Below are positions 1-64,000 of a stretch of 64,000 bases of DNA, one piece after another. The DNA comes from an uncultured Lachnospiraceae bacterium (GTDB taxonomy: Bacteria; Bacillota; Clostridia; Lachnospirales; Lachnospiraceae). Both the position numbers and the translations under genes were made by a program. Below the pieces are notes generated by a model. It was not told the DNA's origin, ran no database searches, and saw only the letters and a program-made list of their open reading frames with translations. The DNA lies in the NCBI GenBank assembly GCA_902763335.1, contig CACWRR010000001.1, positions 62,001 to 126,000 of the forward strand, read 5' to 3'. Numbering within the stretch: the stretch's first letter is position 1; the number at the start of each line of letters is the position of its first letter.

Positions 1-2
1 AT

Positions 3-1127
3 CATTATGCAGATGACGTGGTTGAATATTTTGTTCAGAAATCTATTGCCAATGGTATAGATATAATCAGAATTTTTGACTGCTTTAATGACCTTGATAA
101 TTTAAAGACAGCAGTAAATGCTGCAAAGAAGGAAAAAGGACATGCACAGATAGCACTTTCTTATACATTAGGTGATGCATATACACTTGATTACTGGAAG
201 GAAACTGCTAAGCAAATTGAAGAAATGGGTGCTGATTCTTTATGTATTAAGGATATGGCAGGACTTTTATTACCATACAAGGCAACTGAACTTGTTCAGG
301 CACTTAAAGAGGGTACAAGCCTTCCGATTCAGATTCATACACACTATACATCAGGTGTAGCTTCAATGACATATCTTAAGGCTGTTGAAGCAGGTGCTGA
401 TGTTATCGATACAGCTATTTCACCATTCTCAATGGGAACAAGCCAGCCGGCTACAGAGGTTATGGTTGAGACATTTAAGGGAACTGAATATGATACAGGA
501 CTTGATCAGAATCTTCTTGCTGAGATTGCTGAGTACTTCAGACCGATGAGAGAAGAAGCATTAAAGACTGGTCTTATGAATACTAAGGTTCTCGGTGTTA
601 ATATCAAGACACTTCTTTATCAGGTTCCGGGTGGTATGTTATCTAACCTTGTGTCACAGCTTAGTGAGGCACATGCAGAAGATAAATATCAGGAGGTTCT
701 TGAAGAGATACCTAGAGTTCGTAAGGACTTCGGTGAACCGCCACTTGTAACACCTTCTTCACAGATTGTAGGTACACAGGCTGTATTAAATGTACTTCAG
801 GGTGAGAGATACAAGATGATTACAAAAGAGTCTAAGAAGATATTAGACGGAGAATTCGGTAAGACAGTTAAGCCGTTCAATAAAGAGGTTCAGAAGAAGG
901 CTATAGGAGATAAGAAGCCTATTACTTGCAGACCGGCTGACCTGATTAAACCACAGCTTGAAGAATTTAAGAAAGAAGCTGCACCATATATACAGCAGGA
1001 GGAAGATGTATTATCATATGCATTATTCCCACAGGTAGCAACTGATTTCTTTAAATACAGAGAAGCACAGCAGACTAAGGTTGATCCTTCACAGGCTGAT
1101 AGTGAAAACGGAGCATATCCGGTATAA
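3..1127 (+). CDS. oadA: Oxaloacetate decarboxylase / pyruvate carboxylase subunit B, alpha-type carboxyltransferase (5' truncated)
   Basis: The reading frame is already open at base 3, so the N-terminus lies outside the window; 374 residues are visible. It is the carboxyltransferase that moves CO2 between biotin and oxaloacetate/pyruvate. Seen: the TIM-barrel part with the metal-binding HTH of IHTHYTSG (about visible residue 112) and the conserved lysine of LCIKDMAGL (about 83), followed by the PYC/OADA conserved domain from about residue 200. The protein ends in a short polar tail (QADSENGAYPV) without a biotinyl EAMKM domain. By family knowledge the biotin carrier must then be a separate subunit, presumably upstream. 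OadA and PycB-type carboxyltransferase cannot be told apart here. A hairpin lies just downstream. Confidence 0.88.
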   Translation, partial: HYADDVVEYFVQKSIANGIDIIRIFDCFNDLDNLKTAVNAAKKEKGHAQIALSYTLGDAYTLDYWKETAKQIEEMGADSLCIKDMAGLLLPYKATELVQALKEGTSLPIQIHTHYTSGVASMTYLKAVEAGADVIDTAISPFSMGTSQPATEVMVETFKGTEYDTGLDQNLLAEIAEYFRPMREEALKTGLMNTKVLGVNIKTLLYQVPGGMLSNLVSQLSEAHAEDKYQEVLEEIPRVRKDFGEPPLVTPSSQIVGTQAVLNVLQGERYKMITKESKKILDGEFGKTVKPFNKEVQKKAIGDKKPITCRPADLIKPQLEEFKKEAAPYIQQEEDVLSYALFPQVATDFFKYREAQQTKVDPSQADSENGAYPV

Positions 1128-1144
1128 TTTGATTATGTAACTGC

Positions 1145-1170
1145 AGGGCTGCCGCATATGCGACAGCCCT
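1145..1170. terminator. Hairpin after oadA, possible weak terminator
   Basis: AGGGCTG (1145-1151) pairs with CAGCCCT (1164-1170), and the interior CGCATATGCG is itself self-complementary; a single C/A mismatch separates the two parts. No T run follows, so a classical intrinsic terminator is not proven. One arm, read on the minus strand, is AGGGCTGTCGCA and recurs exactly at 8206-8217. Confidence 0.5.
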
Positions 1171-1226
1171 TAAAATATGTAGGGGGACATATAGGATGTG
1201 TCTCTTATAATTGGAGAAGTGTAAAG

Positions 1227-2129
1227 ATGGACGAGTTGATAAAAAGCAAAATGCCTGAGATGAGCAAGGGACAGAAAAAAATATCAGAGTTTATACTTAC
1301 AAATTATGAAAAGGCTGCATTTATGACTGCTGCGGAATTGGGCAGGGAAGTCGGAGTGAGTGAGTCGACGGTAGTAAGATATGCTGCATTACTGGGATAT
1401 AAAGGATATCCTGAGATGCAGAAGGAAGTCGAAAAAATGGTTCAGAGAAAGTTGCATGCAATCGAGCGTGTCAACATTGACAATCCTGACATATCAAGGA
1501 AGGACATTTTAAACAGCGTAATAATGTCAGATATTGAGAAATTGAAACTGTCGTTAGAACTTATAGATGTAAACATATTTAATGAGGCGGTGGAGAGCAT
1601 ATTAAATGCAGAGACTATATATATAGTGGGGCTTAGAAACTGTCTCCCTCTGGCACAGATGCTTGGCTTTAATCTGAATATGATGTTTGATAACGTAAAA
1701 GTTATAACCACTACAAGCTCAAGTGAAATATTTGAACAATTGATGAGAATAAGTGATAAAGATGTAATAATCGGTATAAGTTTTCCGAGGTATTCAATGA
1801 GAACATTAAAGGCAATAGAATTTGCCAATGACAGGAATGCAAAGGTTATCGCAATTACAGACAGTATAAATTCACCTATGAATCTATACTCATCATGTAA
1901 TCTTTTTGCGAGAAGTGAACTTACTTCAGTTATGGATTCACTTACAGCTCCGGTAAGCCTGATAAATGCACTTATCGTTGCGCTAACGATAAAAAATCAG
2001 GATAAAGTAATAAACACGCTTGACACTTTAGAAAATATATGGAATGATTATCAGGTATACGGCAGTGATGAAATAAACATATTTGATGATACTACAAAGG
2101 TAGGTATGGAGGAATTATCTGATGAGTAA
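1227..2129 (+). CDS. MurR/RpiR family transcriptional regulator
   Basis: A 300-residue sugar-phosphate-responsive type regulator. An N-terminal helix-turn-helix (about residues 30-60, AAELGREVGVSESTVVRYA) is followed by a SIS phosphosugar-binding domain (about 125-260, starting near ETIYIVGLRNC). I place the start at 1227 because the same frame is open from 1158 but that extension would run through the hairpin at 1145-1170, and a GGAGAAG ribosome site lies just upstream of 1227. Its stop overlaps the start of the next gene by 8 bases, so the two are translationally coupled. The regulated genes and ligand cannot be read from the sequence; the flavoprotein downstream is the nearest candidate. 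Confidence 0.85.
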   Translation: MDELIKSKMPEMSKGQKKISEFILTNYEKAAFMTAAELGREVGVSESTVVRYAALLGYKGYPEMQKEVEKMVQRKLHAIERVNIDNPDISRKDILNSVIMSDIEKLKLSLELIDVNIFNEAVESILNAETIYIVGLRNCLPLAQMLGFNLNMMFDNVKVITTTSSSEIFEQLMRISDKDVIIGISFPRYSMRTLKAIEFANDRNAKVIAITDSINSPMNLYSSCNLFARSELTSVMDSLTAPVSLINALIVALTIKNQDKVINTLDTLENIWNDYQVYGSDEINIFDDTTKVGMEELSDE

Positions 2130-3348
2130 TGTAGCAGTTGTTGGTGGGGGTGCCGCCGGAATGATTGCGGCCATAGCGGCTGCGGAAAATGGACATAAAG
2201 TAACTTTGTATGAACATAATGAAAAGCTTGGCAAAAAACTGTTTATAACAGGAAAGGGGCGCTGTAATGTAACGAATGCGTCTGATATTGATGAAATATT
2301 TAATAATATTGTGACCAATTCAAAATTTCTATACAGTTCGATTTATACATTTACAAATGATATGGTTATGGATTTCTTTGAGAAAGACGGGCTGAAGCTT
2401 AAAGTTGAACGTGGAAACAGAGTATTTCCGGCATCGGATCATTCATCTGATGTAATAAAGGTTTTAGAAAAAAGATTAAAAAAATCAGGTGTAACAGTTA
2501 AGCTTAATACAAACGTTGAAAGACTGCTTTGGGATGACAGTGGGATTAAAGGAATAGTGGCAGAAAATAAAGACATAATGGCGGATGCGGTTATAATGGC
2601 AACCGGAGGATTATCATATAAATCAACAGGTTCCGATGGAAGCGGATTTAAAATGGTCACCGGTGCAGGACACAGTACATCTGAGTTTTCGCCGGCTCTT
2701 GTTCCTATTACGATAGAAGAAGATTACCCAAAAGAAATGCAGGGTGTATCACTCAAAAACATTGAGGTGGAAATACTTAATGGAAAGAAGAAAATATATA
2801 GTGCATTTGGTGAGATGTTGTTTACTCATTTCGGAGTGACGGGGCCGGTTATATTAAGCGCCAGCAGTAAGATTATTAAACATCTTAAAAACGGTAATCT
2901 GACATTGAAGATAGATTTAAAGCCGGCACTGACAGAAGAACAGCTTGATACAAGGATACTTAGGGATTTTAAAGAAAATATAAACAGAGACTTTAAAAAT
3001 TCGCTTGATGGATTGCTGCCTAAAAAAATGATAGAACCGATTATAAGATATTCGGGTATTCCATTTGATAAAAAAGTAAATGTGATAACCAGAGAAGAAA
3101 GAAGAAATCTTGTGAAGGCATTTAAAGAGTTTACCATGACAATAAACGGTATAAGAGGGTACGATGAGGCGATAATCACACATGGTGGTGTAACAGTTAA
3201 GGAAATTAATCCGGCAACTATGGAGTCGAAACTTATAAAAGGACTTTACTTTGCCGGTGAAATGATAGATGTGGATGCACTTACCGGAGGATATAATCTG
3301 CAGATAGCATGGTCAACAGGATATCTTGCAGGGACAAGTGTAGTATAA
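2122..3348 (+). CDS. BaiN/HI0933-like NAD(P)/FAD-dependent oxidoreductase
   Basis: A 408-residue flavoprotein. The N-terminal dinucleotide fold is clear (AVVGGGAAGMIAAIAAAENG), followed by KLGKKLFITGKGRCNVTN, the hallmark of the HI0933/YhiN/BaiN family, and a C-terminal FAD-contacting stretch ending GLYFAGEMIDVDALTGGYN. Family members are poorly characterised; BaiN of Clostridium scindens reduces bile-acid intermediates, but most homologues are housekeeping proteins of unknown substrate, so a bile-acid role should not be assumed. It overlaps the RpiR gene by 8 bases. The next gene, cmk, is 70 bases downstream behind a dispersed repeat fragment. Confidence 0.85.
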   Translation: MSNVAVVGGGAAGMIAAIAAAENGHKVTLYEHNEKLGKKLFITGKGRCNVTNASDIDEIFNNIVTNSKFLYSSIYTFTNDMVMDFFEKDGLKLKVERGNRVFPASDHSSDVIKVLEKRLKKSGVTVKLNTNVERLLWDDSGIKGIVAENKDIMADAVIMATGGLSYKSTGSDGSGFKMVTGAGHSTSEFSPALVPITIEEDYPKEMQGVSLKNIEVEILNGKKKIYSAFGEMLFTHFGVTGPVILSASSKIIKHLKNGNLTLKIDLKPALTEEQLDTRILRDFKENINRDFKNSLDGLLPKKMIEPIIRYSGIPFDKKVNVITREERRNLVKAFKEFTMTINGIRGYDEAIITHGGVTVKEINPATMESKLIKGLYFAGEMIDVDALTGGYNLQIAWSTGYLAGTSVV

Positions 3349-3395
3349 TGATGTCGGGGCAAAATAGTGCTACGCACCAGCCGGGACAAATATAA
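3349..3395. repeat. Half copy of a dispersed palindromic intergenic element
   Basis: The gap between the flavoprotein gene and cmk holds GCAAAATAGTGCTACGCACC-AGCCGG-type sequence resembling the left arm of the large palindrome at 14908-15015. The 11-mer CGCACCAGCCG at 3373-3383 is identical to 14925-14935, and both copies carry a small hairpin just before it (here GTGC-TAC-GCAC). The right half of the element is missing here. Confidence 0.5.
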
Positions 3396-3418
3396 TATAG
3401 AAATGGAGAGAGTAAAAA

Positions 3419-4081
3419 ATGAATATAGCAATAGACGGACCTGCAGGAGCAGGAAAAAGTACAATAGCAAAGAAAGTAGCATCGGATATAGGATATGTAT
3501 ACGTTGATACCGGAGCAATATACAGAACACTGGCCTTGGCATGTATAAGAAAAGGTATCACGGCAGATGATGAGAGAAATGTGTGTGACATCTGCAAAAA
3601 TACAAAAGTAGACATAAAGTATGTTGACGGTGAACAGATAATGCTTTTAGACGGAGAAAATGTAAACGCTTATATACGTTCAGAGGATGTGAGCAGAATG
3701 ACTTCATCAATATCAGTGTATAAGGAAGTAAGGGAACAGCTCATAGATTTGCAGAGGTATATTGCAGAGAAAGAAAATGTAATAATGGATGGAAGAGATA
3801 TAGGAACATTTGTGCTTCCGAATGCGGAAGTGAAAGTATATCTTAACGCTAGTGTGGAGACAAGGGCAAAGAGAAGATATCTTGAGCAGAAAGATAAAGG
3901 TGTTGAATGCTCACTTGAGGATATAGAAAAGGATATAAAAGAGAGAGATTACAGGGATATGCACAGGGATATAGCGCCGTTACGCAAGGCGGATGATGCA
4001 GTAGAGGTAGATACCTCTTACATGACTATTGATGAGGTTGTTATGAAAATAAAGGATATCATAAAGGAGAAAGCCGAATAA
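3419..4081 (+). CDS. cmk: Cytidylate kinase
   Basis: A 220-residue (d)CMP kinase of usual length, phosphorylating CMP and dCMP with ATP in the cytoplasm. The P-loop GPAGAGKST is at residues 6-14, then YVDTGAIYRTLAL, the CMP-binding DGRDIGTFVLP (about 125) and the lid-region arginines KRRYLEQ. A GGAGAG ribosome site precedes the ATG. The stop codon shares one base with the ispH start (TAATG), and ispH in turn overlaps rpsA, so cmk-ispH-rpsA is one translationally coupled unit, an arrangement known from Clostridia. Confidence 0.95.
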   Translation: MNIAIDGPAGAGKSTIAKKVASDIGYVYVDTGAIYRTLALACIRKGITADDERNVCDICKNTKVDIKYVDGEQIMLLDGENVNAYIRSEDVSRMTSSISVYKEVREQLIDLQRYIAEKENVIMDGRDIGTFVLPNAEVKVYLNASVETRAKRRYLEQKDKGVECSLEDIEKDIKERDYRDMHRDIAPLRKADDAVEVDTSYMTIDEVVMKIKDIIKEKAE

Positions 4082-4932
4082 TGAAGGTTATTGTTGCTAA
4101 GACAGCAGGTTTCTGCTTTGGTGTAAAAAGAGCTGTTGATAAGGTTTATCAGCAGATAAATGACAGCAATGGAGAAAAAATATATACTTATGGTCCGATA
4201 ATCCATAACGAAGAGGTAGTTAAGGATCTTGAAAAAAAAGGTGTGGAAATAATTAATTCCAAAGAGGAACTGAAAAACATTAAAAGCGGAACTATAGTTA
4301 TACGTTCACACGGTGTTGATAAAGAGGTATATGACATTGCACATGCCAACGGATTAAAAATTGAAGATGCCACATGTCCTTTTGTATTAAAAATACATAA
4401 AATTGTAGAAAAGGAAAAAAATAATGGTAGGCATATTGTCATAATAGGAAACAAAGATCATCCCGAAGTACAGGGAATAAGAGGGTGGTCCGGAGATGAT
4501 ACTACGATTATAGGTGATGAGGAAGAAGCACGAAAATTTGAGCTAAAAGACGGCAGTAAGATTTGTATTGTATCTCAAACGACATTTAATTACAATAAAT
4601 TTAAATATCTTGTTGAAATTATCTCAAAAAAGCGGTATGATATAAATGTTTTAGATACTATATGTAACGCTACACATGAACGGCAGTCAGAAGCAAAGGA
4701 AATAGCAGCAAATGTTGATTCTATGATTGTAATTGGAGGTAAGAAAAGTTCAAACACCCAGAAGCTGTATGAAATATGCAGTAAGGAATGTAAGAACACT
4801 TACTATATACAAACATTAGAAGATATGGATTTGTGCGAACTTCAATCTAGTAGTTGCGTAGGTATTACAGCTGGGGCATCAACCCCAAATAATATTATCG
4901 AGGAGGTTCATACTAATGTCAGAAAGTTTTGA
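4081..4932 (+). CDS. ispH: 4-hydroxy-3-methylbut-2-enyl diphosphate reductase
   Basis: A 283-residue [4Fe-4S] enzyme for the last step of the MEP isoprenoid pathway, producing IPP and DMAPP. The three cluster cysteines are visible in GFCFGVKRA (residue 12), DATCPFV (about 99) and DTICNATHERQ (about 198), and the substrate-binding TAGASTPN is at the C-terminus. In many Clostridia IspH is fused to ribosomal protein S1. Here the two are separate: this gene stops with TGA at 4930-4932, 17 bases inside rpsA, which starts in another frame at 4916. Confidence 0.95.
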   Translation: MKVIVAKTAGFCFGVKRAVDKVYQQINDSNGEKIYTYGPIIHNEEVVKDLEKKGVEIINSKEELKNIKSGTIVIRSHGVDKEVYDIAHANGLKIEDATCPFVLKIHKIVEKEKNNGRHIVIIGNKDHPEVQGIRGWSGDDTTIIGDEEEARKFELKDGSKICIVSQTTFNYNKFKYLVEIISKKRYDINVLDTICNATHERQSEAKEIAANVDSMIVIGGKKSSNTQKLYEICSKECKNTYYIQTLEDMDLCELQSSSCVGITAGASTPNNIIEEVHTNVRKF

Positions 4933-6001
4933 ACAGTTGTTTGAAGAACAGGGAATGAAACAAATACGTACAGGAGAGATTGTTGAAGGCACAGTAATCA
5001 GTGTAAAAGAAGATGAAATCGTCTTAAATATAGGTTACAAGTCGGATGGTATTATTTCAAGAAATGAATATACCAATACACCAAATGTAGATCTCACTAC
5101 ATGCGTATCAGTTGGCGACAAGATGGAAGCCAAAGTATTAAAGGTAAATGACGGAGAAGGTCAGGTTGCACTCTCTTACAAGAAACTTGCAGCAGAGAAG
5201 GGCAACAAGAGATTAGAGGAAGCTTTTGAGAATAAAGAAGTTCTTAAGGCTAAAGTTGTTCAGGTTAATCCGGGTGGATTAAGCGTATCAGTAGAGGAGT
5301 CAAGAGTATTTATTCCTGCAAGCCTTGTATCTGATACTTATGAGAAAGATTTAAACAAATACATGGATCAGGAAATTGAGTTCGTTATAACAGAATTCAA
5401 TCCTAGAAAGAGAAGAATTATCGGTGACCGCAAGCAGTTAATCGTTGCTGAGAAGGCAGAGAAGAAGAAAGCACTTTTAGAGAGCCTCAAAGAAGGACAG
5501 ACAGTTACAGGTATTATTAAGAACGTAACAGATTTTGGTGCATTTGTTGATTTAGGCGGTATCGACGGATTACTTCACATTTCAGAGATGTCATGGGGAA
5601 GAGTTGAGAATCCTAAGAAGAACTTCAAGGTTGGAACAGAGCTTAAGGTTCTTATAAAAGAAATAAACGGAGAGAAGATTGCATTAAGTCTTAAATTTGA
5701 CGAGACAAATCCATGGCTTGACGCAGCTACAAAATATGCTGTTGGAAATGTAGTAAAAGGTAAAGTTGCAAGAATGACAGACTTTGGTGCATTTATCGAA
5801 CTTGAAACAGGTGTTGATGCACTTTTACATGTTTCACAGATTTCAAAAGAGCATGTTGACAAGCCTTCAGATGTACTTTCAGTTGGACAGGAAGTAGAAG
5901 CAAAAGTTGTAGATTTCAGTGCTGAGGATAAGAAAATCAGCTTAAGCATTAAGGCACTTGAGAAAGATGCTGAAAATGCAGAGGAGACTACAGAGGAATA
6001 A
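4916..6001 (+). CDS. rpsA: 30S ribosomal protein S1-like protein, four S1 domains
   Basis: A 361-residue RNA-binding protein with four S1/OB-fold repeats, starting near residues 18, 103, 190 and 276 (for example GQTVTGIIKNVTDFGAFVDL and GNVVKGKVARMTDFGAFIEL). It ends in an acidic EDAENAEETTEE tail. Four repeats are usual for low-GC Gram-positive S1 homologues and fewer than the six of E. coli. A strong GAGGAGG site precedes the ATG at 4916, which lies inside the 3' end of ispH. Codon choice is visibly more biased than in neighbours, as expected for a highly expressed translation protein. Confidence 0.92.
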   Translation: MSESFEQLFEEQGMKQIRTGEIVEGTVISVKEDEIVLNIGYKSDGIISRNEYTNTPNVDLTTCVSVGDKMEAKVLKVNDGEGQVALSYKKLAAEKGNKRLEEAFENKEVLKAKVVQVNPGGLSVSVEESRVFIPASLVSDTYEKDLNKYMDQEIEFVITEFNPRKRRIIGDRKQLIVAEKAEKKKALLESLKEGQTVTGIIKNVTDFGAFVDLGGIDGLLHISEMSWGRVENPKKNFKVGTELKVLIKEINGEKIALSLKFDETNPWLDAATKYAVGNVVKGKVARMTDFGAFIELETGVDALLHVSQISKEHVDKPSDVLSVGQEVEAKVVDFSAEDKKISLSIKALEKDAENAEETTEE

Positions 6002-6024
6002 TCAGTACGTGAGGAGGTAGGATT

Positions 6025-6798
6025 TTGGATTACACAGGGTTCAAAAAACAGATATATGACCTTACTCACATAGATTTGAATGCTTATAAAGAACGGCAGA
6101 TGAAACGTAGAATAGATGCACTTATTGCTAAACACAAATTTAGTGATTATGATAGTTATGTAAAAGCTATCAGAGTGGATTCTAATCTGTTTGAAGAATT
6201 TGTGAATTATTTGACCATAAATGTTTCAGAGTTCTACAGAAATCCGGAACAGTGGAAAAATCTTTCAAAAGATATATATCCATATCTTGTAGAACATTTT
6301 GGTAAAAGTCTTAAGATATGGAGTGCTGCCTGTTCTACAGGTGATGAGCCTTATTCACTTGTTATGACGCTGGCGGATTATATTCCGTTAAGGCAGATAA
6401 AGATTATAGCTACAGATATAGATAAACAGGTTCTTGAAAAGGCGAAAGCCGGATTGTACAATGAAAAGAGTGTTTCAGGACTTCCGGCAGAATATAAGGA
6501 CAAATATCTTGTGAAGATTGGAAAGAACAACTATCAGGTTAAAGACGAAGTTAAGTCATGTGTTGAATTTCGACAACACAATCTCCTTAAGGATGACTAT
6601 CCAAGCGGATGTGATATGATAGTGTGCAGAAATGTGGTTATATATTTTACGGATGAAGCGAAGACTGAGATTTATAAGAAGTTTCACAGGTCATTAAAAA
6701 CCGGAGGAATACTTTTTGTAGGAAGTACCGAGCAGATTATAAATTATAGAGATTTGAATTACGAATCAGTAAAATCATTTTTTTATAAAAAAGTTTAG
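6025..6798 (+). CDS. cheR: CheR-type protein-glutamate O-methyltransferase
   Basis: A 257-residue SAM-dependent methyltransferase of the chemoreceptor type. The N-terminal all-alpha CheR domain (residues 1-75, with ERQMKRRIDAL and NVSEFYRNPEQW) is followed by the SAM-binding motif IWSAACSTGDEPYSL (about 97-111), ATDIDKQVLEKA, and MIVCRNVVIYF. It starts with TTG at 6025, supported by GAGGAGG at 6011-6017. No other chemotaxis or flagellar gene is present in the window, so its substrate may be a remote receptor or a non-chemotaxis protein. It is 23 bases from rpsA and ends before a hairpin. Confidence 0.9.
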   Translation: MDYTGFKKQIYDLTHIDLNAYKERQMKRRIDALIAKHKFSDYDSYVKAIRVDSNLFEEFVNYLTINVSEFYRNPEQWKNLSKDIYPYLVEHFGKSLKIWSAACSTGDEPYSLVMTLADYIPLRQIKIIATDIDKQVLEKAKAGLYNEKSVSGLPAEYKDKYLVKIGKNNYQVKDEVKSCVEFRQHNLLKDDYPSGCDMIVCRNVVIYFTDEAKTEIYKKFHRSLKTGGILFVGSTEQIINYRDLNYESVKSFFYKKV

Positions 6799-6804
6799 AC
6801 AATG

Positions 6805-6842
6805 GCTGTCACAATGCAACATCAAACTTGCAGTGTGACAGC
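6805..6842. terminator. Hairpin between cheR and rsmD
   Basis: GCTGTCACA (6805-6813) pairs with TGTGACAGC (6834-6842), and an inner GCAA/TTGC pair (6816-6819, 6828-6831) extends the stem. No T tract follows. The arm resembles those of the hairpins at 1145-1170 and 8205-8234, suggesting one repeat family used at transcript ends. Confidence 0.5.
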
Positions 6843-6873
6843 TAATTGCTTATATGGGTATCAGGAGTGAAAG

Positions 6874-7419
6874 ATGAGAGTTATATCAGGAAGTGCGAGA
6901 AGCTTAAAATTAAAAACCATAGAAGGTAATGGAACAAGACCTACCACAGACAGAATAAAGGAAACTCTTTTTAATATGATAAATGACAGGATGTATGATT
7001 GCAGATTCCTTGATTTGTTTAGCGGAAGCGGAGCCATAGGGATTGAGGCTTTGAGCAGAGGAGCAAGAGAGGCGGTTTTTGTTGAAAATAACAAAAAAGC
7101 AGTTTCATGTATAAAAGAAAATTTAAAATTTACAAAATTAATTGACAGGGCACAGATAATTGAACGAAATGCAGAAAGTGCAGTGGCGGGACTCAGCGGA
7201 AGATTTGATGTAATATTTATGGACCCGCCATATGATAATGAATATGAGAAAAAAATGCTTGAATTAATCAGTAAATCCGATATAGCAGACAGAGATACAC
7301 TGATTATTGTTGAAGCATCACTTGATACAAAAATGGATTATTTGAATGAATATGGATATGATATTGTAAAAGAAAAGACATATAAAACTAATAAGCATAT
7401 CTTCATACAAAAATCATAA
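6874..7419 (+). CDS. rsmD: 16S rRNA (guanine(966)-N(2))-methyltransferase
   Basis: A 181-residue class I methyltransferase modifying G966 of 16S rRNA. Seen: the N-terminal GNGTRPTTDRIKETLFNM, SAM motif I DLFSGSGAIGIEALSRGA (about residues 49-66) and the N6/N2-methylase signature MDPPYDNE (about 121). In B. subtilis the order is rsmD (ylbH)-coaD (ylbI)-ylbJ; here coaD is absent from this position, an unrelated coiled-coil gene follows, and a ylbJ-like gene comes next on the other strand. Confidence 0.93.
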   Translation: MRVISGSARSLKLKTIEGNGTRPTTDRIKETLFNMINDRMYDCRFLDLFSGSGAIGIEALSRGAREAVFVENNKKAVSCIKENLKFTKLIDRAQIIERNAESAVAGLSGRFDVIFMDPPYDNEYEKKMLELISKSDIADRDTLIIVEASLDTKMDYLNEYGYDIVKEKTYKTNKHIFIQKS

Positions 7420-7427
7420 AATGTACG

Positions 7428-7456
7428 TTGTAATATTTTAAATATCGTGTTAATAT
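7428..7456 (+). promoter_or_regulatory. Candidate sigma-A promoter for the coiled-coil gene
   Basis: TTGTAA (7428-7433), a 17-base spacer and TAATAT (7451-7456) fit a vegetative promoter about 78 bases before the start at 7535. A second possible -10, TATAAT at 7477-7482, has no good -35. Either would give an untranslated leader of moderate length. Confidence 0.35.
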
Positions 7457-7534
7457 TATAAGAAGTTGAATACTAATATAATCTTCCAAGGTGTAGGAAG
7501 TCAGTAATTATATATGAAAGGATGCCGTTAAACA

Positions 7535-8200
7535 ATGAGTAAGATAGAACAGATAATAACCGAGATAGAGGAATACATAGATAATTGCCGTTTTCAGCCG
7601 TTATCTAACACCAAGATTGTTGTTAATAAAGAAGAAATTGAAGAATTGTTAGCTGAGTTAAGGTTAAAGACACCTGACGAAATAAAAAAATATCAGAGAA
7701 TCATTGCTAATAAGGATGCTATATTAAGAGATGCAAAGTCAAAAGCGGATGCAATGTTAAGCAAAGCGCAGGAGCAGACCTCTGAACTTGTAAGTGAACA
7801 TGAGATTATGCAGCAGGCATATGCACAGGCAAATGATATCGTGCAGCAGGCTACAGAGCAGGCACAGCAGATACTTGACAGTGCTACTGCGGATGCCAAT
7901 GCAATCAGAACAGGAGCAGTTCAGTATACAGATGATGTATTAGCTAACCTTCAGAATATAATTACTCATTCTATGGAAAATATAAATATTAAATACGATA
8001 ATCTGATGAAGTCTTTAAGTACAAGCCTTGACGTTGTAAATGCTAACAGACAGGAACTTAATGCTCAGGATGAAGCAGAGACTGCAGAGCAGGGTGATGC
8101 AGACGGTGCATCCGGTGAATATGCAGGAGATGAGATTGCAGATCAGGAATTAGAAGAACTGAGTGAGTTTGAGGATTATACCGTAGATTTATATGATTAA
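7535..8200 (+). CDS. Coiled-coil protein of unknown function with acidic tail
   Basis: A 221-residue soluble protein that I can describe but not name. Residues about 45-130 are strongly heptad-like and rich in Ala/Gln/Glu (QQAYAQANDIVQQATEQAQQ), resembling the membrane-peripheral coiled coils of DivIVA-like proteins or stalk-type ATP synthase subunits, without a convincing match. The C-terminal 45 residues are highly acidic (DQELEELSEFEDYTVDLYD). There is no signal peptide or membrane segment. It occupies the place where coaD normally follows rsmD. Similar genes in Lachnospiraceae are sometimes labelled as ATPase subunit-like, which I regard as a coiled-coil artefact. Confidence 0.75.
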   Translation: MSKIEQIITEIEEYIDNCRFQPLSNTKIVVNKEEIEELLAELRLKTPDEIKKYQRIIANKDAILRDAKSKADAMLSKAQEQTSELVSEHEIMQQAYAQANDIVQQATEQAQQILDSATADANAIRTGAVQYTDDVLANLQNIITHSMENINIKYDNLMKSLSTSLDVVNANRQELNAQDEAETAEQGDADGASGEYAGDEIADQELEELSEFEDYTVDLYD

Positions 8201-8204
8201 AATA

Positions 8205-8234
8205 AAGGGCTGTCGCACGTTAGTGACAGCCCTT
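8205..8234. terminator. Hairpin between convergent genes
   Basis: AAGGGCTGTC (8205-8214) and GACAGCCCTT (8225-8234) form a perfect 10-bp stem with a 10-base loop between the convergent coiled-coil and ylbJ-like genes. There is no long T run on either side. AGGGCTGTCGCA at 8206-8217 is the exact reverse complement of 1159-1170. Confidence 0.6.
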
Positions 8235-8260
8235 CGTTATGTAGTTATATGATACAGAGG

Positions 8261-9184
8261 TCAACAAATAAATATAATGGTAAGAGGAAGTGAAACTAAT
8301 GCGGCAGTTATCTTACCTGCCACATACCATTTTAGTGACAGATTACTGTCGGATATCATGCTGTATGTCTGAAACATTGCAGACAGTCCGCCAAACATTG
8401 TAAAAAATATTATAAGAAGTAATTTGGTGGAGAATGGTATTGTGCATATGCTTATAAAATATGTTCCGGTTGTTATTTCAAACAGGCCGGACAGCAGTAT
8501 TTTTGGAATAATATCTGAAAAATATTTTAAAAATTCACATAGTATTGAAAATAATAAAATATAACTGCTTATTCTGATTAATGTGCGTATGGAAGACAAA
8601 AATGTTTTATCAATAGAAAAATAAGTATTTGAATCCTGATTTGCCGGTGCGGTACCGGTTACGGTATGGGCAGAAACAGAAGATGCTTTTCTGTAAAACG
8701 GACATATAATCAGTGCAGTGATGAATGCAGATGCATAACATACTAAAAATATGTAAGCCGGATTTATCATACCGTGTAACAGAGAAACGGCAATATATGA
8801 ACTTAAAAAGGCCGGACTTGCATTGTTTACAAATGATAGCATATAATTTCCTTCGGATTCTGATATCCTGCCGCTTTTAACCAAATCAGCACAGGATTTT
8901 GCTCCTATGGGGTAACCGCACAGAAATCCGGTTATAATGGCATATCCGCATGGACTGCTGAGATGGAGAATACGGGTTAGCGGGTTTAACAGAAATGATA
9001 TTTTGTCTGTAGTATTTAAAGCTACCATTATATCAGATATTAAAATAAACGGAAATAATGTCGGAATAACAGTAAATAATATTAATTTTATTCCGGCAAG
9101 CGTACCGTCATAAATGATTTTATTATTTATGATGGCAAGGATAAATATGAAAATTGGACTTAAGGATATAAATTTTTTAATCAT
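8261..9184 (-). CDS. ylbJ: YlbJ-like nucleoside-recognition (Gate) domain membrane protein
   Basis: A 307-residue polytopic membrane protein with about eight hydrophobic segments. The Gate/nucleoside-recognition signature is seen around PTLFPFILISD, then GFLCGYPIGAKSCADLVKSG and FVNNASPAFLSSYIAV. B. subtilis YlbJ (about 408 residues) is a sporulation integral membrane protein encoded two genes from rsmD, and the proximity to rsmD here supports orthology. The protein is about 100 residues shorter than YlbJ, so the assignment is to the family rather than a proven sporulation role. It is convergent with the coiled-coil gene and divergent from asnB. Confidence 0.75.
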   Translation of the reverse strand: MIKKFISLSPIFIFILAIINNKIIYDGTLAGIKLILFTVIPTLFPFILISDIMVALNTTDKISFLLNPLTRILHLSSPCGYAIITGFLCGYPIGAKSCADLVKSGRISESEGNYMLSFVNNASPAFLSSYIAVSLLHGMINPAYIFLVCYASAFITALIICPFYRKASSVSAHTVTGTAPANQDSNTYFSIDKTFLSSIRTLIRISSYILLFSILCEFLKYFSDIIPKILLSGLFEITTGTYFISICTIPFSTKLLLIIFFTMFGGLSAMFQTYSMISDSNLSLKWYVAGKITAALVSLPLTIIFIC

Positions 9185-9228
9185 AAAATATTATATTATT
9201 GAAATAATGAATGTATGATAAATTTTAG

Positions 9229-9258
9229 TTGCAACAGGGCGTATATTTGTGATATGAT
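9229..9258 (+). promoter_or_regulatory. Candidate sigma-A promoter of asnB
   Basis: TTGCAA (9229-9234), an 18-base spacer and TATGAT (9253-9258) lie 40 bases before the asnB start, with an AAAGGAA ribosome site in between. The region is the divergent gap between ylbJ-like and asnB. Confidence 0.5.
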
Positions 9259-9297
9259 TGCCTGTAATAGTGTTATTATGGAAAGGAATGATAAAAC

Positions 9298-11139
9298 ATG
9301 TGCGGTTTTGCCGGATATATAACAGAAAATGGAAAAGCACCTGAATATAAAGATAATTTAATAGAGATGATGAATTCCATAAAACATAGGGGCCCGGATG
9401 ATGAAGGTACACATATCGATGATATGGCGGGAATGGGCTTTAGAAGGCTGAGCATTATAGGAATAACAAATGGTAAGCAGCCTATGTATAATGAGGATGA
9501 ATCTATAGTTGTTACATTTAACGGAGAGATATATAACTATCAGACTATAAAAGAGGAACTTATTAAAAAAGGTCATATCTTCAAAACAGATGCCGATACA
9601 GAAGTACTTGTTCACGGATATGAGGAGTATGGCAAAGATTTATTGCAGAAGCTTAGAGGAATGTATGCCTTTGCGATATGGGACATAAAGAAAAAAGAAA
9701 TGTTCATGGCAAGGGATATATTTGGAATTAAACCTCTTTTCTACACCCAGACAGACAAGGATTTTGTTTTTGGCTCTGAGATAAAGGCGATATTGAAATT
9801 CCCAACTGTAAAAAAAGATTTAAATGAAGAAGCATTGGAAAGCTATTTATCATTTCAGTATTCAATACTCAAGGAGACGTTTTTTAAGGGAATATACAGA
9901 CTTCCGCCGGCACACTGCCTCACATGGAAGGATGGTAAGGTGACAGTAGAAAGATATTGGGAGCCTGTATTTGACACAGATGACAACATAACATTTGATG
10001 AAGCTGTAAAGATGACAAATGATGTCATGAAGAATTCGATAGAAGCCCATAAGATAAGCGACACAGAAGTTGGTGGTTTCTTATCAGGTGGAGTTGATTC
10101 AAGCTATATAGTGGCAAGAAGTAATCTTGACAAAACTTTCAGTGTAGGATTTGATTATCCGAAATGTAATGAAATTCCGTTAGCTAAGACTCTTTCTGAT
10201 TATGTAGGTGTAAAGAACACAAGTAAACTTATATCAACAGAGGAGTTCTTTACAGAGTTTCCTAAGGTAATGAATCATGTAGATGAACCTTTATCAGACC
10301 CGTCAGCCATAGCTTTGTATTTCCTTTGCAAACTTGCAAGCGAAAATGTAAAGGTAGTACTTTCGGGAGAAGGTTCAGATGAGTTGTTTGGCGGATACAA
10401 TATATACAAGTCACCGTTTGCACTGGCACCTATGTATAAGATACCTAAACCGGTAAGACGCGGACTTGCAAAGACATTCCAGAAACTTCCTTTCAGATTC
10501 AAAGGAAAGAATTATGTTATAAGAGCAGGACAGGATCTTGAAGAGAGATATATAGGAAATGCATATATATTTAAAACTAAAGAAGTATATAAATTATTAA
10601 AGAATCCTAAAAAGAAATATACACCTCAGAGTATAACAAAACCTATATATGACAAGGTAAAAGATAAAGATGATATAACTAAAATGCAGTATATAGATAT
10701 AAATACATGGCTGTGGGGAGATATTCTTAATAAGGCAGATACAATGAGTATGGCACATTCACTTGAAGTAAGAGTACCGTTCCTTGACAGGGAAGTTGCA
10801 AAGGTTGCATTTTCAATACCTGTAAAACACAGAGTGGACAAGCATGAGACAAAGCGTTATTTCAGAAAAGCCGCAAATGAATTTATGCCGGATATAACTG
10901 CTGAGAGAAAGAAACTCGGATTCCCTATACCGGTAAGAAACTGGTTAAAAGAGGACAAATATTACCATCTGGTAAAGAGTACGCTTACATCTAAAGAGGC
11001 TGAAAAGTTCTTTAATGTTTCAGAGCTTGAGAAGCTTCTTGATGATCATTATAACGGTAAAGTTGACAACTCAAGAAAAGTCTGGACAATATATGCATTT
11101 ATATTGTGGTATCAGAAACATTTCGTTGAAGCAGCTTAA
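9298..11139 (+). CDS. asnB: Asparagine synthase (glutamine-hydrolysing)
   Basis: A 613-residue class II glutamine amidotransferase making asparagine from aspartate, glutamine and ATP. After the initiator Met comes the nucleophile Cys2 (MCGFAGYI), and the N-terminal Ntn domain shows RRLSIIG and NGEIYNY. The C-terminal synthetase domain has the pyrophosphate loop GGFLSGGVDSSY (about residues 259-270) and LSGEGSDELFGGY (about 358). The length and both active sites are complete. It has its own candidate promoter and is followed after 24 bases by the metallo-hydrolase gene. Confidence 0.95.
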   Translation: MCGFAGYITENGKAPEYKDNLIEMMNSIKHRGPDDEGTHIDDMAGMGFRRLSIIGITNGKQPMYNEDESIVVTFNGEIYNYQTIKEELIKKGHIFKTDADTEVLVHGYEEYGKDLLQKLRGMYAFAIWDIKKKEMFMARDIFGIKPLFYTQTDKDFVFGSEIKAILKFPTVKKDLNEEALESYLSFQYSILKETFFKGIYRLPPAHCLTWKDGKVTVERYWEPVFDTDDNITFDEAVKMTNDVMKNSIEAHKISDTEVGGFLSGGVDSSYIVARSNLDKTFSVGFDYPKCNEIPLAKTLSDYVGVKNTSKLISTEEFFTEFPKVMNHVDEPLSDPSAIALYFLCKLASENVKVVLSGEGSDELFGGYNIYKSPFALAPMYKIPKPVRRGLAKTFQKLPFRFKGKNYVIRAGQDLEERYIGNAYIFKTKEVYKLLKNPKKKYTPQSITKPIYDKVKDKDDITKMQYIDINTWLWGDILNKADTMSMAHSLEVRVPFLDREVAKVAFSIPVKHRVDKHETKRYFRKAANEFMPDITAERKKLGFPIPVRNWLKEDKYYHLVKSTLTSKEAEKFFNVSELEKLLDDHYNGKVDNSRKVWTIYAFILWYQKHFVEAA

Positions 11140-11163
11140 AATGCTTTCAGAACGGAGAAAAAT

Positions 11164-11961
11164 ATGAGATTTGCAAGTATAGCCAGCGGCAGCAGTGGAA
11201 ACTGCATATATGCAGGTACAGATAATACCCATATACTTATAGATGCCGGAATAAGCAAAAAAAGAATAGAAAGCGGACTTAATGAATTTGGTTTATCATT
11301 AAAGGATATAGATGCGATTCTTGTTACACACGAACACTCAGACCATATCGGAGGTCTGGGTGTGGTGTCAAGAGCGTATCACATACCGATATATGCCACT
11401 TCAAAAACCATAGAATTTATAAAGAATTATAAAAATCTTGGTAAGATAGATGAGGACTTATATAATGATATAACACCGGATGTAAGCTTCGACATACGGG
11501 ATATAAAGGTAAATCCTTTTTCAATATCCCATGATGCAGTTGATCCTGTAGCATACAGAGTGGAGAATGCTGATAAATCAGTGGCGGTAGCTACGGATAT
11601 GGGTGTGTATGATGATTATACGATATCCAATCTTGAGGGTGTAAATGCATTGCTGTTAGAAGCAAATCATGATGTAAGGATGCTTGAGGCAGGACCTTAT
11701 CCTTATCTTCTGAAGAGGAGAATATTAGGGGAAAAGGGACATTTATCCAACGAGTCATCAGGAAGGTTGCTCAGCAGACTTTTACATGATAATATGAAAC
11801 ATGTTTTTCTCGGACATCTGAGTAAAGAAAACAATTATGATATGCTTGCTTATGAAACAGTAAAGCTTGAGATTAATACAGATGATACACCGTATAAGGC
11901 AGATGATTTTGAAATACAGGTGGCACGGCGGGATATACCGTCGGAGGCAATAGAAATATGA
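11164..11961 (+). CDS. MBL-fold metallo-hydrolase, YycJ/WalJ-like
   Basis: A 265-residue metallo-beta-lactamase-fold protein. The metal-binding motif THEHSDHIGGLG is at about residues 56-67, preceded by the family start RFASIASGSSGNCIY and ILIDAGISKKR, and followed by TDMGVYDD and a late HLSKENN. This layout matches the YycJ/WalJ family, which in Bacilli belongs to the walRK operon and is implicated in DNA or cell-wall-linked processes. Here it is away from any two-component genes and follows asnB. The substrate is unknown; a 5'-exonuclease-like activity is known only for relatives. Confidence 0.87.
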   Translation: MRFASIASGSSGNCIYAGTDNTHILIDAGISKKRIESGLNEFGLSLKDIDAILVTHEHSDHIGGLGVVSRAYHIPIYATSKTIEFIKNYKNLGKIDEDLYNDITPDVSFDIRDIKVNPFSISHDAVDPVAYRVENADKSVAVATDMGVYDDYTISNLEGVNALLLEANHDVRMLEAGPYPYLLKRRILGEKGHLSNESSGRLLSRLLHDNMKHVFLGHLSKENNYDMLAYETVKLEINTDDTPYKADDFEIQVARRDIPSEAIEI

Positions 11962-11998
11962 TAACTGTATAATATATAGAAAGGCAATGGTTAATAAA

Positions 11999-12271
11999 AT
12001 GAAAAAAACAATTATTACAGTAGTAGGAAAAGACACAGTTGGTATCATAGCAAAGGTATGTACATATTTAGCTGAAAATAAAGTAAATATACTTGATATT
12101 TCACAGACAATAGTACAGGGCTTTTTTAACATGATGATGATTGTTGATGCAGGAAAAATTGATAAGTCTTTTGGTCAGTTTTCGGATGAAATCAGGGCAA
12201 TCGGTGAGGATATAGGTGTGCAGATAAGAGTGCAGCAGGAAGATATATTTAACAGTATGCATCGTATATAG
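11999..12271 (+). CDS. ACT domain-containing protein (UPF0237 family)
   Basis: A stand-alone ACT domain of 90 residues ([21 protein letters not shown]) related to the glycine-cleavage repressor GcvR. I choose the ATG at 11999 because family members begin with [10 protein letters not shown]; an in-frame ATG at 11987 sits only two bases from the AAAGG and would add MVNK. The gene is paired with the UPF0210 gene directly downstream, a pairing found across many Firmicutes and archaea. ACT domains bind small ligands such as amino acids; which one is unknown. Confidence 0.85.
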
Positions 12272-12290
12272 GGAAAGGCATGGTTTGAAA

Positions 12291-13655
12291 ATGATAAATA
12301 TATTTGAGGTAAACGAGACAAATAAAATGATAGAGCAGGAAAATCTCGACGTAAGAACAATTACATTGGGAATAAGCCTGTTAGACTGTATAGACAGTGA
12401 TGTAGATAAGTTATGTGATAAGGTTTACAATAAAATCACAACACTTGCCAAAGATCTTGTATCTACAGGTGAGGAGATAGAGAAAAAATACGGTATACCA
12501 ATCGTAAATAAAAGAATATCAATCACACCTGCGGCTATAGTCGGCGGTGCTGCATGTAAGACAGAAAAGGATTTTGTAAAGCTTGCCAAGACACTTGATA
12601 AGGCAGCAAAGAAAGTTGGAGTAAATTTCCTTGGCGGTTATTCAGCTCTGGTAAGTAAGGGCATGACAGCAGCTGATGAGCTTCTTATAAGATCAATACC
12701 TGAAGCACTCTCAGTTACAGAGAGAGTATGCAGTTCTATAAATGTGGGTTCAACAAAGACAGGACTTAACATGGATGCAGTAAAGCTTATGGGTGAGATG
12801 GTATTAAAAACTGCTGAGTACACTAAGGAAGATGACTGCTTAGGATGTGCTAAACTTGTTGTATTCTGTAATGCACCTGATGATAATCCTTTTATGGCAG
12901 GAGCATTTCATGGAGTTACCGAGGCAGATGCCATAATAAATGTCGGAGTAAGTGGTCCGGGAGTTGTAAAGACAGCGCTTGAAAAAGTAAGAGGCGAAAA
13001 CTTTGAAGTATTATGTGAGACCATTAAGAAGACAGCATTTAAGGTAACAAGAGTAGGACAGCTTGTAGCTAAAGAAGCATCTGAAAAACTTGGCATACCT
13101 TTTGGAATAATAGATTTATCGTTAGCACCGACACCTGCCGTAGGAGACAGTGTGGCAGACATTCTCAAGGAAATCGGACTTGAGCATCCGGGAGCACCGG
13201 GAACAACGGCAGCACTTGCACTTCTTAACGATCAGGTTAAAAAAGGCGGTGTTATGGCTTCTTCATATGTAGGAGGGTTAAGCGGAGCATTTATTCCTGT
13301 CAGTGAAGATCAGGGAATGATAGATGCCGTAAATGCAGGAGCATTAACTATAGAAAAGCTTGAAGCAATGACTTGTGTATGCTCTGTAGGTCTTGATATG
13401 ATAGCTATACCTGGCGATACATCAGCAGATACTATTGCCGGTATTATAGCAGACGAATCAGCTATAGGAATGATTAATCAGAAGACAACAGCAGTCAGAG
13501 TTATACCGGTTATAGGTAAAGGTGTAGGAGAGACGGTAGAATTTGGCGGATTATTGGGATATGCACCAATTATGCCGGTAAACAGTTTCTCATGTGAACA
13601 GTTTGTAAACAGAGGAGGAAGAATACCGGCACCTATACATAGCTTTAAGAATTAA
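12291..13655 (+). CDS. PFL family protein, UPF0210/DUF711
   Basis: A 454-residue cytosolic protein of the conserved DUF711 family, distantly related to the glycyl-radical PFL fold but lacking a recognisable C-terminal glycyl radical loop. Seen: [18 protein letters not shown] at the start, [12 protein letters not shown] and [20 protein letters not shown]. The ATG at 12291 is chosen by family alignment; an in-frame TTG at 12285 is better spaced from GGGAAAGG and cannot be excluded. Its function is not established; the constant partner is the ACT protein upstream. Its last four bases overlap the convergent tmcAL gene. Confidence 0.85.
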
Positions 13656-14875
13656 TCATATACAATCATACCTGTTGTATATTCATTCTTTAAATTATTC
13701 AGATTATATTTTTGACTGAGAACAAAATTATATAAATCATCACATCTGATGTTGTGTTTCAGCATGGAGAGTGATGTATCATCCAGCAGTTTGCCGCTGT
13801 CAGACATTTTACTGATAACCGGCAGGCTGCTGTTTTGTTTTATCACACTTAAAAGAGAACTGTGGGATTTTCTGAATCCAAGCATCCTTATATATCTGTT
13901 ATAATTATTTTTAATATATGAATTAATATCCGCAGTTGTAATATCAAGCATAATGTGAATAAGAGCACGGTTACAGCGCCCTGTGGTAATGTGTTTGCCT
14001 GATATCATGGAAGTTAATCCGTTAAATGTTTTACAGTTTTTCTGATTATTATTAATACTGTTTGCAAGAAATTTATTAACATCAAGATAATCTTCAAGGC
14101 TGTCTGCAAATAAAATTTTGTAGAATAAAAAATCCGAGAAATCATTTTCGGATACAGGCAGGGCAGAAGTGAATATATCCCATATCTGTTCCGGTATATA
14201 ATCTTTTATAGCGTCAACAGATGAAGTGCTGATGGATTTGCGGATACCGCTTGCAGACGCAAATTTTTCTGTAAGTGAATCGGAATGGTAACCGTAATCA
14301 CGTCTGATGATAACCGGTTTTATATTGTAATTATTTTTTAGAATTGCTTTTACATATTCTATGGCAAGAATGGAGTTCGGGGATGATAAAATGCGTAAAA
14401 CTTCATCGTATTCTTCATTTTTAAACATAGTTAAAAGAGCCTTGATACGACTCTTTGCAAATGGCATACCGGATTTGAGAAAATCCTGCAAGTGATTTTT
14501 ATATTCAAACGGTTCAGATATAAGTATGCCGGCAATATCCTTTATCAGGTCAATGTTTTCGGTCTCGCAGCCAAAACACAGATAATCGGCACATCCGAGT
14601 GAGGCAACCAGATTAACGGCACCGGATGCAAAGTATTCGGCACTGCCTGTAGAGTAAAAAATGGGAAGTTCAAATACGGCGTCACAGCCGCATGACAGAG
14701 CCATATGTGTTCTTGTGTATTTATCAAAAACAGCTGGGATTCCACGTTGTACATAATTTCCGCTCATTACGATAACAACATTTTCTGCTTCTGTAATCTC
14801 ACGTACCTTATCTATCTGATAGAGATGTCCCGTGTGAAAGGGATTATATTCAGCTATAATAGCCGCAGTAGACAT
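13652..14875 (-). CDS. tmcAL: tRNA(Met) cytidine acetate ligase
   Basis: A 407-residue nucleotidyltransferase-like enzyme (YlbM family). B. subtilis TmcAL makes N4-acetylcytidine at the wobble position of elongator tRNA(Met) from acetate and ATP. The HxGH-type nucleotide site is [13 protein letters not shown] (residues 8-20), followed by MSGNYVQRG and [16 protein letters not shown]. ylbM lies in the ylb region together with ylbH and ylbJ in B. subtilis, so the vicinity of rsmD and ylbJ is conserved in part. AckA, which produces or uses acetate, is divergent across the palindromic element. Confidence 0.9.
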
Positions 14876-14907
14876 TAAAACACCACCTAATCTTTATTAT
14901 ATGTCAG

Positions 14908-15015
14908 GTGTCAAAAAGGTGTTGCGCACCAGCCGAGCATAAATAGGCGTATTTGCAAGCCGGCTTGCATAACACCTATTTATGTCCGGCTAGTCCCTAC
15001 AGGGACTTTTGACAC
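14908..15015. repeat. 108-bp imperfect palindromic intergenic element
   Basis: The gap between tmcAL and ackA (14876-15186) contains a nearly symmetric palindrome centred at 14961/14962. Outer arms are GTGTCAAAA (14908-14916) and TTTTGACAC (15007-15015); middle arms are AGCCG/CGGCT (14931-14935, 14987-14991) and CATAAATAGG/CCTATTTATG (14938-14947, 14975-14984); the centre is the perfect 16-mer TGCAAGCCGGCTTGCA (14954-14969). Each flank also has its own unrelated small hairpin: GGTG-TTGCG-CACC on the left and AGTCCCT-AC-AGGGACT (14992-15007) on the right. It carries no ORF. A left-half relative lies at 3349-3395. A MITE- or REP-like element is my inference. Confidence 0.75.
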
Positions 15016-15114
15016 TTAAATATTATATGTTAAATTTTATTATATTATTGAAGTATATGCAAGTATAAATACCGATGCTCTGACAACAAACACCTGATGC
15101 ATGATAAAAAATAC

Positions 15115-15143
15115 TTGTGCCTGAAAAATAAAAGGATTATAAT
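15115..15143 (+). promoter_or_regulatory. Candidate sigma-A promoter of ackA
   Basis: TTGTGC (15115-15120), a 17-base spacer and a perfect TATAAT (15138-15143) lie 43 bases before the ackA ATG. An AAAGGAG ribosome site follows at 15171-15177. Confidence 0.6.
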
Positions 15144-15186
15144 TAAAATAGTGATATTATTTTTTAAAGAAAAAGGAGATAGAGAA

Positions 15187-16380
15187 ATGAATGTTTTAGT
15201 TATTAACTGTGGAAGTTCATCTTTGAAATTTCAGCTTATTGATTCAATCTCAGAGAAAGTTCTTGCAAAGGGACTTTGTGAGAGAATAGGTATAGAAGGC
15301 AGCAGACTTGTATATCAGCCGGAAGGCGGAGAGAAGGAAGTTATAGAGTCAGACATGCCAAATCATTCAAAGGCAGTAGGTATGGTACTTGATGCTCTTG
15401 TAAATGAAAAGACAGGTGTAATAAAGAGTCTTGATGAGGTAGGAGCAGTCGGACACAGAATAGTTCATGGTGGTGAGAAATTCGCTTCTTCAACAATTAT
15501 CACAGATGAGGTTATAGAGGCTATAAAAGAGTGTAATGATCTTGCACCATTACATAACCCTGCAAACCTTATCGGTATAGATGCATGTAAGGAACATATG
15601 CCGGACACACCTATGGTAGGTGTATTCGATACAGCGTTCCATCAGACAATGCCGGAAGATGCATATATATATGGACTTCCATATGAATACTATGAGAAAT
15701 ACAAGGTAAGAAGATATGGATTCCACGGAACATCACACAGCTATGTATCAAAGCGTGTATCAGAAATATTAGACAAACCATATGACGAATTAAAGACAAT
15801 AGTATGCCATCTTGGAAATGGCGCAAGTATATGTGCTGTAAATGGCGGAAAATCAGTAGATACAAGTATGGGACTTACACCTCTTGAAGGACTTATCATG
15901 GGAACACGTTCAGGTGATATTGATCCTGCTATTATGGAATTTATAGCTAATAAAGAGAACATGAGCATGGATGAAGTGATGAATGTCCTTAATAAGAAAT
16001 CAGGTGTATACGGTATCACAGGATTTACAAGTGATTTCAGAGATATAATGGATGCCATGGCTAAAGGTGATAAGAGAGCAGAACTTGCAATTCACGTATT
16101 TGCATACAGAGTTATTAAATATATCGGTGCATATGCAGCGGTCATGAATGGAGTAGATGCAATCGCATTTACAGCCGGACTTGGTGAGAATAACAGCTAC
16201 ATCCGTGAAAGAATCTGCAACTCACTTGAGTACCTTGGAGTGAAGATAGATAAATCATTAAATGAGACAAAACAGGATGAGATAATAATATCTACACCGG
16301 ATTCAAAGGTAAAAGTACTTGTAGTTGCAACTAACGAGGAGCTTAAGATAGCAAGAGAAACACTTGCACTTTTAAAATAA
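15187..16380 (+). CDS. ackA: Acetate kinase
   Basis: A 397-residue enzyme interconverting acetyl phosphate plus ADP and acetate plus ATP. The ASKHA-fold start [14 protein letters not shown], the catalytic-region [10 protein letters not shown] (about 89-98), TAFHQTMP and [10 protein letters not shown] (about 177-186), LGNGAS and [10 protein letters not shown] are all present, and the length is standard. The start at 15187 is fixed by AAAGGAG just upstream and by the invariant N-terminus; an upstream frame extension to 15097 is rejected. Its metabolic partner pta is not adjacent but at 37958, so the pair is not co-transcribed here. Confidence 0.96.
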
Positions 16381-16396
16381 GATACCGGTTATGAAT

Positions 16397-16430
16397 ATTT
16401 GTCAATAATTTATAAAAAACATTGACAAAT
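16397..16430. repeat. Inverted repeat overlapping the yceD promoter
   Basis: ATTTGTCAAT (16397-16406) and ATTGACAAAT (16421-16430) are perfect 10-bp inverted arms separated by 14 bases. The right arm covers the -35 box of the promoter at 16422-16450. It could be an operator or an ackA transcript-end hairpin; no T run follows. Confidence 0.5.
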
Positions 16431-16450
16431 ATAATTACAATATGTATAAT
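16422..16450 (+). promoter_or_regulatory. Consensus sigma-A promoter of yceD-rpmF
   Basis: TTGACA (16422-16427), exactly 17 bases, then TATAAT (16445-16450): a perfect vegetative promoter 57 bases before yceD, in keeping with a ribosomal protein operon. Confidence 0.85.
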
Positions 16451-16507
16451 ATACAAGTGCGATTTGAAACATGCAGTTAAAACATACACGAAAATGGAGG
16501 TTTTAAT

Positions 16508-17032
16508 ATGCTGATTGACTTATCGGAATTGCTCTCAACAGAGCATAAGAAGCAGGAATATAAAGTACCTGTAGAGATGGATACATTTAATGGTTCAAAT
16601 GGTGAATATAAATTTGTCAGAAAAGAGCCTGTTGAATTATACATTGAAAACACAGGAAACAAAGATCTGCTTATAAAAGCATCTATACATGTCTCACTTA
16701 ATATACCGTGTGACAGATGTTTAGAAGATGTGAAAAATGATTTTGACATTGAAGTATCTAAAAAGCTGGATATAGGCAAGTCGTTTTCTGAACTTGAAGA
16801 CAGAGATGAGTTTTCATTTATAGAGGGTTCAGAACTTGATGTTGACAAGATGGTTTATAATGAAATATTAGTAAATCTGCCTATGAAGGTTCTTTGCAGT
16901 GAAAACTGTAAGGGAATTTGTAATAGATGTGGGGCAAATCTGAACACACAGACTTGTGACTGTGATAAGACAGAGTTAGACCCTAGAATGTCAAAAATAC
17001 TTGACGTTTTTAACAATTTTAAGGAGGTGTAA
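16508..17032 (+). CDS. yceD: DUF177 (YceD-like) protein
   Basis: A 174-residue protein of the DUF177 family, almost always encoded directly before rpmF. Two cysteine pairs are seen: IPCDRCLEDV (about residue 73) and the C-terminal CSENCKGICNRCGANLN (about 127-143), plausible metal ligands. Plant and bacterial relatives are linked to 23S rRNA accumulation. The start is backed by GGAGG at 16496-16500, and the stop is only four bases from the rpmF start, so translation is probably coupled. Confidence 0.88.
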   Translation: MLIDLSELLSTEHKKQEYKVPVEMDTFNGSNGEYKFVRKEPVELYIENTGNKDLLIKASIHVSLNIPCDRCLEDVKNDFDIEVSKKLDIGKSFSELEDRDEFSFIEGSELDVDKMVYNEILVNLPMKVLCSENCKGICNRCGANLNTQTCDCDKTELDPRMSKILDVFNNFKEV

Positions 17033-17036
17033 GGTC

Positions 17037-17216
17037 GTGTCTATTTGTCCAAAGAATAAAACTTCTCGTGCTAGAAGAGATAAGCGTAGAGCAAATTGGA
17101 AAATGAGTGCTCCTAACTTAGTAAAATGTAGTAAATGTGGAGCTTTAATGATGCCACACAGAGTATGTAAATCATGTGGTTCATACAACAAGAAAGAGAT
17201 TATTTCTGTTGATTAA
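17037..17216 (+). CDS. rpmF: 50S ribosomal protein L32
   Basis: A 59-residue zinc-binding L32 of usual size. The start SICPKNKTSRARRDKRRANW is diagnostic, and four cysteines (CSKCG and CKSCG) form the zinc ribbon. Translation begins at GTG 17037, with AAGGAGGT at 17021-17028 and an eight-base spacer. A hairpin follows the gene, and instead of plsX, sbcD comes next. Confidence 0.95.
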   Translation: MSICPKNKTSRARRDKRRANWKMSAPNLVKCSKCGALMMPHRVCKSCGSYNKKEIISVD

Positions 17217-17236
17217 TGCTATAAAACGTTGTAAAA

Positions 17237-17277
17237 TAGGGAACAGTTTGTGTATATATTTACATGACTGTTCCCTA
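17237..17277 (+). terminator. Probable terminator after rpmF
   Basis: TAGGGAACAGT (17237-17247) and ACTGTTCCCTA (17267-17277) form an 11-bp stem with a 19-base loop, followed by an AAAATTTTAT stretch rather than a clean T run. It separates rpmF from sbcD and may reduce read-through. Confidence 0.55.
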
Positions 17278-17304
17278 AAATTTTATAAAAAAAGGGAGAG
17301 TGCC

Positions 17305-18441
17305 ATGAAATTTGTTCATCTTTCAGATTTACATATAGGAAAAAGGGTAAATGAAATCTCAATGCTTGAGGATCAAAAGTACATCCTGGGTAAAATGATA
17401 GAAATAATAGAAAAATCACATGCAGATGCCGTAATTATCGCAGGTGACATTTATGATAAATCAGTTCCGTCAGCAGAGGCAGTTATGGTTTTTGACAGGT
17501 TTTTAACGGAACTTTCAGAGCTTAATATATATATATTTATAATAAGCGGTAATCATGATTCGCCGGAAAGACTTGCATTTGGAGAGCAGTTGTTACAAAA
17601 ACAGAATATATTCATATCACCGGTCTTTGACGGAGATATCAGTCCGATAAAGATGCAGGATGAATTTGGCGAATTGTTTGTGTATCTTCTTCCGTTTATA
17701 AAGCCTGCACATGTGAGAAGAGTATATCCGGAATGTGAGGCAGATAATTACAGTGATGCCGTTAAATATGTTATAGATAAAATGAATGTTGATGATACAA
17801 AGAGAAATATACTGGTTGCACACCAACTTGTTACAGGGGCAGGCAGATGCGATTCGGAGGATATATCTGTGGGTGGAATGGACAATGTGGATGTAAATGT
17901 ATTTGAGAAGTTTGATTATGTGGCACTTGGCCATATACACGGACCACAGAATATTTCATCGGGCAATATCAGGTATTGCGGTACACCACTTAAATATTCA
18001 TTTTCGGAGATGAAGCATGTAAAATCTGTTACAATAGTTGAATTAAAAGATAAAGGGACGATTGAGACAGATACATCAAATGAACTTATTCCACTGCATG
18101 ATGTTCGTGAAATAAGGGGAAAATATATGGATATAACAGACAGAAATTATTACCGTGATACAAATACAGAAGATTACCTGCATATTATACTTGAAGATGA
18201 GAATGATATACCGGATGTTATGGGAAGATTAAGAAGTATATATCCGAACATAATGAAACTTGATTATGACAATGAGCGTACAAGAAATAATAAAAAAATA
18301 GATGTCATAGAAGATTTGGATGTAAAGACTCCGATGCAGCTTATAGATGAATTTTTTGAATTGCAGAATAACAGGAAAATGAACGAAGTTCAGGAAGAGA
18401 TAGTGACAAATATAATAGATGAAGTATGGGGGATGAATTAA
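17305..18441 (+). CDS. sbcD: Exonuclease subunit SbcD
   Basis: A 378-residue Mre11-type nuclease subunit that with SbcC cleaves hairpins and DNA ends. All calcineurin-like metal motifs are visible: HLSDLHIGKR (residues 4-13), IIAGDIYDKSVPS, ISGNHDSPERL, VAHQLVTG and LGHIHGPQ. The start at 17305 has GGGAGAG upstream and a family-typical MKFVHLSDLH start. The stop shares a base with sbcC. The pair sits between rpmF and plsX, which are usually neighbours. Confidence 0.95.
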   Translation: MKFVHLSDLHIGKRVNEISMLEDQKYILGKMIEIIEKSHADAVIIAGDIYDKSVPSAEAVMVFDRFLTELSELNIYIFIISGNHDSPERLAFGEQLLQKQNIFISPVFDGDISPIKMQDEFGELFVYLLPFIKPAHVRRVYPECEADNYSDAVKYVIDKMNVDDTKRNILVAHQLVTGAGRCDSEDISVGGMDNVDVNVFEKFDYVALGHIHGPQNISSGNIRYCGTPLKYSFSEMKHVKSVTIVELKDKGTIETDTSNELIPLHDVREIRGKYMDITDRNYYRDTNTEDYLHIILEDENDIPDVMGRLRSIYPNIMKLDYDNERTRNNKKIDVIEDLDVKTPMQLIDEFFELQNNRKMNEVQEEIVTNIIDEVWGMN

Positions 18442-21227
18442 TGAGACCTGTGAGACTGGAAATGTGCGGGTTTGGACCGTACGCTGAAAAGACAGAGCTT
18501 GATTTTGATAAGCTTGGTAAAAGCGGACTGTATCTTATAACCGGTGATACAGGTTCAGGAAAGACCATGATATTTGATGCAATAGCCTATGCACTGTATG
18601 GTGAACCTAGTGGCAGCAACAGAGAAGCGGACATGTTCAGGAGTAAATATGCCGATGTGAATACACCTACATATGTTGAACTGGATTTTGAATACAGAGG
18701 TAAATTATATAATGTCAGGAGAAATCCGGAGTATGAGAGACTTAAGGGTCGTGGGACGGGAACAACCATGCAGAAGGCAGAAGCGGTCCTTAATTTTCCG
18801 GATGACAGACCACCTGTAACCAAAACCAAAGAGGTAACAAAAAAGATAATAGAAATAACAGGACTAGACAGAAATCAGTTTACGCAGATTGTTATGATAG
18901 CACAGGGAGATTTTCTTAAGCTTTTACTTGCAAAAACTGAGGAGAGAAGTAAGATTTTCAGGGAGATATTCAGAACAGGCGCATATCAGATGGTGCAGGA
19001 CAAGATAAGAGAATTGAATGTATCAGCGAGAGATGAATATCAGACATACAAGAGATACATAAAACAGTATATAGAAAATATAGAGTGTGACAGTGAAAAT
19101 GAATTGTATATTGAAACAGAAAGAATTAAGGCTGATAATGATACCGGTGAAGGATTGTGGGATATATCGGAAATAATGGATGTAATCGGCAGAATCATAG
19201 AAGCAGATAAGAAAAGTAAAAAAAGTATTTCTGATGAATTGAGCAGATTGCAGGAATCGATGAACTATCTGAAAAAACAGATGGAAAATCAGAGAGTAAA
19301 AGATGAGCTTATAAAGAGAAAAAATCTAAAAGTGGCAGAACTTAACGCCAACAGAGATAATCTTGAAAAGCTGAAATCTATGATTAATAAGTCTGATGAA
19401 CAAAAAGCCGGTATGGAGCGGCTGCAATTAGATGTAAGCCGTGAAAATGAGAAATTAAAAGATTATGATACTCTTGAACAGTTAAATAAAACATTTATAA
19501 AGTATCAGGCTGACGCTAAAACAAATGAGACTGGTCTTGAAACGGCAAAAAAATCATCTGATGAAGTGGAGAAAAATCTTCAGAAAATTCGGATGGAAAA
19601 AGAAAGTATAGATGAAGCGGGAACTCTGGTTGCTGAAATAGACAAAGAACTTCTGATTCTGGATAATGAAGAAACGGTGTTTAAATCATTATATGATAAC
19701 TGTATGAAATATGTAGATTTATTCAGACAGGCAGCGATGGCTGAGAAAACTTATCTCGCAGATTCGGAAAGATGGCATGAGCTTAAAATTAAACATGAAA
19801 AGTATGAAAAAATGTTTTATGATGAGCAGGCTGGTATCATGGCTTTAAAACTTAGGGATGGTGAACCGTGTCCAGTGTGTGGTTCACTGTCGCATCCGCA
19901 TCCGGCAGGAAAGTCGGAAGCTGCACCGACAAAGGAGCAACTGGATGAACTGAAATCACAGGTTGATGCTGCCAAAGAAAAAATGGAGAAATCAAGCAGA
20001 TTATCAGGAATTAAGAAACGTGACGAGGATGCATTAAAAAAAGAAATACAGTTACAGGCAGAAGAAGTATTTGAGGATTGTGAATTTGCTGACATTAAGA
20101 AAAGGGCAGAAAACGGACTTGAAAAAGTGAAAACCAAAAAGAATGTGCTAAATAAGCAGAAAATGGTACAGCAAAATAATCTGAAACGAAAGATTGAGAT
20201 AGATAAAAAACTGCCTGAACTTGAGAGAAAGAAATCAGAGTTTGCAGAAAAAACAAGAACATTTGAGACAGAGCAGGCAAGAATAGCTACGTTAATTGAA
20301 AACATCAGGGAAAATATAAAGACAGAGCAGGGCAGACTGGCATTTTCCTCAAAGGAACAGGCGGAAGAAAATATCCGTAAGAATATGGAAATATTAAAAG
20401 AATATTCTGATAACAGGACACAGGCACTTGAAAGACTTGAGAAGGTGAAAAATCTGGTTCTTGAAACCGGCAATACAATTCAGATGCTTGATGAACAAAT
20501 CGGTGCCATAGAGTGTGAAAAAACGGATGATGCAGATGTTAAGCTTGCAGAGCTTGAAAGTAAAATAGCTAAAAATAATGACATAAAAGAAAATGTTATG
20601 TTTAGAATAAGGACAAATGAGGGAATAGTAAAAAACATTTCAGGCTATATAAAGAAACTGGAAAAAGCCGAACAGAGATATATGTATATAAAAGAACTGT
20701 TTGATACGGTTTCGGGAAATATCAACGGAAAGGACAAAATTCGCCTTGAGACTTATATACAGATGACTTATTTTGACAGAATTATCATAAGGGCAAATAC
20801 CAGACTTATGATGATGACCGGAGGCCAGTATGAGTTAAGGAGAATGAATGACGCACAAAATCAGAAGAGTCAGAGCGGACTTGAGCTTGAAGTGATAGAT
20901 CATTATAACGGAACAGTAAGAAGTGTAAAGACGCTCTCAGGAGGAGAATCGTTTAAGGCATCATTATCTATGGCACTAGGACTTTCGGATGAGATACAGA
21001 GAAGTGCGGGGGGAATACAGATTGATACAATGTTTGTAGATGAAGGATTCGGTTCACTTGATGAGGAATCTTTAGAGCAGGCGATAAAGGTATTAAACGG
21101 ACTTACAGAAGGTAACAGGCTTGTAGGAATAATCTCTCATGTGAGTGAACTTAAGGAGCGCATAAGCAGACAGGTAGTTGTCAAAAAAAATAAGGCAGGC
21201 GGCAGCAGTGCAAATATAGAAATATGA
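18441..21227 (+). CDS. sbcC: Exonuclease subunit SbcC (SMC-like ATPase)
   Basis: A 928-residue Rad50-type ATPase. Seen: N-terminal Walker A GDTGSGKTMIFDAI (about 34-47), Q-loop GDFLKLLLAK, long coiled coils, the zinc hook EPCPVCGSLSHPHP (about residue 475), then the C-terminal signature LSGGESFKASLSMALGLSD and Walker B MFVDEGFGSLDEE. I use the ATG at 18441 (TAATG overlap with sbcD, GGGGG upstream); an in-frame ATG at 18426 would add five residues. Hairpin nucleases of this kind normally act on palindromic DNA such as the element at 14908. Confidence 0.95.
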   Translation: MRPVRLEMCGFGPYAEKTELDFDKLGKSGLYLITGDTGSGKTMIFDAIAYALYGEPSGSNREADMFRSKYADVNTPTYVELDFEYRGKLYNVRRNPEYERLKGRGTGTTMQKAEAVLNFPDDRPPVTKTKEVTKKIIEITGLDRNQFTQIVMIAQGDFLKLLLAKTEERSKIFREIFRTGAYQMVQDKIRELNVSARDEYQTYKRYIKQYIENIECDSENELYIETERIKADNDTGEGLWDISEIMDVIGRIIEADKKSKKSISDELSRLQESMNYLKKQMENQRVKDELIKRKNLKVAELNANRDNLEKLKSMINKSDEQKAGMERLQLDVSRENEKLKDYDTLEQLNKTFIKYQADAKTNETGLETAKKSSDEVEKNLQKIRMEKESIDEAGTLVAEIDKELLILDNEETVFKSLYDNCMKYVDLFRQAAMAEKTYLADSERWHELKIKHEKYEKMFYDEQAGIMALKLRDGEPCPVCGSLSHPHPAGKSEAAPTKEQLDELKSQVDAAKEKMEKSSRLSGIKKRDEDALKKEIQLQAEEVFEDCEFADIKKRAENGLEKVKTKKNVLNKQKMVQQNNLKRKIEIDKKLPELERKKSEFAEKTRTFETEQARIATLIENIRENIKTEQGRLAFSSKEQAEENIRKNMEILKEYSDNRTQALERLEKVKNLVLETGNTIQMLDEQIGAIECEKTDDADVKLAELESKIAKNNDIKENVMFRIRTNEGIVKNISGYIKKLEKAEQRYMYIKELFDTVSGNINGKDKIRLETYIQMTYFDRIIIRANTRLMMMTGGQYELRRMNDAQNQKSQSGLELEVIDHYNGTVRSVKTLSGGESFKASLSMALGLSDEIQRSAGGIQIDTMFVDEGFGSLDEESLEQAIKVLNGLTEGNRLVGIISHVSELKERISRQVVVKKNKAGGSSANIEI

Positions 21228-21236
21228 AAAAATCTA

Positions 21237-21265
21237 TTGATTTTTGTATCACTATTTAGTATATT
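21237..21265 (+). promoter_or_regulatory. Sigma-A promoter of plsX-acpP
   Basis: TTGATT (21237-21242), 17 bases, TATATT (21260-21265), 50 bases before plsX. It gives plsX-acpP its own transcription start downstream of the sbcDC genes. Confidence 0.6.
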
Positions 21266-21315
21266 AGCATGGTAGATTTAGAAGATTATGTAAATAAAAG
21301 ATTTGGAGATATTAT

Positions 21316-22329
21316 ATGGCGGATATGACTAGGGTAGCACTTGATGCTATGGGTGGAGATAATGCACCCGGAGAGATTGTAAAAGGTGCTGTAGACGCGG
21401 TAAATGAATATACGAATATTGAAGTTGTGCTTGTAGGAGACAGCAAAGAAGTAGAGGCTGAACTTTTAAAATACCAGTATGACAAAGAAAGAATATCTGT
21501 GGTACATACTACGGAGACTATTTCAATGGATGAACCACCGGTAAATGCCATAAGAAAGAAAAAGGATTCTTCCATTGTGGTTGCCATGAATATGGTTAAG
21601 AAAAAAGAAGCAGATGCATTTGTCTCGGCAGGAAGTTCAGGAGCAATACTCGTTGGCGGACAGGTTATCGTCGGAAGAATAAAGGGAATAGAAAGACCGC
21701 CGCTTGCACCACTTATTCCTACGGCAAACGGAGTATCACTTCTGATTGATTCAGGAGCAAATGTTGATGCGCGTTCCTCACATCTTGTACAGTTTGCAAG
21801 AATGGGATCTGTTTATATGGAGAAAATCGTTGGTATAAAGAACCCGAGAGTTGCCATTGTAAATATAGGTGCCGAAGAAGAAAAAGGTAATGCTCTCGTT
21901 AAAGAAACATTTCCACTGTTAAAAAATTGTACTGATATTAATTTTATCGGCAGTATAGAAGCGAGGGATATTCCGTCAGGCGCAGCAGATGTTATAGTCT
22001 GTGAGGCTTTTGTCGGAAATGTAATACTTAAGCTGTATGAAGGACTTGCCGGAACATTAATTTCAAAAATAAAAGACGGAATGATGAGTACATTAAAAAG
22101 CAAGATTGGTGCACTTATGGTGAAACCGGCGCTTAAGGGTACGCTTAAATCATTCAGTGTAGAGAAATATGGCGGGGCGCCGCTTCTCGGACTCAATGGA
22201 CTTGTGGTAAAGGTTCATGGAAATTCTAAAGCCATTGAGGTGAAAAACGCTTTAAATCAATGCATATCATTTAAAAATGAAAATATAAATGAAATTATTA
22301 AAGAAAAATTATTTATTGAAAATGAATAG
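21316..22329 (+). CDS. plsX: Phosphate acyltransferase PlsX
   Basis: A 337-residue enzyme making acyl phosphate from acyl-ACP and phosphate, the entry to phospholipid synthesis with PlsY. The N-terminal RVALDAMGGDNAPGEIVKGA, SAGSSGAILVGG, and LIDSGANVDA are characteristic. The length is normal. The gene is followed by acpP after 15 bases; plsX-acpP-rnc-smc-ftsY is the standard Firmicutes order, but the usual fabD-fabG between plsX and acpP are located in the cluster at 59 kb instead. Confidence 0.95.
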   Translation: MADMTRVALDAMGGDNAPGEIVKGAVDAVNEYTNIEVVLVGDSKEVEAELLKYQYDKERISVVHTTETISMDEPPVNAIRKKKDSSIVVAMNMVKKKEADAFVSAGSSGAILVGGQVIVGRIKGIERPPLAPLIPTANGVSLLIDSGANVDARSSHLVQFARMGSVYMEKIVGIKNPRVAIVNIGAEEEKGNALVKETFPLLKNCTDINFIGSIEARDIPSGAADVIVCEAFVGNVILKLYEGLAGTLISKIKDGMMSTLKSKIGALMVKPALKGTLKSFSVEKYGGAPLLGLNGLVVKVHGNSKAIEVKNALNQCISFKNENINEIIKEKLFIENE

Positions 22330-22344
22330 GAAAGGAAGACGATT

Positions 22345-22581
22345 ATGGAATTCGAAAAAATTCAGAGTATTATTGCAGAGGTAATGAATGTCAATGAAAA
22401 TGACATCACAATGGATACGACGTTTATTGATGATTTGGGAGCTGATTCACTTGATGTATTTCAGATTATTATGGGAATAGAGGAAGTATTTAATATCGAA
22501 ATTCCTAATGAGGAAGCAGAGAGTATAGTTTCTGTTGGAGATGCAGTTGAACAGATTAAGAAGGCTACAAATAATGACTAA
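22345..22581 (+). CDS. acpP: Acyl carrier protein (ACP1)
   Basis: A 78-residue ACP. The phosphopantetheine attachment serine is in DDLGADSLDVFQ (about residue 36). The sequence is acidic and helical, as expected. A GGAAAGGAAG ribosome site precedes the ATG. It is linked to plsX and differs clearly from the second ACP at 59102; a strong terminator follows. Confidence 0.93.
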   Translation: MEFEKIQSIIAEVMNVNENDITMDTTFIDDLGADSLDVFQIIMGIEEVFNIEIPNEEAESIVSVGDAVEQIKKATNND

Positions 22582-22584
22582 CAG

Positions 22585-22613
22585 GATGCGGCATTATGTG
22601 CCGCATCTTTTTT
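22585..22613 (+). terminator. Intrinsic terminator after acpP
   Basis: GATGCGGCA (22585-22593), loop TTATG, TGCCGCATC (22599-22607), then six T. This is one of the clearest terminators in the window; it lies between acpP and rnc, so rnc-smc must be reached by read-through or a separate promoter that I do not see. Confidence 0.9.
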
Positions 22614-22629
22614 AAAAGAGGTGTAAGTT

Positions 22630-23325
22630 GTGAATAAAAATATACAAAATCTTGAAAATGAAATAGGATACGTCTTTAATGACAAAGAACTTCTGATGCA
22701 GGCACTTACACACAGTTCTTATGTTAATGACAGAAAGATGGATAAAAATTTATGTAATGAAAGACTTGAGTTTTTGGGTGATGCAATACTTGAAATGACA
22801 AGCAGTGAATTTCTGTATTCTGAATATCCTGAAAAGGATGAGGGTGAACTTACAAAACTCAGGGCAAGTCTTGTATCGGAGACACCACTTGCAGCTGTTG
22901 CAGGTGAGATAGGTCTTGGTGAGTATCTGTATCTTGGACACGGAGAAGAAAGAACAGGCGGACGGACAAGATATTCAGTTACATCTGATGCCGTGGAGGC
23001 AGTGATAGGTGCCATATATCTTGACGGAGGTATAGAACCTGCCCGTGCTTTTGTGAGAAAGTATATACTTAACGACATTGAGAATAAAAAATTATTCCAT
23101 GACAGTAAAACGGTATTGCAGGAAATTGTTCAGAAATACCACAGGGGAACTTTGACTTACAGACTGGTAAAAGAAGAAGGTCCTGACCATGATAAAAAGT
23201 ATGGAATGAATGCACTTATTGATGAAAAAATTATCGGATATGGTGAAGGAAGAACTAAGAAAGCAGCTGAACAGCAGGCAGCGTACAGTGCGATAAAATC
23301 ATTAAATAAAAATGCAGAAAGGTAG
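22630..23325 (+). CDS. rnc: Ribonuclease III
   Basis: A 231-residue double-strand-specific endoribonuclease for rRNA processing. The catalytic signature NERLEFLGDAILE is at about residues 43-55, EAVIGAIYLDGG at about 119-130, and a C-terminal dsRNA-binding domain (DSKTVLQEIVQK to KKAAEQQAAYSAI) follows. It starts at GTG 22630 with GAGGTG at 22618-22623. It is nine bases from smc. Confidence 0.95.
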   Translation: MNKNIQNLENEIGYVFNDKELLMQALTHSSYVNDRKMDKNLCNERLEFLGDAILEMTSSEFLYSEYPEKDEGELTKLRASLVSETPLAAVAGEIGLGEYLYLGHGEERTGGRTRYSVTSDAVEAVIGAIYLDGGIEPARAFVRKYILNDIENKKLFHDSKTVLQEIVQKYHRGTLTYRLVKEEGPDHDKKYGMNALIDEKIIGYGEGRTKKAAEQQAAYSAIKSLNKNAER

Positions 23326-23334
23326 CCCGCAAAT

Positions 23335-26300
23335 ATGTATTTAAAATCAATAGAAGTCCATGGATTCAAATCATTTGCAAATAAAATAAAATTTGAGTTT
23401 CATAATGGAATTACAGGCATTGTAGGTCCAAACGGAAGTGGTAAGAGTAATGTGGCTGACGCTGTAAGATGGGTTCTGGGTGAACAGCGTATCAAACAGC
23501 TCCGTGGTGCAAAAATGGAGGATGTCATTTTTGCAGGAACGGAAAACAGAAAACCGCTTGGCTCTGCAATGGTTGCAATTACACTTGATAATTCTGACCA
23601 CAGTCTGCCTATAGAATACGATGAGGTAACTGTTTCAAGAAGACTGTTTCGTTCCGGAGAAAGTGAATACAGAATAAACGGAAACATTTGCAGACTTAAG
23701 GATATTAACGAACTGTTCTACGATACCGGTATAGGTAAAGAGGGATATTCGATAATCGGACAGGGTCAGATTGATAAGATATTATCAGGAAAACCCGAAG
23801 AGAGAAGAGAACTTTTCGATGAGGCAGCAGGTATTGTAAAGTTTAAAAGAAGAAAGATTGCAACGCAGAAAAAGTTAGAGGATGAACGGAATAATCTTGT
23901 GAGAGTAAATGATATTCTCACGGAGCTGGAAAAACAGGTAAAACCTCTTGAGCGACAGTCTGAGACTGCAAAGAAATATCTGCAGTTAAAAGAAGAGTTA
24001 AAAACCTATGATATAAATTTATTCTTAAGTGAGATAAAAACCATCGAGGACAAATTAAAGGAACTGGATTCGAATATAAGTGTTGCAAATGATGATTTGA
24101 ACCAGACAAAAGAAGAGTATGAGAAAACAAAAGCTGACTATGAAGAAATCGAAAAATATATAGAAGAGCTGTCGGCAAAGTTAGAAGAGAAGAAAAATGA
24201 GCTTATAAGAGATAATCTGTTTAAGGAAAAACAGGAAAGCGAAATAAAGCTTTTAGAAGAGCAGATTAATTCTTCTATACAGAATAATGAACATTTCAAA
24301 TCAAGAATGAATGATATTGAAACGTCCATGGCTGAATATCAGAAGGAAAAATATGAGTATTCATCAGAACTTGCCGAAAACAAAAAAATACTTGATGAAG
24401 CTGATATGGTACACAGGGAGGAAAATACTTCTCTGGGAAAAATAACAGAAAAAATCAGAAATCTTAATGAGCAGATTGAGGATGCTAAGGCTGAGATAAT
24501 AGAACTTTTGAATCAGAAATCAGATATCCAGGCTAAAATGCAGCGATATGATGCCATGTTAGAGCAGATTACCATCCGTAAAGCTGAAATAAGCCAGAAG
24601 CTTCTTAAATCATCAAGTGATAAAGCTGTGCAGGAAGACAGTATAAAAGAATTTGAAGATGAATTAAAACGGATAAATGATGAGATAATAGAACTCACGG
24701 AGAAGTCTGATAATATCAACAGTGAGTTACATCAGATTGCCGAAGAGGAAACAGAACTCTCAAAAAGCAGGGATGAGAATCAGAAAAAATATCATGTTTC
24801 AAGTTCAAGGCTTGAATCCTTAAAGAACATAACTGAAAGATACGAGGGTTATGGAAACAGTATCAGGAAGATTATGGAGGTTAAGGATACATATAAGGGT
24901 ATAATAGGTGTAGTAGCTGATATAATCCAGACTGACAAAAAGTATGAGGTGGCCGTTGAAACTGCACTCGGAGGAAATATACAAAATATAGTAACGGACA
25001 GTGAAACTACGGCAAAGTCATTAATCGAATACCTGAAAAAAAATCGTTTCGGACGAGCTACATTTCTTCCGCTAAGCAGTATAGCAAACAGAACCGGATT
25101 CAATAACGAAAAGGCACTGAGTGAAAAAGGTGTCATCGGACTTGCAAGTGACCTTGTAAAGATTAAACCTGAGTATGAGGCTATTGCAAAATATCTTCTC
25201 GGAAGAATAATTGTCACTGACAATATAGACAATGCCCTCGCACTGTCAAGGAAGAATAACAGAATGTTAAGAATAGTCACCCTTGAAGGTGAACTTGTAA
25301 ATCCGGGAGGTTCCATGACCGGTGGAGCATTCAGAAATCAAAGTAATCTCCTTGGACGTAGAAGGGAAATCGATGAGTTAGAGAAAACGATAAATGACGT
25401 ATCAGGCGTGATGAATGACATAAACAGGCAGCTGCAGGTATTGAAGGATAAAAAGGTTAAACTTGCAAGTGAGGCAGAGGCTGTCAAGAAAGTCATGCAG
25501 GAACAGTATCTTTTACAGAACACTGTAAAGATGAATCTCAATCAGGCGGGAGAAAAAAGAAATGAAATTCTCAGCATGTTTGAGTCATTTGAAAGAGAAA
25601 ATAAGGAAATTATCTCACAGATATCTGATATAAAAGAAAATCACAGTGAACTTGATTCAGAGCTTAAGACATATGAAGATCTGAATAAGGCTCTGGAGGA
25701 AAAAATAGCTGAGCTTAATTCAGAGATAGATAATCAGAGAAATAATGAGGAGGCACAGAATAAGAAAGTAGAAGAATTTAACATTAAGTGTGCCGGACTT
25801 AAGCAGAAGAATGATTTCTTAAATGAAAATATCAGAAGAACCGATTCAGAAATTCAGAAACTTACAGAAGAACTTGAAAGAATAAAAGTAAGTGAAAAAG
25901 AATCAGAAGACAGGGTAACTGAGAAAAATAACGAAATCGAAAGTATCAGAAAGGCTCTTGAGGAGTCAGGCAAGGCATTTACGGTTCTTGAAAGTGAAAT
26001 AGAGGAACTTACAAAGGATAAGGAAGAACAGACTAAGGGACATAAGGAATTTTTCAAAAAGCGTGAGGAACTGAATGAAAAAATCTCATCTCTTGATAAG
26101 GAAATATTCAGACTTACTTCCCAGAAGGAAAAATACGAAGAATCCAATGAAAATCAGATAGATTATATGTGGAATGAGTATGAACTTACCATTTCTGCGG
26201 CGATGGAACTTAAGAATGATAAGCTTGATAATCCGTCAGAAATGAAAAAACATATCCAGACACTTAAATCTGATATAAGAGGTCTTGGAGATGTAAATGT

Positions 26301-26895
26301 AAATGCCATCGAGGATTACAAAAATATTTCTGAGAGATATGTATTTATGAAGTCACAGTATGATGACCTTGTTACGGCTGAACAGTCTCTTATCAAGATA
26401 ATAGAAGAACTTGATGAAGGGATGAGAAAGCAGTTTAAGGAGAAATTTGCAGAGATTGTAACAGAGTTTGACAAAGTGTTTAAAGAATTGTTTGGCGGTG
26501 GTAAGGGTACCATAAAGCTGAACGAAGATGAAGATATTCTTGAAGCAGGGATAACCATTATTTCACAGCCGCCGGGTAAAAAACTTCAGAATATGATGCA
26601 GTTGTCCGGTGGTGAAAAGGCACTGACAGCCATAGCACTTTTATTTGCGATACAGAATCTTAAGCCGTCTCCGTTCTGTCTGCTTGATGAGATAGAGGCC
26701 GCACTTGATGATTCTAATGTGTGGAGATATGCAAGTTATCTTCATAAACTTACAGAACATACGCAGTTTATCATAATAACACACAGAAGAGGAACGATGG
26801 AATCTGCTGACAGACTGTACGGTATAACCATGCAGGAGAAGGGTGTTTCTACACTGGTTTCTGTGGACTTATTAGAAAATGAACTAGACAAATAA
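23335..26895 (+). CDS. smc: Chromosome segregation protein SMC
   Basis: An 1186-residue condensin ATPase of full length. Walker A GPNGSGKSNVADAVRWVLGE is at residues 32-51. Long coiled-coil arms flank a hinge at about 500-680 (YKGIIGVVADII to GGSMTGGAFR). The C-terminal signature QLSGGEKALTAIALLFAIQ and Walker B CLLDEIEAALDD close the head. It acts with ScpA and ScpB, which are not in the window. ftsY follows after 57 AT-rich bases. Confidence 0.97.
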   Translation: MYLKSIEVHGFKSFANKIKFEFHNGITGIVGPNGSGKSNVADAVRWVLGEQRIKQLRGAKMEDVIFAGTENRKPLGSAMVAITLDNSDHSLPIEYDEVTVSRRLFRSGESEYRINGNICRLKDINELFYDTGIGKEGYSIIGQGQIDKILSGKPEERRELFDEAAGIVKFKRRKIATQKKLEDERNNLVRVNDILTELEKQVKPLERQSETAKKYLQLKEELKTYDINLFLSEIKTIEDKLKELDSNISVANDDLNQTKEEYEKTKADYEEIEKYIEELSAKLEEKKNELIRDNLFKEKQESEIKLLEEQINSSIQNNEHFKSRMNDIETSMAEYQKEKYEYSSELAENKKILDEADMVHREENTSLGKITEKIRNLNEQIEDAKAEIIELLNQKSDIQAKMQRYDAMLEQITIRKAEISQKLLKSSSDKAVQEDSIKEFEDELKRINDEIIELTEKSDNINSELHQIAEEETELSKSRDENQKKYHVSSSRLESLKNITERYEGYGNSIRKIMEVKDTYKGIIGVVADIIQTDKKYEVAVETALGGNIQNIVTDSETTAKSLIEYLKKNRFGRATFLPLSSIANRTGFNNEKALSEKGVIGLASDLVKIKPEYEAIAKYLLGRIIVTDNIDNALALSRKNNRMLRIVTLEGELVNPGGSMTGGAFRNQSNLLGRRREIDELEKTINDVSGVMNDINRQLQVLKDKKVKLASEAEAVKKVMQEQYLLQNTVKMNLNQAGEKRNEILSMFESFERENKEIISQISDIKENHSELDSELKTYEDLNKALEEKIAELNSEIDNQRNNEEAQNKKVEEFNIKCAGLKQKNDFLNENIRRTDSEIQKLTEELERIKVSEKESEDRVTEKNNEIESIRKALEESGKAFTVLESEIEELTKDKEEQTKGHKEFFKKREELNEKISSLDKEIFRLTSQKEKYEESNENQIDYMWNEYELTISAAMELKNDKLDNPSEMKKHIQTLKSDIRGLGDVNVNAIEDYKNISERYVFMKSQYDDLVTAEQSLIKIIEELDEGMRKQFKEKFAEIVTEFDKVFKELFGGGKGTIKLNEDEDILEAGITIISQPPGKKLQNMMQLSGGEKALTAIALLFAIQNLKPSPFCLLDEIEAALDDSNVWRYASYLHKLTEHTQFIIITHRRGTMESADRLYGITMQEKGVSTLVSVDLLENELDK

Positions 26896-26952
26896 TAACA
26901 TATTGATATAATTATATATAATAATTTATCTTATACAGAAAAGAGGGATTGA

Positions 26953-27885
26953 ATGAGCGAGGAAAAAAAAGGTTTCTTTAAAAAGCTTGTTTCGGGACTG
27001 ACTAAAACCAGGGACAATATTGTATCAGGAATAGATTCGGTATTCAGTGGTTTTTCAAAAATAGATGATGATTTCTATGAGGAAATCGAAGAGATACTGA
27101 TTATGGGTGATATCGGTGTCAGTACCACGACTAAGATTATAGAGGATTTAAAGCAGCGGGTTAAGGAAAATAAAATAAAAGATCCGGCTGAATGTAAAGA
27201 GCTGCTTATAAACAGTATAAAAGATCAGATGCGTCTGGGTGAAAATGCATATGATTTTGAAACCAGGAAATCAATTGTGCTTGTTATAGGTGTAAACGGT
27301 GTAGGAAAAACAACATCGGTAGGTAAGCTTTCAGGCCAGCTTAAATCACAGGGTAAAAAAGTAGTGATGGCAGCAGCAGATACATTCAGGGCAGCAGCCA
27401 TCGAACAGCTTACGGAATGGTCGAACAGAGCAGGTGTTGATATAATAGCACAGCAGGAAGGTTCAGATCCGGCAGCAGTAATATATGATGCAATTGCAGC
27501 ATCAAAATCAAGAAAAGCAGATGTGCTTATATGTGACACTGCAGGAAGACTTCACAACAAGAAAAATCTTATGGAAGAATTAAAGAAGATAGACAGAATC
27601 ATTGAAAAAGAATACAGTGATGCATACAGGGAAAATCTTGTGGTTCTTGACGGAACGACAGGACAGAATGCTCTTGTACAGGCAAAGCAGTTTATGGAAT
27701 GTACAGACATAACGGGAATAATTCTTACAAAGATGGACGGAACCGCAAAGGGCGGTATAGCCATAGCAATACAGGCAGAGCTTGGGATTCCGGTAAAATA
27801 TATAGGAATCGGTGAACAGATAGACGACTTACAGAAATTTGATGCAGACCAGTTTGTGGATGCATTGTTTGACACAAATAAATAG
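26953..27885 (+). CDS. ftsY: Signal recognition particle receptor FtsY
   Basis: A 310-residue SRP GTPase that docks Ffh-ribosome complexes to the membrane. G motifs are complete: [16 protein letters not shown] (about 111-126), [24 protein letters not shown] and [11 protein letters not shown], with [12 protein letters not shown] at the end. The N-terminal acidic A domain is absent, as usual for Gram-positive FtsY. Its partner Ffh is encoded at 33667. Confidence 0.96.
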
Positions 27886-27900
27886 GAGGAACATAATAAC

Positions 27901-29112
27901 ATGTTGACATTGGACAAATTTGAAGAGGCAACTGAGGTTGTAAAAAAAGTAATATTAAAAACAAATCTTGTATATAGTGATTATCTTTCAGAGCAGACAG
28001 GCAATAAAGTATATCTCAAGCCTGAAAATATGCAGTTTACAGGAGCTTACAAGGTAAGAGGAGCTTATTATAAGATAAGTACACTTACAGATGAGGAAAG
28101 AGCAAAAGGACTCATTACAGCATCAGCAGGAAACCATGCACAGGGTGTTGCATATGCCGCAAAGCTTTATGGTGCAAAGGCAACTATAGTTATGCCGACT
28201 ACAACACCGCTTATGAAGGTAAACAGAACAAAAAGCTATGGTGCGGAAGTTATTTTATACGGAGATGTATATGATGAGGCATGTGATTATGCATACAAGC
28301 TGGCAGAAGAGAAAGGCTACACGTTTATTCATCCGTTTGATGATTTGGCCGTGGCAACAGGTCAGGGGACTATTGCGATGGAGATATTCAAGGAACTCCC
28401 GACAGTTGATTATATACTTGTTCCTATCGGAGGAGGCGGACTTGCCACAGGTGTAAGTACACTTACAAAGCTTCTTAAGCCTAGTGTAAAGGTTATAGGT
28501 GTAGAACCGGCAGGTGCAAACTGTATGCAGGAATCCATAAAGAATGGAAAAGTGACTACATTGCCTACTGTATCCACAATCGCTGACGGTACAGCAGTAA
28601 AAACTCCGGGAAGCAACATTTTCCCATTTATTAAAGAGAATATTGATGATATAATAACTATAAAGGATGAAGAACTGATTGTAGCATTTCTTGACATGGT
28701 AGAGAATCATAAGATGGTTGTTGAAAATTCAGGACTTCTTACAGTAGCTGCACTTAAGCATCTTGACTGCAAAGACAAGAAAGTTGTATCTATCTTAAGT
28801 GGCGGTAATATGGATATTATTACTATGTCATCAACTCTTCAGCATGGTCTTATTGAAAGAGGAAGAATATTTACAGTGTCCGTATTACTTCCTGATAAGC
28901 CGGGTGAACTTGGAAAAGTTGCAAATGTTATAGCAAAAGAGCAGGGAAATGTGGTAAAATTAGAGCATAATCAGTTTGTAAGCATTAATAGAAATGCTGC
29001 TGTGGAACTTAGGATAACAATTGAAGCATTTGGTAATGACCATAAGGATCAGATTGTTAAAGCACTGGAGAAGAAGGGATATAAGCCTAAGTTGACACGT
29101 CCTAATCTGTAG
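27901..29112 (+). CDS. ilvA: Threonine ammonia-lyase
   Basis: A 403-residue PLP enzyme deaminating threonine to 2-oxobutanoate. The PLP lysine is in FTGAYKVRGAYY (about residue 50), the phosphate loop in PIGGGGLATG (about 178-187). The C-terminal 75 residues form an ACT-like domain (TVSVLLPDKPGELGKVANVI). This size and a single ACT match the short TdcB/IlvA type rather than the 510-residue E. coli IlvA, so a biosynthetic or catabolic role is open. It starts 15 bases after ftsY with AGGAGG before it. Confidence 0.9.
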   Translation: MLTLDKFEEATEVVKKVILKTNLVYSDYLSEQTGNKVYLKPENMQFTGAYKVRGAYYKISTLTDEERAKGLITASAGNHAQGVAYAAKLYGAKATIVMPTTTPLMKVNRTKSYGAEVILYGDVYDEACDYAYKLAEEKGYTFIHPFDDLAVATGQGTIAMEIFKELPTVDYILVPIGGGGLATGVSTLTKLLKPSVKVIGVEPAGANCMQESIKNGKVTTLPTVSTIADGTAVKTPGSNIFPFIKENIDDIITIKDEELIVAFLDMVENHKMVVENSGLLTVAALKHLDCKDKKVVSILSGGNMDIITMSSTLQHGLIERGRIFTVSVLLPDKPGELGKVANVIAKEQGNVVKLEHNQFVSINRNAAVELRITIEAFGNDHKDQIVKALEKKGYKPKLTRPNL

Positions 29113-29134
29113 GCTTACGAAAGGAGTGGCTTGT

Positions 29135-30412
29135 ATGAAAAACTTTTATCAAAAATCTGTAAATAAAGTAAAGGAGGCACTGCGTTCATACTGGATAGAT
29201 AAGCAGATTGACGTTATTATGAACGCATGTGAAAATAAACAGGTATATTTAATCGGTGTTACAAATCCTAACTGGGACGGTAACTATGTACTTGTGGGTG
29301 AGAACTATGATGTTATAGATATTGATGAAAAAAGTTGTATTATATCGTCACGTATAGCATTAAAAAAGACAGACGGTGGCAGAGAAATTATTGTAGATGC
29401 ATCTGTACATTGCATGGAAAAAGATGGTGAAGTCAGATTCTTTTATATGCATATGACACCTGTTGAGACTACTGATGAAGATGTAATGAATGCATTTGTT
29501 ACAAAGAATCAGCAGAGAGAAGAAAAATACAGAGAGGTTATATATGACGTGTTCGATGTCGTGCTGGAATACAGCTGTCTTAACAATACGTTCAAATATA
29601 ACCACGGTGATTATAGAAAATTTTTTGGAATGGACAAGTATTATATATCGATTGACCAGTGGTTCTGGAGCTTTATAAGTGAGTGTGTTCATCCGGAGGA
29701 TGTTGAGTGCCTTGATATATTCAGAGATCTCGATATGGTAAAACGTATCAAAAAAGGTCAGAGAATGGTTGAGTCTGAGTTCAGGGTAAAAAGTACCGAC
29801 AATCAGTATATCTGGGTTAAGATGACACTTATTATCATACCTAATGAGAGCAGTGCAAATGTCAAAGAAATGTACATGCTCTTTAAGGATATAAATGAAG
29901 AGAAGATTGAACAGCTCAAGAATAAGATGCTGTCAAGGACAGATGATCTTACTCTTGTATGGAACAGAACATACAGCGAACAGCTTATTAATCAGTATGT
30001 TGATAAAATCAAAACACCTGAACGTAATGCACTTATGATAATAGATATTGATGATTTGAAGAACATTAATGATACATATGGAAGAATGACTGGTGACTAT
30101 ATACTCAGTAAGATTGTTGAAAGTGTTCTTGGTGTTATTGAACCGAAAGATGTATTCGGACGTTTTAATGCTGACTGCTTTATATTATTCCTGTCTGAAA
30201 GAGAGGATAAGAATGAAATAAATGCAATAACCAGAAAAATTCTTGAGGCTGTTTCGTTTGAGTATGTGGAGAAACATATATCTACTCATGTACATTGCAG
30301 TATTGGGGCTGCGTATGCTGACGGCAATGCAAATACATCTGAGCTTATAAAGAAATGTGAAGATTCGTTAAAAGAGGCTTCGGATATAGGAAATACTATA
30401 AGATTTGCTTAG
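29135..30412 (+). CDS. PAS-GGDEF domain protein with degenerate active site
   Basis: A 425-residue cytosolic protein without membrane segments. A PAS-like fold spans about residues 130-270 (EYSCLNNTFKYN to MYMLFKDINEEK), followed by a GGDEF-fold domain from about 275 (SRTDDLTLVWNR, IDIDDLKNINDTYG). The signature GGDEF is replaced by NADCF (30167-30181, in GRFNADCFILFL), so diguanylate cyclase activity is unlikely; the inhibitory RxxD site is also not seen. I start at ATG 29135 with AAGGAG at 29121-29126. The next gene encodes an HD-GYP-like protein 33 bases on, suggesting a joint signalling unit. Confidence 0.85.
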   Translation: MKNFYQKSVNKVKEALRSYWIDKQIDVIMNACENKQVYLIGVTNPNWDGNYVLVGENYDVIDIDEKSCIISSRIALKKTDGGREIIVDASVHCMEKDGEVRFFYMHMTPVETTDEDVMNAFVTKNQQREEKYREVIYDVFDVVLEYSCLNNTFKYNHGDYRKFFGMDKYYISIDQWFWSFISECVHPEDVECLDIFRDLDMVKRIKKGQRMVESEFRVKSTDNQYIWVKMTLIIIPNESSANVKEMYMLFKDINEEKIEQLKNKMLSRTDDLTLVWNRTYSEQLINQYVDKIKTPERNALMIIDIDDLKNINDTYGRMTGDYILSKIVESVLGVIEPKDVFGRFNADCFILFLSEREDKNEINAITRKILEAVSFEYVEKHISTHVHCSIGAAYADGNANTSELIKKCEDSLKEASDIGNTIRFA

Positions 30413-30445
30413 TGCAGACAGTAAAAAAGTGGAGGAAATACTGAT

Positions 30446-31660
30446 TTGACAAATTGGAAAGAGTATGAGAAGAAGAATGATATAGAAGCAGATGAGATAA
30501 TAGCCAAAGCGGCAGAGATTGCTGCCGCCGTTCTGTTAGCAGTGTGCTTTATGAATTATCTGGATATTATATTTCACATTGAAAAGTATCTGACTTTTAT
30601 AGGATGTTTTACATCGGTAATATTTTTATGTATTCCGTGTGTGCTTATAAACAAACTGAAAAATAAAAAAACAACATTAAGATATGGCATATTAATATGT
30701 ATTCTTATTGCAGCAACAATTATGTATGCATTTTTTACATATCATGCGAGTCTGGCTTTTATATTGCCTATGGTGATTGCATCCTTTTATGCTGATAAGG
30801 CTATATATATATTTACAGTTGTTTTGTCATATTTTTCAATTATTATCGGGAATATAGGAAGTATATGGCTTGCCGTAGACACTTCCGAACACAGGAATAC
30901 GCTTGAGGAAGTTGTATATAAAGGTATACTGCCCACTGCATTATTTTATACGGTTGTGGCAATTATCGAGTATATGTCCATAAAAAGATCAAATGACCAT
31001 ATAAGCCAGATATATTATAATGCCATAAATCTTGAAGCCAGTCACGATGAAATGCGTAGAAGCCAGGAGGAACTGGTGTATGCCATAGCGGAGATTTCAG
31101 AGTCGAGTTCCTCACAGACCGGTTCACATATCAAGAGAGTATCTAAGTGTGCGAAGATATTTGGAAAGTACATATGTAAGGATGAACTTGAGTGTGAGTA
31201 TTTCAGTGTTGCATCCATGCTTCATGATGTGGGAAAACTGATGATTCCTAACAGTCTGATTGAGAAAAAAGGAGCTCTTACGGATGAAGAGTATGCCATT
31301 GTGAAAAGCCATACGGATGAAGGAAGAAAACTGCTTCAGAATACTCCGGGAAGAATAATGGAGATGGCAAGAAACATTGCATATTATCATCATGAGAGAT
31401 GGGATGGAAAAGGATATCATCATATTGCAGGAGAAGATATTGAATTCTTTTCCAGATATGTTGCGGTGCTTGATGTATTTGATGCTTTGATTTCGCCGCG
31501 TTCGTATAAAGAAGGATGGTCAACAGAGGCTGTGTATGATGAGATTGTCAGCCAGAGTGGAAAGCAGTTTGCACCGGAAGCGGTGAGACTATTCATAAAA
31601 TGCTATCCTGAACTTTTAGAGGTATACGGATTAGAAGATAAATGTCATATAAAATCATAA
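30446..31660 (+). CDS. Membrane HD-GYP-like phosphohydrolase
   Basis: A 404-residue protein: five to six hydrophobic segments in residues 25-185, a short linker, then an HD-GYP domain from about 215. Metal ligands are present: GSHIKRV, MLHDVGKLMIP, VKSHTDEG, YYHHERWDGKG and LDVFDALIS. The GYP tripeptide reads GYH (31412-31420) and the following loop is one residue short against typical HHExxDGxGYPxGLxGxxI, so c-di-GMP hydrolysis is uncertain although the HD centre looks intact. It starts at TTG 30446 behind GGAGGAAA. A bidirectional terminator follows. Confidence 0.87.
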   Translation: MTNWKEYEKKNDIEADEIIAKAAEIAAAVLLAVCFMNYLDIIFHIEKYLTFIGCFTSVIFLCIPCVLINKLKNKKTTLRYGILICILIAATIMYAFFTYHASLAFILPMVIASFYADKAIYIFTVVLSYFSIIIGNIGSIWLAVDTSEHRNTLEEVVYKGILPTALFYTVVAIIEYMSIKRSNDHISQIYYNAINLEASHDEMRRSQEELVYAIAEISESSSSQTGSHIKRVSKCAKIFGKYICKDELECEYFSVASMLHDVGKLMIPNSLIEKKGALTDEEYAIVKSHTDEGRKLLQNTPGRIMEMARNIAYYHHERWDGKGYHHIAGEDIEFFSRYVAVLDVFDALISPRSYKEGWSTEAVYDEIVSQSGKQFAPEAVRLFIKCYPELLEVYGLEDKCHIKS

Positions 31661-31666
31661 AAAAAT

Positions 31667-31697
31667 GTGCGTATCAATGATACGCACACTTTTTTTT
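31667..31697. terminator. Bidirectional intrinsic terminator
   Basis: GTGCGTATC (31667-31675), loop AAT, GATACGCAC (31679-31687), followed by AC and eight T on the plus strand and preceded by seven A, which is a T run on the minus strand. It serves the convergent HD-GYP-like and amylase genes. Confidence 0.92.
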
Positions 31698-31704
31698 ATG
31701 ATGG

Positions 31705-33129
31705 TTATTTTTGTGATGCTATGATGTAATATTCCCAAGGAGCAAGGGAAGTCAGTTCGTTTGTCTTGATATTTGAGTTTTCATCATCATATATTCCGGT
31801 TGTATCACCGTGAATAAGAATATCACCGTCTGACATTTTTTTATCATATTTAACAGTCTGCTTTTCATCTGAAACATTTACCAGTACAGTTATCTTTTTA
31901 CCGTTTTTGACACGCTCAAATGAAAGTATATTGTCATTATCATTATTTATAATTCTTATTTTGCCACCATAAATTCCGTTATACAATGGCTCGTTTTCTG
32001 TTTTTATATTACACAGTCTTGTTAGCAGGTCAGCATATTTGTAATCACCGAAGTCTATGTTATCCTTCTCGAAAAATTCAAGAGATATATCATCATCCTC
32101 TTCATTTCCGGAATAGATAAGAGGCATACCTTCCGCGGTAAAAATAATAGTGTAGAATGCACCGAGTGCTTCGCTTCCGAATCTGTCTTTTAAAGTACCG
32201 TTATATGTATTTTTGTCATGGTTGTCGATAAAGTTCATTTTAAATGAACCATAAGGATGTTCCATACATATATATTTTTCGATGTCATCTGCAGTGTTTG
32301 GCATATTTGCGGCAAATTTAAGTTCGTCATATAATTCAAAGTTGTAGTTGCTGTCAAATGCTGAGTTGAGAAGAGAATCACTGTTGGTTCCGTCCTCGGC
32401 AACCATATATATAGGTTTGATTTTGTCAAGCTCTTTTCGGGCTTCTTCCCAGAAATCAATAGAAACACCCTGGGCATAATCACATCTGAAGCCGTCTATA
32501 TCCATATCGCGGATCCAGAAACTCATGGCGTCTATCATTGCTGCACGCATATCCTGATTCTGATAGTCTAACTGTGCCACATCAATCCAGTCAGTGCCTA
32601 AAGGACATGTTATGTCACCGTTTTCATCTTTTACATAATATTCAGGGTGTTCTGTTATCCATACGTGATCCCAGCCGGTATGATTTCCAACCCAGTCGAT
32701 AAGTACCTTAAATCCCATTTCGTGAGCCTTATCAACAAGATTTTTAAAGTCTTCATTGGTGCCGTATTCACTATTTACGGTTTTGTAATCCCTTATAGAA
32801 TAAGGAGAACCTAAAGAACCTTTTTTATTCAATTCTGATATGCTGTATATAGGCATGAACCACAGCGTGTTTATACCCATGTCATGAAGTCGCTGCAAAT
32901 GTTCGCTGAATGCATTAAATGTACCTTCAGCAGTGTACTGCCTTACGTTTACTTCATATAATACTGCCTTGTCAATCCAGTCAGCCTGTGTTCTGGAGCC
33001 TTCCTGAACAACATCTTCCTTAAATGAGTCATCACTTGAGGTACTCTTTGTATTGCCGCATGCAGTCAGTGACAGAAGCATGGAAATGCTGAGAGCACAG
33101 GAAGTAAATACTTTTAGTGTTTTTTTCAT
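31705..33129 (-). CDS. GH13 alpha-amylase family lipoprotein
   Basis: A 474-residue secreted glycoside hydrolase. A lipoprotein signal peptide with lipobox LTAC (Cys24) anchors it to the outer face of the membrane. GH13 regions are complete: region I DWVGNH, region II GFRCDYA (nucleophile Asp), region III MVAEDGTN (acid/base Glu) and region IV NFIDNHDKNTY. The C-terminal part from about 400 is a beta domain (KKITVLVNVSDEKQ). It probably attacks alpha-glucans or oligosaccharides at the cell surface; exact specificity cannot be read. It stands alone on the minus strand with its own promoter and terminator. Confidence 0.9.
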   Translation of the reverse strand: MKKTLKVFTSCALSISMLLSLTACGNTKSTSSDDSFKEDVVQEGSRTQADWIDKAVLYEVNVRQYTAEGTFNAFSEHLQRLHDMGINTLWFMPIYSISELNKKGSLGSPYSIRDYKTVNSEYGTNEDFKNLVDKAHEMGFKVLIDWVGNHTGWDHVWITEHPEYYVKDENGDITCPLGTDWIDVAQLDYQNQDMRAAMIDAMSFWIRDMDIDGFRCDYAQGVSIDFWEEARKELDKIKPIYMVAEDGTNSDSLLNSAFDSNYNFELYDELKFAANMPNTADDIEKYICMEHPYGSFKMNFIDNHDKNTYNGTLKDRFGSEALGAFYTIIFTAEGMPLIYSGNEEDDDISLEFFEKDNIDFGDYKYADLLTRLCNIKTENEPLYNGIYGGKIRIINNDNDNILSFERVKNGKKITVLVNVSDEKQTVKYDKKMSDGDILIHGDTTGIYDDENSNIKTNELTSLAPWEYYIIASQK

Positions 33130-33183
33130 AAAAATTTTAATCCTTTCATTTCTAATCCTATTAGTTTATTAGTTCCTAAAAAA

Positions 33184-33213
33184 ATTTTACAATATGACAT
33201 CAAAGATTGTCAA
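33184..33213 (-). promoter_or_regulatory. Minus-strand promoter of the amylase lipoprotein gene
   Basis: Read on the minus strand: TTGACA (33213-33208), an 18-base spacer, TAAAAT (33189-33184), about 55 bases before the start codon. Its -35 box is only 10 bases from that of the divergent ylxM promoter. Confidence 0.6.
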
Positions 33214-33223
33214 GAAAAAACAC

Positions 33224-33252
33224 TTGACAGATATAAAAAATTATTATAGAAT
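33224..33252 (+). promoter_or_regulatory. Sigma-A promoter of ylxM-ffh
   Basis: TTGACA (33224-33229), 17 bases, TAGAAT (33247-33252), 42 bases before ylxM. TGTCAAG (33208-33214) and CTTGACA (33223-33229) form an inverted repeat that is simply the two divergent -35 boxes. Confidence 0.75.
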
Positions 33253-33294
33253 ACCAAAGGTACGATTCAAAAAGTATGGAAAAGGGTGCATGAT

Positions 33295-33639
33295 ATGGAT
33301 AAATTATTACGGTGTACACTTTTATATGATTTTTATGGTGAACTGTTGACTGAACACCAGAAGCTGATATATGAGGATTATGTGTTGAATGATCTGTCGT
33401 TGTCAGAGATTGCTGAGAGTAACGGTATCAGCAGACAGGCGGTGCATGATATAGTTAAAAGATGCGAGAAAGCATTGGAAGGATATGAGGAAAAGCTTCA
33501 TTTGCTTGACAAGTTTTTGAGCAGCAAGAAAGCCGTAGAGAAAATGAATAAACTTATAGTTGAGTACAAGAATACCGGAGATGACAATATTATCGGAGAG
33601 TTGGAAACTATTTCAAACGAGATATTAGAAAAAATGTAA
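33295..33639 (+). CDS. ylxM: YlxM-like helix-turn-helix protein
   Basis: A 114-residue UPF0122 protein with a sigma-70 region 4-like helix-turn-helix (LSLSEIAESNGISRQAVHDIV, split across about residues 35-55), followed by a helical tail. It is the usual companion of ffh and is thought to interact with the signal recognition particle. The ATG at 33295 is preferred over an in-frame GTG at 33286 because GGG at 33284-33286 is then correctly spaced. Confidence 0.88.
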   Translation: MDKLLRCTLLYDFYGELLTEHQKLIYEDYVLNDLSLSEIAESNGISRQAVHDIVKRCEKALEGYEEKLHLLDKFLSSKKAVEKMNKLIVEYKNTGDDNIIGELETISNEILEKM

Positions 33640-33666
33640 TTAATCTGTGGAAGGCGGAATATTGGA

Positions 33667-35010
33667 ATGGCATTTGACAGCTTATCAGACAAACTTCAAA
33701 ATATATTTAAAAACTTAAGAAGCAAGGGCAGACTTACAGAGGCTGATGTTAAGCTGGCACTTAAGGAAGTTAAGATGGCATTGCTTGAGGCTGATGTAAA
33801 CTTTAAGGTAGTTAAGCAGTTTGTGAAGAGTGTTCAGGAAAGAGCAGTAGGTCAGGATGTGCTTAACAGTCTTACACCGGGACAGATGGTTATAAAGATT
33901 GTTAATGAAGAAATGGTTAACCTTATGGGTTCTGAAAGTACGGAGATTCAGTTAAAACCGGGAAATGAGATTACCGTTATTATGATGACCGGACTTCAGG
34001 GTGCAGGTAAAACAACAACTACTGCAAAGATAGCCGGAAAATTAAAGGAAAAAGGCAGAAGACCGTTATTGGTTGCTGCTGATGTGTACAGACCGGCAGC
34101 TATAGAACAGCTTAAAGTCAATGGTGAGAAACAGGGTGTGCCTGTATTTTCAATCGGGTCGGGTCATAAACCGGCAAATATTGCTAAAGCAGCTATAGAA
34201 CATGCGGCGAAGAATGATAATAATGTCGTAATTATTGATACCGCAGGTCGTCTTCAGATAGATGAAAATATGATGGAGGAGCTTGTAGATATCAAGAATA
34301 CCGTTAATGTTGACCAGACACTGCTTATAGTAGATGCCATGACAGGTCAGGAAGCGGTAAATGTTGCTGAGACATTTAACAATAAGATTGGTATAGACGG
34401 TGTTATATTAACTAAGATGGATGGTGATACCCGAGGTGGTGCGGCACTTTCAATAAGAGCGGTTACCGGAACTCCGATATTATATGTCGGAATGGGTGAG
34501 AAACTTTCAGATCTTGAACAGTTCCATCCGGACAGAATGGCATCAAGAATCTTAGGAATGGGAGATGTCCTCACACTTATTGAGAAGGCGGAAGCCATAG
34601 TTGATGAGGAAAAAGCCAAAGAGTTAGAGAAAAAGTTCAGAAAGGCTGAATTCGGATTTGATGATTATCTTGAACAGATGCAGCAGATTAAGAAGATGGG
34701 AAGCCTTGAAGATATATTGAGTATGATGCCGGGAATGGGGGACCAGCTCAAAGGAGCACAGATGCCTGATGAAAAGGCGATGGGAAGAGTTGAGGCTATA
34801 ATATATTCCATGACACTCGAAGAGAGAGCAAACCCGTCAATCATAAATGTTTCAAGAAAAAACAGAATTGCAAAAGGTGCCGGAGTGAATGTGTCAGAAG
34901 TAAACAGACTCATGAAACAGTATGAGCAGAGTAAGAAACTTATGAAGCAGTTTTCCGGTATGATGAATGGCAAAGGTGGTAAAAAAGGCAGGTTTAAACT
35001 TCCTTTTTAA
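33667..35010 (+). CDS. ffh: Signal recognition particle protein Ffh
   Basis: A 447-residue SRP54 GTPase. The N domain is followed by the G motifs GLQGAGKTTTTAKIAGKL (about 106-123), DVYRPAAIEQL, IDTAGRLQIDENM and LTKMDGDTRGGAAL; the C-terminal M domain is methionine-rich (MEEL..., QQIKKMGSLEDILSMMPGMG) and ends in the basic GGKKGRFKLPF. It binds 4.5S/6S RNA and signal sequences and pairs with FtsY. The neighbours ylxM, rpsP, khpA, rimM and trmD are canonical. Confidence 0.97.
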   Translation: MAFDSLSDKLQNIFKNLRSKGRLTEADVKLALKEVKMALLEADVNFKVVKQFVKSVQERAVGQDVLNSLTPGQMVIKIVNEEMVNLMGSESTEIQLKPGNEITVIMMTGLQGAGKTTTTAKIAGKLKEKGRRPLLVAADVYRPAAIEQLKVNGEKQGVPVFSIGSGHKPANIAKAAIEHAAKNDNNVVIIDTAGRLQIDENMMEELVDIKNTVNVDQTLLIVDAMTGQEAVNVAETFNNKIGIDGVILTKMDGDTRGGAALSIRAVTGTPILYVGMGEKLSDLEQFHPDRMASRILGMGDVLTLIEKAEAIVDEEKAKELEKKFRKAEFGFDDYLEQMQQIKKMGSLEDILSMMPGMGDQLKGAQMPDEKAMGRVEAIIYSMTLEERANPSIINVSRKNRIAKGAGVNVSEVNRLMKQYEQSKKLMKQFSGMMNGKGGKKGRFKLPF

Positions 35011-35046
35011 CATAAATTATTATTATTTCCAAGGAGGTGAAATAAA

Positions 35047-35292
35047 ATGGCAGTTAAGATTAGATTAAGAAGAATGGGACAGAAAAAAGCTCCTTTCTAT
35101 AGAGTAGTAGTTTCTGATGCAAGATCTCCAAGAGATGGTAGATTTATCGAGGAAATCGGTACTTACGATCCAACTGTTGAGCCAAGTTCTTTCAACGTTA
35201 ACGAGGAGTTAGCAAAGAAGTGGTTAGCACAGGGAGCACAGCCAACTGAGACAGTTGCCAGATTGTTCAAACAGGCTGGTATTGAAAAATAA
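35047..35292 (+). CDS. rpsP: 30S ribosomal protein S16
   Basis: An 81-residue S16 of normal length: [20 protein letters not shown] at the start, then [28 protein letters not shown] lies just before the ATG. It is the first of the rpsP-khpA-rimM-trmD series. Confidence 0.97.
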
Positions 35293-35312
35293 GGCTAGTG
35301 GAGGTACGGCAA

Positions 35313-35543
35313 ATGAAAGAATTAGTTGAAGTAATTGCAAAAGCACTAGTTAGTAATCCTGATGAAGTAGTTGTTACTGAGCGTGAAGACGATAAGGGAA
35401 CAGTAGTTGAACTTAAAGTTGCTGCCTCAGATATGGGAAAAGTTATTGGCAAGCAGGGAAGAATTGCTAAGGCAATAAGATCTGTTGTTAAAGCTGCTGC
35501 TTCAAAAGAGGAAAAGAAGGTTATCGTAGAAATTCTACAGTAA
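35313..35543 (+). CDS. khpA: KH-domain RNA-binding protein KhpA
   Basis: A 76-residue single KH domain (YlqC family): KELVEVIAKALVSNPDEVVV and the RNA-binding GKQGRIAKAIR loop (GXXG = GKQG, about residues 47-50). It forms a complex with the Jag/KhpB protein in other Firmicutes and influences small-RNA and cell-elongation control. The ATG at 35313 has GGAGG 9 bases upstream; a GTG at 35298 that starts inside this site is rejected. A terminator follows directly. Confidence 0.92.
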   Translation: MKELVEVIAKALVSNPDEVVVTEREDDKGTVVELKVAASDMGKVIGKQGRIAKAIRSVVKAAASKEEKKVIVEILQ

Positions 35544-35554
35544 CATTTATGACA

Positions 35555-35597
35555 GCGGTACAATCTGGTAATTATGTCAGGTTGTGCCGCATTTTTT
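35555..35597 (+). terminator. Intrinsic terminator between khpA and rimM
   Basis: A 13-bp stem with two G-T pairs: GCGGTACAATCTG (35555-35567) and CAGGTTGTGCCGC (35578-35590), then A and six T. It would split the rpsP-khpA part from rimM-trmD or attenuate the latter. Confidence 0.8.
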
Positions 35598-35625
35598 GCA
35601 TAAACAGCCGGGAAATGAGGTAATG

Positions 35626-36144
35626 ATGGAATATAATAAAGAAGACATGCTGCAGGTAGGATTTATAACTCAGACACATGGTATCCGCGGAGAGGTTAAA
35701 GTGTATCCTACTACAGATGATGTAAATAGATTTAATGAATTAAAAAAAGCATATATAGACAGTAAAGAAGGACTTGTTCCTGTTAAAATCAGTGGTGTAA
35801 GATATTTTAAAAATCTTGTAATACTTAAATTCAAAGGAATAAATAATATAAATGATGTAGAAAAGTATAAAAAATGCCCTTTGTTAATTGACAGGGAAGA
35901 TGCAGTACCACTTGAGGAGGGAGAATATTTTATAACAGATATTCTCGGATTAAAAGTGGTTACGGATGATGATAAAGAGCTCGGTACAGTTAAGGATGTA
36001 TTGCAGACAGGGGCAAATGATGTATATGTGATACAGACAGAAGATAATAAAGAAATATTAATACCTGCGATAAAACAGTGTATACTTGGTGTTGATCTGG
36101 AGAATAAAGAGATGAAGGTACATTTGCTTGAAGGTTTGCTATAG
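35626..36144 (+). CDS. rimM: Ribosome maturation factor RimM
   Basis: A 172-residue factor for 30S head maturation. An N-terminal RimM barrel (LQVGFITQTHGIRGEVKVYP) is followed by a PRC-barrel (EYFITDILGLKVVTDDDKELG to KEILIPAIKQCI, each part split). The start at 35626 is best spaced from GAGG (35617-35620); an ATG three bases earlier is also possible, while any start before 35598 would lie in the terminator. Confidence 0.94.
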   Translation: MEYNKEDMLQVGFITQTHGIRGEVKVYPTTDDVNRFNELKKAYIDSKEGLVPVKISGVRYFKNLVILKFKGINNINDVEKYKKCPLLIDREDAVPLEEGEYFITDILGLKVVTDDDKELGTVKDVLQTGANDVYVIQTEDNKEILIPAIKQCILGVDLENKEMKVHLLEGLL

Positions 36145-36173
36145 CAGGAAATTGTAAAAGAATGGAGAGACGG

Positions 36174-37364
36174 ATGAAAAACTATTATATATTAACACTT
36201 TTTCCGGACATGATAATGAATGGCTTGAATACAAGCATAACCGGAAGGGCAAAAGCAAATGGATTAATAAATTTTGATGCTGTTAATATCCGTGACTTTA
36301 CAAAAGAAAAACATGGTCATGTCGATGATTATCCATATGGCGGTGGTGCGGGAATGGTAATGCAGCCGCAGCCTATATATGATGCATACCGGTATGTTGA
36401 GGAAAAAAGCGGAAAGCCTGACAGGGTAGTGTATGTGACTCCTCAGGGGAAGGTATTTAATCAGGAAATGGCAAAGGAATTTGCAGCGGATGATAATATA
36501 GTATTTCTGTGTGGACATTATGAGGGTGTAGATGAGAGAATATTAGATATGATAGTTACGGATTATGTGTCTATCGGAGACTACGTTCTCACAGGCGGGG
36601 AACTTCCGGCTATGGTGATGATAGATTCAATATCGAGGATGATACCGGGAGTGTTAAATAATGATGTATCAGCACAGGATGAATCATTTTCTGACGGATT
36701 ACTTGAGTATCCGCAGTACACCAGACCTGTAGAATTTATGGGAATGAAAGTTCCTGATGTGCTTATGTCTGGACATCACAAAAATATAGATGCATGGCGT
36801 AAGGAACAGTCATTAAAGAGGACGATGGAAAGAAGACCGGAGCTTCTTGACAATAAGACATATTCTGACAGAGCAGAAATGATTGCAAAACTAATGAATA
36901 TGATGACAGAATATTTTAATGGTGATCCGAAAAGAATCCAGCATTTTACAAAGGTGTATGCATATGCAAAAAATATCGGAGTGCTTGAAAATATTGATTC
37001 TGATACGGCATTTATATTGGAAACGGCAGCCATTGTTCATGACATCGGCATAAAAAAAGGTGAAGAAAAGTATGGAAGATGTGATGGAAAAATACAGGAA
37101 GAACTTGGACCGCATGAGGCAGAAAAAATTTTGAAAAAATGCGGTTATTCAAAAGAAGTTATACGGCGTGTTAAATATCTCGTGGGACATCATCATACTT
37201 ATTCCGGTATAGACGGAATTGATTATCAGATTCTTGTTGAGGCAGATTTTATTGTCAATATGTATGAGGATAATGCAGGTATAGAAAGTGTGAAGTCGGT
37301 TCTTGGTAAAATTTTCAAAACAAAAGCCGGAACAGATATGTACCGGCAGATATTTGGAATATAA
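36174..37364 (+). CDS. trmD: tRNA (guanine(37)-N(1))-methyltransferase fused to an HD phosphohydrolase domain
   Basis: A 396-residue two-domain protein. Residues 1 to about 238 are a complete TrmD: YPYGGGAGMVMQPQPI, LCGHYEGVDERI, the knot GDYVLTGGELPAM and the catalytic ESFSDGLLEYPQYTRP. Usual TrmD ends there at 230-245 residues. In the same frame an HD-superfamily domain follows (about 250-380): QHFTKVYAYA, AAIVHDIGIKKGEE, GPHEAEKIL, VGHHHTYSG and ILVEADFIV supply the H-HD-D ligands. There is no stop, ribosome site or frame change between them. TrmD makes m1G37 on tRNA to prevent frameshifting; the HD substrate is unknown. The start at 36174 has GGAGAG before it; ATG 36162 is an alternative. 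Confidence 0.93.
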   Translation: MKNYYILTLFPDMIMNGLNTSITGRAKANGLINFDAVNIRDFTKEKHGHVDDYPYGGGAGMVMQPQPIYDAYRYVEEKSGKPDRVVYVTPQGKVFNQEMAKEFAADDNIVFLCGHYEGVDERILDMIVTDYVSIGDYVLTGGELPAMVMIDSISRMIPGVLNNDVSAQDESFSDGLLEYPQYTRPVEFMGMKVPDVLMSGHHKNIDAWRKEQSLKRTMERRPELLDNKTYSDRAEMIAKLMNMMTEYFNGDPKRIQHFTKVYAYAKNIGVLENIDSDTAFILETAAIVHDIGIKKGEEKYGRCDGKIQEELGPHEAEKILKKCGYSKEVIRRVKYLVGHHHTYSGIDGIDYQILVEADFIVNMYEDNAGIESVKSVLGKIFKTKAGTDMYRQIFGI

Positions 37365-37372
37365 ATATATAA

Positions 37373-37747
37373 TTATTTAACGGGATGCTCTGAAATGAAT
37401 TTTTTCAGGGCATCAAAACTTTCTGAGCTGAGGTCGTGTTCTATCTTGCATGCGTCTTCTGCTGCAACTTCTTCATTGACACCTATTGATTTAAGAAAAT
37501 CAGTTAAAATAGTGTGGCGTTCATAGATTTTTGTTGCAATCTCCAAGCCTGATTCTGTAAGTAAGATATATCCGTTGTCATTTATCGTTATGTAATTATT
37601 CAGCCTGAGATTTTTCATTGCAACGCTGACGCTGGATTTTTTAAAATTCAGTTCGTGGGCAATATCTACAGAACGGACATTTCCGTTTCTCCGACTTAAT
37701 ATAAGTATAGTTTCTAAATAATCCTCACCGGATTTGTATATGCTCAT
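37373..37747 (-). CDS. DtxR/MntR family metal-dependent transcriptional regulator
   Basis: A 124-residue regulator: winged helix-turn-helix (VRSVDIAHELNFKKSSVSVA, about residues 24-43) and a metal-binding dimerisation domain, without an SH3-like C-terminus. The metal site mixes types: an Asp in GEDYLET (MntR-like), but Cys-Glu-His in ACKIEHDLS, as in iron-binding DtxR. It is convergent with trmD (8 bases apart) and has a good promoter; two short palindromes in the upstream gap are candidate operators. Fe(II) or Mn(II) response is inferred; target genes are unknown. Confidence 0.87.
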   Translation of the reverse strand: MSIYKSGEDYLETILILSRRNGNVRSVDIAHELNFKKSSVSVAMKNLRLNNYITINDNGYILLTESGLEIATKIYERHTILTDFLKSIGVNEEVAAEDACKIEHDLSSESFDALKKFISEHPVK

Positions 37748-37790
37748 GTGTTAATCCTTCCTGTTCAGTAGTAATAGTATGAACAATGCC

Positions 37791-37803
37791 TGACTGGCAG
37801 TCA
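37791..37803. promoter_or_regulatory. Short palindrome in the dtxR leader
   Basis: TGACT-GGC-AGTCA lies between the minus-strand -10 box (37829-37824) and the regulator start, a position expected for an autoregulatory operator. The assignment is inference only. Confidence 0.3.
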
Positions 37804-37823
37804 TTAGTTATCAATTTCCATTT

Positions 37824-37852
37824 ATTATATCATGATTAAGATTTAAAATCAA
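37824..37852 (-). promoter_or_regulatory. Sigma-A promoter of the DtxR-type gene
   Basis: On the minus strand TTGATT (37852-37847), 17 bases, TATAAT (37829-37824). The leader to the start codon at 37747 is about 70 bases. Confidence 0.65.
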
Positions 37853-37861
37853 ATTTTAATT

Positions 37862-37874
37862 GAGAATCATTCTC
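37862..37874. promoter_or_regulatory. Fur/DtxR-like palindrome
   Basis: GAGAATCATTCTC is a perfect 13-bp palindrome resembling half of a Fur/DtxR-type iron box (GATAATnATTATC). It lies 10 bases upstream of the minus-strand -35 box and 84 bases before pta, so it could affect either gene. Confidence 0.4.
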
Positions 37875-37918
37875 GTACATGTCTGTAAAAAAAAACACCC
37901 TATATCCGGAATTTGCAT

Positions 37919-37924
37919 TATAAT
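37919..37924 (+). promoter_or_regulatory. Possible -10 box of pta
   Basis: A perfect TATAAT 33 bases before the pta start. No convincing -35 is found 16-18 bases upstream, so activator dependence or coincidence are both possible. Confidence 0.35.
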
Positions 37925-37957
37925 GAATATAGAAAAAAAAGTAAGGAGAAAAGAAAA

Positions 37958-38941
37958 ATGTTTGGATTTGGAGAAATGATTTCTATTTTAAAAAAGAGCC
38001 CTAAAAAAATTGTTTTTACAGAAGGTAATGACCCGCGTATACTTGAAGCCTCTTCGAGACTTTTAGCAAGCAGTTTTCTGCATCCTATTCTTGTGGGAAA
38101 TCCTGATGAGATATATGAAGCAGCTGAAGAGAGCGGATTTAACATTAGGGGTGCAGAGATAATAGATCCTGATAATTTTGATAAGATGGATGAAATGGTT
38201 GAACTGTTCTGTGAACTACGTAAGAGCAAAGGTGTAACACCTGAACAGGCAAGAAAGACACTTGCACAGGCGAATTATTTTGGCACAATGCTTGTGAAGA
38301 TGGGATTTGCTGATGCACTGTTAGGCGGAGCTACATATTCAACTGCTGATACAGTAAGACCTGCATTACAGCTTATTAAAACAAAACCGGGAAATAAGAT
38401 AGTATCTTCATGCTTTATCCTTGTAAGACCATCTGCTACAGGTGATAATGAAGTTTTAGCTATGGGAGACTGTGCTATCAATATCAGACCTACAGAGGAC
38501 GAGCTTGTTGAGATAGCTACAGAGACAGCTGAATGTGCAAAGATATTCGGTGTTGACCCTAAGGTTGGATTTTTGAGCTATTCAACACTTGGTTCAGGTA
38601 AGGGTGAAGACGTAGATAAGATGAGAAATGCAGCAGAGAAGACAAAGAAAGTTGCACCGGAACTTCCTGTTATAGGAGAAGTTCAGTTTGATGCTGCTGT
38701 TTCACCTAGAGTATCAAAAGTTAAGTGCCCGGGTTCAGATATTGCAGGTCATGTAAATACATTTATATTCCCTGATATAAACGCTGGAAACATCGGATAC
38801 AAGATTGCACAGAGACTTGGTTCATTTGAAGCATACGGACCGATTTTACTCGGACTTAATGCACCGATAAATGATTTATCAAGAGGATGTAATGCATCTG
38901 AAGTATATTCAATGGCAATCATTACTGCCGCACTTGCATAA
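37958..38941 (+). CDS. pta: Phosphate acetyltransferase
   Basis: A 327-residue enzyme of the short Firmicutes type, forming acetyl phosphate from acetyl-CoA. Seen: KKIVFTEGNDPRILEAS at the start, LLGGATYSTADTVRPAL (about 123-139), FILVRPSATGDNEVLAMGDC and the late VNTFIFPDINAGNIGYK. AAGGAGA before 37958 fixes the start. AckA, its partner, is 21.6 kb upstream. A terminator follows. Confidence 0.94.
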   Translation: MFGFGEMISILKKSPKKIVFTEGNDPRILEASSRLLASSFLHPILVGNPDEIYEAAEESGFNIRGAEIIDPDNFDKMDEMVELFCELRKSKGVTPEQARKTLAQANYFGTMLVKMGFADALLGGATYSTADTVRPALQLIKTKPGNKIVSSCFILVRPSATGDNEVLAMGDCAINIRPTEDELVEIATETAECAKIFGVDPKVGFLSYSTLGSGKGEDVDKMRNAAEKTKKVAPELPVIGEVQFDAAVSPRVSKVKCPGSDIAGHVNTFIFPDINAGNIGYKIAQRLGSFEAYGPILLGLNAPINDLSRGCNASEVYSMAIITAALA

Positions 38942-38966
38942 ACATTAGAATAATAAAGATTAAAAC

Positions 38967-39019
38967 AGACCGGTATTTAAGACATATCACAATGTGATGT
39001 CTTGTACCGGTCTTTATTT
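38967..39019 (+). terminator. Terminator after pta
   Basis: AGACCGGTA (38967-38975) and TACCGGTCT (39005-39013) with a further inner stem (AGACAT/ATGTCT, TCACA/TGTGA), followed by TTATTT. Termination is likely though the T run is broken. Confidence 0.7.
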
Positions 39020-39121
39020 GTATAAGCAGATGCATAAACCAGCCGGCACAGATTTGCAAATTATGGACTATATTATATAACTCAGCATATACATATAAAG
39101 ATGAAGCGGAGGAGTGAAGGT

Positions 39122-39676
39122 ATGGAATTTAAGGAGTGCAACACATATAACAATCTGAAAAAGGCTATGGACGCTGAAATGAGAACGAGTACGAAGTACA
39201 GAATGTATGCTGACAGGGCGTTACAGGAGAAAATGAGACCTGTGGCAAAGGTATTTGAAGAATTGTCAGGAAATGAAAAGGAACATGCTGTGCTGTGGAA
39301 TGGGATATTAAACAGCGGAAATGTGCCGAATACTGAACAAAATCTTAAAAGTGCTGCTTCAGGTGAACAGTATGAGTGGACCAGAATGTATGAGGATTAT
39401 GCAAACACGGCAGCAGAAGAGGGATACAATGATATTGCGGATATGTTCAGGAGGGTGGCACTTATAGAGCATCATCACGATATTATATTGAGAGACCTGA
39501 TTAAGCGAATGGACAGCGCCGGACTGTTTTGCGATACGGAGGAAACTATATGGATATGTACAAACTGCGGATATCTGTATTATGGTAAATGTGCACCGGA
39601 TAAGTGCCCGGTATGCGGATATCCGGTACAGTATTATGAAAAATTTCAGGAGAATTGTAACAACACAGGGCAATAA
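39122..39676 (+). CDS. Rubrerythrin-like diiron/rubredoxin protein
   Basis: A 184-residue peroxide-scavenging type protein. The N-terminal ferritin-like bundle shows diiron ligands in AEMRTSTKYRMY, GNEKEHAVLW and RVALIEHHHDII. The C-terminal rubredoxin-like module has CTNCG and CPVCG (about 144-167). Rubrerythrins reduce hydrogen peroxide in anaerobes using NADH-linked rubredoxin. The start at 39122 is chosen for GGAGG at 39109-39113 and the family-typical beginning. It is just upstream of the polyamine operon, with a probable separate promoter between. Confidence 0.88.
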   Translation: MEFKECNTYNNLKKAMDAEMRTSTKYRMYADRALQEKMRPVAKVFEELSGNEKEHAVLWNGILNSGNVPNTEQNLKSAASGEQYEWTRMYEDYANTAAEEGYNDIADMFRRVALIEHHHDIILRDLIKRMDSAGLFCDTEETIWICTNCGYLYYGKCAPDKCPVCGYPVQYYEKFQENCNNTGQ

Positions 39677-39712
39677 TTGATAAAAAGTATTTAATTTTTT
39701 CTGTGTTTATGC

Positions 39713-39777
39713 TAAAATCGAAACATATGCATATCTGGTGTGCGGATATTTTAAATACCGCACGTCAGATGTTTCGA
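39713..39777 (+). promoter_or_regulatory. Possible promoter and structured leader of the polyamine operon
   Basis: An extended -10 (TGC-TAAAAT, 39710-39718) is seen without a strong -35. From 39719 a long hairpin can form: CGAAAC with GTTTCG (39771-39776), ATCTG with CAGAT, and GTGCGG with CCGCAC, interrupted by an eight-base bulge and a small internal loop. The right arm ends two bases before the ATGGAGGA that carries the speD ribosome site. It could modulate translation. No known riboswitch class was recognised. Confidence 0.4.
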
Positions 39778-39792
39778 ATGGAGGAAAAACGG

Positions 39793-40596
39793 TTGGATAA
39801 TAAGCTAACTTTGTATGGATTTAATAATCTTACAAAAACACTCAGCTTTAACATATATGATGTCTGTTATGCAAAAACAGAAAAAGAACAGAAAGAATAT
39901 ATCAGATATATAGATGAACAGTATAACTCGAACAGACTTACAAAAATATTGTGTGATGTCACAGACCTGATAGGGGCACAGATATTGAATATATCAAAGC
40001 AGGATTATGAACCGCAGGGAGCATCAGTCAATGTCCTGATAGCGGAGGAAGCACTTACGGGAAAGAAGATTGATGAGTCGTGTAATCTTGGAAAATTTGC
40101 AGATGAGGCAAGAAATACGATACATGCCCATCTTGATAAGAGCCATGTAACCGTGCATACATTTCCAGAGGCACATCCTGACAAGGCTATTTCTACATTC
40201 AGGGTTGATATAGATGTTGCCACCTGTGGAAAGGTATCACCTTTAAATGCACTGAATTATCTTATAGGAAGCTTTGATTCTGATATTATTATATTGGATT
40301 ACAGGGTACGGGGGTTTACAAGGGATGTCTTTGGAAAAAAATATTTTCTGGATCACGATATAAGATCAATACAGGATTATATAGATGAAAAAACATTAAA
40401 AAAATATGATTCGATGGATGTGAATGTATATCAGTCGAATATTTTTCATACTAAAATGAAGATAAAGGAAATTGAATTGCAAAATTATCTTTTTCATCAG
40501 GATGTTAATCTTCTTACGGAAAAACAGAAGGCTGAAATAGGACAGAATCTTGAACGTGAAATGGAAGAGATATTCAGTGGCATGAATATTTATTAA
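39793..40596 (+). CDS. speD: S-adenosylmethionine decarboxylase proenzyme (E. coli type)
   Basis: A 267-residue pyruvoyl enzyme giving decarboxylated SAM for aminopropyl transfer. It closely follows E. coli SpeD: LTLYGFNNLTKTLSFNIYD, DYEPQGASV, the self-cleavage site HLDKSHVTVHT (Lys-Ser, new pyruvoyl at the Ser, about residue 117), VATCGKVSPLNALNYLI and DYRVRGFTRDV. I start at TTG 39793 because GGAGGA (39780-39785) is seven bases upstream and the length then equals that of E. coli (264); an ATG at 39778 overlaps that site. This long SpeD class is less common in Firmicutes than the short one. First gene of the polyamine operon. Confidence 0.92.
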   Translation: MDNKLTLYGFNNLTKTLSFNIYDVCYAKTEKEQKEYIRYIDEQYNSNRLTKILCDVTDLIGAQILNISKQDYEPQGASVNVLIAEEALTGKKIDESCNLGKFADEARNTIHAHLDKSHVTVHTFPEAHPDKAISTFRVDIDVATCGKVSPLNALNYLIGSFDSDIIILDYRVRGFTRDVFGKKYFLDHDIRSIQDYIDEKTLKKYDSMDVNVYQSNIFHTKMKIKEIELQNYLFHQDVNLLTEKQKAEIGQNLEREMEEIFSGMNIY

Positions 40597-40620
40597 ACAT
40601 AAGGAGAAGTTTAATATAAA

Positions 40621-42069
40621 ATGGAAAAATTATCTCAAAATGATACGCCTATACATGAGGCATTAAAAAAACACTGTGAGCAGAGAGTTGTACACTTCGA
40701 TGTTCCGGGACATAAAGGCGGACGTGGCAATAAGGAGCTAAAATATTTTTTGGGAGAGCAGTGCCTTAAGGCAGATGTGAATTCTATGAAACCGTTAGAT
40801 AATCTGTGCCATCCTGTTTCTGTTATCAAAGATGCGCAGAGGTTAGCAGCAGAAGCATTCGGTGCAGAAGAAGTATTTTTCATAGTAAATGGAACAACTG
40901 CGGCAGTCCAGGCGATGGTTATGTCGGTGTGCAAAGCAGGAGAAAAGATTATTCTTCCGAGAAATGTACATAGGAGTGCCATAAATGCCCTGATTCTTTG
41001 TGGTGCAATTCCCGTTTATGTTGACCCGGGGGTAAATGAGGAACTTGGTATTCCGCTGGGAATGTCTGTTTCGGCGGTAAAAGAAGCTATAAGAAAAAAT
41101 CCGGATGCGAAGGCAATTATAGTGAACAATCCGACATATTACGGAGTGTGTTCTGATATAGAAGAGATAGTAAAAATAGCACATGCCCATGGAATGAAAT
41201 TGTTGGCAGATGAGGCACATGGTACTCATTTTTATTTTGGTGAGGACATGCCGGCATCAGCAATGAAGGCCGGGGCTGATATGGCGGCAGTAAGTATGCA
41301 TAAGACAGGTGGTTCACTTACCCAGAGTTCATTTTTACTCTGTGGTAAAAATGTTGACAGCGGATATGTACGCCAGATAATTAACCTTACGCAGACTACA
41401 AGCGGTTCTTATCTTTTACTGTCATCGCTTGATATTTCAAGAAAAAATCTATATTTAAACGGCAAAGATATATTTAAGAGGACGGTCAGCTATACAAAGT
41501 ATGCCAGAGAAGAGATAAATGCCATAGGTGGATATTATGCATTTGGTGATGAATTGACAGATGGAGACACGGTATATAAGTTTGACCCTACGAAACTGTC
41601 GGTAAATACGAGAAACATCGGACTTGCGGGAATTGAAGTATATGATTTGTTAAGAGATGAGTATGATATACAGATAGAGTTCGGAGATTTGGGAAATATA
41701 CTTGCGATTGTGTCAGGCGGGGAAAGAGAACTTGAGATTGAAAGACTGATTTCAGCATTGTCTGAGATTAAGAGGATTCATGGTACGACTAAGGCCAAAA
41801 CACTCAATCAGGTATATATAGAGCCTGTTATAAAAAATACTCCCCATGAGGCTTTTTTTGCTGAAAAGAAATGTGTACCTTTAAGTGAGAGTGCCGGATG
41901 CGTAAGTACAGAGTGTGTAATGTGTTATCCGCCGGGAATACCTATTATAGCACCGGGAGAACTGATAACAGACAGAATCGTTGATTACATCAGATATGCG
42001 AAGGAAATGGGCTGTCAGATTACGGGAACGGAAGATATGAATGTGCAGTATATAAATGTTATGAAGTAA
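40621..42069 (+). CDS. speA: Arginine decarboxylase (fold-I Orn/Lys/Arg decarboxylase family)
   Basis: A 482-residue PLP enzyme of the Bacillus SpeA/YaaO type. Seen: HFDVPGHKGGRG (about 25-36), VNGTTAAVQAMVMS, LADEAHGTHFYF and the PLP lysine in SMHKTGGSLTQSS (about residue 229). The operon contains agmatinase, so arginine to agmatine is the best reading, though lysine or ornithine activity cannot be excluded from sequence. It is 24 bases after speD. Confidence 0.9.
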   Translation: MEKLSQNDTPIHEALKKHCEQRVVHFDVPGHKGGRGNKELKYFLGEQCLKADVNSMKPLDNLCHPVSVIKDAQRLAAEAFGAEEVFFIVNGTTAAVQAMVMSVCKAGEKIILPRNVHRSAINALILCGAIPVYVDPGVNEELGIPLGMSVSAVKEAIRKNPDAKAIIVNNPTYYGVCSDIEEIVKIAHAHGMKLLADEAHGTHFYFGEDMPASAMKAGADMAAVSMHKTGGSLTQSSFLLCGKNVDSGYVRQIINLTQTTSGSYLLLSSLDISRKNLYLNGKDIFKRTVSYTKYAREEINAIGGYYAFGDELTDGDTVYKFDPTKLSVNTRNIGLAGIEVYDLLRDEYDIQIEFGDLGNILAIVSGGERELEIERLISALSEIKRIHGTTKAKTLNQVYIEPVIKNTPHEAFFAEKKCVPLSESAGCVSTECVMCYPPGIPIIAPGELITDRIVDYIRYAKEMGCQITGTEDMNVQYINVMK

Positions 42070-42118
42070 AACTTTTATGAGTAACCAGTATTACTTTTTA
42101 GCTGAAAGGAAGATAGAT

Positions 42119-42967
42119 ATGGAATTGTGGTTTACTGAGACACATACGGAAAATGTGAGATTTTCGATTCGTGTGGACAGACAGGTTGTTTCAGAAAAGA
42201 GTAAATATCAGGAAATAGCTGTTTTTGACACAAAAGAATTTGGACGTGTACTGACACTTGACGGCTATATTATGCTTACAGAGAAGGATGAGTTTATATA
42301 TCATGAAATGATAGTTCATGTTCCGATGGCAGTAAAACCGGATATAAAAAATGTTCTTATAATAGGAGCCGGAGACGGTGGTACGGTAAGGGAACTTACA
42401 AGATATAATACGGTCGAAAATATCGACATGGTAGAAATAGATGAAGAGGTAGTAAAGGTGTGCAGGAAATATTTAAAAAAGACAAGCTGCTCACTTGATG
42501 ACAAAAGACTTAACATTTTTTATGAGGATGGTCTTAAATTTGTCAGAAGAAAGAAAAACGAATATGATTTGATTATAGTTGATTCAACAGATCCGTTTGG
42601 ACCGGGAGAGGGATTGTTTACAAAGGAATTTTATGGCAATTGTTATCAGGCTCTGAATGAAGACGGAATATTGATAAACCAGCATGAAAGTCCGTATTAT
42701 TCAGAGGATGCGGATTCAATGAAGAGAGCACACAGAAATATCGCAAGAGTATTTGATGTAAGCGAAGTATATCAGTTCCATATGCCGACATATCCGTCCG
42801 GACACTGGCTGTTTGGATTCTCTTCAAAGGGTCTGGATCCGGTAAAAGACCTTAAGGCGGATGAATGGAACCGTCTGGGATTAAAGACCGGATATTATAA
42901 TACGGATATTCATAAGGGAGCTTTTGCCTTACCAAACTATGTAAAGGAGTTACTGAAAGATGAATAG
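42119..42967 (+). CDS. speE: Spermidine synthase / aminopropyltransferase
   Basis: A 282-residue aminopropyltransferase using decarboxylated SAM. The motifs KSKYQEIAVFDTKEFGRVL, GAGDGGTVRELTRY (about 82-95), and VDSTDPFGPGEGLFTKEFY (about 156-174) match the SpeE family. AAAGGAAG precedes the ATG at 42119. The stop overlaps speB by 8 bases. Its acceptor could be putrescine or, as in Thermus, agmatine; the sequence alone does not settle this. Confidence 0.92.
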   Translation: MELWFTETHTENVRFSIRVDRQVVSEKSKYQEIAVFDTKEFGRVLTLDGYIMLTEKDEFIYHEMIVHVPMAVKPDIKNVLIIGAGDGGTVRELTRYNTVENIDMVEIDEEVVKVCRKYLKKTSCSLDDKRLNIFYEDGLKFVRRKKNEYDLIIVDSTDPFGPGEGLFTKEFYGNCYQALNEDGILINQHESPYYSEDADSMKRAHRNIARVFDVSEVYQFHMPTYPSGHWLFGFSSKGLDPVKDLKADEWNRLGLKTGYYNTDIHKGAFALPNYVKELLKDE

Positions 42968-43811
42968 AAATGTCCAGACATTTATAGCGTGTGACAATGA
43001 ATATGACGAAAGTAAAATTGTAATATTCGGCGCACCGTTTGACAGTACAACATCATACAGACCGGGGACTAGATTTGCCTCCTCTGCCATGAGAAACGAA
43101 AGTTATGGAATAGAGACATACAGTTTATATCAGGATAAAGATTTAGAAGATATAAATGTTTTTGACGGTGGAGATCTGGAATTACCGTTTGGAGCTCCTG
43201 ACGGAGCACTTGACATGATAGAAAAGTTTACAGCGGAAATTCTTTCGGACGGCAAATTACCATTAATGATAGGCGGAGAACATCTGGTGACTCTCGGTGC
43301 GGTAAGAGCGGTGGCATCTGAATATGAGAATCTTCATATTATACATTTTGATGCACATGCTGATTTAAGGGATGACTATCTGGGAGTTAAATTATCCCAT
43401 GCCACAGTGATGCACAGATGTCATGATATAGTAGGAGATGGAAAAATATTCCAGTTTGGTATAAGAAGCGGTGACCGCAGTGAAATAGAATGGGGTAAGG
43501 AGCATGTGTCAACGTGCAGATTTGATTTTTCGAATCTTAAGGATACTGTGGACATGTTTAAGGAGAAAAATGTTCCTGTATATTTTACGGTTGATTTAGA
43601 CGTACTTGATCCATCGGTATTTCCGGGAACAGGTACTCCGGAGGCAGGAGGAGTGACATATCTTCAACTCACGGATGCGATAAAGAAAGTTACGGAACTG
43701 AATATAGTAGGAATGGACATAGTGGAACTTTCACCGCCATATGACAGTTCCGGTTCATCTACAGCACTGGCGTGCAAATTACTGAGAGAAATATTATTGT
43801 ATTTATCATAA
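42960..43811 (+). CDS. speB: Agmatinase / ureohydrolase
   Basis: A 283-residue Mn-dependent ureohydrolase. The metal motifs are GGEHLVTLGAV (about 103), HFDAHADLRDDY (about 128-139) and FTVDLDVLDPSVFPGTGTPE (about 209-228). It would turn agmatine to putrescine plus urea, or N1-aminopropylagmatine to spermidine if SpeE acts first. It is translationally coupled to speE by an 8-base overlap. Confidence 0.92.
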   Translation: MNRNVQTFIACDNEYDESKIVIFGAPFDSTTSYRPGTRFASSAMRNESYGIETYSLYQDKDLEDINVFDGGDLELPFGAPDGALDMIEKFTAEILSDGKLPLMIGGEHLVTLGAVRAVASEYENLHIIHFDAHADLRDDYLGVKLSHATVMHRCHDIVGDGKIFQFGIRSGDRSEIEWGKEHVSTCRFDFSNLKDTVDMFKEKNVPVYFTVDLDVLDPSVFPGTGTPEAGGVTYLQLTDAIKKVTELNIVGMDIVELSPPYDSSGSSTALACKLLREILLYLS

Positions 43812-43831
43812 ATCTAAAGGAGGACAAACAA

Positions 43832-45031
43832 ATGGGAAGAGCGTTAATAATAGGAGCAGGTGGAGTAGCAAGTGTGGCAGTACATAAATGCTGCCAGTAT
43901 CCGGAGGTATTTGAAGAAATCTGTATAGCCAGCAGAACAAAGTCAAAATGTGATGCACTTAAGGAAAAGCTGGATGGCGGAAAAACAAAGATTACGACAG
44001 CACAGGTAGATGCTGATTCGGTGGAACAGCTTATAGAACTTATTAACAGTTATAAACCGGATATCGTTATGAATATAGCACTTCCATATCAGGATCTGAC
44101 TATTATGGATGCGTGTCTTGCAACGAAGACACATTATCTCGATACTGCCAATTATGAGCCGGAAGATACTGCAAAATTTGAATATAAATGGCAGTGGGCA
44201 TACAGAGAAAAATTTAAAGAGGCAGGAATCACAGCACTTTTAGGAAGTGGATTTGACCCGGGAGTAACAGGAGTATTCTCTGCATATGCAATGAAGCATC
44301 ACTTTGATGAGATAAATGAGATAGATATCCTTGACTGTAATGCAGGTGATCATGGTTATCCTTTTGCAACAAATTTCAATCCTGAGATAAATATAAGAGA
44401 AGTATCGGCAAAAGGAAGTTATTGGGAAGATGGCAAATGGGTAGAGACAGAGCCGATGGAAATAAAAAGAGTATACAATTTCCCTGAAATCGGTGAAAAG
44501 GATATGTACCTTCTTCATCATGAGGAACTGGAGTCGCTTGCCCTTAATATAAAGGGAATTAAGAGAATCAGATTTTTCATGACATTCGGACAGAGCTATC
44601 TTGACCATTTAAGATGTCTTGAAGATGTGGGCATGACTTCCATCGAGCCTATTGAGTTTGAAGGTAAACAGATAGTTCCGCTTCAGTTTTTAAAAGCGGT
44701 ATTACCTGATCCGGCATCCCTCGGACCGAGAACAAAGGGAAAAACAAATATAGGATGTATTTTTAAGGGTAAAAAAGACGGAAAAGAAAAGACATACTAT
44801 CTGTATAACGTATGTGATCATCAGGAGTGTTATAAAGAAGTCGGTTCACAGGCTGTATCTTACACAACAGGAGTTCCTGCAATGATAGGTGCGGCAATGA
44901 TAATGACAGGTAAGTGGAACAAACCGGGTGTATATAACATAGAGGAATTTGATCCGGATCCGTTTATGGATGCACTGAACCGTTTCGGACTTCCGTGGAA
45001 AGAAAGTTTCACACCTGATATGGTAGAATAA
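43832..45031 (+). CDS. Carboxynorspermidine/carboxyspermidine synthase (saccharopine dehydrogenase family)
   Basis: A 399-residue NADPH-dependent dehydrogenase condensing a diamine with aspartate semialdehyde. The Rossmann start RALIIGAGGVASVAVHKC is followed by NIALPYQDLTIMDACLATKTHYLDTA (as two parts), GSGFDPGVTGVFSAYA and YTTGVPAMIGAAMIMTGKW. The next gene encodes the cognate decarboxylase, which makes this assignment firm over lysine-pathway saccharopine dehydrogenase. AAAGGAGG precedes the ATG at 43832. With putrescine the product would be carboxyspermidine. Confidence 0.93.
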   Translation: MGRALIIGAGGVASVAVHKCCQYPEVFEEICIASRTKSKCDALKEKLDGGKTKITTAQVDADSVEQLIELINSYKPDIVMNIALPYQDLTIMDACLATKTHYLDTANYEPEDTAKFEYKWQWAYREKFKEAGITALLGSGFDPGVTGVFSAYAMKHHFDEINEIDILDCNAGDHGYPFATNFNPEINIREVSAKGSYWEDGKWVETEPMEIKRVYNFPEIGEKDMYLLHHEELESLALNIKGIKRIRFFMTFGQSYLDHLRCLEDVGMTSIEPIEFEGKQIVPLQFLKAVLPDPASLGPRTKGKTNIGCIFKGKKDGKEKTYYLYNVCDHQECYKEVGSQAVSYTTGVPAMIGAAMIMTGKWNKPGVYNIEEFDPDPFMDALNRFGLPWKESFTPDMVE

Positions 45032-45060
45032 TAGTCAGATATATGAAATGGAGATAAAAC

Positions 45061-46209
45061 ATGAATAGTAATCTGTTGAACAACTTAAATACACCATGCT
45101 ACGTCGTAGATGAAAAAAAACTGGTAAAAAATCTTGAATGTCTTAATTATGTAATGAGGCAGACAGGCTGTGATATACTGCTTGCCCAAAAGGCATTTTC
45201 CATGTATTATGTATATCCGCTTATCGGGAAATATCTGTCCGGTACAGCAGCGAGCGGATTATACGAAGCAAGGCTTGGCAGGGAAGAAATGTCTGAAAAA
45301 CAGGTTCATGTTTTTTCTCCTGCATATAAGGAAGATGAAATAAAAGTGCTTGCAGATATTGCTGACCATATTATATTCAACTCTTTTGCACAATGGGAAA
45401 AATATAAAAAAATAGTTTGCGGTTCAAATAAAGTAAGCTGTGGAATCAGAATAAATCCTGAATATTCGGAGGTAGAAACAGAAATATATAATCCGTGTTC
45501 TAAAGCCTCACGACTCGGTGTCAGAATTTATGAATTTGAGAAAAATGAAGATAAACTTGATGGAATAGAAGGAATACATTTTCATACTCTGTGTGAACAG
45601 GGGGAGGATGTGCTTGAAAGAACACTGGTTCACGTCGAGGAACGTTTTGGAAAATATTTAAAGAACATGAAGTGGATAAACTTTGGAGGCGGACACCATA
45701 TTACAAGGGATGATTATGATGTTGAGGCACTTATAAGATGTATTAACAGATTTCAGAAAAAATATGACATACATGTATACATGGAGCCGGGGGAGGCTGT
45801 GGCACTTAACGCAGGAACACTGGTATCAACAGTGCTGGAAGTTCAGGAAGAAAATGACGGAATCAGCAATGTAATACTTGATACATCGGCAGCATGTCAT
45901 ATGCCGGATGTACTTGAGATGCCATACAGACCTAACATAAAGGGTTCGGGAAAAAGCAGGGAAAAAGCGTATACATACAGATTTGGAGGACCTACATGCC
46001 TGGCAGGAGACATTATTGGTGAATATTCTTTTGACAGCCGGTTAAAACCGGGAGATAAAGTTGAGTTTGAAGATATGGCAATATACACTACGGTAAAGAA
46101 TAATACATTTAACGGGATGCCGTTACCCGATATTGATCTGCTAGACAGGGAAGATAATATCCATGTTGTTAAAAAATTTGGATATGAAGATTTTAAAATG
46201 AGGCTGTAA
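45061..46209 (+). CDS. nspC: Carboxynorspermidine decarboxylase
   Basis: A 382-residue alanine-racemase-fold PLP enzyme. The PLP lysine is in LLAQKAFSMYYVYP (residue about 43), followed by GIRINPEYSEVETEIYNPCS (specific for NspC), FHTLCEQ, NFGGGHHIT and EPGEAVALNAGTL. It decarboxylates carboxyspermidine to spermidine (or carboxynorspermidine to norspermidine). It lies 29 bases after the dehydrogenase and 22 bases before an ABC exporter. Confidence 0.94.
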   Translation: MNSNLLNNLNTPCYVVDEKKLVKNLECLNYVMRQTGCDILLAQKAFSMYYVYPLIGKYLSGTAASGLYEARLGREEMSEKQVHVFSPAYKEDEIKVLADIADHIIFNSFAQWEKYKKIVCGSNKVSCGIRINPEYSEVETEIYNPCSKASRLGVRIYEFEKNEDKLDGIEGIHFHTLCEQGEDVLERTLVHVEERFGKYLKNMKWINFGGGHHITRDDYDVEALIRCINRFQKKYDIHVYMEPGEAVALNAGTLVSTVLEVQEENDGISNVILDTSAACHMPDVLEMPYRPNIKGSGKSREKAYTYRFGGPTCLAGDIIGEYSFDSRLKPGDKVEFEDMAIYTTVKNNTFNGMPLPDIDLLDREDNIHVVKKFGYEDFKMRL

Positions 46210-46231
46210 TATTAGATGAAAGGATAAGAAT

Positions 46232-47167
46232 ATGTCACTGAAAGTAAAAAATATAGTAAAGAAATATGGAGAAAAAACTGTTGTAAACGATTTGAGTTTT
46301 TCACTTGAAAATCCGGGTGTGTATGCACTGTTAGGCACTAACGGGGCAGGAAAGACTACCAGTATAAGAGTAATACTCGGTATGCTTGATTATGAAAGCG
46401 GAGAAGTTCTGTGGAACGGAGAGAAACTTGACACATCAAAGGTAAATATAGGATATCTTGCAGAAGAGAGAGGATTGTATCCTAAGTATACACTTATGGA
46501 TCAGCTTATTTATTTTGCAGAGCTTAAAAATGTTTCAGCATCACAGGCAAAAAAGAGAATAGAATATTGGGCAGAGCGTCTTGAAGTGACAGATTACCTT
46601 TATCCTAAAGCATCAGCAAAGGGAAAGAAGGCAAAACCATACAGGGCAGACCAGTTATCTAAGGGAAATCAGCAGAAAATCCAGCTTATGGCAGCACTTA
46701 TATCTGATCCGGAACTTCTTATTCTTGATGAGCCGTTAAGCGGACTTGATCCGGTAAACTCAGATTTATTTAAGGAAATTATAAAAGAACAGATAGAAAA
46801 AGAAAAATATGTTATCATGTCAAGTCATCAGATGGCAACCATAGAGGAGTTTTGTTCTGATATTACTATATTAAATAAAGGAAGGGCAGTACTTCAGGGA
46901 AATTTAAATGAAATAAAGAAGAGCTACGGAAGGGTAAATCTGCATCTTAAATGCGATGAAAATATAGATAGTTATATAGATAAATTTGACTTTTCTGATG
47001 TGTATCAGACACCGGAAGGATACCATATTAAAGTTAAGAATGATTCGCAGGCAGGTGAACTTTTAAAAGTGCTTACGGATAATGATATCAGCGTGGTAAG
47101 ATTTGAAAGAAGAGAACCGTCACTTCATGAAATATTTGTTGAAAAGGTTGGGCATGCTGATGAATAA
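46232..47167 (+). CDS. ABC transporter ATP-binding protein, NatA-like
   Basis: A 311-residue ATPase. Walker A GTNGAGKTTSIRV (about 35-47), the Q-loop-like YLAEERGLYP, signature LSKGNQQKIQLMAAL (about 143-157), Walker B LLILDEPLSGLDP and the switch His in MSSHQM are complete, followed by a C-terminal DUF4162-like domain. It is of the ABC-2 exporter class with two permease genes downstream. There is no terminator after nspC, so it may be co-transcribed with the polyamine genes. Confidence 0.92.
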   Translation: MSLKVKNIVKKYGEKTVVNDLSFSLENPGVYALLGTNGAGKTTSIRVILGMLDYESGEVLWNGEKLDTSKVNIGYLAEERGLYPKYTLMDQLIYFAELKNVSASQAKKRIEYWAERLEVTDYLYPKASAKGKKAKPYRADQLSKGNQQKIQLMAALISDPELLILDEPLSGLDPVNSDLFKEIIKEQIEKEKYVIMSSHQMATIEEFCSDITILNKGRAVLQGNLNEIKKSYGRVNLHLKCDENIDSYIDKFDFSDVYQTPEGYHIKVKNDSQAGELLKVLTDNDISVVRFERREPSLHEIFVEKVGHADE

Positions 47168-48458
47168 AAAGGATTATGCAGGATTAAAAAAGGTTTTTGC
47201 TTTTTCATTTATGCAGAACCTTAAGAGTAAAATGAACATAGCTGTCACGGTAATACTATGTATCATATGTTTTCTTGGAGTGCCTGTAAGTCAGGCATTA
47301 ACAGACAGTGATGAAGATAAAGGTTCAGAGACAGCCATTACTGATGTATACATATGTGATGAGACGGGATTTGAATTATATGAAAGCATCGAAAATCAGA
47401 CAAATGAAATATATAAAGATGTAAAATGTCATGAGGAGTTTGTAAAGCCGGAAGATTTAAAGAAACTGGAAAGTAAAAATTCTGTGTATTTGGATGTGAA
47501 GTTTGATGCAGCTTCCGGATTTTTGCTGACGGGTATTTATGAAACAAGGGGCAAATTAACAGCAGACAGCGTTGATACATATATGGAATATCTGCAGGAT
47601 GATTTCGAAAAAATTGTGGCAGATGCAGCAGGAATAGATGATGAAGTCATAAAAAGCCTTAACAGGGAGATTGAAATCGATGTAGTCACAAGGGGAGAAA
47701 AGGTAGAAAAGACAGATAATGAAGATTTGTCAGTTCAGTCATCCTTTATAATTTTTGTGATGATTTTTATACTTGCCATGTGTGGTGAAAATATAGCCAC
47801 ATCCATAGCAACTGAAAAGACAACAAGAGTGATTGAATATTTAATGATAAATATAAGACCGATGGCACTTATTGTGGGAAAAATAATGGCATCAATATTA
47901 CTGGTAATCATTCAGATTGCAAGTGCAGGTATTTGTTTTGGAGTGTCATGGATTCTATTTAACGGTTCGGGACATAACAGCACGGCCGAAATGCTTGAAT
48001 CTGTTATAGGAACACAGACCATAGGTAATATTTCGGTTGCAGGATGTATTGTAAGCATATTTATATTTATAATGGGATTTTTACTTTTCGGACTGATTGC
48101 AGGTCTAGCAGGTGCGGCTGTAAGCAAGATTGAAAATATCGGTGAAGGCATGAAATTATACAGTATACTTTTAATTGTGTGTGCGTATGCAGCACTGTTT
48201 ATACCGATGTTTGGAGAAAAAAATGTATTTTTGGAGTTATTTCCGCTTACATCCATATTTATGCTGCCGGGTGAGCTGATATTTGGAGGCGTTAAATGGT
48301 GGATAGTCATAGTTGCGGTTATATTACTTGCACTGTCTGTGCTGGTTATGCTGGCATTTGTGGCAGGCGTATATGAAAATATGATATTTTATAATGGAGA
48401 AACTCTTAAAGTCAGAGAGATTATTGCTATGTTTAAAACGAAAGGACGTGACAAATAA
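47154..48458 (+). CDS. ABC-2 type transporter permease (first)
   Basis: A 434-residue NatB-like permease: one N-terminal membrane segment (about residues 22-40), a long extracytoplasmic domain to about 195, then five to six segments from about 200 on. The start ATG 47154 is seven bases after AAAGG; ATG 47160 is an alternative. It overlaps the ATPase gene by 14 bases. The substrate is unknown; NatAB exports sodium in Bacillus, but other family members export peptides or drugs. Confidence 0.88.
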   Translation: MLMNKKDYAGLKKVFAFSFMQNLKSKMNIAVTVILCIICFLGVPVSQALTDSDEDKGSETAITDVYICDETGFELYESIENQTNEIYKDVKCHEEFVKPEDLKKLESKNSVYLDVKFDAASGFLLTGIYETRGKLTADSVDTYMEYLQDDFEKIVADAAGIDDEVIKSLNREIEIDVVTRGEKVEKTDNEDLSVQSSFIIFVMIFILAMCGENIATSIATEKTTRVIEYLMINIRPMALIVGKIMASILLVIIQIASAGICFGVSWILFNGSGHNSTAEMLESVIGTQTIGNISVAGCIVSIFIFIMGFLLFGLIAGLAGAAVSKIENIGEGMKLYSILLIVCAYAALFIPMFGEKNVFLELFPLTSIFMLPGELIFGGVKWWIVIVAVILLALSVLVMLAFVAGVYENMIFYNGETLKVREIIAMFKTKGRDK

Positions 48459-49664
48459 ATGTTAAAAGGATTTTCGCATATATTTAAATTTACTTTTAAG
48501 CAGGGAATTAAACAGAAGGCATTTATATTGTCAACGGTCATAGTGGCACTTCTTATATTTGGCGGTGTCTTTGGGATAAATGTGTATCTTGGCTCTGACA
48601 GTAAAAATGAGGATTCGGAAAGTACTATAGAAAATATATATTTTGATAACAAAGCCAACCTTGTGCTGAATCAGGAGATGCTTCCTGATGGTATACAGGT
48701 GAGAAATGATGATAATGAATTGAAAGCAAATGATTTAAATATAATTCTTAGCGAAAAAGATGACAGCTACGAATTAAAATGTGAGCTTTCAGAAGATACA
48801 GACATTGATAATGATGATGCGGAAATGGTGGCAGAAGGTCTGATTCCATCCATAAAAACAGCTATATGTAAAGCAAATGGACTGAGCGACGAACAGCAAA
48901 TGCTTATAAACAGTGATGTGAATACTACATCAAGGGAGCTGGGCGAAAAAGAGGAAGGATTTATAAGACAGATTATAAATATGACAGTGCCGCTTATATC
49001 ATGCATGATAGTATTTTTCATGGTTCTTGTATATGGAAGCAGTGTGAGTAAAACAATGGTATCCGAGAAGAACTCAAAACTCATGGAAACACTTTTGGTG
49101 TCAGTCAGTCCGTATTCCATAGCATTTGGAAAAATCCTTGCGGTAACATGTATTGCAATATGCCAGTTCTTTTTCTGGGTGGCATGTTTTGCAGGCGGAT
49201 ATTTTGCGGGTAATTCTGTAAATGATATGTTGAATCCGGGATATGTATCGGAAGTCGGTGCAGTGCTAAAAATGATTGTAGACGGGGGTAAGTATTTTAA
49301 TCCGGTGACAATTATTATATCAGTTTTTTCTCTGTGTCTTGGATTTTTGATGTACAGTGTATTGGCAGGAATGTGTGCATCCGGAGTGAAAAAGGCAGAA
49401 GGGATGTCCGGAGCAATGACGTTATTCCAGATACCGGTTTTTATAGGATATTTTGCGGCATATGGTGGTGCGATGAGCAGTGATAAAATGATATCATCAC
49501 TTGTGAGAGTATTTCCATTATCATCCGCATTTATTGTACCGGCAGACATTATTACCGGAAATACGACAGTTTTGCAGGGTGTAATATCAATTGCACTGAT
49601 ACTTATTGTTATAGTGGTTGGGATAATCTTTACAGGTAAGATTTATAAGAAAAAACTTTTTTGA
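48459..49664 (+). CDS. ABC-2 type transporter permease (second)
   Basis: A 401-residue permease with the same layout as the preceding one: an N-terminal segment (about 22-40), an external domain (about 45-170) and five to six C-terminal segments beginning MTVPLISCMIVFFMVLVYG. The ATG follows the previous stop without a gap. Two unequal permeases with one ATPase suggest a heterodimeric exporter. Confidence 0.87.
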   Translation: MLKGFSHIFKFTFKQGIKQKAFILSTVIVALLIFGGVFGINVYLGSDSKNEDSESTIENIYFDNKANLVLNQEMLPDGIQVRNDDNELKANDLNIILSEKDDSYELKCELSEDTDIDNDDAEMVAEGLIPSIKTAICKANGLSDEQQMLINSDVNTTSRELGEKEEGFIRQIINMTVPLISCMIVFFMVLVYGSSVSKTMVSEKNSKLMETLLVSVSPYSIAFGKILAVTCIAICQFFFWVACFAGGYFAGNSVNDMLNPGYVSEVGAVLKMIVDGGKYFNPVTIIISVFSLCLGFLMYSVLAGMCASGVKKAEGMSGAMTLFQIPVFIGYFAAYGGAMSSDKMISSLVRVFPLSSAFIVPADIITGNTTVLQGVISIALILIVIVVGIIFTGKIYKKKLF

Positions 49665-49697
49665 TGACTTGATTTTCACAGAGGCTGGAGGAACAAT

Positions 49698-50426
49698 ATG
49701 AAAGTTACTTATTGCAGTGTTACGGATAAAGGTGACAGAACAAACAATGAAGACAGTGTTGAGTGTGGTGCATGGAAAGATGACTATTGTTTTGCACTTG
49801 CAGACGGACTTGGCGGACATGAAAAGGGTGAAGCTGCTTCACGTCTGGTTACACTTACGGCAATGGACATATTTCAAAAAGAAGGTTTTAATGAATTCTA
49901 TTTAAGAGAGGCTTTTGAGATAAGCCAGGAAAAGCTTACGGAACTTCAGATTAAAGAACAGCTTGAGGGTGATATGAAGACTACACTTGTCCTGCTTGGA
50001 ATCAATGCAAGGGAAGTGTGCTGGGGACATATTGGAGATTCAAGGCTGTATTATTTTGAAGGGAAGAAACTCATTAAGCAGACGAAGGATCACAGCGTTC
50101 CACAGATGCTTGTAAACATAGGCGAAATTAAAGAAGCGGATATAAGAAATCATCCTGACAGAAGCAGAGTATTGAGAGTTATGGGGATGGACTGGGAGCA
50201 TCCGTTTTACGATATAGCAGAACCGGTGCCGACAACACTCGGCCAGTCATTTTTAATGTGTACTGACGGATTCTGGGAGCTTATAACAGAGGAGGAGATG
50301 GTAAACTGCCTGAAAAAATCTAAAACTGTGTATGAATGGATAACAGCCATGGAAAAGATTGTCATGGAAAATGGAAAAGAAAAAAATATGGATAATTATT
50401 CTGCAATAGGAGTATGGATAAGGTAA
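49698..50426 (+). CDS. PP2C-family serine/threonine phosphatase
   Basis: A 242-residue Mn/Mg-dependent phosphatase. The metal motifs are present: TDKGDRTNNEDSV (about 9-21), FALADGLGGHEKGEAAS (about 32-48), GHIGDSRLYYF, MCTDGFWE and the closing DNYSAIGVWI. No membrane segment. It is directly upstream of a protein kinase gene with a promoter between them, the usual pairing of eukaryotic-like kinase and phosphatase. Confidence 0.93.
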   Translation: MKVTYCSVTDKGDRTNNEDSVECGAWKDDYCFALADGLGGHEKGEAASRLVTLTAMDIFQKEGFNEFYLREAFEISQEKLTELQIKEQLEGDMKTTLVLLGINAREVCWGHIGDSRLYYFEGKKLIKQTKDHSVPQMLVNIGEIKEADIRNHPDRSRVLRVMGMDWEHPFYDIAEPVPTTLGQSFLMCTDGFWELITEEEMVNCLKKSKTVYEWITAMEKIVMENGKEKNMDNYSAIGVWIR

Positions 50427-50479
50427 AAAATAATTATAAACAAATGATATAAAACAATCCATAAGAACCTATAAAGACG

Positions 50480-50508
50480 TTGCACAAATTTGTCATAAAT
50501 GGTATAAT
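50480..50508 (+). promoter_or_regulatory. Sigma-A promoter of the kinase operon
   Basis: TTGCAC (50480-50485), 17 bases, TATAAT (50503-50508), 57 bases before the kinase ATG. AGGAGGAG stands before the start. Confidence 0.7.
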
Positions 50509-50565
50509 AAATCTTAGAAATTTTGTTCTTTATTACTAGAAATTTATACAGGAGGAGTGATTAAC

Positions 50566-52476
50566 ATGAGTACAATTAATCCTAAATGTTTGTGTCCGGG
50601 ATGTATGGCAGTATTAGACGAACCGGACCTGCCATGTCCGTTGTGTGGATTTGACAAAACAACATATGCACCATCACCGAGGAGTCTCAGACCTTTTACT
50701 ATTTTGTCAGGAAAATATCTTGTAGGTAAGGTCATAGGAGAAGGCGGATTTGGAATAACATACATAGGGTTTAACCTTGATACAGAGCTTCCGGTTGCCA
50801 TAAAGGAATATTTCCCATCGGAGCTTGCAACAAGAGATATTACAGCAGGTAATGCACTTAGTATATTTGCAGGTGAGAGCCAGCAGTTATACAAAGAGGG
50901 TCTTGAAAAATACCTGAGAGAAGCCAGAAACCTTACAATGTTTTCAGATTTACCGGGTATTGTTACCGTTAAAGACTTTTTTTATGAGAATGAGACTGCA
51001 TATATTATTATGGAATACATAAATGGTATAACATTGAAACAGCATCTTATTAAAGTCGGCGGAAGAATGAGCCAGAGTGAAGTTACAAAGATGATGAAAC
51101 CGGTTCTTGAGTCAATGATTAAAATTCATGAGACCGGAATGATACATAGAGATATCAGTCCTGATAATATAATGATTACAAAGAATAATCAGATAAAACT
51201 TACGGATTTCGGGGCAGCGAGAGTATGTAACGGAGAAGATAACAAGAGTATAACAGTTGTTTTAAAGAGAGGATATGCACCTGAAGAGCAGTACCGTGTA
51301 AAGGGGGTTCAGGGACCTTGGACCGACGTTTATGCATTGTGTGCCACAATGTATAAAATGATAACAGGAATTACTCCACAGGAAGCACTCGAGAGAATAA
51401 TAGAGGATAATGTTGAACCGTTATCTAAATTTGATAAAGACATATGGCCGGAGATAGATTATGCAATAATGAAAGGCTTATCATTAAGAGCGCAGGACAG
51501 ATTCCAGAACGTAGGTGAATTAGTAGATGCTCTGTATTACAGTGTAATAGAGAAGGATGAAAACGGCAATCCTGTTCTTGTTTCATCAAAGGAACAGAGT
51601 GCTGCACCGGTTACAAGTACTGTACCTGACGATGATTTTGTTATGGAACCTATAGTTGTAAATGTTGGACGTTCTTCTGAGAGCGATAAAGCTGAACAGC
51701 CTGTAAATGAGCCACAGTCTGTTGTACAGCCGCATCCTGCAACAGAACCGGTACAGCCACAGGCACAACAGCCTGAGAATGTGTATACGCAGCCGCTGTA
51801 TCAGCAGATGTTTGCACAGCAGCAGGCAATGTCGCAGCCACTGCAGGTAACACCGACACCTGTACCGGCTCCAGCACCAACACCGGTACCACAGGCAGCA
51901 CCGACACCGGCACCAACACCGGTACCACAGGTAGCACCTACACCGACACCGGCACCGGCTCCTGCACCACAGGCAGCACCGACACCTGCACCGGCTCCAG
52001 CACCACAGGCAGCTCCGCCACAGGAATCTGTACAACAAAAAAAGTCAGGTGGATTTTTCAAGTCAACATTCAAAAAAGTTGTAAAACTTAAATTAGGTAG
52101 AGTAAGATTTGAAGATGACATAGTTGAGTTGAATGTAGAGCACAATGATGTTGGTAATATACAGCCGCTTAGAGAATGTGTACAGCTTCAGAAATTAATA
52201 TTAAGCAACAACATGGTTGATGACTTATCACCACTTGTTGATTGTAAGAAATTATCATATCTTGCACTTAGAAATACCAGAGTTGAGGATTTAAGACCGC
52301 TTTCAGGACTTGGTCAGCTTTCTTATCTGGATTTATGGGGAACAAGAATAAAATCTCTTGAGCCATTATATTCTCTTAAAGGTTTAAAATATCTTAATGT
52401 TAAGAATACAGATATTACAAAGAGTCAGATTGACGACTTAAAAGTAGTCATTCCTGGATGTGAAGTAGAATATTAA
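50566..52476 (+). CDS. Ser/Thr protein kinase with zinc ribbon, Pro/Ala-rich linker and leucine-rich repeats
   Basis: A 636-residue cytosolic protein in four parts. Residues 6-32 form a zinc ribbon (CLCPGC and CPLCG). A full Hanks kinase follows (about 48-325): GEGGFGITYIG, VAIKEYFP, LREARNL, IHRDISPDNIMI, LTDFGAARV and GYAPEEQY, all catalytic residues intact. Residues about 430-485 are Pro/Ala/Thr-rich. From about 510 come four to five 22-residue leucine-rich repeats (LQKLILSNNMVDDLSPL, LSYLALRNTRVEDLRPL, LSYLDLWGTRIKSLEPL). No membrane segment. The LRRs probably recruit substrates. PP2C lies upstream. GTG 50557 is rejected as start because it overlaps the ribosome site. Confidence 0.9.
   Translation: MSTINPKCLCPGCMAVLDEPDLPCPLCGFDKTTYAPSPRSLRPFTILSGKYLVGKVIGEGGFGITYIGFNLDTELPVAIKEYFPSELATRDITAGNALSIFAGESQQLYKEGLEKYLREARNLTMFSDLPGIVTVKDFFYENETAYIIMEYINGITLKQHLIKVGGRMSQSEVTKMMKPVLESMIKIHETGMIHRDISPDNIMITKNNQIKLTDFGAARVCNGEDNKSITVVLKRGYAPEEQYRVKGVQGPWTDVYALCATMYKMITGITPQEALERIIEDNVEPLSKFDKDIWPEIDYAIMKGLSLRAQDRFQNVGELVDALYYSVIEKDENGNPVLVSSKEQSAAPVTSTVPDDDFVMEPIVVNVGRSSESDKAEQPVNEPQSVVQPHPATEPVQPQAQQPENVYTQPLYQQMFAQQQAMSQPLQVTPTPVPAPAPTPVPQAAPTPAPTPVPQVAPTPTPAPAPAPQAAPTPAPAPAPQAAPPQESVQQKKSGGFFKSTFKKVVKLKLGRVRFEDDIVELNVEHNDVGNIQPLRECVQLQKLILSNNMVDDLSPLVDCKKLSYLALRNTRVEDLRPLSGLGQLSYLDLWGTRIKSLEPLYSLKGLKYLNVKNTDITKSQIDDLKVVIPGCEVEY
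51847..52020 (+). repeat. Pro/Ala/Thr-coding tandem repeat region
   Basis: Degenerate repeats built from CACCGACACC-GGCACC-CCACAGGCAGC-type units encode APTPAP/VPQAAP blocks in the kinase linker. The copies differ by point changes and length, as in slippage-prone low-complexity DNA. It is not a CRISPR array, because there are no unique spacers and the frame is coding. Confidence 0.75.
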
Positions 52477-52494
52477 TTTAAGAATACATTTCAG

Positions 52495-52533
52495 TTTACC
52501 GGAGGATTATTTTAGTCTTCCGGTAAAATTTTT
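52495..52533 (+). terminator. Terminator after the kinase gene
   Basis: TTTACCGGA (52495-52503) pairs with TCCGGTAAA (52519-52527), followed by ATTTTT. It would separate the kinase from the MoxR-transglutaminase genes, at least partly. Confidence 0.8.
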
Positions 52534-52557
52534 GTATAAGCAACGAGGAGAACAAGA

Positions 52558-53670
52558 ATGTTTCATAGGATGAAGATGCTTTCGTTTAAAAGAACAGGAT
52601 TTATATTGATTATTATGGCAATAATAGGAATGTCATGTATATATTTGTATGGTAACAGTGCCTATAATTATTATAATGAACCGGTTCAGGTTGATGTAAA
52701 TGATTTAAAGGACCAGAAAAATAAATATGTGAAATTTGATATGGACGATGTTATGATAATGAACTGTTTTATGGAGAAAAAGCAGGAAAGTCTGTTTGGA
52801 AAGTCAGACACATTTTATTATTATGTGATTGGTATTAAGGACGACACCGGCAATTTGAAATGTATTGTGTGTGTATCTGACAAAGCAGAAAAGGAACTGT
52901 TTGATACAGGTTTAGATAACTTTAACAAAAAGATAAAAGGTAAATCCGGAAGCAAAAAGATACATGCAAAAAAAAGTGGAATATTATTGAAGATGGATAG
53001 TTTTCTTGAAATAAAGCTGAGAGAATATTTAGCCACGGCTAAAATTAACATGACTGATAAAGTATATTATGAGTCATATTATATATCTGAATATAAACCG
53101 GATATATCAGATGTTGTGATTTTTGGATTTGCAGTACTTTTGTTATTATATTCATTAATTGAATTATTTATCATAGCTATAGGCGGAAAGCAGCGTAAAA
53201 TACGCAGAAAGATAAAACGTGAATTAGGAAAAGATGCCGTAAATATGGTTGAAAGGGATTATGAACTTTCAAGATTTTTTAATAAAGATATCCGAATAGG
53301 AGATATTTATATATATTTATTCAGTATTGAGGGAAGTACAATAATAAAGCTGACGGACATTGTATGGGTTTATGAATGTGAAATGTCAGGAGAAGGTAAG
53401 GGCAAAAAAACATTTTCTGAATTTTCGGGAATAGAATTATGGGATGTGGATTTTGAGTCATATAAAATATATGCAAAAGACAGAACATTTATAGACGGAT
53501 TTCTTGAATATATAGTGAGTGTATGTCCGCATACGGTGGTAGGATATAATGAGAAACTTGAGAACATGTTTTTAAATGAAAACGATAAATTTAAAAATAT
53601 TGTATTTAACAGATATACAGGAGGTTTAAATGACAGGCAGGAAAGAATTACAGAATCAGATTCAGAGTGA
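52558..53670 (+). CDS. Two-TM membrane protein of unknown function
   Basis: A 370-residue protein not recognised. It has one hydrophobic segment near the N-terminus (about 13-32), an external domain of about 150 residues, a second segment (about 184-206), then a basic stretch (KQRKIRRKIKREL) and a cytosolic domain of about 160 residues with no known motif. The last 41 bases overlap moxR in another frame. Its place before MoxR-DUF58-transglutaminase suggests membership in that complex. Confidence 0.75.
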   Translation: MFHRMKMLSFKRTGFILIIMAIIGMSCIYLYGNSAYNYYNEPVQVDVNDLKDQKNKYVKFDMDDVMIMNCFMEKKQESLFGKSDTFYYYVIGIKDDTGNLKCIVCVSDKAEKELFDTGLDNFNKKIKGKSGSKKIHAKKSGILLKMDSFLEIKLREYLATAKINMTDKVYYESYYISEYKPDISDVVIFGFAVLLLLYSLIELFIIAIGGKQRKIRRKIKRELGKDAVNMVERDYELSRFFNKDIRIGDIYIYLFSIEGSTIIKLTDIVWVYECEMSGEGKGKKTFSEFSGIELWDVDFESYKIYAKDRTFIDGFLEYIVSVCPHTVVGYNEKLENMFLNENDKFKNIVFNRYTGGLNDRQERITESDSE

Positions 53671-54577
53671 GATAGGAAAAGCAGTTTCAGGTAAGGAGGA
53701 AATTGTAAAGAAGATTTTTACGGCAGTTCTTGCCGGAGGACATGTACTTTTGGAGGATGTTCCGGGAGTGGGAAAAACAACGCTTGCCATTGCATTTTCA
53801 AAGGTATTAAATCTTTCATACAGAAGAATGCAGTTTACGCCGGATGTTTTGCCGGCGGATGTTATTGGATTTTCAATGTATAATAAAAAAATAAATGATT
53901 TTGAATTTAAACCGGGAGCAGCTGTTTGCAATCTTATGCTTGCAGATGAGATTAACAGAACTTCACCTAAAACACAGGCAGCACTGCTTGAGGTTATGGA
54001 AGAGAAGAAGGTCACGGTGGATGGAGTGACGAGAAATTTGCCATCACCTTTTATCGTAATTGCAACACAGAACCCGTCCGGATATGTTGGAACTCAGAAA
54101 CTGCCGGAGTCCCAGCTTGACAGATTTATGTTAAAGCTATCGATGGGATATCCGGAATTTGAGGATGAAATAAATGTATATAAGGGAAGAAGTTATGATT
54201 CACTGGATAAGGTGAAGGAACTTTTAGATGACAATGATATAAATGAAATGAAAAAGTCTGTTTCGGAAGTGTATGTAGATGACAGCATTTATGAATATTT
54301 AACAAAAATAGTGCGTTCTACAAGAGAAAATGAATATATAAGTCTCGGAATCAGTCCGAGAGGCGGACTGGCTTTAATGGAGATGGCAAAAGCCACGGCA
54401 TATCTTGATGACAGAGAGTATGTAGTTCCTGAGGATATTATTAATAATATAGATTCGGTATGTACTCACAGAATAGTGTTAAGCTCGAAGGCAAAGGCAT
54501 CAGGATTAAAGGAACAGATGATAATGGATAAGATAAAAACGTCTGTTGAGATACCCAAAGGTTCATATAAAAGATAA
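53630..54577 (+). CDS. MoxR-family AAA+ ATPase
   Basis: A 315-residue chaperone-type ATPase. Walker A EDVPGVGKTTLA (about 40-51), Walker B LMLADEINRTSPK (about 103-115), and sensor 1 IATQNPSG are present; the C-terminal lid contains ISPRGGLALM. MoxR ATPases activate or assemble protein complexes, typically with a DUF58/VWA protein. GGAGG precedes the start, which lies inside the previous gene. DUF58 follows after 32 bases. Confidence 0.93.
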   Translation: MTGRKELQNQIQSEIGKAVSGKEEIVKKIFTAVLAGGHVLLEDVPGVGKTTLAIAFSKVLNLSYRRMQFTPDVLPADVIGFSMYNKKINDFEFKPGAAVCNLMLADEINRTSPKTQAALLEVMEEKKVTVDGVTRNLPSPFIVIATQNPSGYVGTQKLPESQLDRFMLKLSMGYPEFEDEINVYKGRSYDSLDKVKELLDDNDINEMKKSVSEVYVDDSIYEYLTKIVRSTRENEYISLGISPRGGLALMEMAKATAYLDDREYVVPEDIINNIDSVCTHRIVLSSKAKASGLKEQMIMDKIKTSVEIPKGSYKR

Positions 54578-54609
54578 ATATTAAATCAGTTTTGGATTGG
54601 AGAATGGAT

Positions 54610-55677
54610 ATGATCGGTAACTGGATGAATTATATTCTGTTTCTGGCAGCACTTGCATTGGCTTATGTATTTTATAATAATTATATAATGTTTGTAATAA
54701 TTGGGGCTGCAATTGCAGTGCCGATTGTTTCTATAATTGTATTTGAAATAACTTATAAAAAATTACAGCTTTCAATTGTGGACCTGCCATTAAAGGCAGG
54801 TAAAAATGCGGATATACAATTTGGTATCATGACACTAAACAGGACTATATTTCCCTTTGGAAGTATAAGAATCAAGCTGAATATAAAGAATTTATTTTAT
54901 AATAATCAGAAGGAATATATTATAAATATACCTGATATTCCACGAAAAGAAAGAAAAATACAATGGAAATTCAGTGCGGTTTACAGTGGATGTGTGCGGA
55001 TAAATATAGATGAAGTTGAGCTTACAGACATGCTTAGTCTTGTAAAAAGAACATATCCGGTTAATATTGAAAAAACTATAGAAATATATCCTGATGAGTG
55101 TGAAATTGATACGGAAACAGATGCACTTACGGCGGGGGCAGGAGATGAGACGGAAGTGCAATATATTAAAGGAACAGATGTATCTGAAGTGTCCGGGATA
55201 AGAGAGTATATACCGGGGGACAGCATGCAGGCTGTACATTGGAAACTCTCATCAAGATATGATAATTTTATGGTTAAAGATTTTTCGATGCCATATACGG
55301 ACAGAGTGTATCTGGCAATAGAGTTATATAACAATCCATCAGTAAATGACGAGATGGATAATGTCATAGATGTATATTATTCTATGGCACGTTTATTGGT
55401 AAAGCAGGGAAGACAGTTTTTTATGCTCTGGTACAATATTAAGACAGGTGTTAATGAGATAATGGAGATACAGACGGAGGAAGACGTAGTACAGGCTGTT
55501 GGAAATATGATGTATTCGTATCCGTCAGAACACCCGCTTACGGCATTTGAGGCCATAAAAACCGAGTATCCGGAGAATGATTACACTTTGATATATGTGA
55601 CAGGCAGCATGACAGGTATAAATGGAGAAAAAATATATACGTACAATGATAAGGTGGATGTGTATTTGATTGAATAG
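54610..55677 (+). CDS. DUF58 domain-containing membrane protein
   Basis: A 355-residue protein: two adjacent N-terminal membrane segments (about residues 5-45), then a beta-rich domain and the DUF58 signature GIREYIPGDSMQAVHWKLSS (about 200-219). It is the standard partner of MoxR. The start at 54610 is seven bases after GGAG; earlier in-frame starts at 54592 (TTG) and 54604 (ATG) are less well placed. Confidence 0.9.
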   Translation: MIGNWMNYILFLAALALAYVFYNNYIMFVIIGAAIAVPIVSIIVFEITYKKLQLSIVDLPLKAGKNADIQFGIMTLNRTIFPFGSIRIKLNIKNLFYNNQKEYIINIPDIPRKERKIQWKFSAVYSGCVRINIDEVELTDMLSLVKRTYPVNIEKTIEIYPDECEIDTETDALTAGAGDETEVQYIKGTDVSEVSGIREYIPGDSMQAVHWKLSSRYDNFMVKDFSMPYTDRVYLAIELYNNPSVNDEMDNVIDVYYSMARLLVKQGRQFFMLWYNIKTGVNEIMEIQTEEDVVQAVGNMMYSYPSEHPLTAFEAIKTEYPENDYTLIYVTGSMTGINGEKIYTYNDKVDVYLIE

Positions 55678-55700
55678 GCTGTTTCAGAATGGAGTCTGGT

Positions 55701-58172
55701 ATGAAAGATTTATTTGGAATAAAAAGAAAAAGACTTGAAAAAGAAAAAAAGGAAAGCAGAAGTACAGGAGTATATGTAAGTGATGTTCCGGGTGCAGGTA
55801 AGAGGGATAAGAAAATTAATGGCATCTTGCTTAACGGATTATTAAATGCCGTTATAGTTATCACAACTGTTATGAGTGTGTTGGAATCATTTAAGATAGG
55901 GTATTACAGGGGGATTATGTGCTTTTTTATAGTTGCACTGAGTATTTTTGCAGCTTCTTTTTATATCAATACAATATTTAAAATAACCGGATATGTATGT
56001 GTCATAGCTGGATTTGTATATGGAATTACGGAGTACACTGCTGTATTAAGAGGCGGTTTTGGTACGATTGCAAACAAATTTATGGAAGTTATAGAGGTTG
56101 TTTTAGACCTTCCGATAGAGAGAAGATATGCTGAATATACGCCAAACCGTGAACTTGCAGTTACATTGTGTGCTGTATTTCTAGGAGGAGCTTTTGCACT
56201 GCTTTTTAATATTGTGATAACGGAAACAAAGGGATTTATTATAGTTTTGTTTTTTACATTTCCGTTTGTGCAGCTTGGAATTTATTTTAACAGAAATATT
56301 AATATTTACGTTTTCATTTTATATATGGCAGCCCTTACGGCATTAATGATATTAAGAACCGGACATTATAAAAATGAGACACGAAAGAAGTCGGGATATA
56401 ATGTAAAACGTAAAAAAAATACCTATGAGTATGATTATATAAGTAATAATGGAAACGGGTTGGCAAGAACGCTGAGAATAATATTTGTATTTGTAATTGT
56501 GGCAATAATCATTTCTATCATTTATCCAAAAGGAAGATTTGACATAAATAATTCTGGCGACGGAATGAAGGAGAACACAAAAGAATTTGCCAAAAAAGTT
56601 TCGCTTGTCGGATTTTGGGGAATGCTTAACCCGAACGGAAGCGGAAACGGTGGAATAGGACGAAGCAAGCTTGGGCAGGCAGACAGGGTAAGACTTGATT
56701 ATCAGAAAGATCTGGATGTTATAACGGCGGTATTTCCAGAAGAGAAAAATATTTATCTCAGGGCTTATACGGGAACTACATATGAGGACAATAACTGGAA
56801 ATATATTTCTGAAAGCAAACCTGCAAATTATAAACCGCTTGAGGAATACGGACTTACTTCAAATGATGTGGCATCATTAAACGGAGATATATTAAAAAAT
56901 GATACTAACCATCTGTTAGTCAATAAAGAAAAAATGATATATGTATATAACACATTTGCAAATAATCTTTTCAGATATATTCCTGAAAATGTAAAGGATG
57001 GAAACCAGTATTACAATACGGTTGTAAATGATGATGAATTTGTAGGAAAACTTGACTATGGATATGGAATTAAATGCTGGTATTATAATTTGCGTAATGA
57101 TTTAACACTTGAAGATATGAAAACGTATGCAGAACAGCTTAAAAATGACAATAGTTCCGAAAAAATATATGATATTGAGGAAAAATACAGAGAGTATGTT
57201 TATAATACCTATCTTGAGGTGCCGGCGGAAAATAAAAAAGTAATTGATGATATTTTAAATGAAAATGGTATCAGTGAAGATGACAGTCTTGATAATGTGT
57301 ATAAGATTATTTATCTGTTTGACAATCAGTATGAATACACACTTATGCCGGGAAAAACACCAAACGGAAAAGATTTTGTAAATTATTTCCTGAAAGAAAG
57401 TAAAAAGGGTTACTGTTCATATTTTGCATCATCAGCCGTGCTCATGTTCCGTGAACTTGGTATTCCTGCCAGATATACAGGCGGGTATATGGTGTCTACC
57501 ACAGACAGTGATTACATGTCAGAAGATATGTACAGTCGTGAAATGGATGAATCTGTGGTCGCAGGTATGAAAAAGGGTGAATATACCGTATATGATATTG
57601 AGGTAAATGACAGTGATGCCCATGCGTGGACAGAAGTTTATATAGACAATCTTGGATGGATACCTGTGGATGTTACGCCGCCATCAGACGATGAGGACAC
57701 ATCCGATGACAGCCAGGGAATAGGAGTACTGTTAAACAATCTGTTTAACAGTAATACAGTGGAGAGTGTAAAAAATACCGCCATAAATATGGCTGTCATG
57801 GTTATTGTTCTGGGAGCAATATCCGTTGTTGCGGGAGCTGCTGCAATACTGATAATAAAATACAGAAGAAAGAGGTGCCTTGATATAGATAAAAATTACA
57901 GGTATATGGTTCGCATAGCAAAAGTCGGTGGTTTAAAATGGAATAACCGTATAGTGCTTGAAAGACTTGGGGAGGAACTGACAGAATATGATATATGCAA
58001 TCAGGAAGATACTGAAAAACTCCTAACGATAATAGAAAAAGCAAAATATTCCAATACAGGTGTCTCTGAGGATGAAATGAAAAATGTAAATATAATTATA
58101 AATAAAATAGCAGATAATATTTATGGTAATCTTTCATTTTGGAAAAAAATAAGATATTCATATTTATTTTAA
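55701..58172 (+). CDS. Transglutaminase-domain membrane protein
   Basis: An 823-residue protein with about seven membrane segments in the first 275 residues, an extracytoplasmic region, a transglutaminase core and a last membrane segment (about 690-712) before a cytosolic tail. The Cys-His-Asp triad is visible: GYCSYFASSAVLMFRELGIP (about 570), SDAHAWTEVYID (about 639) and WIPVDVTPP (about 654). It resembles TgpA-like proteins encoded with MoxR and DUF58. It may act as protease or crosslinker on surface proteins or peptidoglycan; activity is inferred. Confidence 0.9.
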   Translation: MKDLFGIKRKRLEKEKKESRSTGVYVSDVPGAGKRDKKINGILLNGLLNAVIVITTVMSVLESFKIGYYRGIMCFFIVALSIFAASFYINTIFKITGYVCVIAGFVYGITEYTAVLRGGFGTIANKFMEVIEVVLDLPIERRYAEYTPNRELAVTLCAVFLGGAFALLFNIVITETKGFIIVLFFTFPFVQLGIYFNRNINIYVFILYMAALTALMILRTGHYKNETRKKSGYNVKRKKNTYEYDYISNNGNGLARTLRIIFVFVIVAIIISIIYPKGRFDINNSGDGMKENTKEFAKKVSLVGFWGMLNPNGSGNGGIGRSKLGQADRVRLDYQKDLDVITAVFPEEKNIYLRAYTGTTYEDNNWKYISESKPANYKPLEEYGLTSNDVASLNGDILKNDTNHLLVNKEKMIYVYNTFANNLFRYIPENVKDGNQYYNTVVNDDEFVGKLDYGYGIKCWYYNLRNDLTLEDMKTYAEQLKNDNSSEKIYDIEEKYREYVYNTYLEVPAENKKVIDDILNENGISEDDSLDNVYKIIYLFDNQYEYTLMPGKTPNGKDFVNYFLKESKKGYCSYFASSAVLMFRELGIPARYTGGYMVSTTDSDYMSEDMYSREMDESVVAGMKKGEYTVYDIEVNDSDAHAWTEVYIDNLGWIPVDVTPPSDDEDTSDDSQGIGVLLNNLFNSNTVESVKNTAINMAVMVIVLGAISVVAGAAAILIIKYRRKRCLDIDKNYRYMVRIAKVGGLKWNNRIVLERLGEELTEYDICNQEDTEKLLTIIEKAKYSNTGVSEDEMKNVNIIINKIADNIYGNLSFWKKIRYSYLF

Positions 58173-58243
58173 AATACACTTGAATTTCAGGTGTGAAATG
58201 GTGTATATTTATAATATATTATAGTGGAAACGGAGTGATATAT

Positions 58244-58969
58244 ATGGCAATATTTTATGGAATAAATTCAGATTCGGTAAGCACATTGTTTTCTGGTATA
58301 AATTCATCAACGGGAATGGGAAATTCTAATATTCTTTCAGAGTATTACAGTATTAAAAGCGGAGCATACAAAAAGGCTTTAACGGCATATTATGCTAAGA
58401 CTGATACAGACAGCACAAAGACTTCAGTAAAGAATAATATAAAGGATAAGACAACTTCAACATCTTCTGATTCAACCAAAACACTTACTACGATAAAGAG
58501 CAGTTCTGATGATTTGAAGAAGATATCAGGTGAACTTGTCACAAAGGGCAAGGATTCAGTGTTTAAGAAATCACAGGAAGATGTATACAAAAAGGTGGAA
58601 GAATTTGCAAACAGCTACAATAAAGTATTAAGCAATGCAAAAGAGTCATCATCATCAAATATAAAGAATACATTATCAAACTTAAAGACATATACATCAG
58701 CAAATAAAAAGATGCTTAATAAAATCGGTGTAAGTATCAGTGATGACGGAAGTTTGTCAGTAGATAAAGAAAAGTTTATGGCTGCTGATATGTCGGATAT
58801 AAAGTCTGTATTTAACGGTACCGGTTCGTATGCATATTATGTACAGTCAAAGTCGGCAATGATGTCATATTATGCTGAAAATGAAGCATCAAAGGGAAGT
58901 ACATATACCTCAGGCGGAGGATATTCATATAATTATTCTACAGGTGAGATAGTAAATAATTTTGTATAA
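58244..58969 (+). CDS. Protein resembling the C-terminal part of flagellar cap protein FliD
   Basis: A 241-residue Ser/Lys/Thr-rich protein without signal peptide or membrane segment. Residues about 110-215 follow the FliD C-terminus pattern: EEFANSYNKVLSNA, then LNKIGVSISDDGSLSVDKEKF and DIKSVFNGTGSYA, each compared as separate motifs. The N-terminal FliD domain is missing, and no flagellar genes are near. The start at 58244 has CGGAG upstream. A cap-like role in a non-flagellar assembly, or a structural relic, are both open. A terminator follows. Confidence 0.65.
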   Translation: MAIFYGINSDSVSTLFSGINSSTGMGNSNILSEYYSIKSGAYKKALTAYYAKTDTDSTKTSVKNNIKDKTTSTSSDSTKTLTTIKSSSDDLKKISGELVTKGKDSVFKKSQEDVYKKVEEFANSYNKVLSNAKESSSSNIKNTLSNLKTYTSANKKMLNKIGVSISDDGSLSVDKEKFMAADMSDIKSVFNGTGSYAYYVQSKSAMMSYYAENEASKGSTYTSGGGYSYNYSTGEIVNNFV

Positions 58970-58984
58970 GATATAAAGATAAGT

Positions 58985-59021
58985 AAAACCATTGGCATGT
59001 AAAAGTGTTGATGGTTTTTTT
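58985..59021 (+). terminator. Terminator before the fatty acid operon
   Basis: AAAACCAT (58985-58992) and ATGGTTTT (59011-59018) form the stem, followed by more T residues. It closes the 52-59 kb gene group. Confidence 0.75.
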
Positions 59022-59030
59022 ATTTTTGTG

Positions 59031-59059
59031 TTGACAAATTTTATAAATAAATATATACT
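59031..59059 (+). promoter_or_regulatory. Sigma-A promoter of the fab operon
   Basis: TTGACA (59031-59036), 17 bases, TATACT (59054-59059), 43 bases before the acpP start. A TTTGA-N3-TCAAA palindrome begins at the last base of the -10 box. Confidence 0.85.
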
Positions 59060-59071
59060 TTGAACATCAAA
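59059..59071. promoter_or_regulatory. FabT-like operator, site 1
   Basis: TTTGA-ACA-TCAAA, a perfect palindrome immediately downstream of the -10 box, where a repressor would block initiation. FabT, the MarR-type repressor of streptococcal fab genes, binds a similar TTTGA/TCAAA palindrome; the regulator of this organism is not in the window. Confidence 0.5.
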
Positions 59072-59101
59072 TTATTTTACACAAAGAAAGGAATATATGA
59101 A

Positions 59102-59332
59102 ATGTTAGAAAAATTAAAGAAAATTATTGCAGAACAGTTAAATGTAAGTGAGGATTCAGTTAAACCTGAGACAAGTTTTAAAGATGATCTTGAAGCAGAC
59201 TCTCTTGATCTGTTTGAGGTTGTAATGGCAATTGAGGATGAATATAATGTTGAGATACCTTCAGAAGATTTAGAAAAAATATCTACAGTTGGAGATGTTA
59301 TAGATTATTTAAAAGCAAGAGGTGTTGAATAG
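59102..59332 (+). CDS. acpP: Acyl carrier protein (ACP2)
   Basis: A 76-residue ACP with the phosphopantetheine serine in [12 protein letters not shown] (about residue 37). It is distinct from ACP1 at 22345. ATG 59102 has AAAGGA upstream. It begins the fab operon; fabH, often first in such operons, is not present here. Confidence 0.92.
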
Positions 59333-59337
59333 GACTT

Positions 59338-60273
59338 ATGAAGACAAAGATAACAGAACTGTTAAATATAAAATATCCCATTATACAGGGTGGTATGGCA
59401 TGGGTTGCAGAACATAATCTGGCAGGTGCTGTATCAAAGGCAGGAGGACTTGGAATTATAGCAGGTGCCAATGCTCCGGCAGATGTTATACGAAATGAGA
59501 TACGTATGGCAAGAGAGATAACCGGTAATCCGATAGGGGTAAATGTGATGCTTATAAGTCCGTATGCTGATGAAGTTGCAAAAGTGGTTGTTGAAGAAAA
59601 AATATCTGTAGTCACTACAGGTGCCGGAAGTCCGGAGAAATATATAAATATGTGGAAGGATGCGGGAATAAAGATTATACCGGTTGTTGCATCGGTTGCC
59701 CTTGCAAAGAGAATGGAACGATGCGGAGCTTCAGCAGTAATTGCGGAAGGATGTGAGTCTGGCGGACACATCGGGAAAGAGACTACGATGTCGCTTGTTC
59801 CACAGGTTGTGGATGCAGTTGATATTCCGGTAATTGCAGCAGGTGGAATTGCTGACGGAAGAGGTGTTGCAGCAGCATTTATGCTGGGAGCACAGGCCGT
59901 ACAGATGGGTACAAGGTTTTTGGTGGCAGATGAATCCATTGTGCATGACAATTATAAAAATAAAGTCATAAAGGCAAAGGATATAGACACTGAAGTTACC
60001 GGTATGAGTCATGGTCATCCTGTAAGACAGCTTAGAAATAAGATGACAAGAGAGTACTCAAAGCTTGAGAGGAATGGAGCTTCATTCGACGAGCTTGAAC
60101 ATCTTACTCTGGGGGCACTCAGAAAGGCTGTTATAGATGGAGATGTGGATGACGGAACAATGATGGCAGGTCAGATTGCAGGTCTTGTATCAAAAAAACA
60201 GAGTTGTGAAGAAATCATAAACGAAATCATGAATGAGACAAAGGAACTTTTAGGAGATAAATATTTTGCATAA
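59338..60273 (+). CDS. fabK: Enoyl-ACP reductase II (flavoprotein)
   Basis: A 311-residue FMN-dependent enoyl-ACP reductase of the FabK type. Seen: KYPIIQGGMAWVAEHNLAGA (residues 12-31), VVTTGAGSPEKY, EGCESGGHIGKETTMSLVPQ and IAAGGIADGRG. Placement between ACP and FabD argues for FabK rather than a nitronate monooxygenase. It starts five bases after the ACP2 stop. Confidence 0.93.
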   Translation: MKTKITELLNIKYPIIQGGMAWVAEHNLAGAVSKAGGLGIIAGANAPADVIRNEIRMAREITGNPIGVNVMLISPYADEVAKVVVEEKISVVTTGAGSPEKYINMWKDAGIKIIPVVASVALAKRMERCGASAVIAEGCESGGHIGKETTMSLVPQVVDAVDIPVIAAGGIADGRGVAAAFMLGAQAVQMGTRFLVADESIVHDNYKNKVIKAKDIDTEVTGMSHGHPVRQLRNKMTREYSKLERNGASFDELEHLTLGALRKAVIDGDVDDGTMMAGQIAGLVSKKQSCEEIINEIMNETKELLGDKYFA

Positions 60274-60288
60274 TTTTTGCACAAATAC

Positions 60289-60301
60289 TTTGAAATTCAA
60301 A
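60289..60301. promoter_or_regulatory. FabT-like operator, site 2
   Basis: TTTGA-AAT-TCAAA in the 55-base gap between fabK and fabD, the same palindrome as at 59059-59071. An internal promoter may be controlled here, but no clear -35/-10 pair was found. Confidence 0.45.
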
Positions 60302-60328
60302 ATATATACGAAAGGCATGGTGTAACTG

Positions 60329-61255
60329 ATGGGTATTGCATTTGTGTTTCCGGGACAGGGTGTTCAGAAGTCCGGAATGGCACTGGATTTTTATGAAAAA
60401 TCAGATGAAAGTAAAAAGATATTTGATATAGCTGAGAAAAATCTGGATTTTGATATTAAGAAGGTCTGTTTTACAGATAATCGTGAAATAGATATTACAG
60501 AATATACACAAGCGGCATTGCTGACAGCCTGTATATCCATGTATAGTGAGTTGAAAAAATATAATATTAATCCCGATGTATGTGCGGGACTAAGCCTTGG
60601 AGAGTATGCGGCGATGGTAGTGGCAGGTGTTATGGATTTTGGTGATGCTGTCAGAGCTGTAAGAAGAAGAGGAATTCTTATGCAGAATGCAGTACCGTTA
60701 GGTGCAGGAGCTATGTCAGCCATATTGGGACTGGATAACACGACGGTTGAAAACATATGCAATGATATAGACGGAGTGGGTATTGCCAATTATAACTGTC
60801 CCGGACAGGTGGTTATCACAGGAATACCTCATGCGATAAAAGTTGCATCTGAAAGGTTATCAGAGGCGGGAGCTAAAAGAATACTCCCATTAAATGTAAG
60901 CGGACCTTTTCATTCGTTTATGCTAAAGGGGGCAGGGGATGAACTCGAATCATACCTTGCTGATATAACCATAAATAAACCGGTTATTCCGTATGTAACA
61001 AATGTTACGGCTGAATATGTCACAGACAATGCACATATCAGGGAATTACTTGGAAAACAGGTACATTCTTCGGTTAAGTGGCAGCATAGCGTGGAAAAAA
61101 TGATAAATAATGGTGCCGATACATTTGTGGAAATAGGTCCGGGCAGAACTATATCGGGCTTCATAAGAAAGATTAATTCAAATGTAAAGGTATATAATAT
61201 TCAGAAATTTGAAGATGTTAAAAAGGTTGTAGAAGCCCTGAAAGGAGATAAGTAA
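60329..61255 (+). CDS. fabD: Malonyl-CoA:ACP transacylase
   Basis: A 308-residue acyltransferase loading malonate onto [16 protein letters not shown] at the start, the nucleophile serine in [11 protein letters not shown] (about residue 90), the active His in [10 protein letters not shown] (about 200), and [12 protein letters not shown] at the end. One base separates it from fabG. Confidence 0.95.
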
Positions 61256-61256
61256 A

Positions 61257-61985
61257 TTGCAGGAAATGAAAACAGCGCTGGTGACGGGAGCAGGGCGCGG
61301 AATAGCTAAAAATCTGGCAGAATCAGGATTTTACGTTATAGTTAATTATAATGGTTCAAGAGAAAATGCAGAAAATGTCGTAAATGAAATAATTTCATCA
61401 GGAGGCAGGGCGAAAGCATTGCAGTGTAATGTTTCTGATACTGATGCTGTAGCAAAAATGACCGATGATATCAAAAGTGAATTTGGAACAATTGATGTTC
61501 TTGTAAATAATGCAGGCATAGTTAAAGATAATCTGATTGTAAGAATGACTGAAAAAGATTTTGATGATGTGATAAGTACAAATCTTAAGGGAACATTTAA
61601 TACGATAAAGTATGTTTCTAAGGCCATGATAAAACAGAGACATGGAAGAATAGTAAATATTTCCAGTGTTGTGGGAATTGTGGGGAATGCAGGACAGGCT
61701 AATTATGCTGCATCAAAAGCCGGAATAATAGGACTTACAAAGTCAGCTGCCAAAGAACTTGCCGGCAGAAATATAACAGTAAATGCTGTTGCACCGGGAT
61801 TTATCACAACGGAAATGACTGATAAACTTAGTGATGACGTGAAAGAGCAGATGATGGCAGCTATTCCCTTAAAGAGGTTTGGAACTACAAAAGATATTGC
61901 AGATGCCGTGGCATTTCTTGTGTCTGATAATGCTTCTTATATAACTGGACAGGTTATAGAGGTTAACGGTGGAATGAATATGTAG
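61257..61985 (+). CDS. fabG: 3-oxoacyl-ACP reductase with a gap in its nucleotide-binding loop
   Basis: A 242-residue short-chain dehydrogenase of the FabG type. The catalytic residues are intact: [26 protein letters not shown] (Ser, Tyr, Lys, two motif parts) and APGFITTEM. The dinucleotide loop reads [15 protein letters not shown] where FabG normally has TGAxRGIGRAIAxxLAxxG: four residues, including the third glycine, are missing at 61304/61305. The gap is in frame and equals about one helix turn, so the protein may fold but NADPH binding could be weakened. It starts at TTG 61257, seven bases after AAAGGAGAT; ATG 61266 is possible. Confidence 0.9.
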
Positions 61986-62007
61986 ACTGACAGAATGGAG
62001 AATTGCG

Positions 62008-63243
62008 TTGAGAAGAGTAGTAGTAACCGGAATGGGGGCAATAACCCCGTTAGGAAATAATGTAAATGATTTTTGGAATGGTATAAAAAATGAAAATGTA
62101 GGTATAGATAAAATTACTAAATTTGATACAGAAAATTTCAGGGTTAAACTGGCAGCAGAAGTAAAGAATTATTCACCTGATGAATGTATGGATTTTAAAT
62201 CGGCAAAAAGGATGGCACTTTTTTGCCAATATGCGGTTTCAGCTGCAACTGAAGCATTGAAAGACGCAGATATTAACATGAAAAAAGAAGATGCCTATCG
62301 TGTAGGAGTTTCTGTAGGAAGTGGAGTTGGAAGCTTACAGAGTGTAGAAAAAGAGACCTATACTTTATTTAACAGGGGACCGGGAAGAATAAATCCACTG
62401 TTTGTACCCATGATGATTACTAATATGGCAGCCGGAAATATTTCTATACAGACGGGTGCGAAGGGGAAAAGTATAAATGTTGTTACAGCGTGTGCCACAG
62501 GTACCAACTCTATCGGAGAGGCATACAGAACCATACAATATGGTGATGCAGATGTAATGATAGCCGGCGGAACGGAAGCGGCAGTCACACAGATAGGTAT
62601 AGGTGGATTTATGGCACTAAAAGCATTGTCAACATCAGATAATCCATTAAGAGCATCCATTCCGTTTGACAGGGACAGAGGCGGATTTGTAATGGGAGAG
62701 GGTGCAGGTATAGTTATTCTTGAGGAACTTGAACATGCAAAGAGAAGGGGGGCTAAAATACTTGCTGAGGTAGCAGGGTATGGTAACAGCTCTGATGCAT
62801 ATCATATAACATCTCCGGCAGAGGATGGTTCAGGTGCGGCAAGGGCTATGGAAAATGCCGTTAATGATGCGGGGATAAAAAAGGAAGATGTTTTTTATAT
62901 AAATGCACACGGAACAGGTACCCATTTAAATGACCTGTTTGAAACAAGGGCAATAAAACTTGCGTTTGGAAAGCATGCTAAAAATATGTATATCAACTCT
63001 ACAAAATCTATGATAGGACATATGTTAGGGGCAGCGGGAGCTGTGGAATTTATTACATGTGTTAAGGAAATAAATGAGGGATATATACATAAGACTGTTG
63101 GTCTTGAAAATCCGGATGAAGAACTTGATTTAAATTATGTTAAAGACGAAGGTATACATATTGATGTTAAATATGCATTAACCAATTCACTGGGATTTGG
63201 AGGACATAATTCAAGTTTACTTATAAAGAAATATGTTGAATGA
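62008..63243 (+). CDS. fabF: 3-oxoacyl-ACP synthase II
   Basis: A 411-residue condensing enzyme. The Cys-His-His triad is complete: NVVTACATGTNSIGEAYR (Cys about 163), INAHGTGTHLND (His about 303) and SMIGHMLGAAGAVEF (His about 339). It starts at TTG 62008 with GGAG at 61997-62000. It elongates ACP-bound acyl chains with malonyl-ACP. Confidence 0.95.
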   Translation: MRRVVVTGMGAITPLGNNVNDFWNGIKNENVGIDKITKFDTENFRVKLAAEVKNYSPDECMDFKSAKRMALFCQYAVSAATEALKDADINMKKEDAYRVGVSVGSGVGSLQSVEKETYTLFNRGPGRINPLFVPMMITNMAAGNISIQTGAKGKSINVVTACATGTNSIGEAYRTIQYGDADVMIAGGTEAAVTQIGIGGFMALKALSTSDNPLRASIPFDRDRGGFVMGEGAGIVILEELEHAKRRGAKILAEVAGYGNSSDAYHITSPAEDGSGAARAMENAVNDAGIKKEDVFYINAHGTGTHLNDLFETRAIKLAFGKHAKNMYINSTKSMIGHMLGAAGAVEFITCVKEINEGYIHKTVGLENPDEELDLNYVKDEGIHIDVKYALTNSLGFGGHNSSLLIKKYVE

Positions 63244-63268
63244 AATAGATACAGAAATGAGGAATAAT

Positions 63269-63709
63269 ATGGAGTATCAGCAGATTATAGATATTATAAA
63301 GGCTGTTTCGGGTTCAAAGCTTACATATTTTGAACTTGATCAGGGCGAAACTTATTTAAAGATGAAAAAACAGAGAAAGAAAGTTTTATCACAAAATCCG
63401 GTTGGAGAAATATTACCGGATAAAGATGATAAAGCAGAGTTGTTTCAGACTGAAGGCATGGAAGAAGAAAAAGGAACGATTATAAAGTCACCTCTTGTAG
63501 GAACATTTTATGCTGCAGCTTCACCCGAGGATGAAGCGTTTGTAAAAGAGGGGGATTCAATTGCTAAAGGGCAGGTTCTTGGAATAATAGAAGCCATGAA
63601 ACTTATGAATGAGATAGAGAGCGATTATTCAGGAACCATTATAAAAGTATTGGTTAAAAATGGAGATATGGTTGAGTATGGAGAACCGCTTTTTGTAGTG
63701 AAGGAGTAA
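63269..63709 (+). CDS. accB: Acetyl-CoA carboxylase biotin carboxyl carrier protein
   Basis: A 146-residue BCCP. The biotin lysine is in [11 protein letters not shown] (about residue 112), in the C-terminal biotinyl domain that starts near [16 protein letters not shown]. The N-terminal part is helical. The start at 63269 has GAGGAA upstream. fabZ follows after four bases. Confidence 0.94.
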
Positions 63710-63713
63710 TAGT

Positions 63714-64000
63714 ATGTTAGGTATTAAAGAGATTGAAGATATAATTCCACATCGTCATCCGTTTCTTCTGATTGACAGGATAGACGAGGTGGAGGCAGGA
63801 AAAAAAGCTGTGGGTGTAAAAAATTTTACATATGATGAATGGTTTTTTAAAGGACATTTTCCGGGACAGCCTGTTGTACCTGGGGTGCTTGTGATAGAGG
63901 CACTTGCGCAGGTTGGTGCAGTTGCCATTTTAAGTCTTGATGAGAATAAGGGAAAGACTCCTTTTTTTGGTGGGATATCAAAGGCGAGATTTAAACAGAA
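63714..64000 (+). CDS. fabZ: 3-hydroxyacyl-ACP dehydratase (3' truncated by the window)
   Basis: The first 95 residues of FabZ are visible: [14 protein letters not shown], then the active-site helix [20 protein letters not shown] with the catalytic His and Glu, and the partial ISKARFK. The reading frame runs off the end. accC, accD and accA are the usual next genes. Confidence 0.95.

Follow-up and report, generated by a model that had tools for sequence, protein, structure and literature searches.

A dispersed family of cloverleaf palindromes, probably MITE-like transposons, in an uncultured Lachnospiraceae bacterium

The 64,000-nucleotide stretch of Lachnospiraceae DNA analyzed here (the window) carries, upstream of the acetate kinase gene ackA, one copy of a palindromic element that is dispersed through the same genome. 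The element is very probably a MITE-like, non-autonomous DNA transposon that makes a 7-bp target duplication and whose interior palindromes are renewed at the DNA level. This MITE-like assignment rests on anatomy and target duplications. As far as our literature search shows, the element family is new, and it is set apart by a cloverleaf with strand-symmetric compensation and by ends common to carriers of an Rfam motif. It adds a mobile palindrome family of defined duplication length to gut-type anaerobes, for which the literature search found no MITE paper.

The copy upstream of ackA

A preliminary description had placed a branched palindrome of 108 bp at 14908-15015. The palindrome is present there, but comparison with other copies sets its limits slightly wider, at 14901-15022. 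The relevant features of the window are as follows.

3350-3390, plus strand: decayed 41-bp relative of the element with left hairpin GTGCTACGCACCAGCC (sequence, genome search)
13652-14875, minus strand: flanking nucleotidyltransferase gene (NCBIfam NF010191, 351.3 bits, just below its cut-off of 360)
14895-14904: left member of direct repeat TATTATATGT (10 of 10 bases; 4-base overlap with the decayed element end)
14901-15022, plus strand: full-length palindromic element (alignment of 38 full-length copies, family consensus, covariance model hit)
14901-14917, plus strand: left terminal inverted repeat ATGTCAGGTGTCAAAAA (family consensus GATTCAGGTGTCAAAAG)
14918-14930: left side hairpin GGTGTTGCGCACC (family GGTGCTACGCACC; folds)
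14931-14991: central hairpin with apex TGCAAGCCGGCTTGCA at 14954-14969 (folds, copy alignment)
14993-15006: right side hairpin GTCCC-TACA-GGGAC (folds)
15006-15022, minus strand: right terminal inverted repeat (consensus CTTTTGACACCTGAATC)
15021-15030: right member of direct repeat TATTATATGT, partner of 14895-14904
15115-15143, plus strand: probable ackA promoter TTGTGC-17-TATAAT (by eye, five congeneric ackA upstream regions aligned; not returned by the consensus scan)
15187-16380, plus strand: flanking acetate kinase gene ackA (NCBIfam TIGR00016, 566.5 bits)

As RNA, positions 14890-15030 fold into a four-way cloverleaf of -58.2 kcal/mol (z -7.69, equaled by 0 of 200 shuffles), and as DNA the 122-base element folds with z values of -7.60 on the plus strand and -8.04 on the minus strand. 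The perfect central TGCAAGCCGGCTTGCA and the small hairpin in each flank, both pointed out in the preliminary description, are seen in these folds. The covariance model scores 14901-15022 at 94.2 bits on the plus strand and at 60.2 bits on the minus strand. At about 121 bp the element is short, and no open reading frame (ORF) of at least 90 amino acids covers it in the window; it is thus non-coding, as a MITE is. The 10-bp direct repeat TATTATATGT is probably the target-site duplication of this copy, although it is less clean than those of other copies.

The element lies between the nucleotidyltransferase gene, which we take to be of the TmcAL/YlbM type, and ackA. Just before ackA, a TTG...TATAAT promoter with 17-base spacing is visible by eye in five congeneric sequences. 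Because this promoter is downstream of the element, the element is outside the ackA leader, and an ackA leader or riboswitch was ruled out. Among four congeners, one (G001) has the divergent nucleotidyltransferase-ackA pair, and the element is absent there. The gap between the two genes is 206 nt in G001 (170 nt up to the first start and 12 further codons) versus 311 nt in the window, a shortening by 105 nt that is consistent in size with an empty site, the two gaps not being aligned base for base; the other three congeners have other neighbors at this place and are uninformative. The ackA copy would have inserted upstream of the promoter and is probably older than most, to judge from its decayed ends.

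A strong fold is also what would be expected of a structured RNA, cis-regulatory or small, that had spread and been kept for its RNA fold. Yet both strands fold and score, the copy at ackA is upstream of the promoter, and no Rfam family matches the window at gathering score. The best Rfam hits below threshold are microRNA models, which we regard as chance hits to a long hairpin. The covariation that bears on the same explanation is considered below.

Two further sites in the window had been proposed. At 3349-3395, the proposed half copy is a real relative (3350-3390) in that a query of 3320-3420 matches many full copies in the genome over about query bases 41-74, but its own fold is no better than chance (z -0.8). 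This relative sits between an ORF ending at 3348 and one starting at 3419, with TATAAT at both of its sides (3344-3349 and 3391-3396, by eye). The site at 39038-39046 had to be given up: the covariance model finds only 14901-15022 within the window, and the 6 occurrences of CACCAGCCG at one mismatch (3.15 expected) point to chance.

Dispersed copies and target duplications

Copies were collected from the source genome, a 2.5-Mb draft in 110 contigs (G000). The element as query matched 74 times, with many palindromes counted once on each strand; half-copy matches were added, the stretches were read, a profile search listed 48 hits, and duplicates were removed by core sequence. This left 45 distinct dispersed copies, 38 of them full length (score above 35 bits). 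The family consensus reads, in order, GATTCAGGTGTCAAAAG, hairpin GGTGCTACGCACC, a central hairpin with apex TTGCAAGCTAGCTTGCAA, a hairpin around CCCCGTAGGGG, and CTTTTGACACCTGAATC. Terminal inverted repeats with consensus GATTCAGGTGTCAAAAG are therefore found at both ends, as in MITEs, and the stem of the left side hairpin is paired in 98.4% across the 38 copies. The end sequence has 95 matches in the genome at up to 3 mismatches, versus 4 for the reversed pattern. Both ends are also retained in seven derivatives, 27-65 bp long, that carry internal deletions.

The gene context of the 38 full copies was determined with long ORFs, not annotated genes, taken as genes. By this measure 33 copies are between ORFs, and the remaining ones are at the edge of their locus (3) or share bases with a predicted ORF (2). 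Neighboring genes are divergent in 12 cases, tandem in the same direction in 12, tandem in the opposite direction in 6, and convergent in 3; copies occur in both orientations. No preferred orientation or position among the 38 copies points to a terminator or leader function.

For the duplication analysis, the ends were set at GATT...AATC, and the expectation was obtained by shuffling flanks between copies. Exact direct repeats of 7 bp abut the ends in 8 of the 38 copies (0.34 expected) and exact 8-bp repeats in 3 (0.07 expected). Thirty same-ended elements from other genera, chosen for a recognizable end pair and not drawn at random, have exact 7-bp repeats in 9 cases, again versus 0.34 expected. 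With a looser duplication score, 18 of 38 copies in the source genome (2.8 expected) and 14 of 30 in other genera (2.3 expected) qualify; the score is below 6 in 20 of the 38 copies, as expected of old insertions. The duplicated heptamers are A+T-rich and often resemble YTATAAG. Among the deleted derivatives, the 7-bp flanks are identical in 3 of 7, agree in 6 of 7 bases in another 3, and agree in 2 of 7 bases in the last. Since 7-bp repeats abutting the ends occur far above expectation, they represent target duplications, and the family has therefore transposed.

The proposal of a non-autonomous mobile family in the preliminary description is borne out by the number of copies, the terminal inverted repeats, the excess of 7-bp duplications, and the size-consistent empty gap in a congener. 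Two of the checks that it had suggested, a genome search for the arms and a search for target duplications, gave positive results, and what it had named as counterevidence, a lack of further copies and conservation as part of the ackA leader only, is clearly not what we found.

The same description had also called the family REP-like. REP/BIME-type repeats, which depend on RAYT (Y1 tyrosine) transposases for their movement, are likewise palindromic, intergenic, and present in many copies. However, single-strand Y1 transposition is not known to make a target duplication, and 7-bp duplications are present here. In addition, the element has a length of about 121 bp, long conserved terminal repeats, and ends GATTC...GAATC, whereas REPs are defined as palindromes that are 20-40 bp long and carry a GTAG or CGTC tag (PMC3733652, in its accessible part). 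An origin of this kind is extremely unlikely, and the label was dropped.

It is also unlikely that the copies are transposon-derived repeats that the host now retains because they act as DNA or at mRNA ends, for example in transcription termination, and that they persist by selection. Nearly all copies are between genes, and comparable roles have been proposed for REPs (PMC3733652, accessible part), as have terminator-like properties for a pneumococcal repeat (PMC3049150, accessible part). Against this, a scan of the window copy gave no terminator-like site, only 3 of 38 copies are between convergent genes, and copies that are nearly identical and have perfect duplications seem to be recent.

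If the element is a MITE-like transposon, a transposase presumably recognizes the 17-bp terminal inverted repeats and would insert the element, by a cut with a 7-bp stagger, at A+T-rich sites that are mostly intergenic; internal deletions would then yield the 27- to 65-bp derivatives that retain both ends. Among the 95 end matches in the 110-contig draft, no pair with IS-like spacing was recognized. Of two transposase families searched, PF00872 (Transposase_mut) and PF01610 (ISL3), neither is present in the source genome, which leaves the guesses of an IS256-like or ISL3-like partner unsupported. PF00872 is present in three of six genomes (G203, G392, and G371; absent from G000, G294, and G394) and PF01610 in 2 of 16 (G027 and G371; absent from G000 and G203, among others). 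Neither tracks the distribution of the ends, and both were rejected as the autonomous partner. Contigs that break just inside an end, found within a set of eighteen further stretches from nine other genomes, showed no recognizable transposon end by eye.

A second dispersed palindromic family was noticed in the source genome, at C45:12331-12483 (L105) and about 30 other places. It has inner ends GTGCAAATTTATAGGCTGC and outer arms like TTTGCGAAACT, with no Rfam match at gathering score, and several of its copies directly adjoin copies of the first family (contigs C11, C45, and C13).

Pairing as DNA or as RNA

Changes in the stems are compensated. Among the copies of the source genome, double-sided changes are seen in 19 of 46 pairs (87 cells versus 22.3 in shuffles), and in an alignment of 18 sequences across genera 28 of 37 pairs are compensated. 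Such significant covariation favors a structured RNA, as does the presence of an Rfam-listed motif in same-ended elements (see below). RNA tolerates G-U pairs and does not tolerate A-C mismatches, and the stems of the element contain both about equally (31 G-U versus 24 A-C, with one mostly U-G pair excluded). As a control, nine tRNAs have 13 G-U versus 0 A-C (Fisher p 0.0026), in a comparison that treats related copies as independent, includes only these 9 tRNAs, and relies on ARAGORN pairing rules that favor G-U. The outer arms differ by 11% within one copy versus 26-28% between copies. Because G-U and A-C mismatches are similarly frequent and arms are closer within a copy than between copies, the pairing seems to be maintained as DNA and not as RNA. 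With the orientation to genes also not fixed (see the counts above), we consider a structured RNA very improbable.

Strand-symmetric compensation is also compatible with a unit that moves in the form of a folded single strand (attC- or IS200-like), and this route would account for the preservation of the fold; across genera, moreover, the sequence of the fold varies and its shape does not. The 7-bp duplications, on the other hand, imply a staggered double-strand cut, and the conserved end sequences would suffice for a DDE-type enzyme. This route is accordingly judged quite unlikely.

For the MITE-like element we instead envisage a non-coding interior made of a cloverleaf of palindromes whose complementarity would be restored in the DNA itself, the likeliest means being replication template switching or recognition of the folded DNA. 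The strand symmetry of the mismatches and the better match of the arms to each other than to other copies are the reasons for placing the renewal there. Template switching during replication is a described route to renewed palindromes (PMC8794818, accessible part). A kissing loop between the side-hairpin loops (CTACG/CGTAG) was considered and dropped; by eye, these loops lack covariation in the copies of the source genome.

The family thus exemplifies strong compensatory covariation that, although usually read as RNA structure, is strand-symmetric and linked to transposition. Counting G-U versus A-C mismatches may be a simple test for other orphan RNA motifs.

Shared ends in other genera and known systems

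A plain DNA search with the element had no match in the 4 congeners and, among 60 relatives, a single weak one of 26 bp. Of 397 genomes of the bacterial family, a covariance model built from the 38 copies (R1) detects the element in 12, the source genome included, and the arrangement of the copies recurs in other genera (L241, L259, and L245). The end sequence with at most 1 mismatch is more widely distributed, in 46 of the 397 genomes (source genome included) versus 4 for a reversed control, and reaches 47 matches in G203, 29 in G294, 20 in G394, and 11 in G392. Among twenty end loci taken one per genome (L117-L136), eight are paired, one being a doubtful 36-bp pair; the other twelve, where no second end lies within 500 bases, look like chance or broken copies. 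Lengths of elements with paired ends range between 38 bp, for a perfect hairpin (L141), and about 313 bp, and 33 hand-picked end pairs of G203 fall in size classes, 17 of them at 310-314 bp. Phage and plasmid records gave no match. Three exact end matches in viral contigs have no close paired end and look like chance, and an exact search of species genomes for GGTGCTACGCACCAGCCRR gave 12 hits in unrelated taxa that were also taken as chance.

Some loci met in these searches stand apart. (i) Same-ended elements of about 270 bp (L120 and L124, in G137 and G193) have a CATAAG-hairpin-CTAAGT core; judged by eye, this core is similar to the second repeat family of the source genome. (ii) Cloverleaf palindromes with quite different ends and a similar apex, GCAAGC..GCTTGC, were returned by the covariance model (L248, L256, and L261 in G234, L250 in G130, and L251 in G156). 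(iii) G294 has many single end matches followed by a common ACATACGAATTGCTTCGCAGC stretch (L265-L270), with no partner recognized nearby; one of these is near a contig break.

Some same-ended elements contain the Rfam motif TwoAYGGAY (RF01731). Three elements of 303-314 bp, one each from G087, G203, and G336, score 99.6-113.8 bits against a cut-off of 43; the motif is found within element-family terminal repeats in G203, G087, G336, and G392, and five of the six scored TwoAYGGAY places of G203 are inside end pairs. TwoAYGGAY is present in 64 of the 397 genomes, usually in several copies each, and the RF01731 model has no match in the source genome. Only 3 of 30 TwoAYGGAY loci have element-family ends at up to 2 mismatches; most copies have other, often locus-specific, inverted repeats. 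Mismatches in the TwoAYGGAY stems are about symmetric (47 G-U versus 35 A-C in 50 sequences). At L171-L220, TwoAYGGAY cores are at the tips of long inverted repeats whose sequence varies from copy to copy within one genome (for example, among six copies in G268) and is nevertheless largely self-complementary, as if flanking DNA had been duplicated in inverted form on insertion. The motif has been listed among probable RNAs, with a cis-regulatory role considered improbable (PMC2864571), and predicted to be a candidate CsrA-binding sRNA (PMC4333381); the accessible parts of these two papers do not describe it as mobile.

These observations lead us to a tentative and somewhat doubtful idea, namely, that a superfamily of mobile DNA palindromes exists with common ends (GAT..GGTGTCAAAAG) and a 7-bp duplication, in which interiors are swapped and sizes reach about 313 bp, starting with a bare 38-bp hairpin. 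Interiors catalogued as structured RNAs, TwoAYGGAY among them, would be passengers, and their covariation would arise and be kept at the DNA level (by template switching or folded-DNA recognition) and not as RNA. Should the DNA-level reading extend to TwoAYGGAY, an Rfam family would have to be reconsidered, together with the CsrA-binding role proposed for it.

Three known systems invite comparison. REP/BIME repeats with RAYTs are palindromic and extragenic, as is the element, but have 20-40 bp and a GTAG or CGTC tag (PMC3733652, accessible part). TwoAYGGAY resembles the element as a multicopy palindromic structure of the same bacterial family with symmetric mismatches, some copies of which are inside the same terminal repeats, and differs from it in a distinct core of about 168 positions and in its absence from the source genome. 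The third system is that of bacterial MITEs such as RUP (Repeat Unit of Pneumococcus), which is about 107 bp long and base-paired, has terminal inverted repeats and 110 copies in one genome, makes target duplications, and has ends in common with IS630-Spn1 (PMC3049150, accessible part). RUP and the element are thus both short, base-paired, and numerous, with terminal inverted repeats and target duplications. The duplication of RUP is TA and that of the element 7 bp; the element further differs in having no known IS partner and in its cloverleaf interior with compensated changes.
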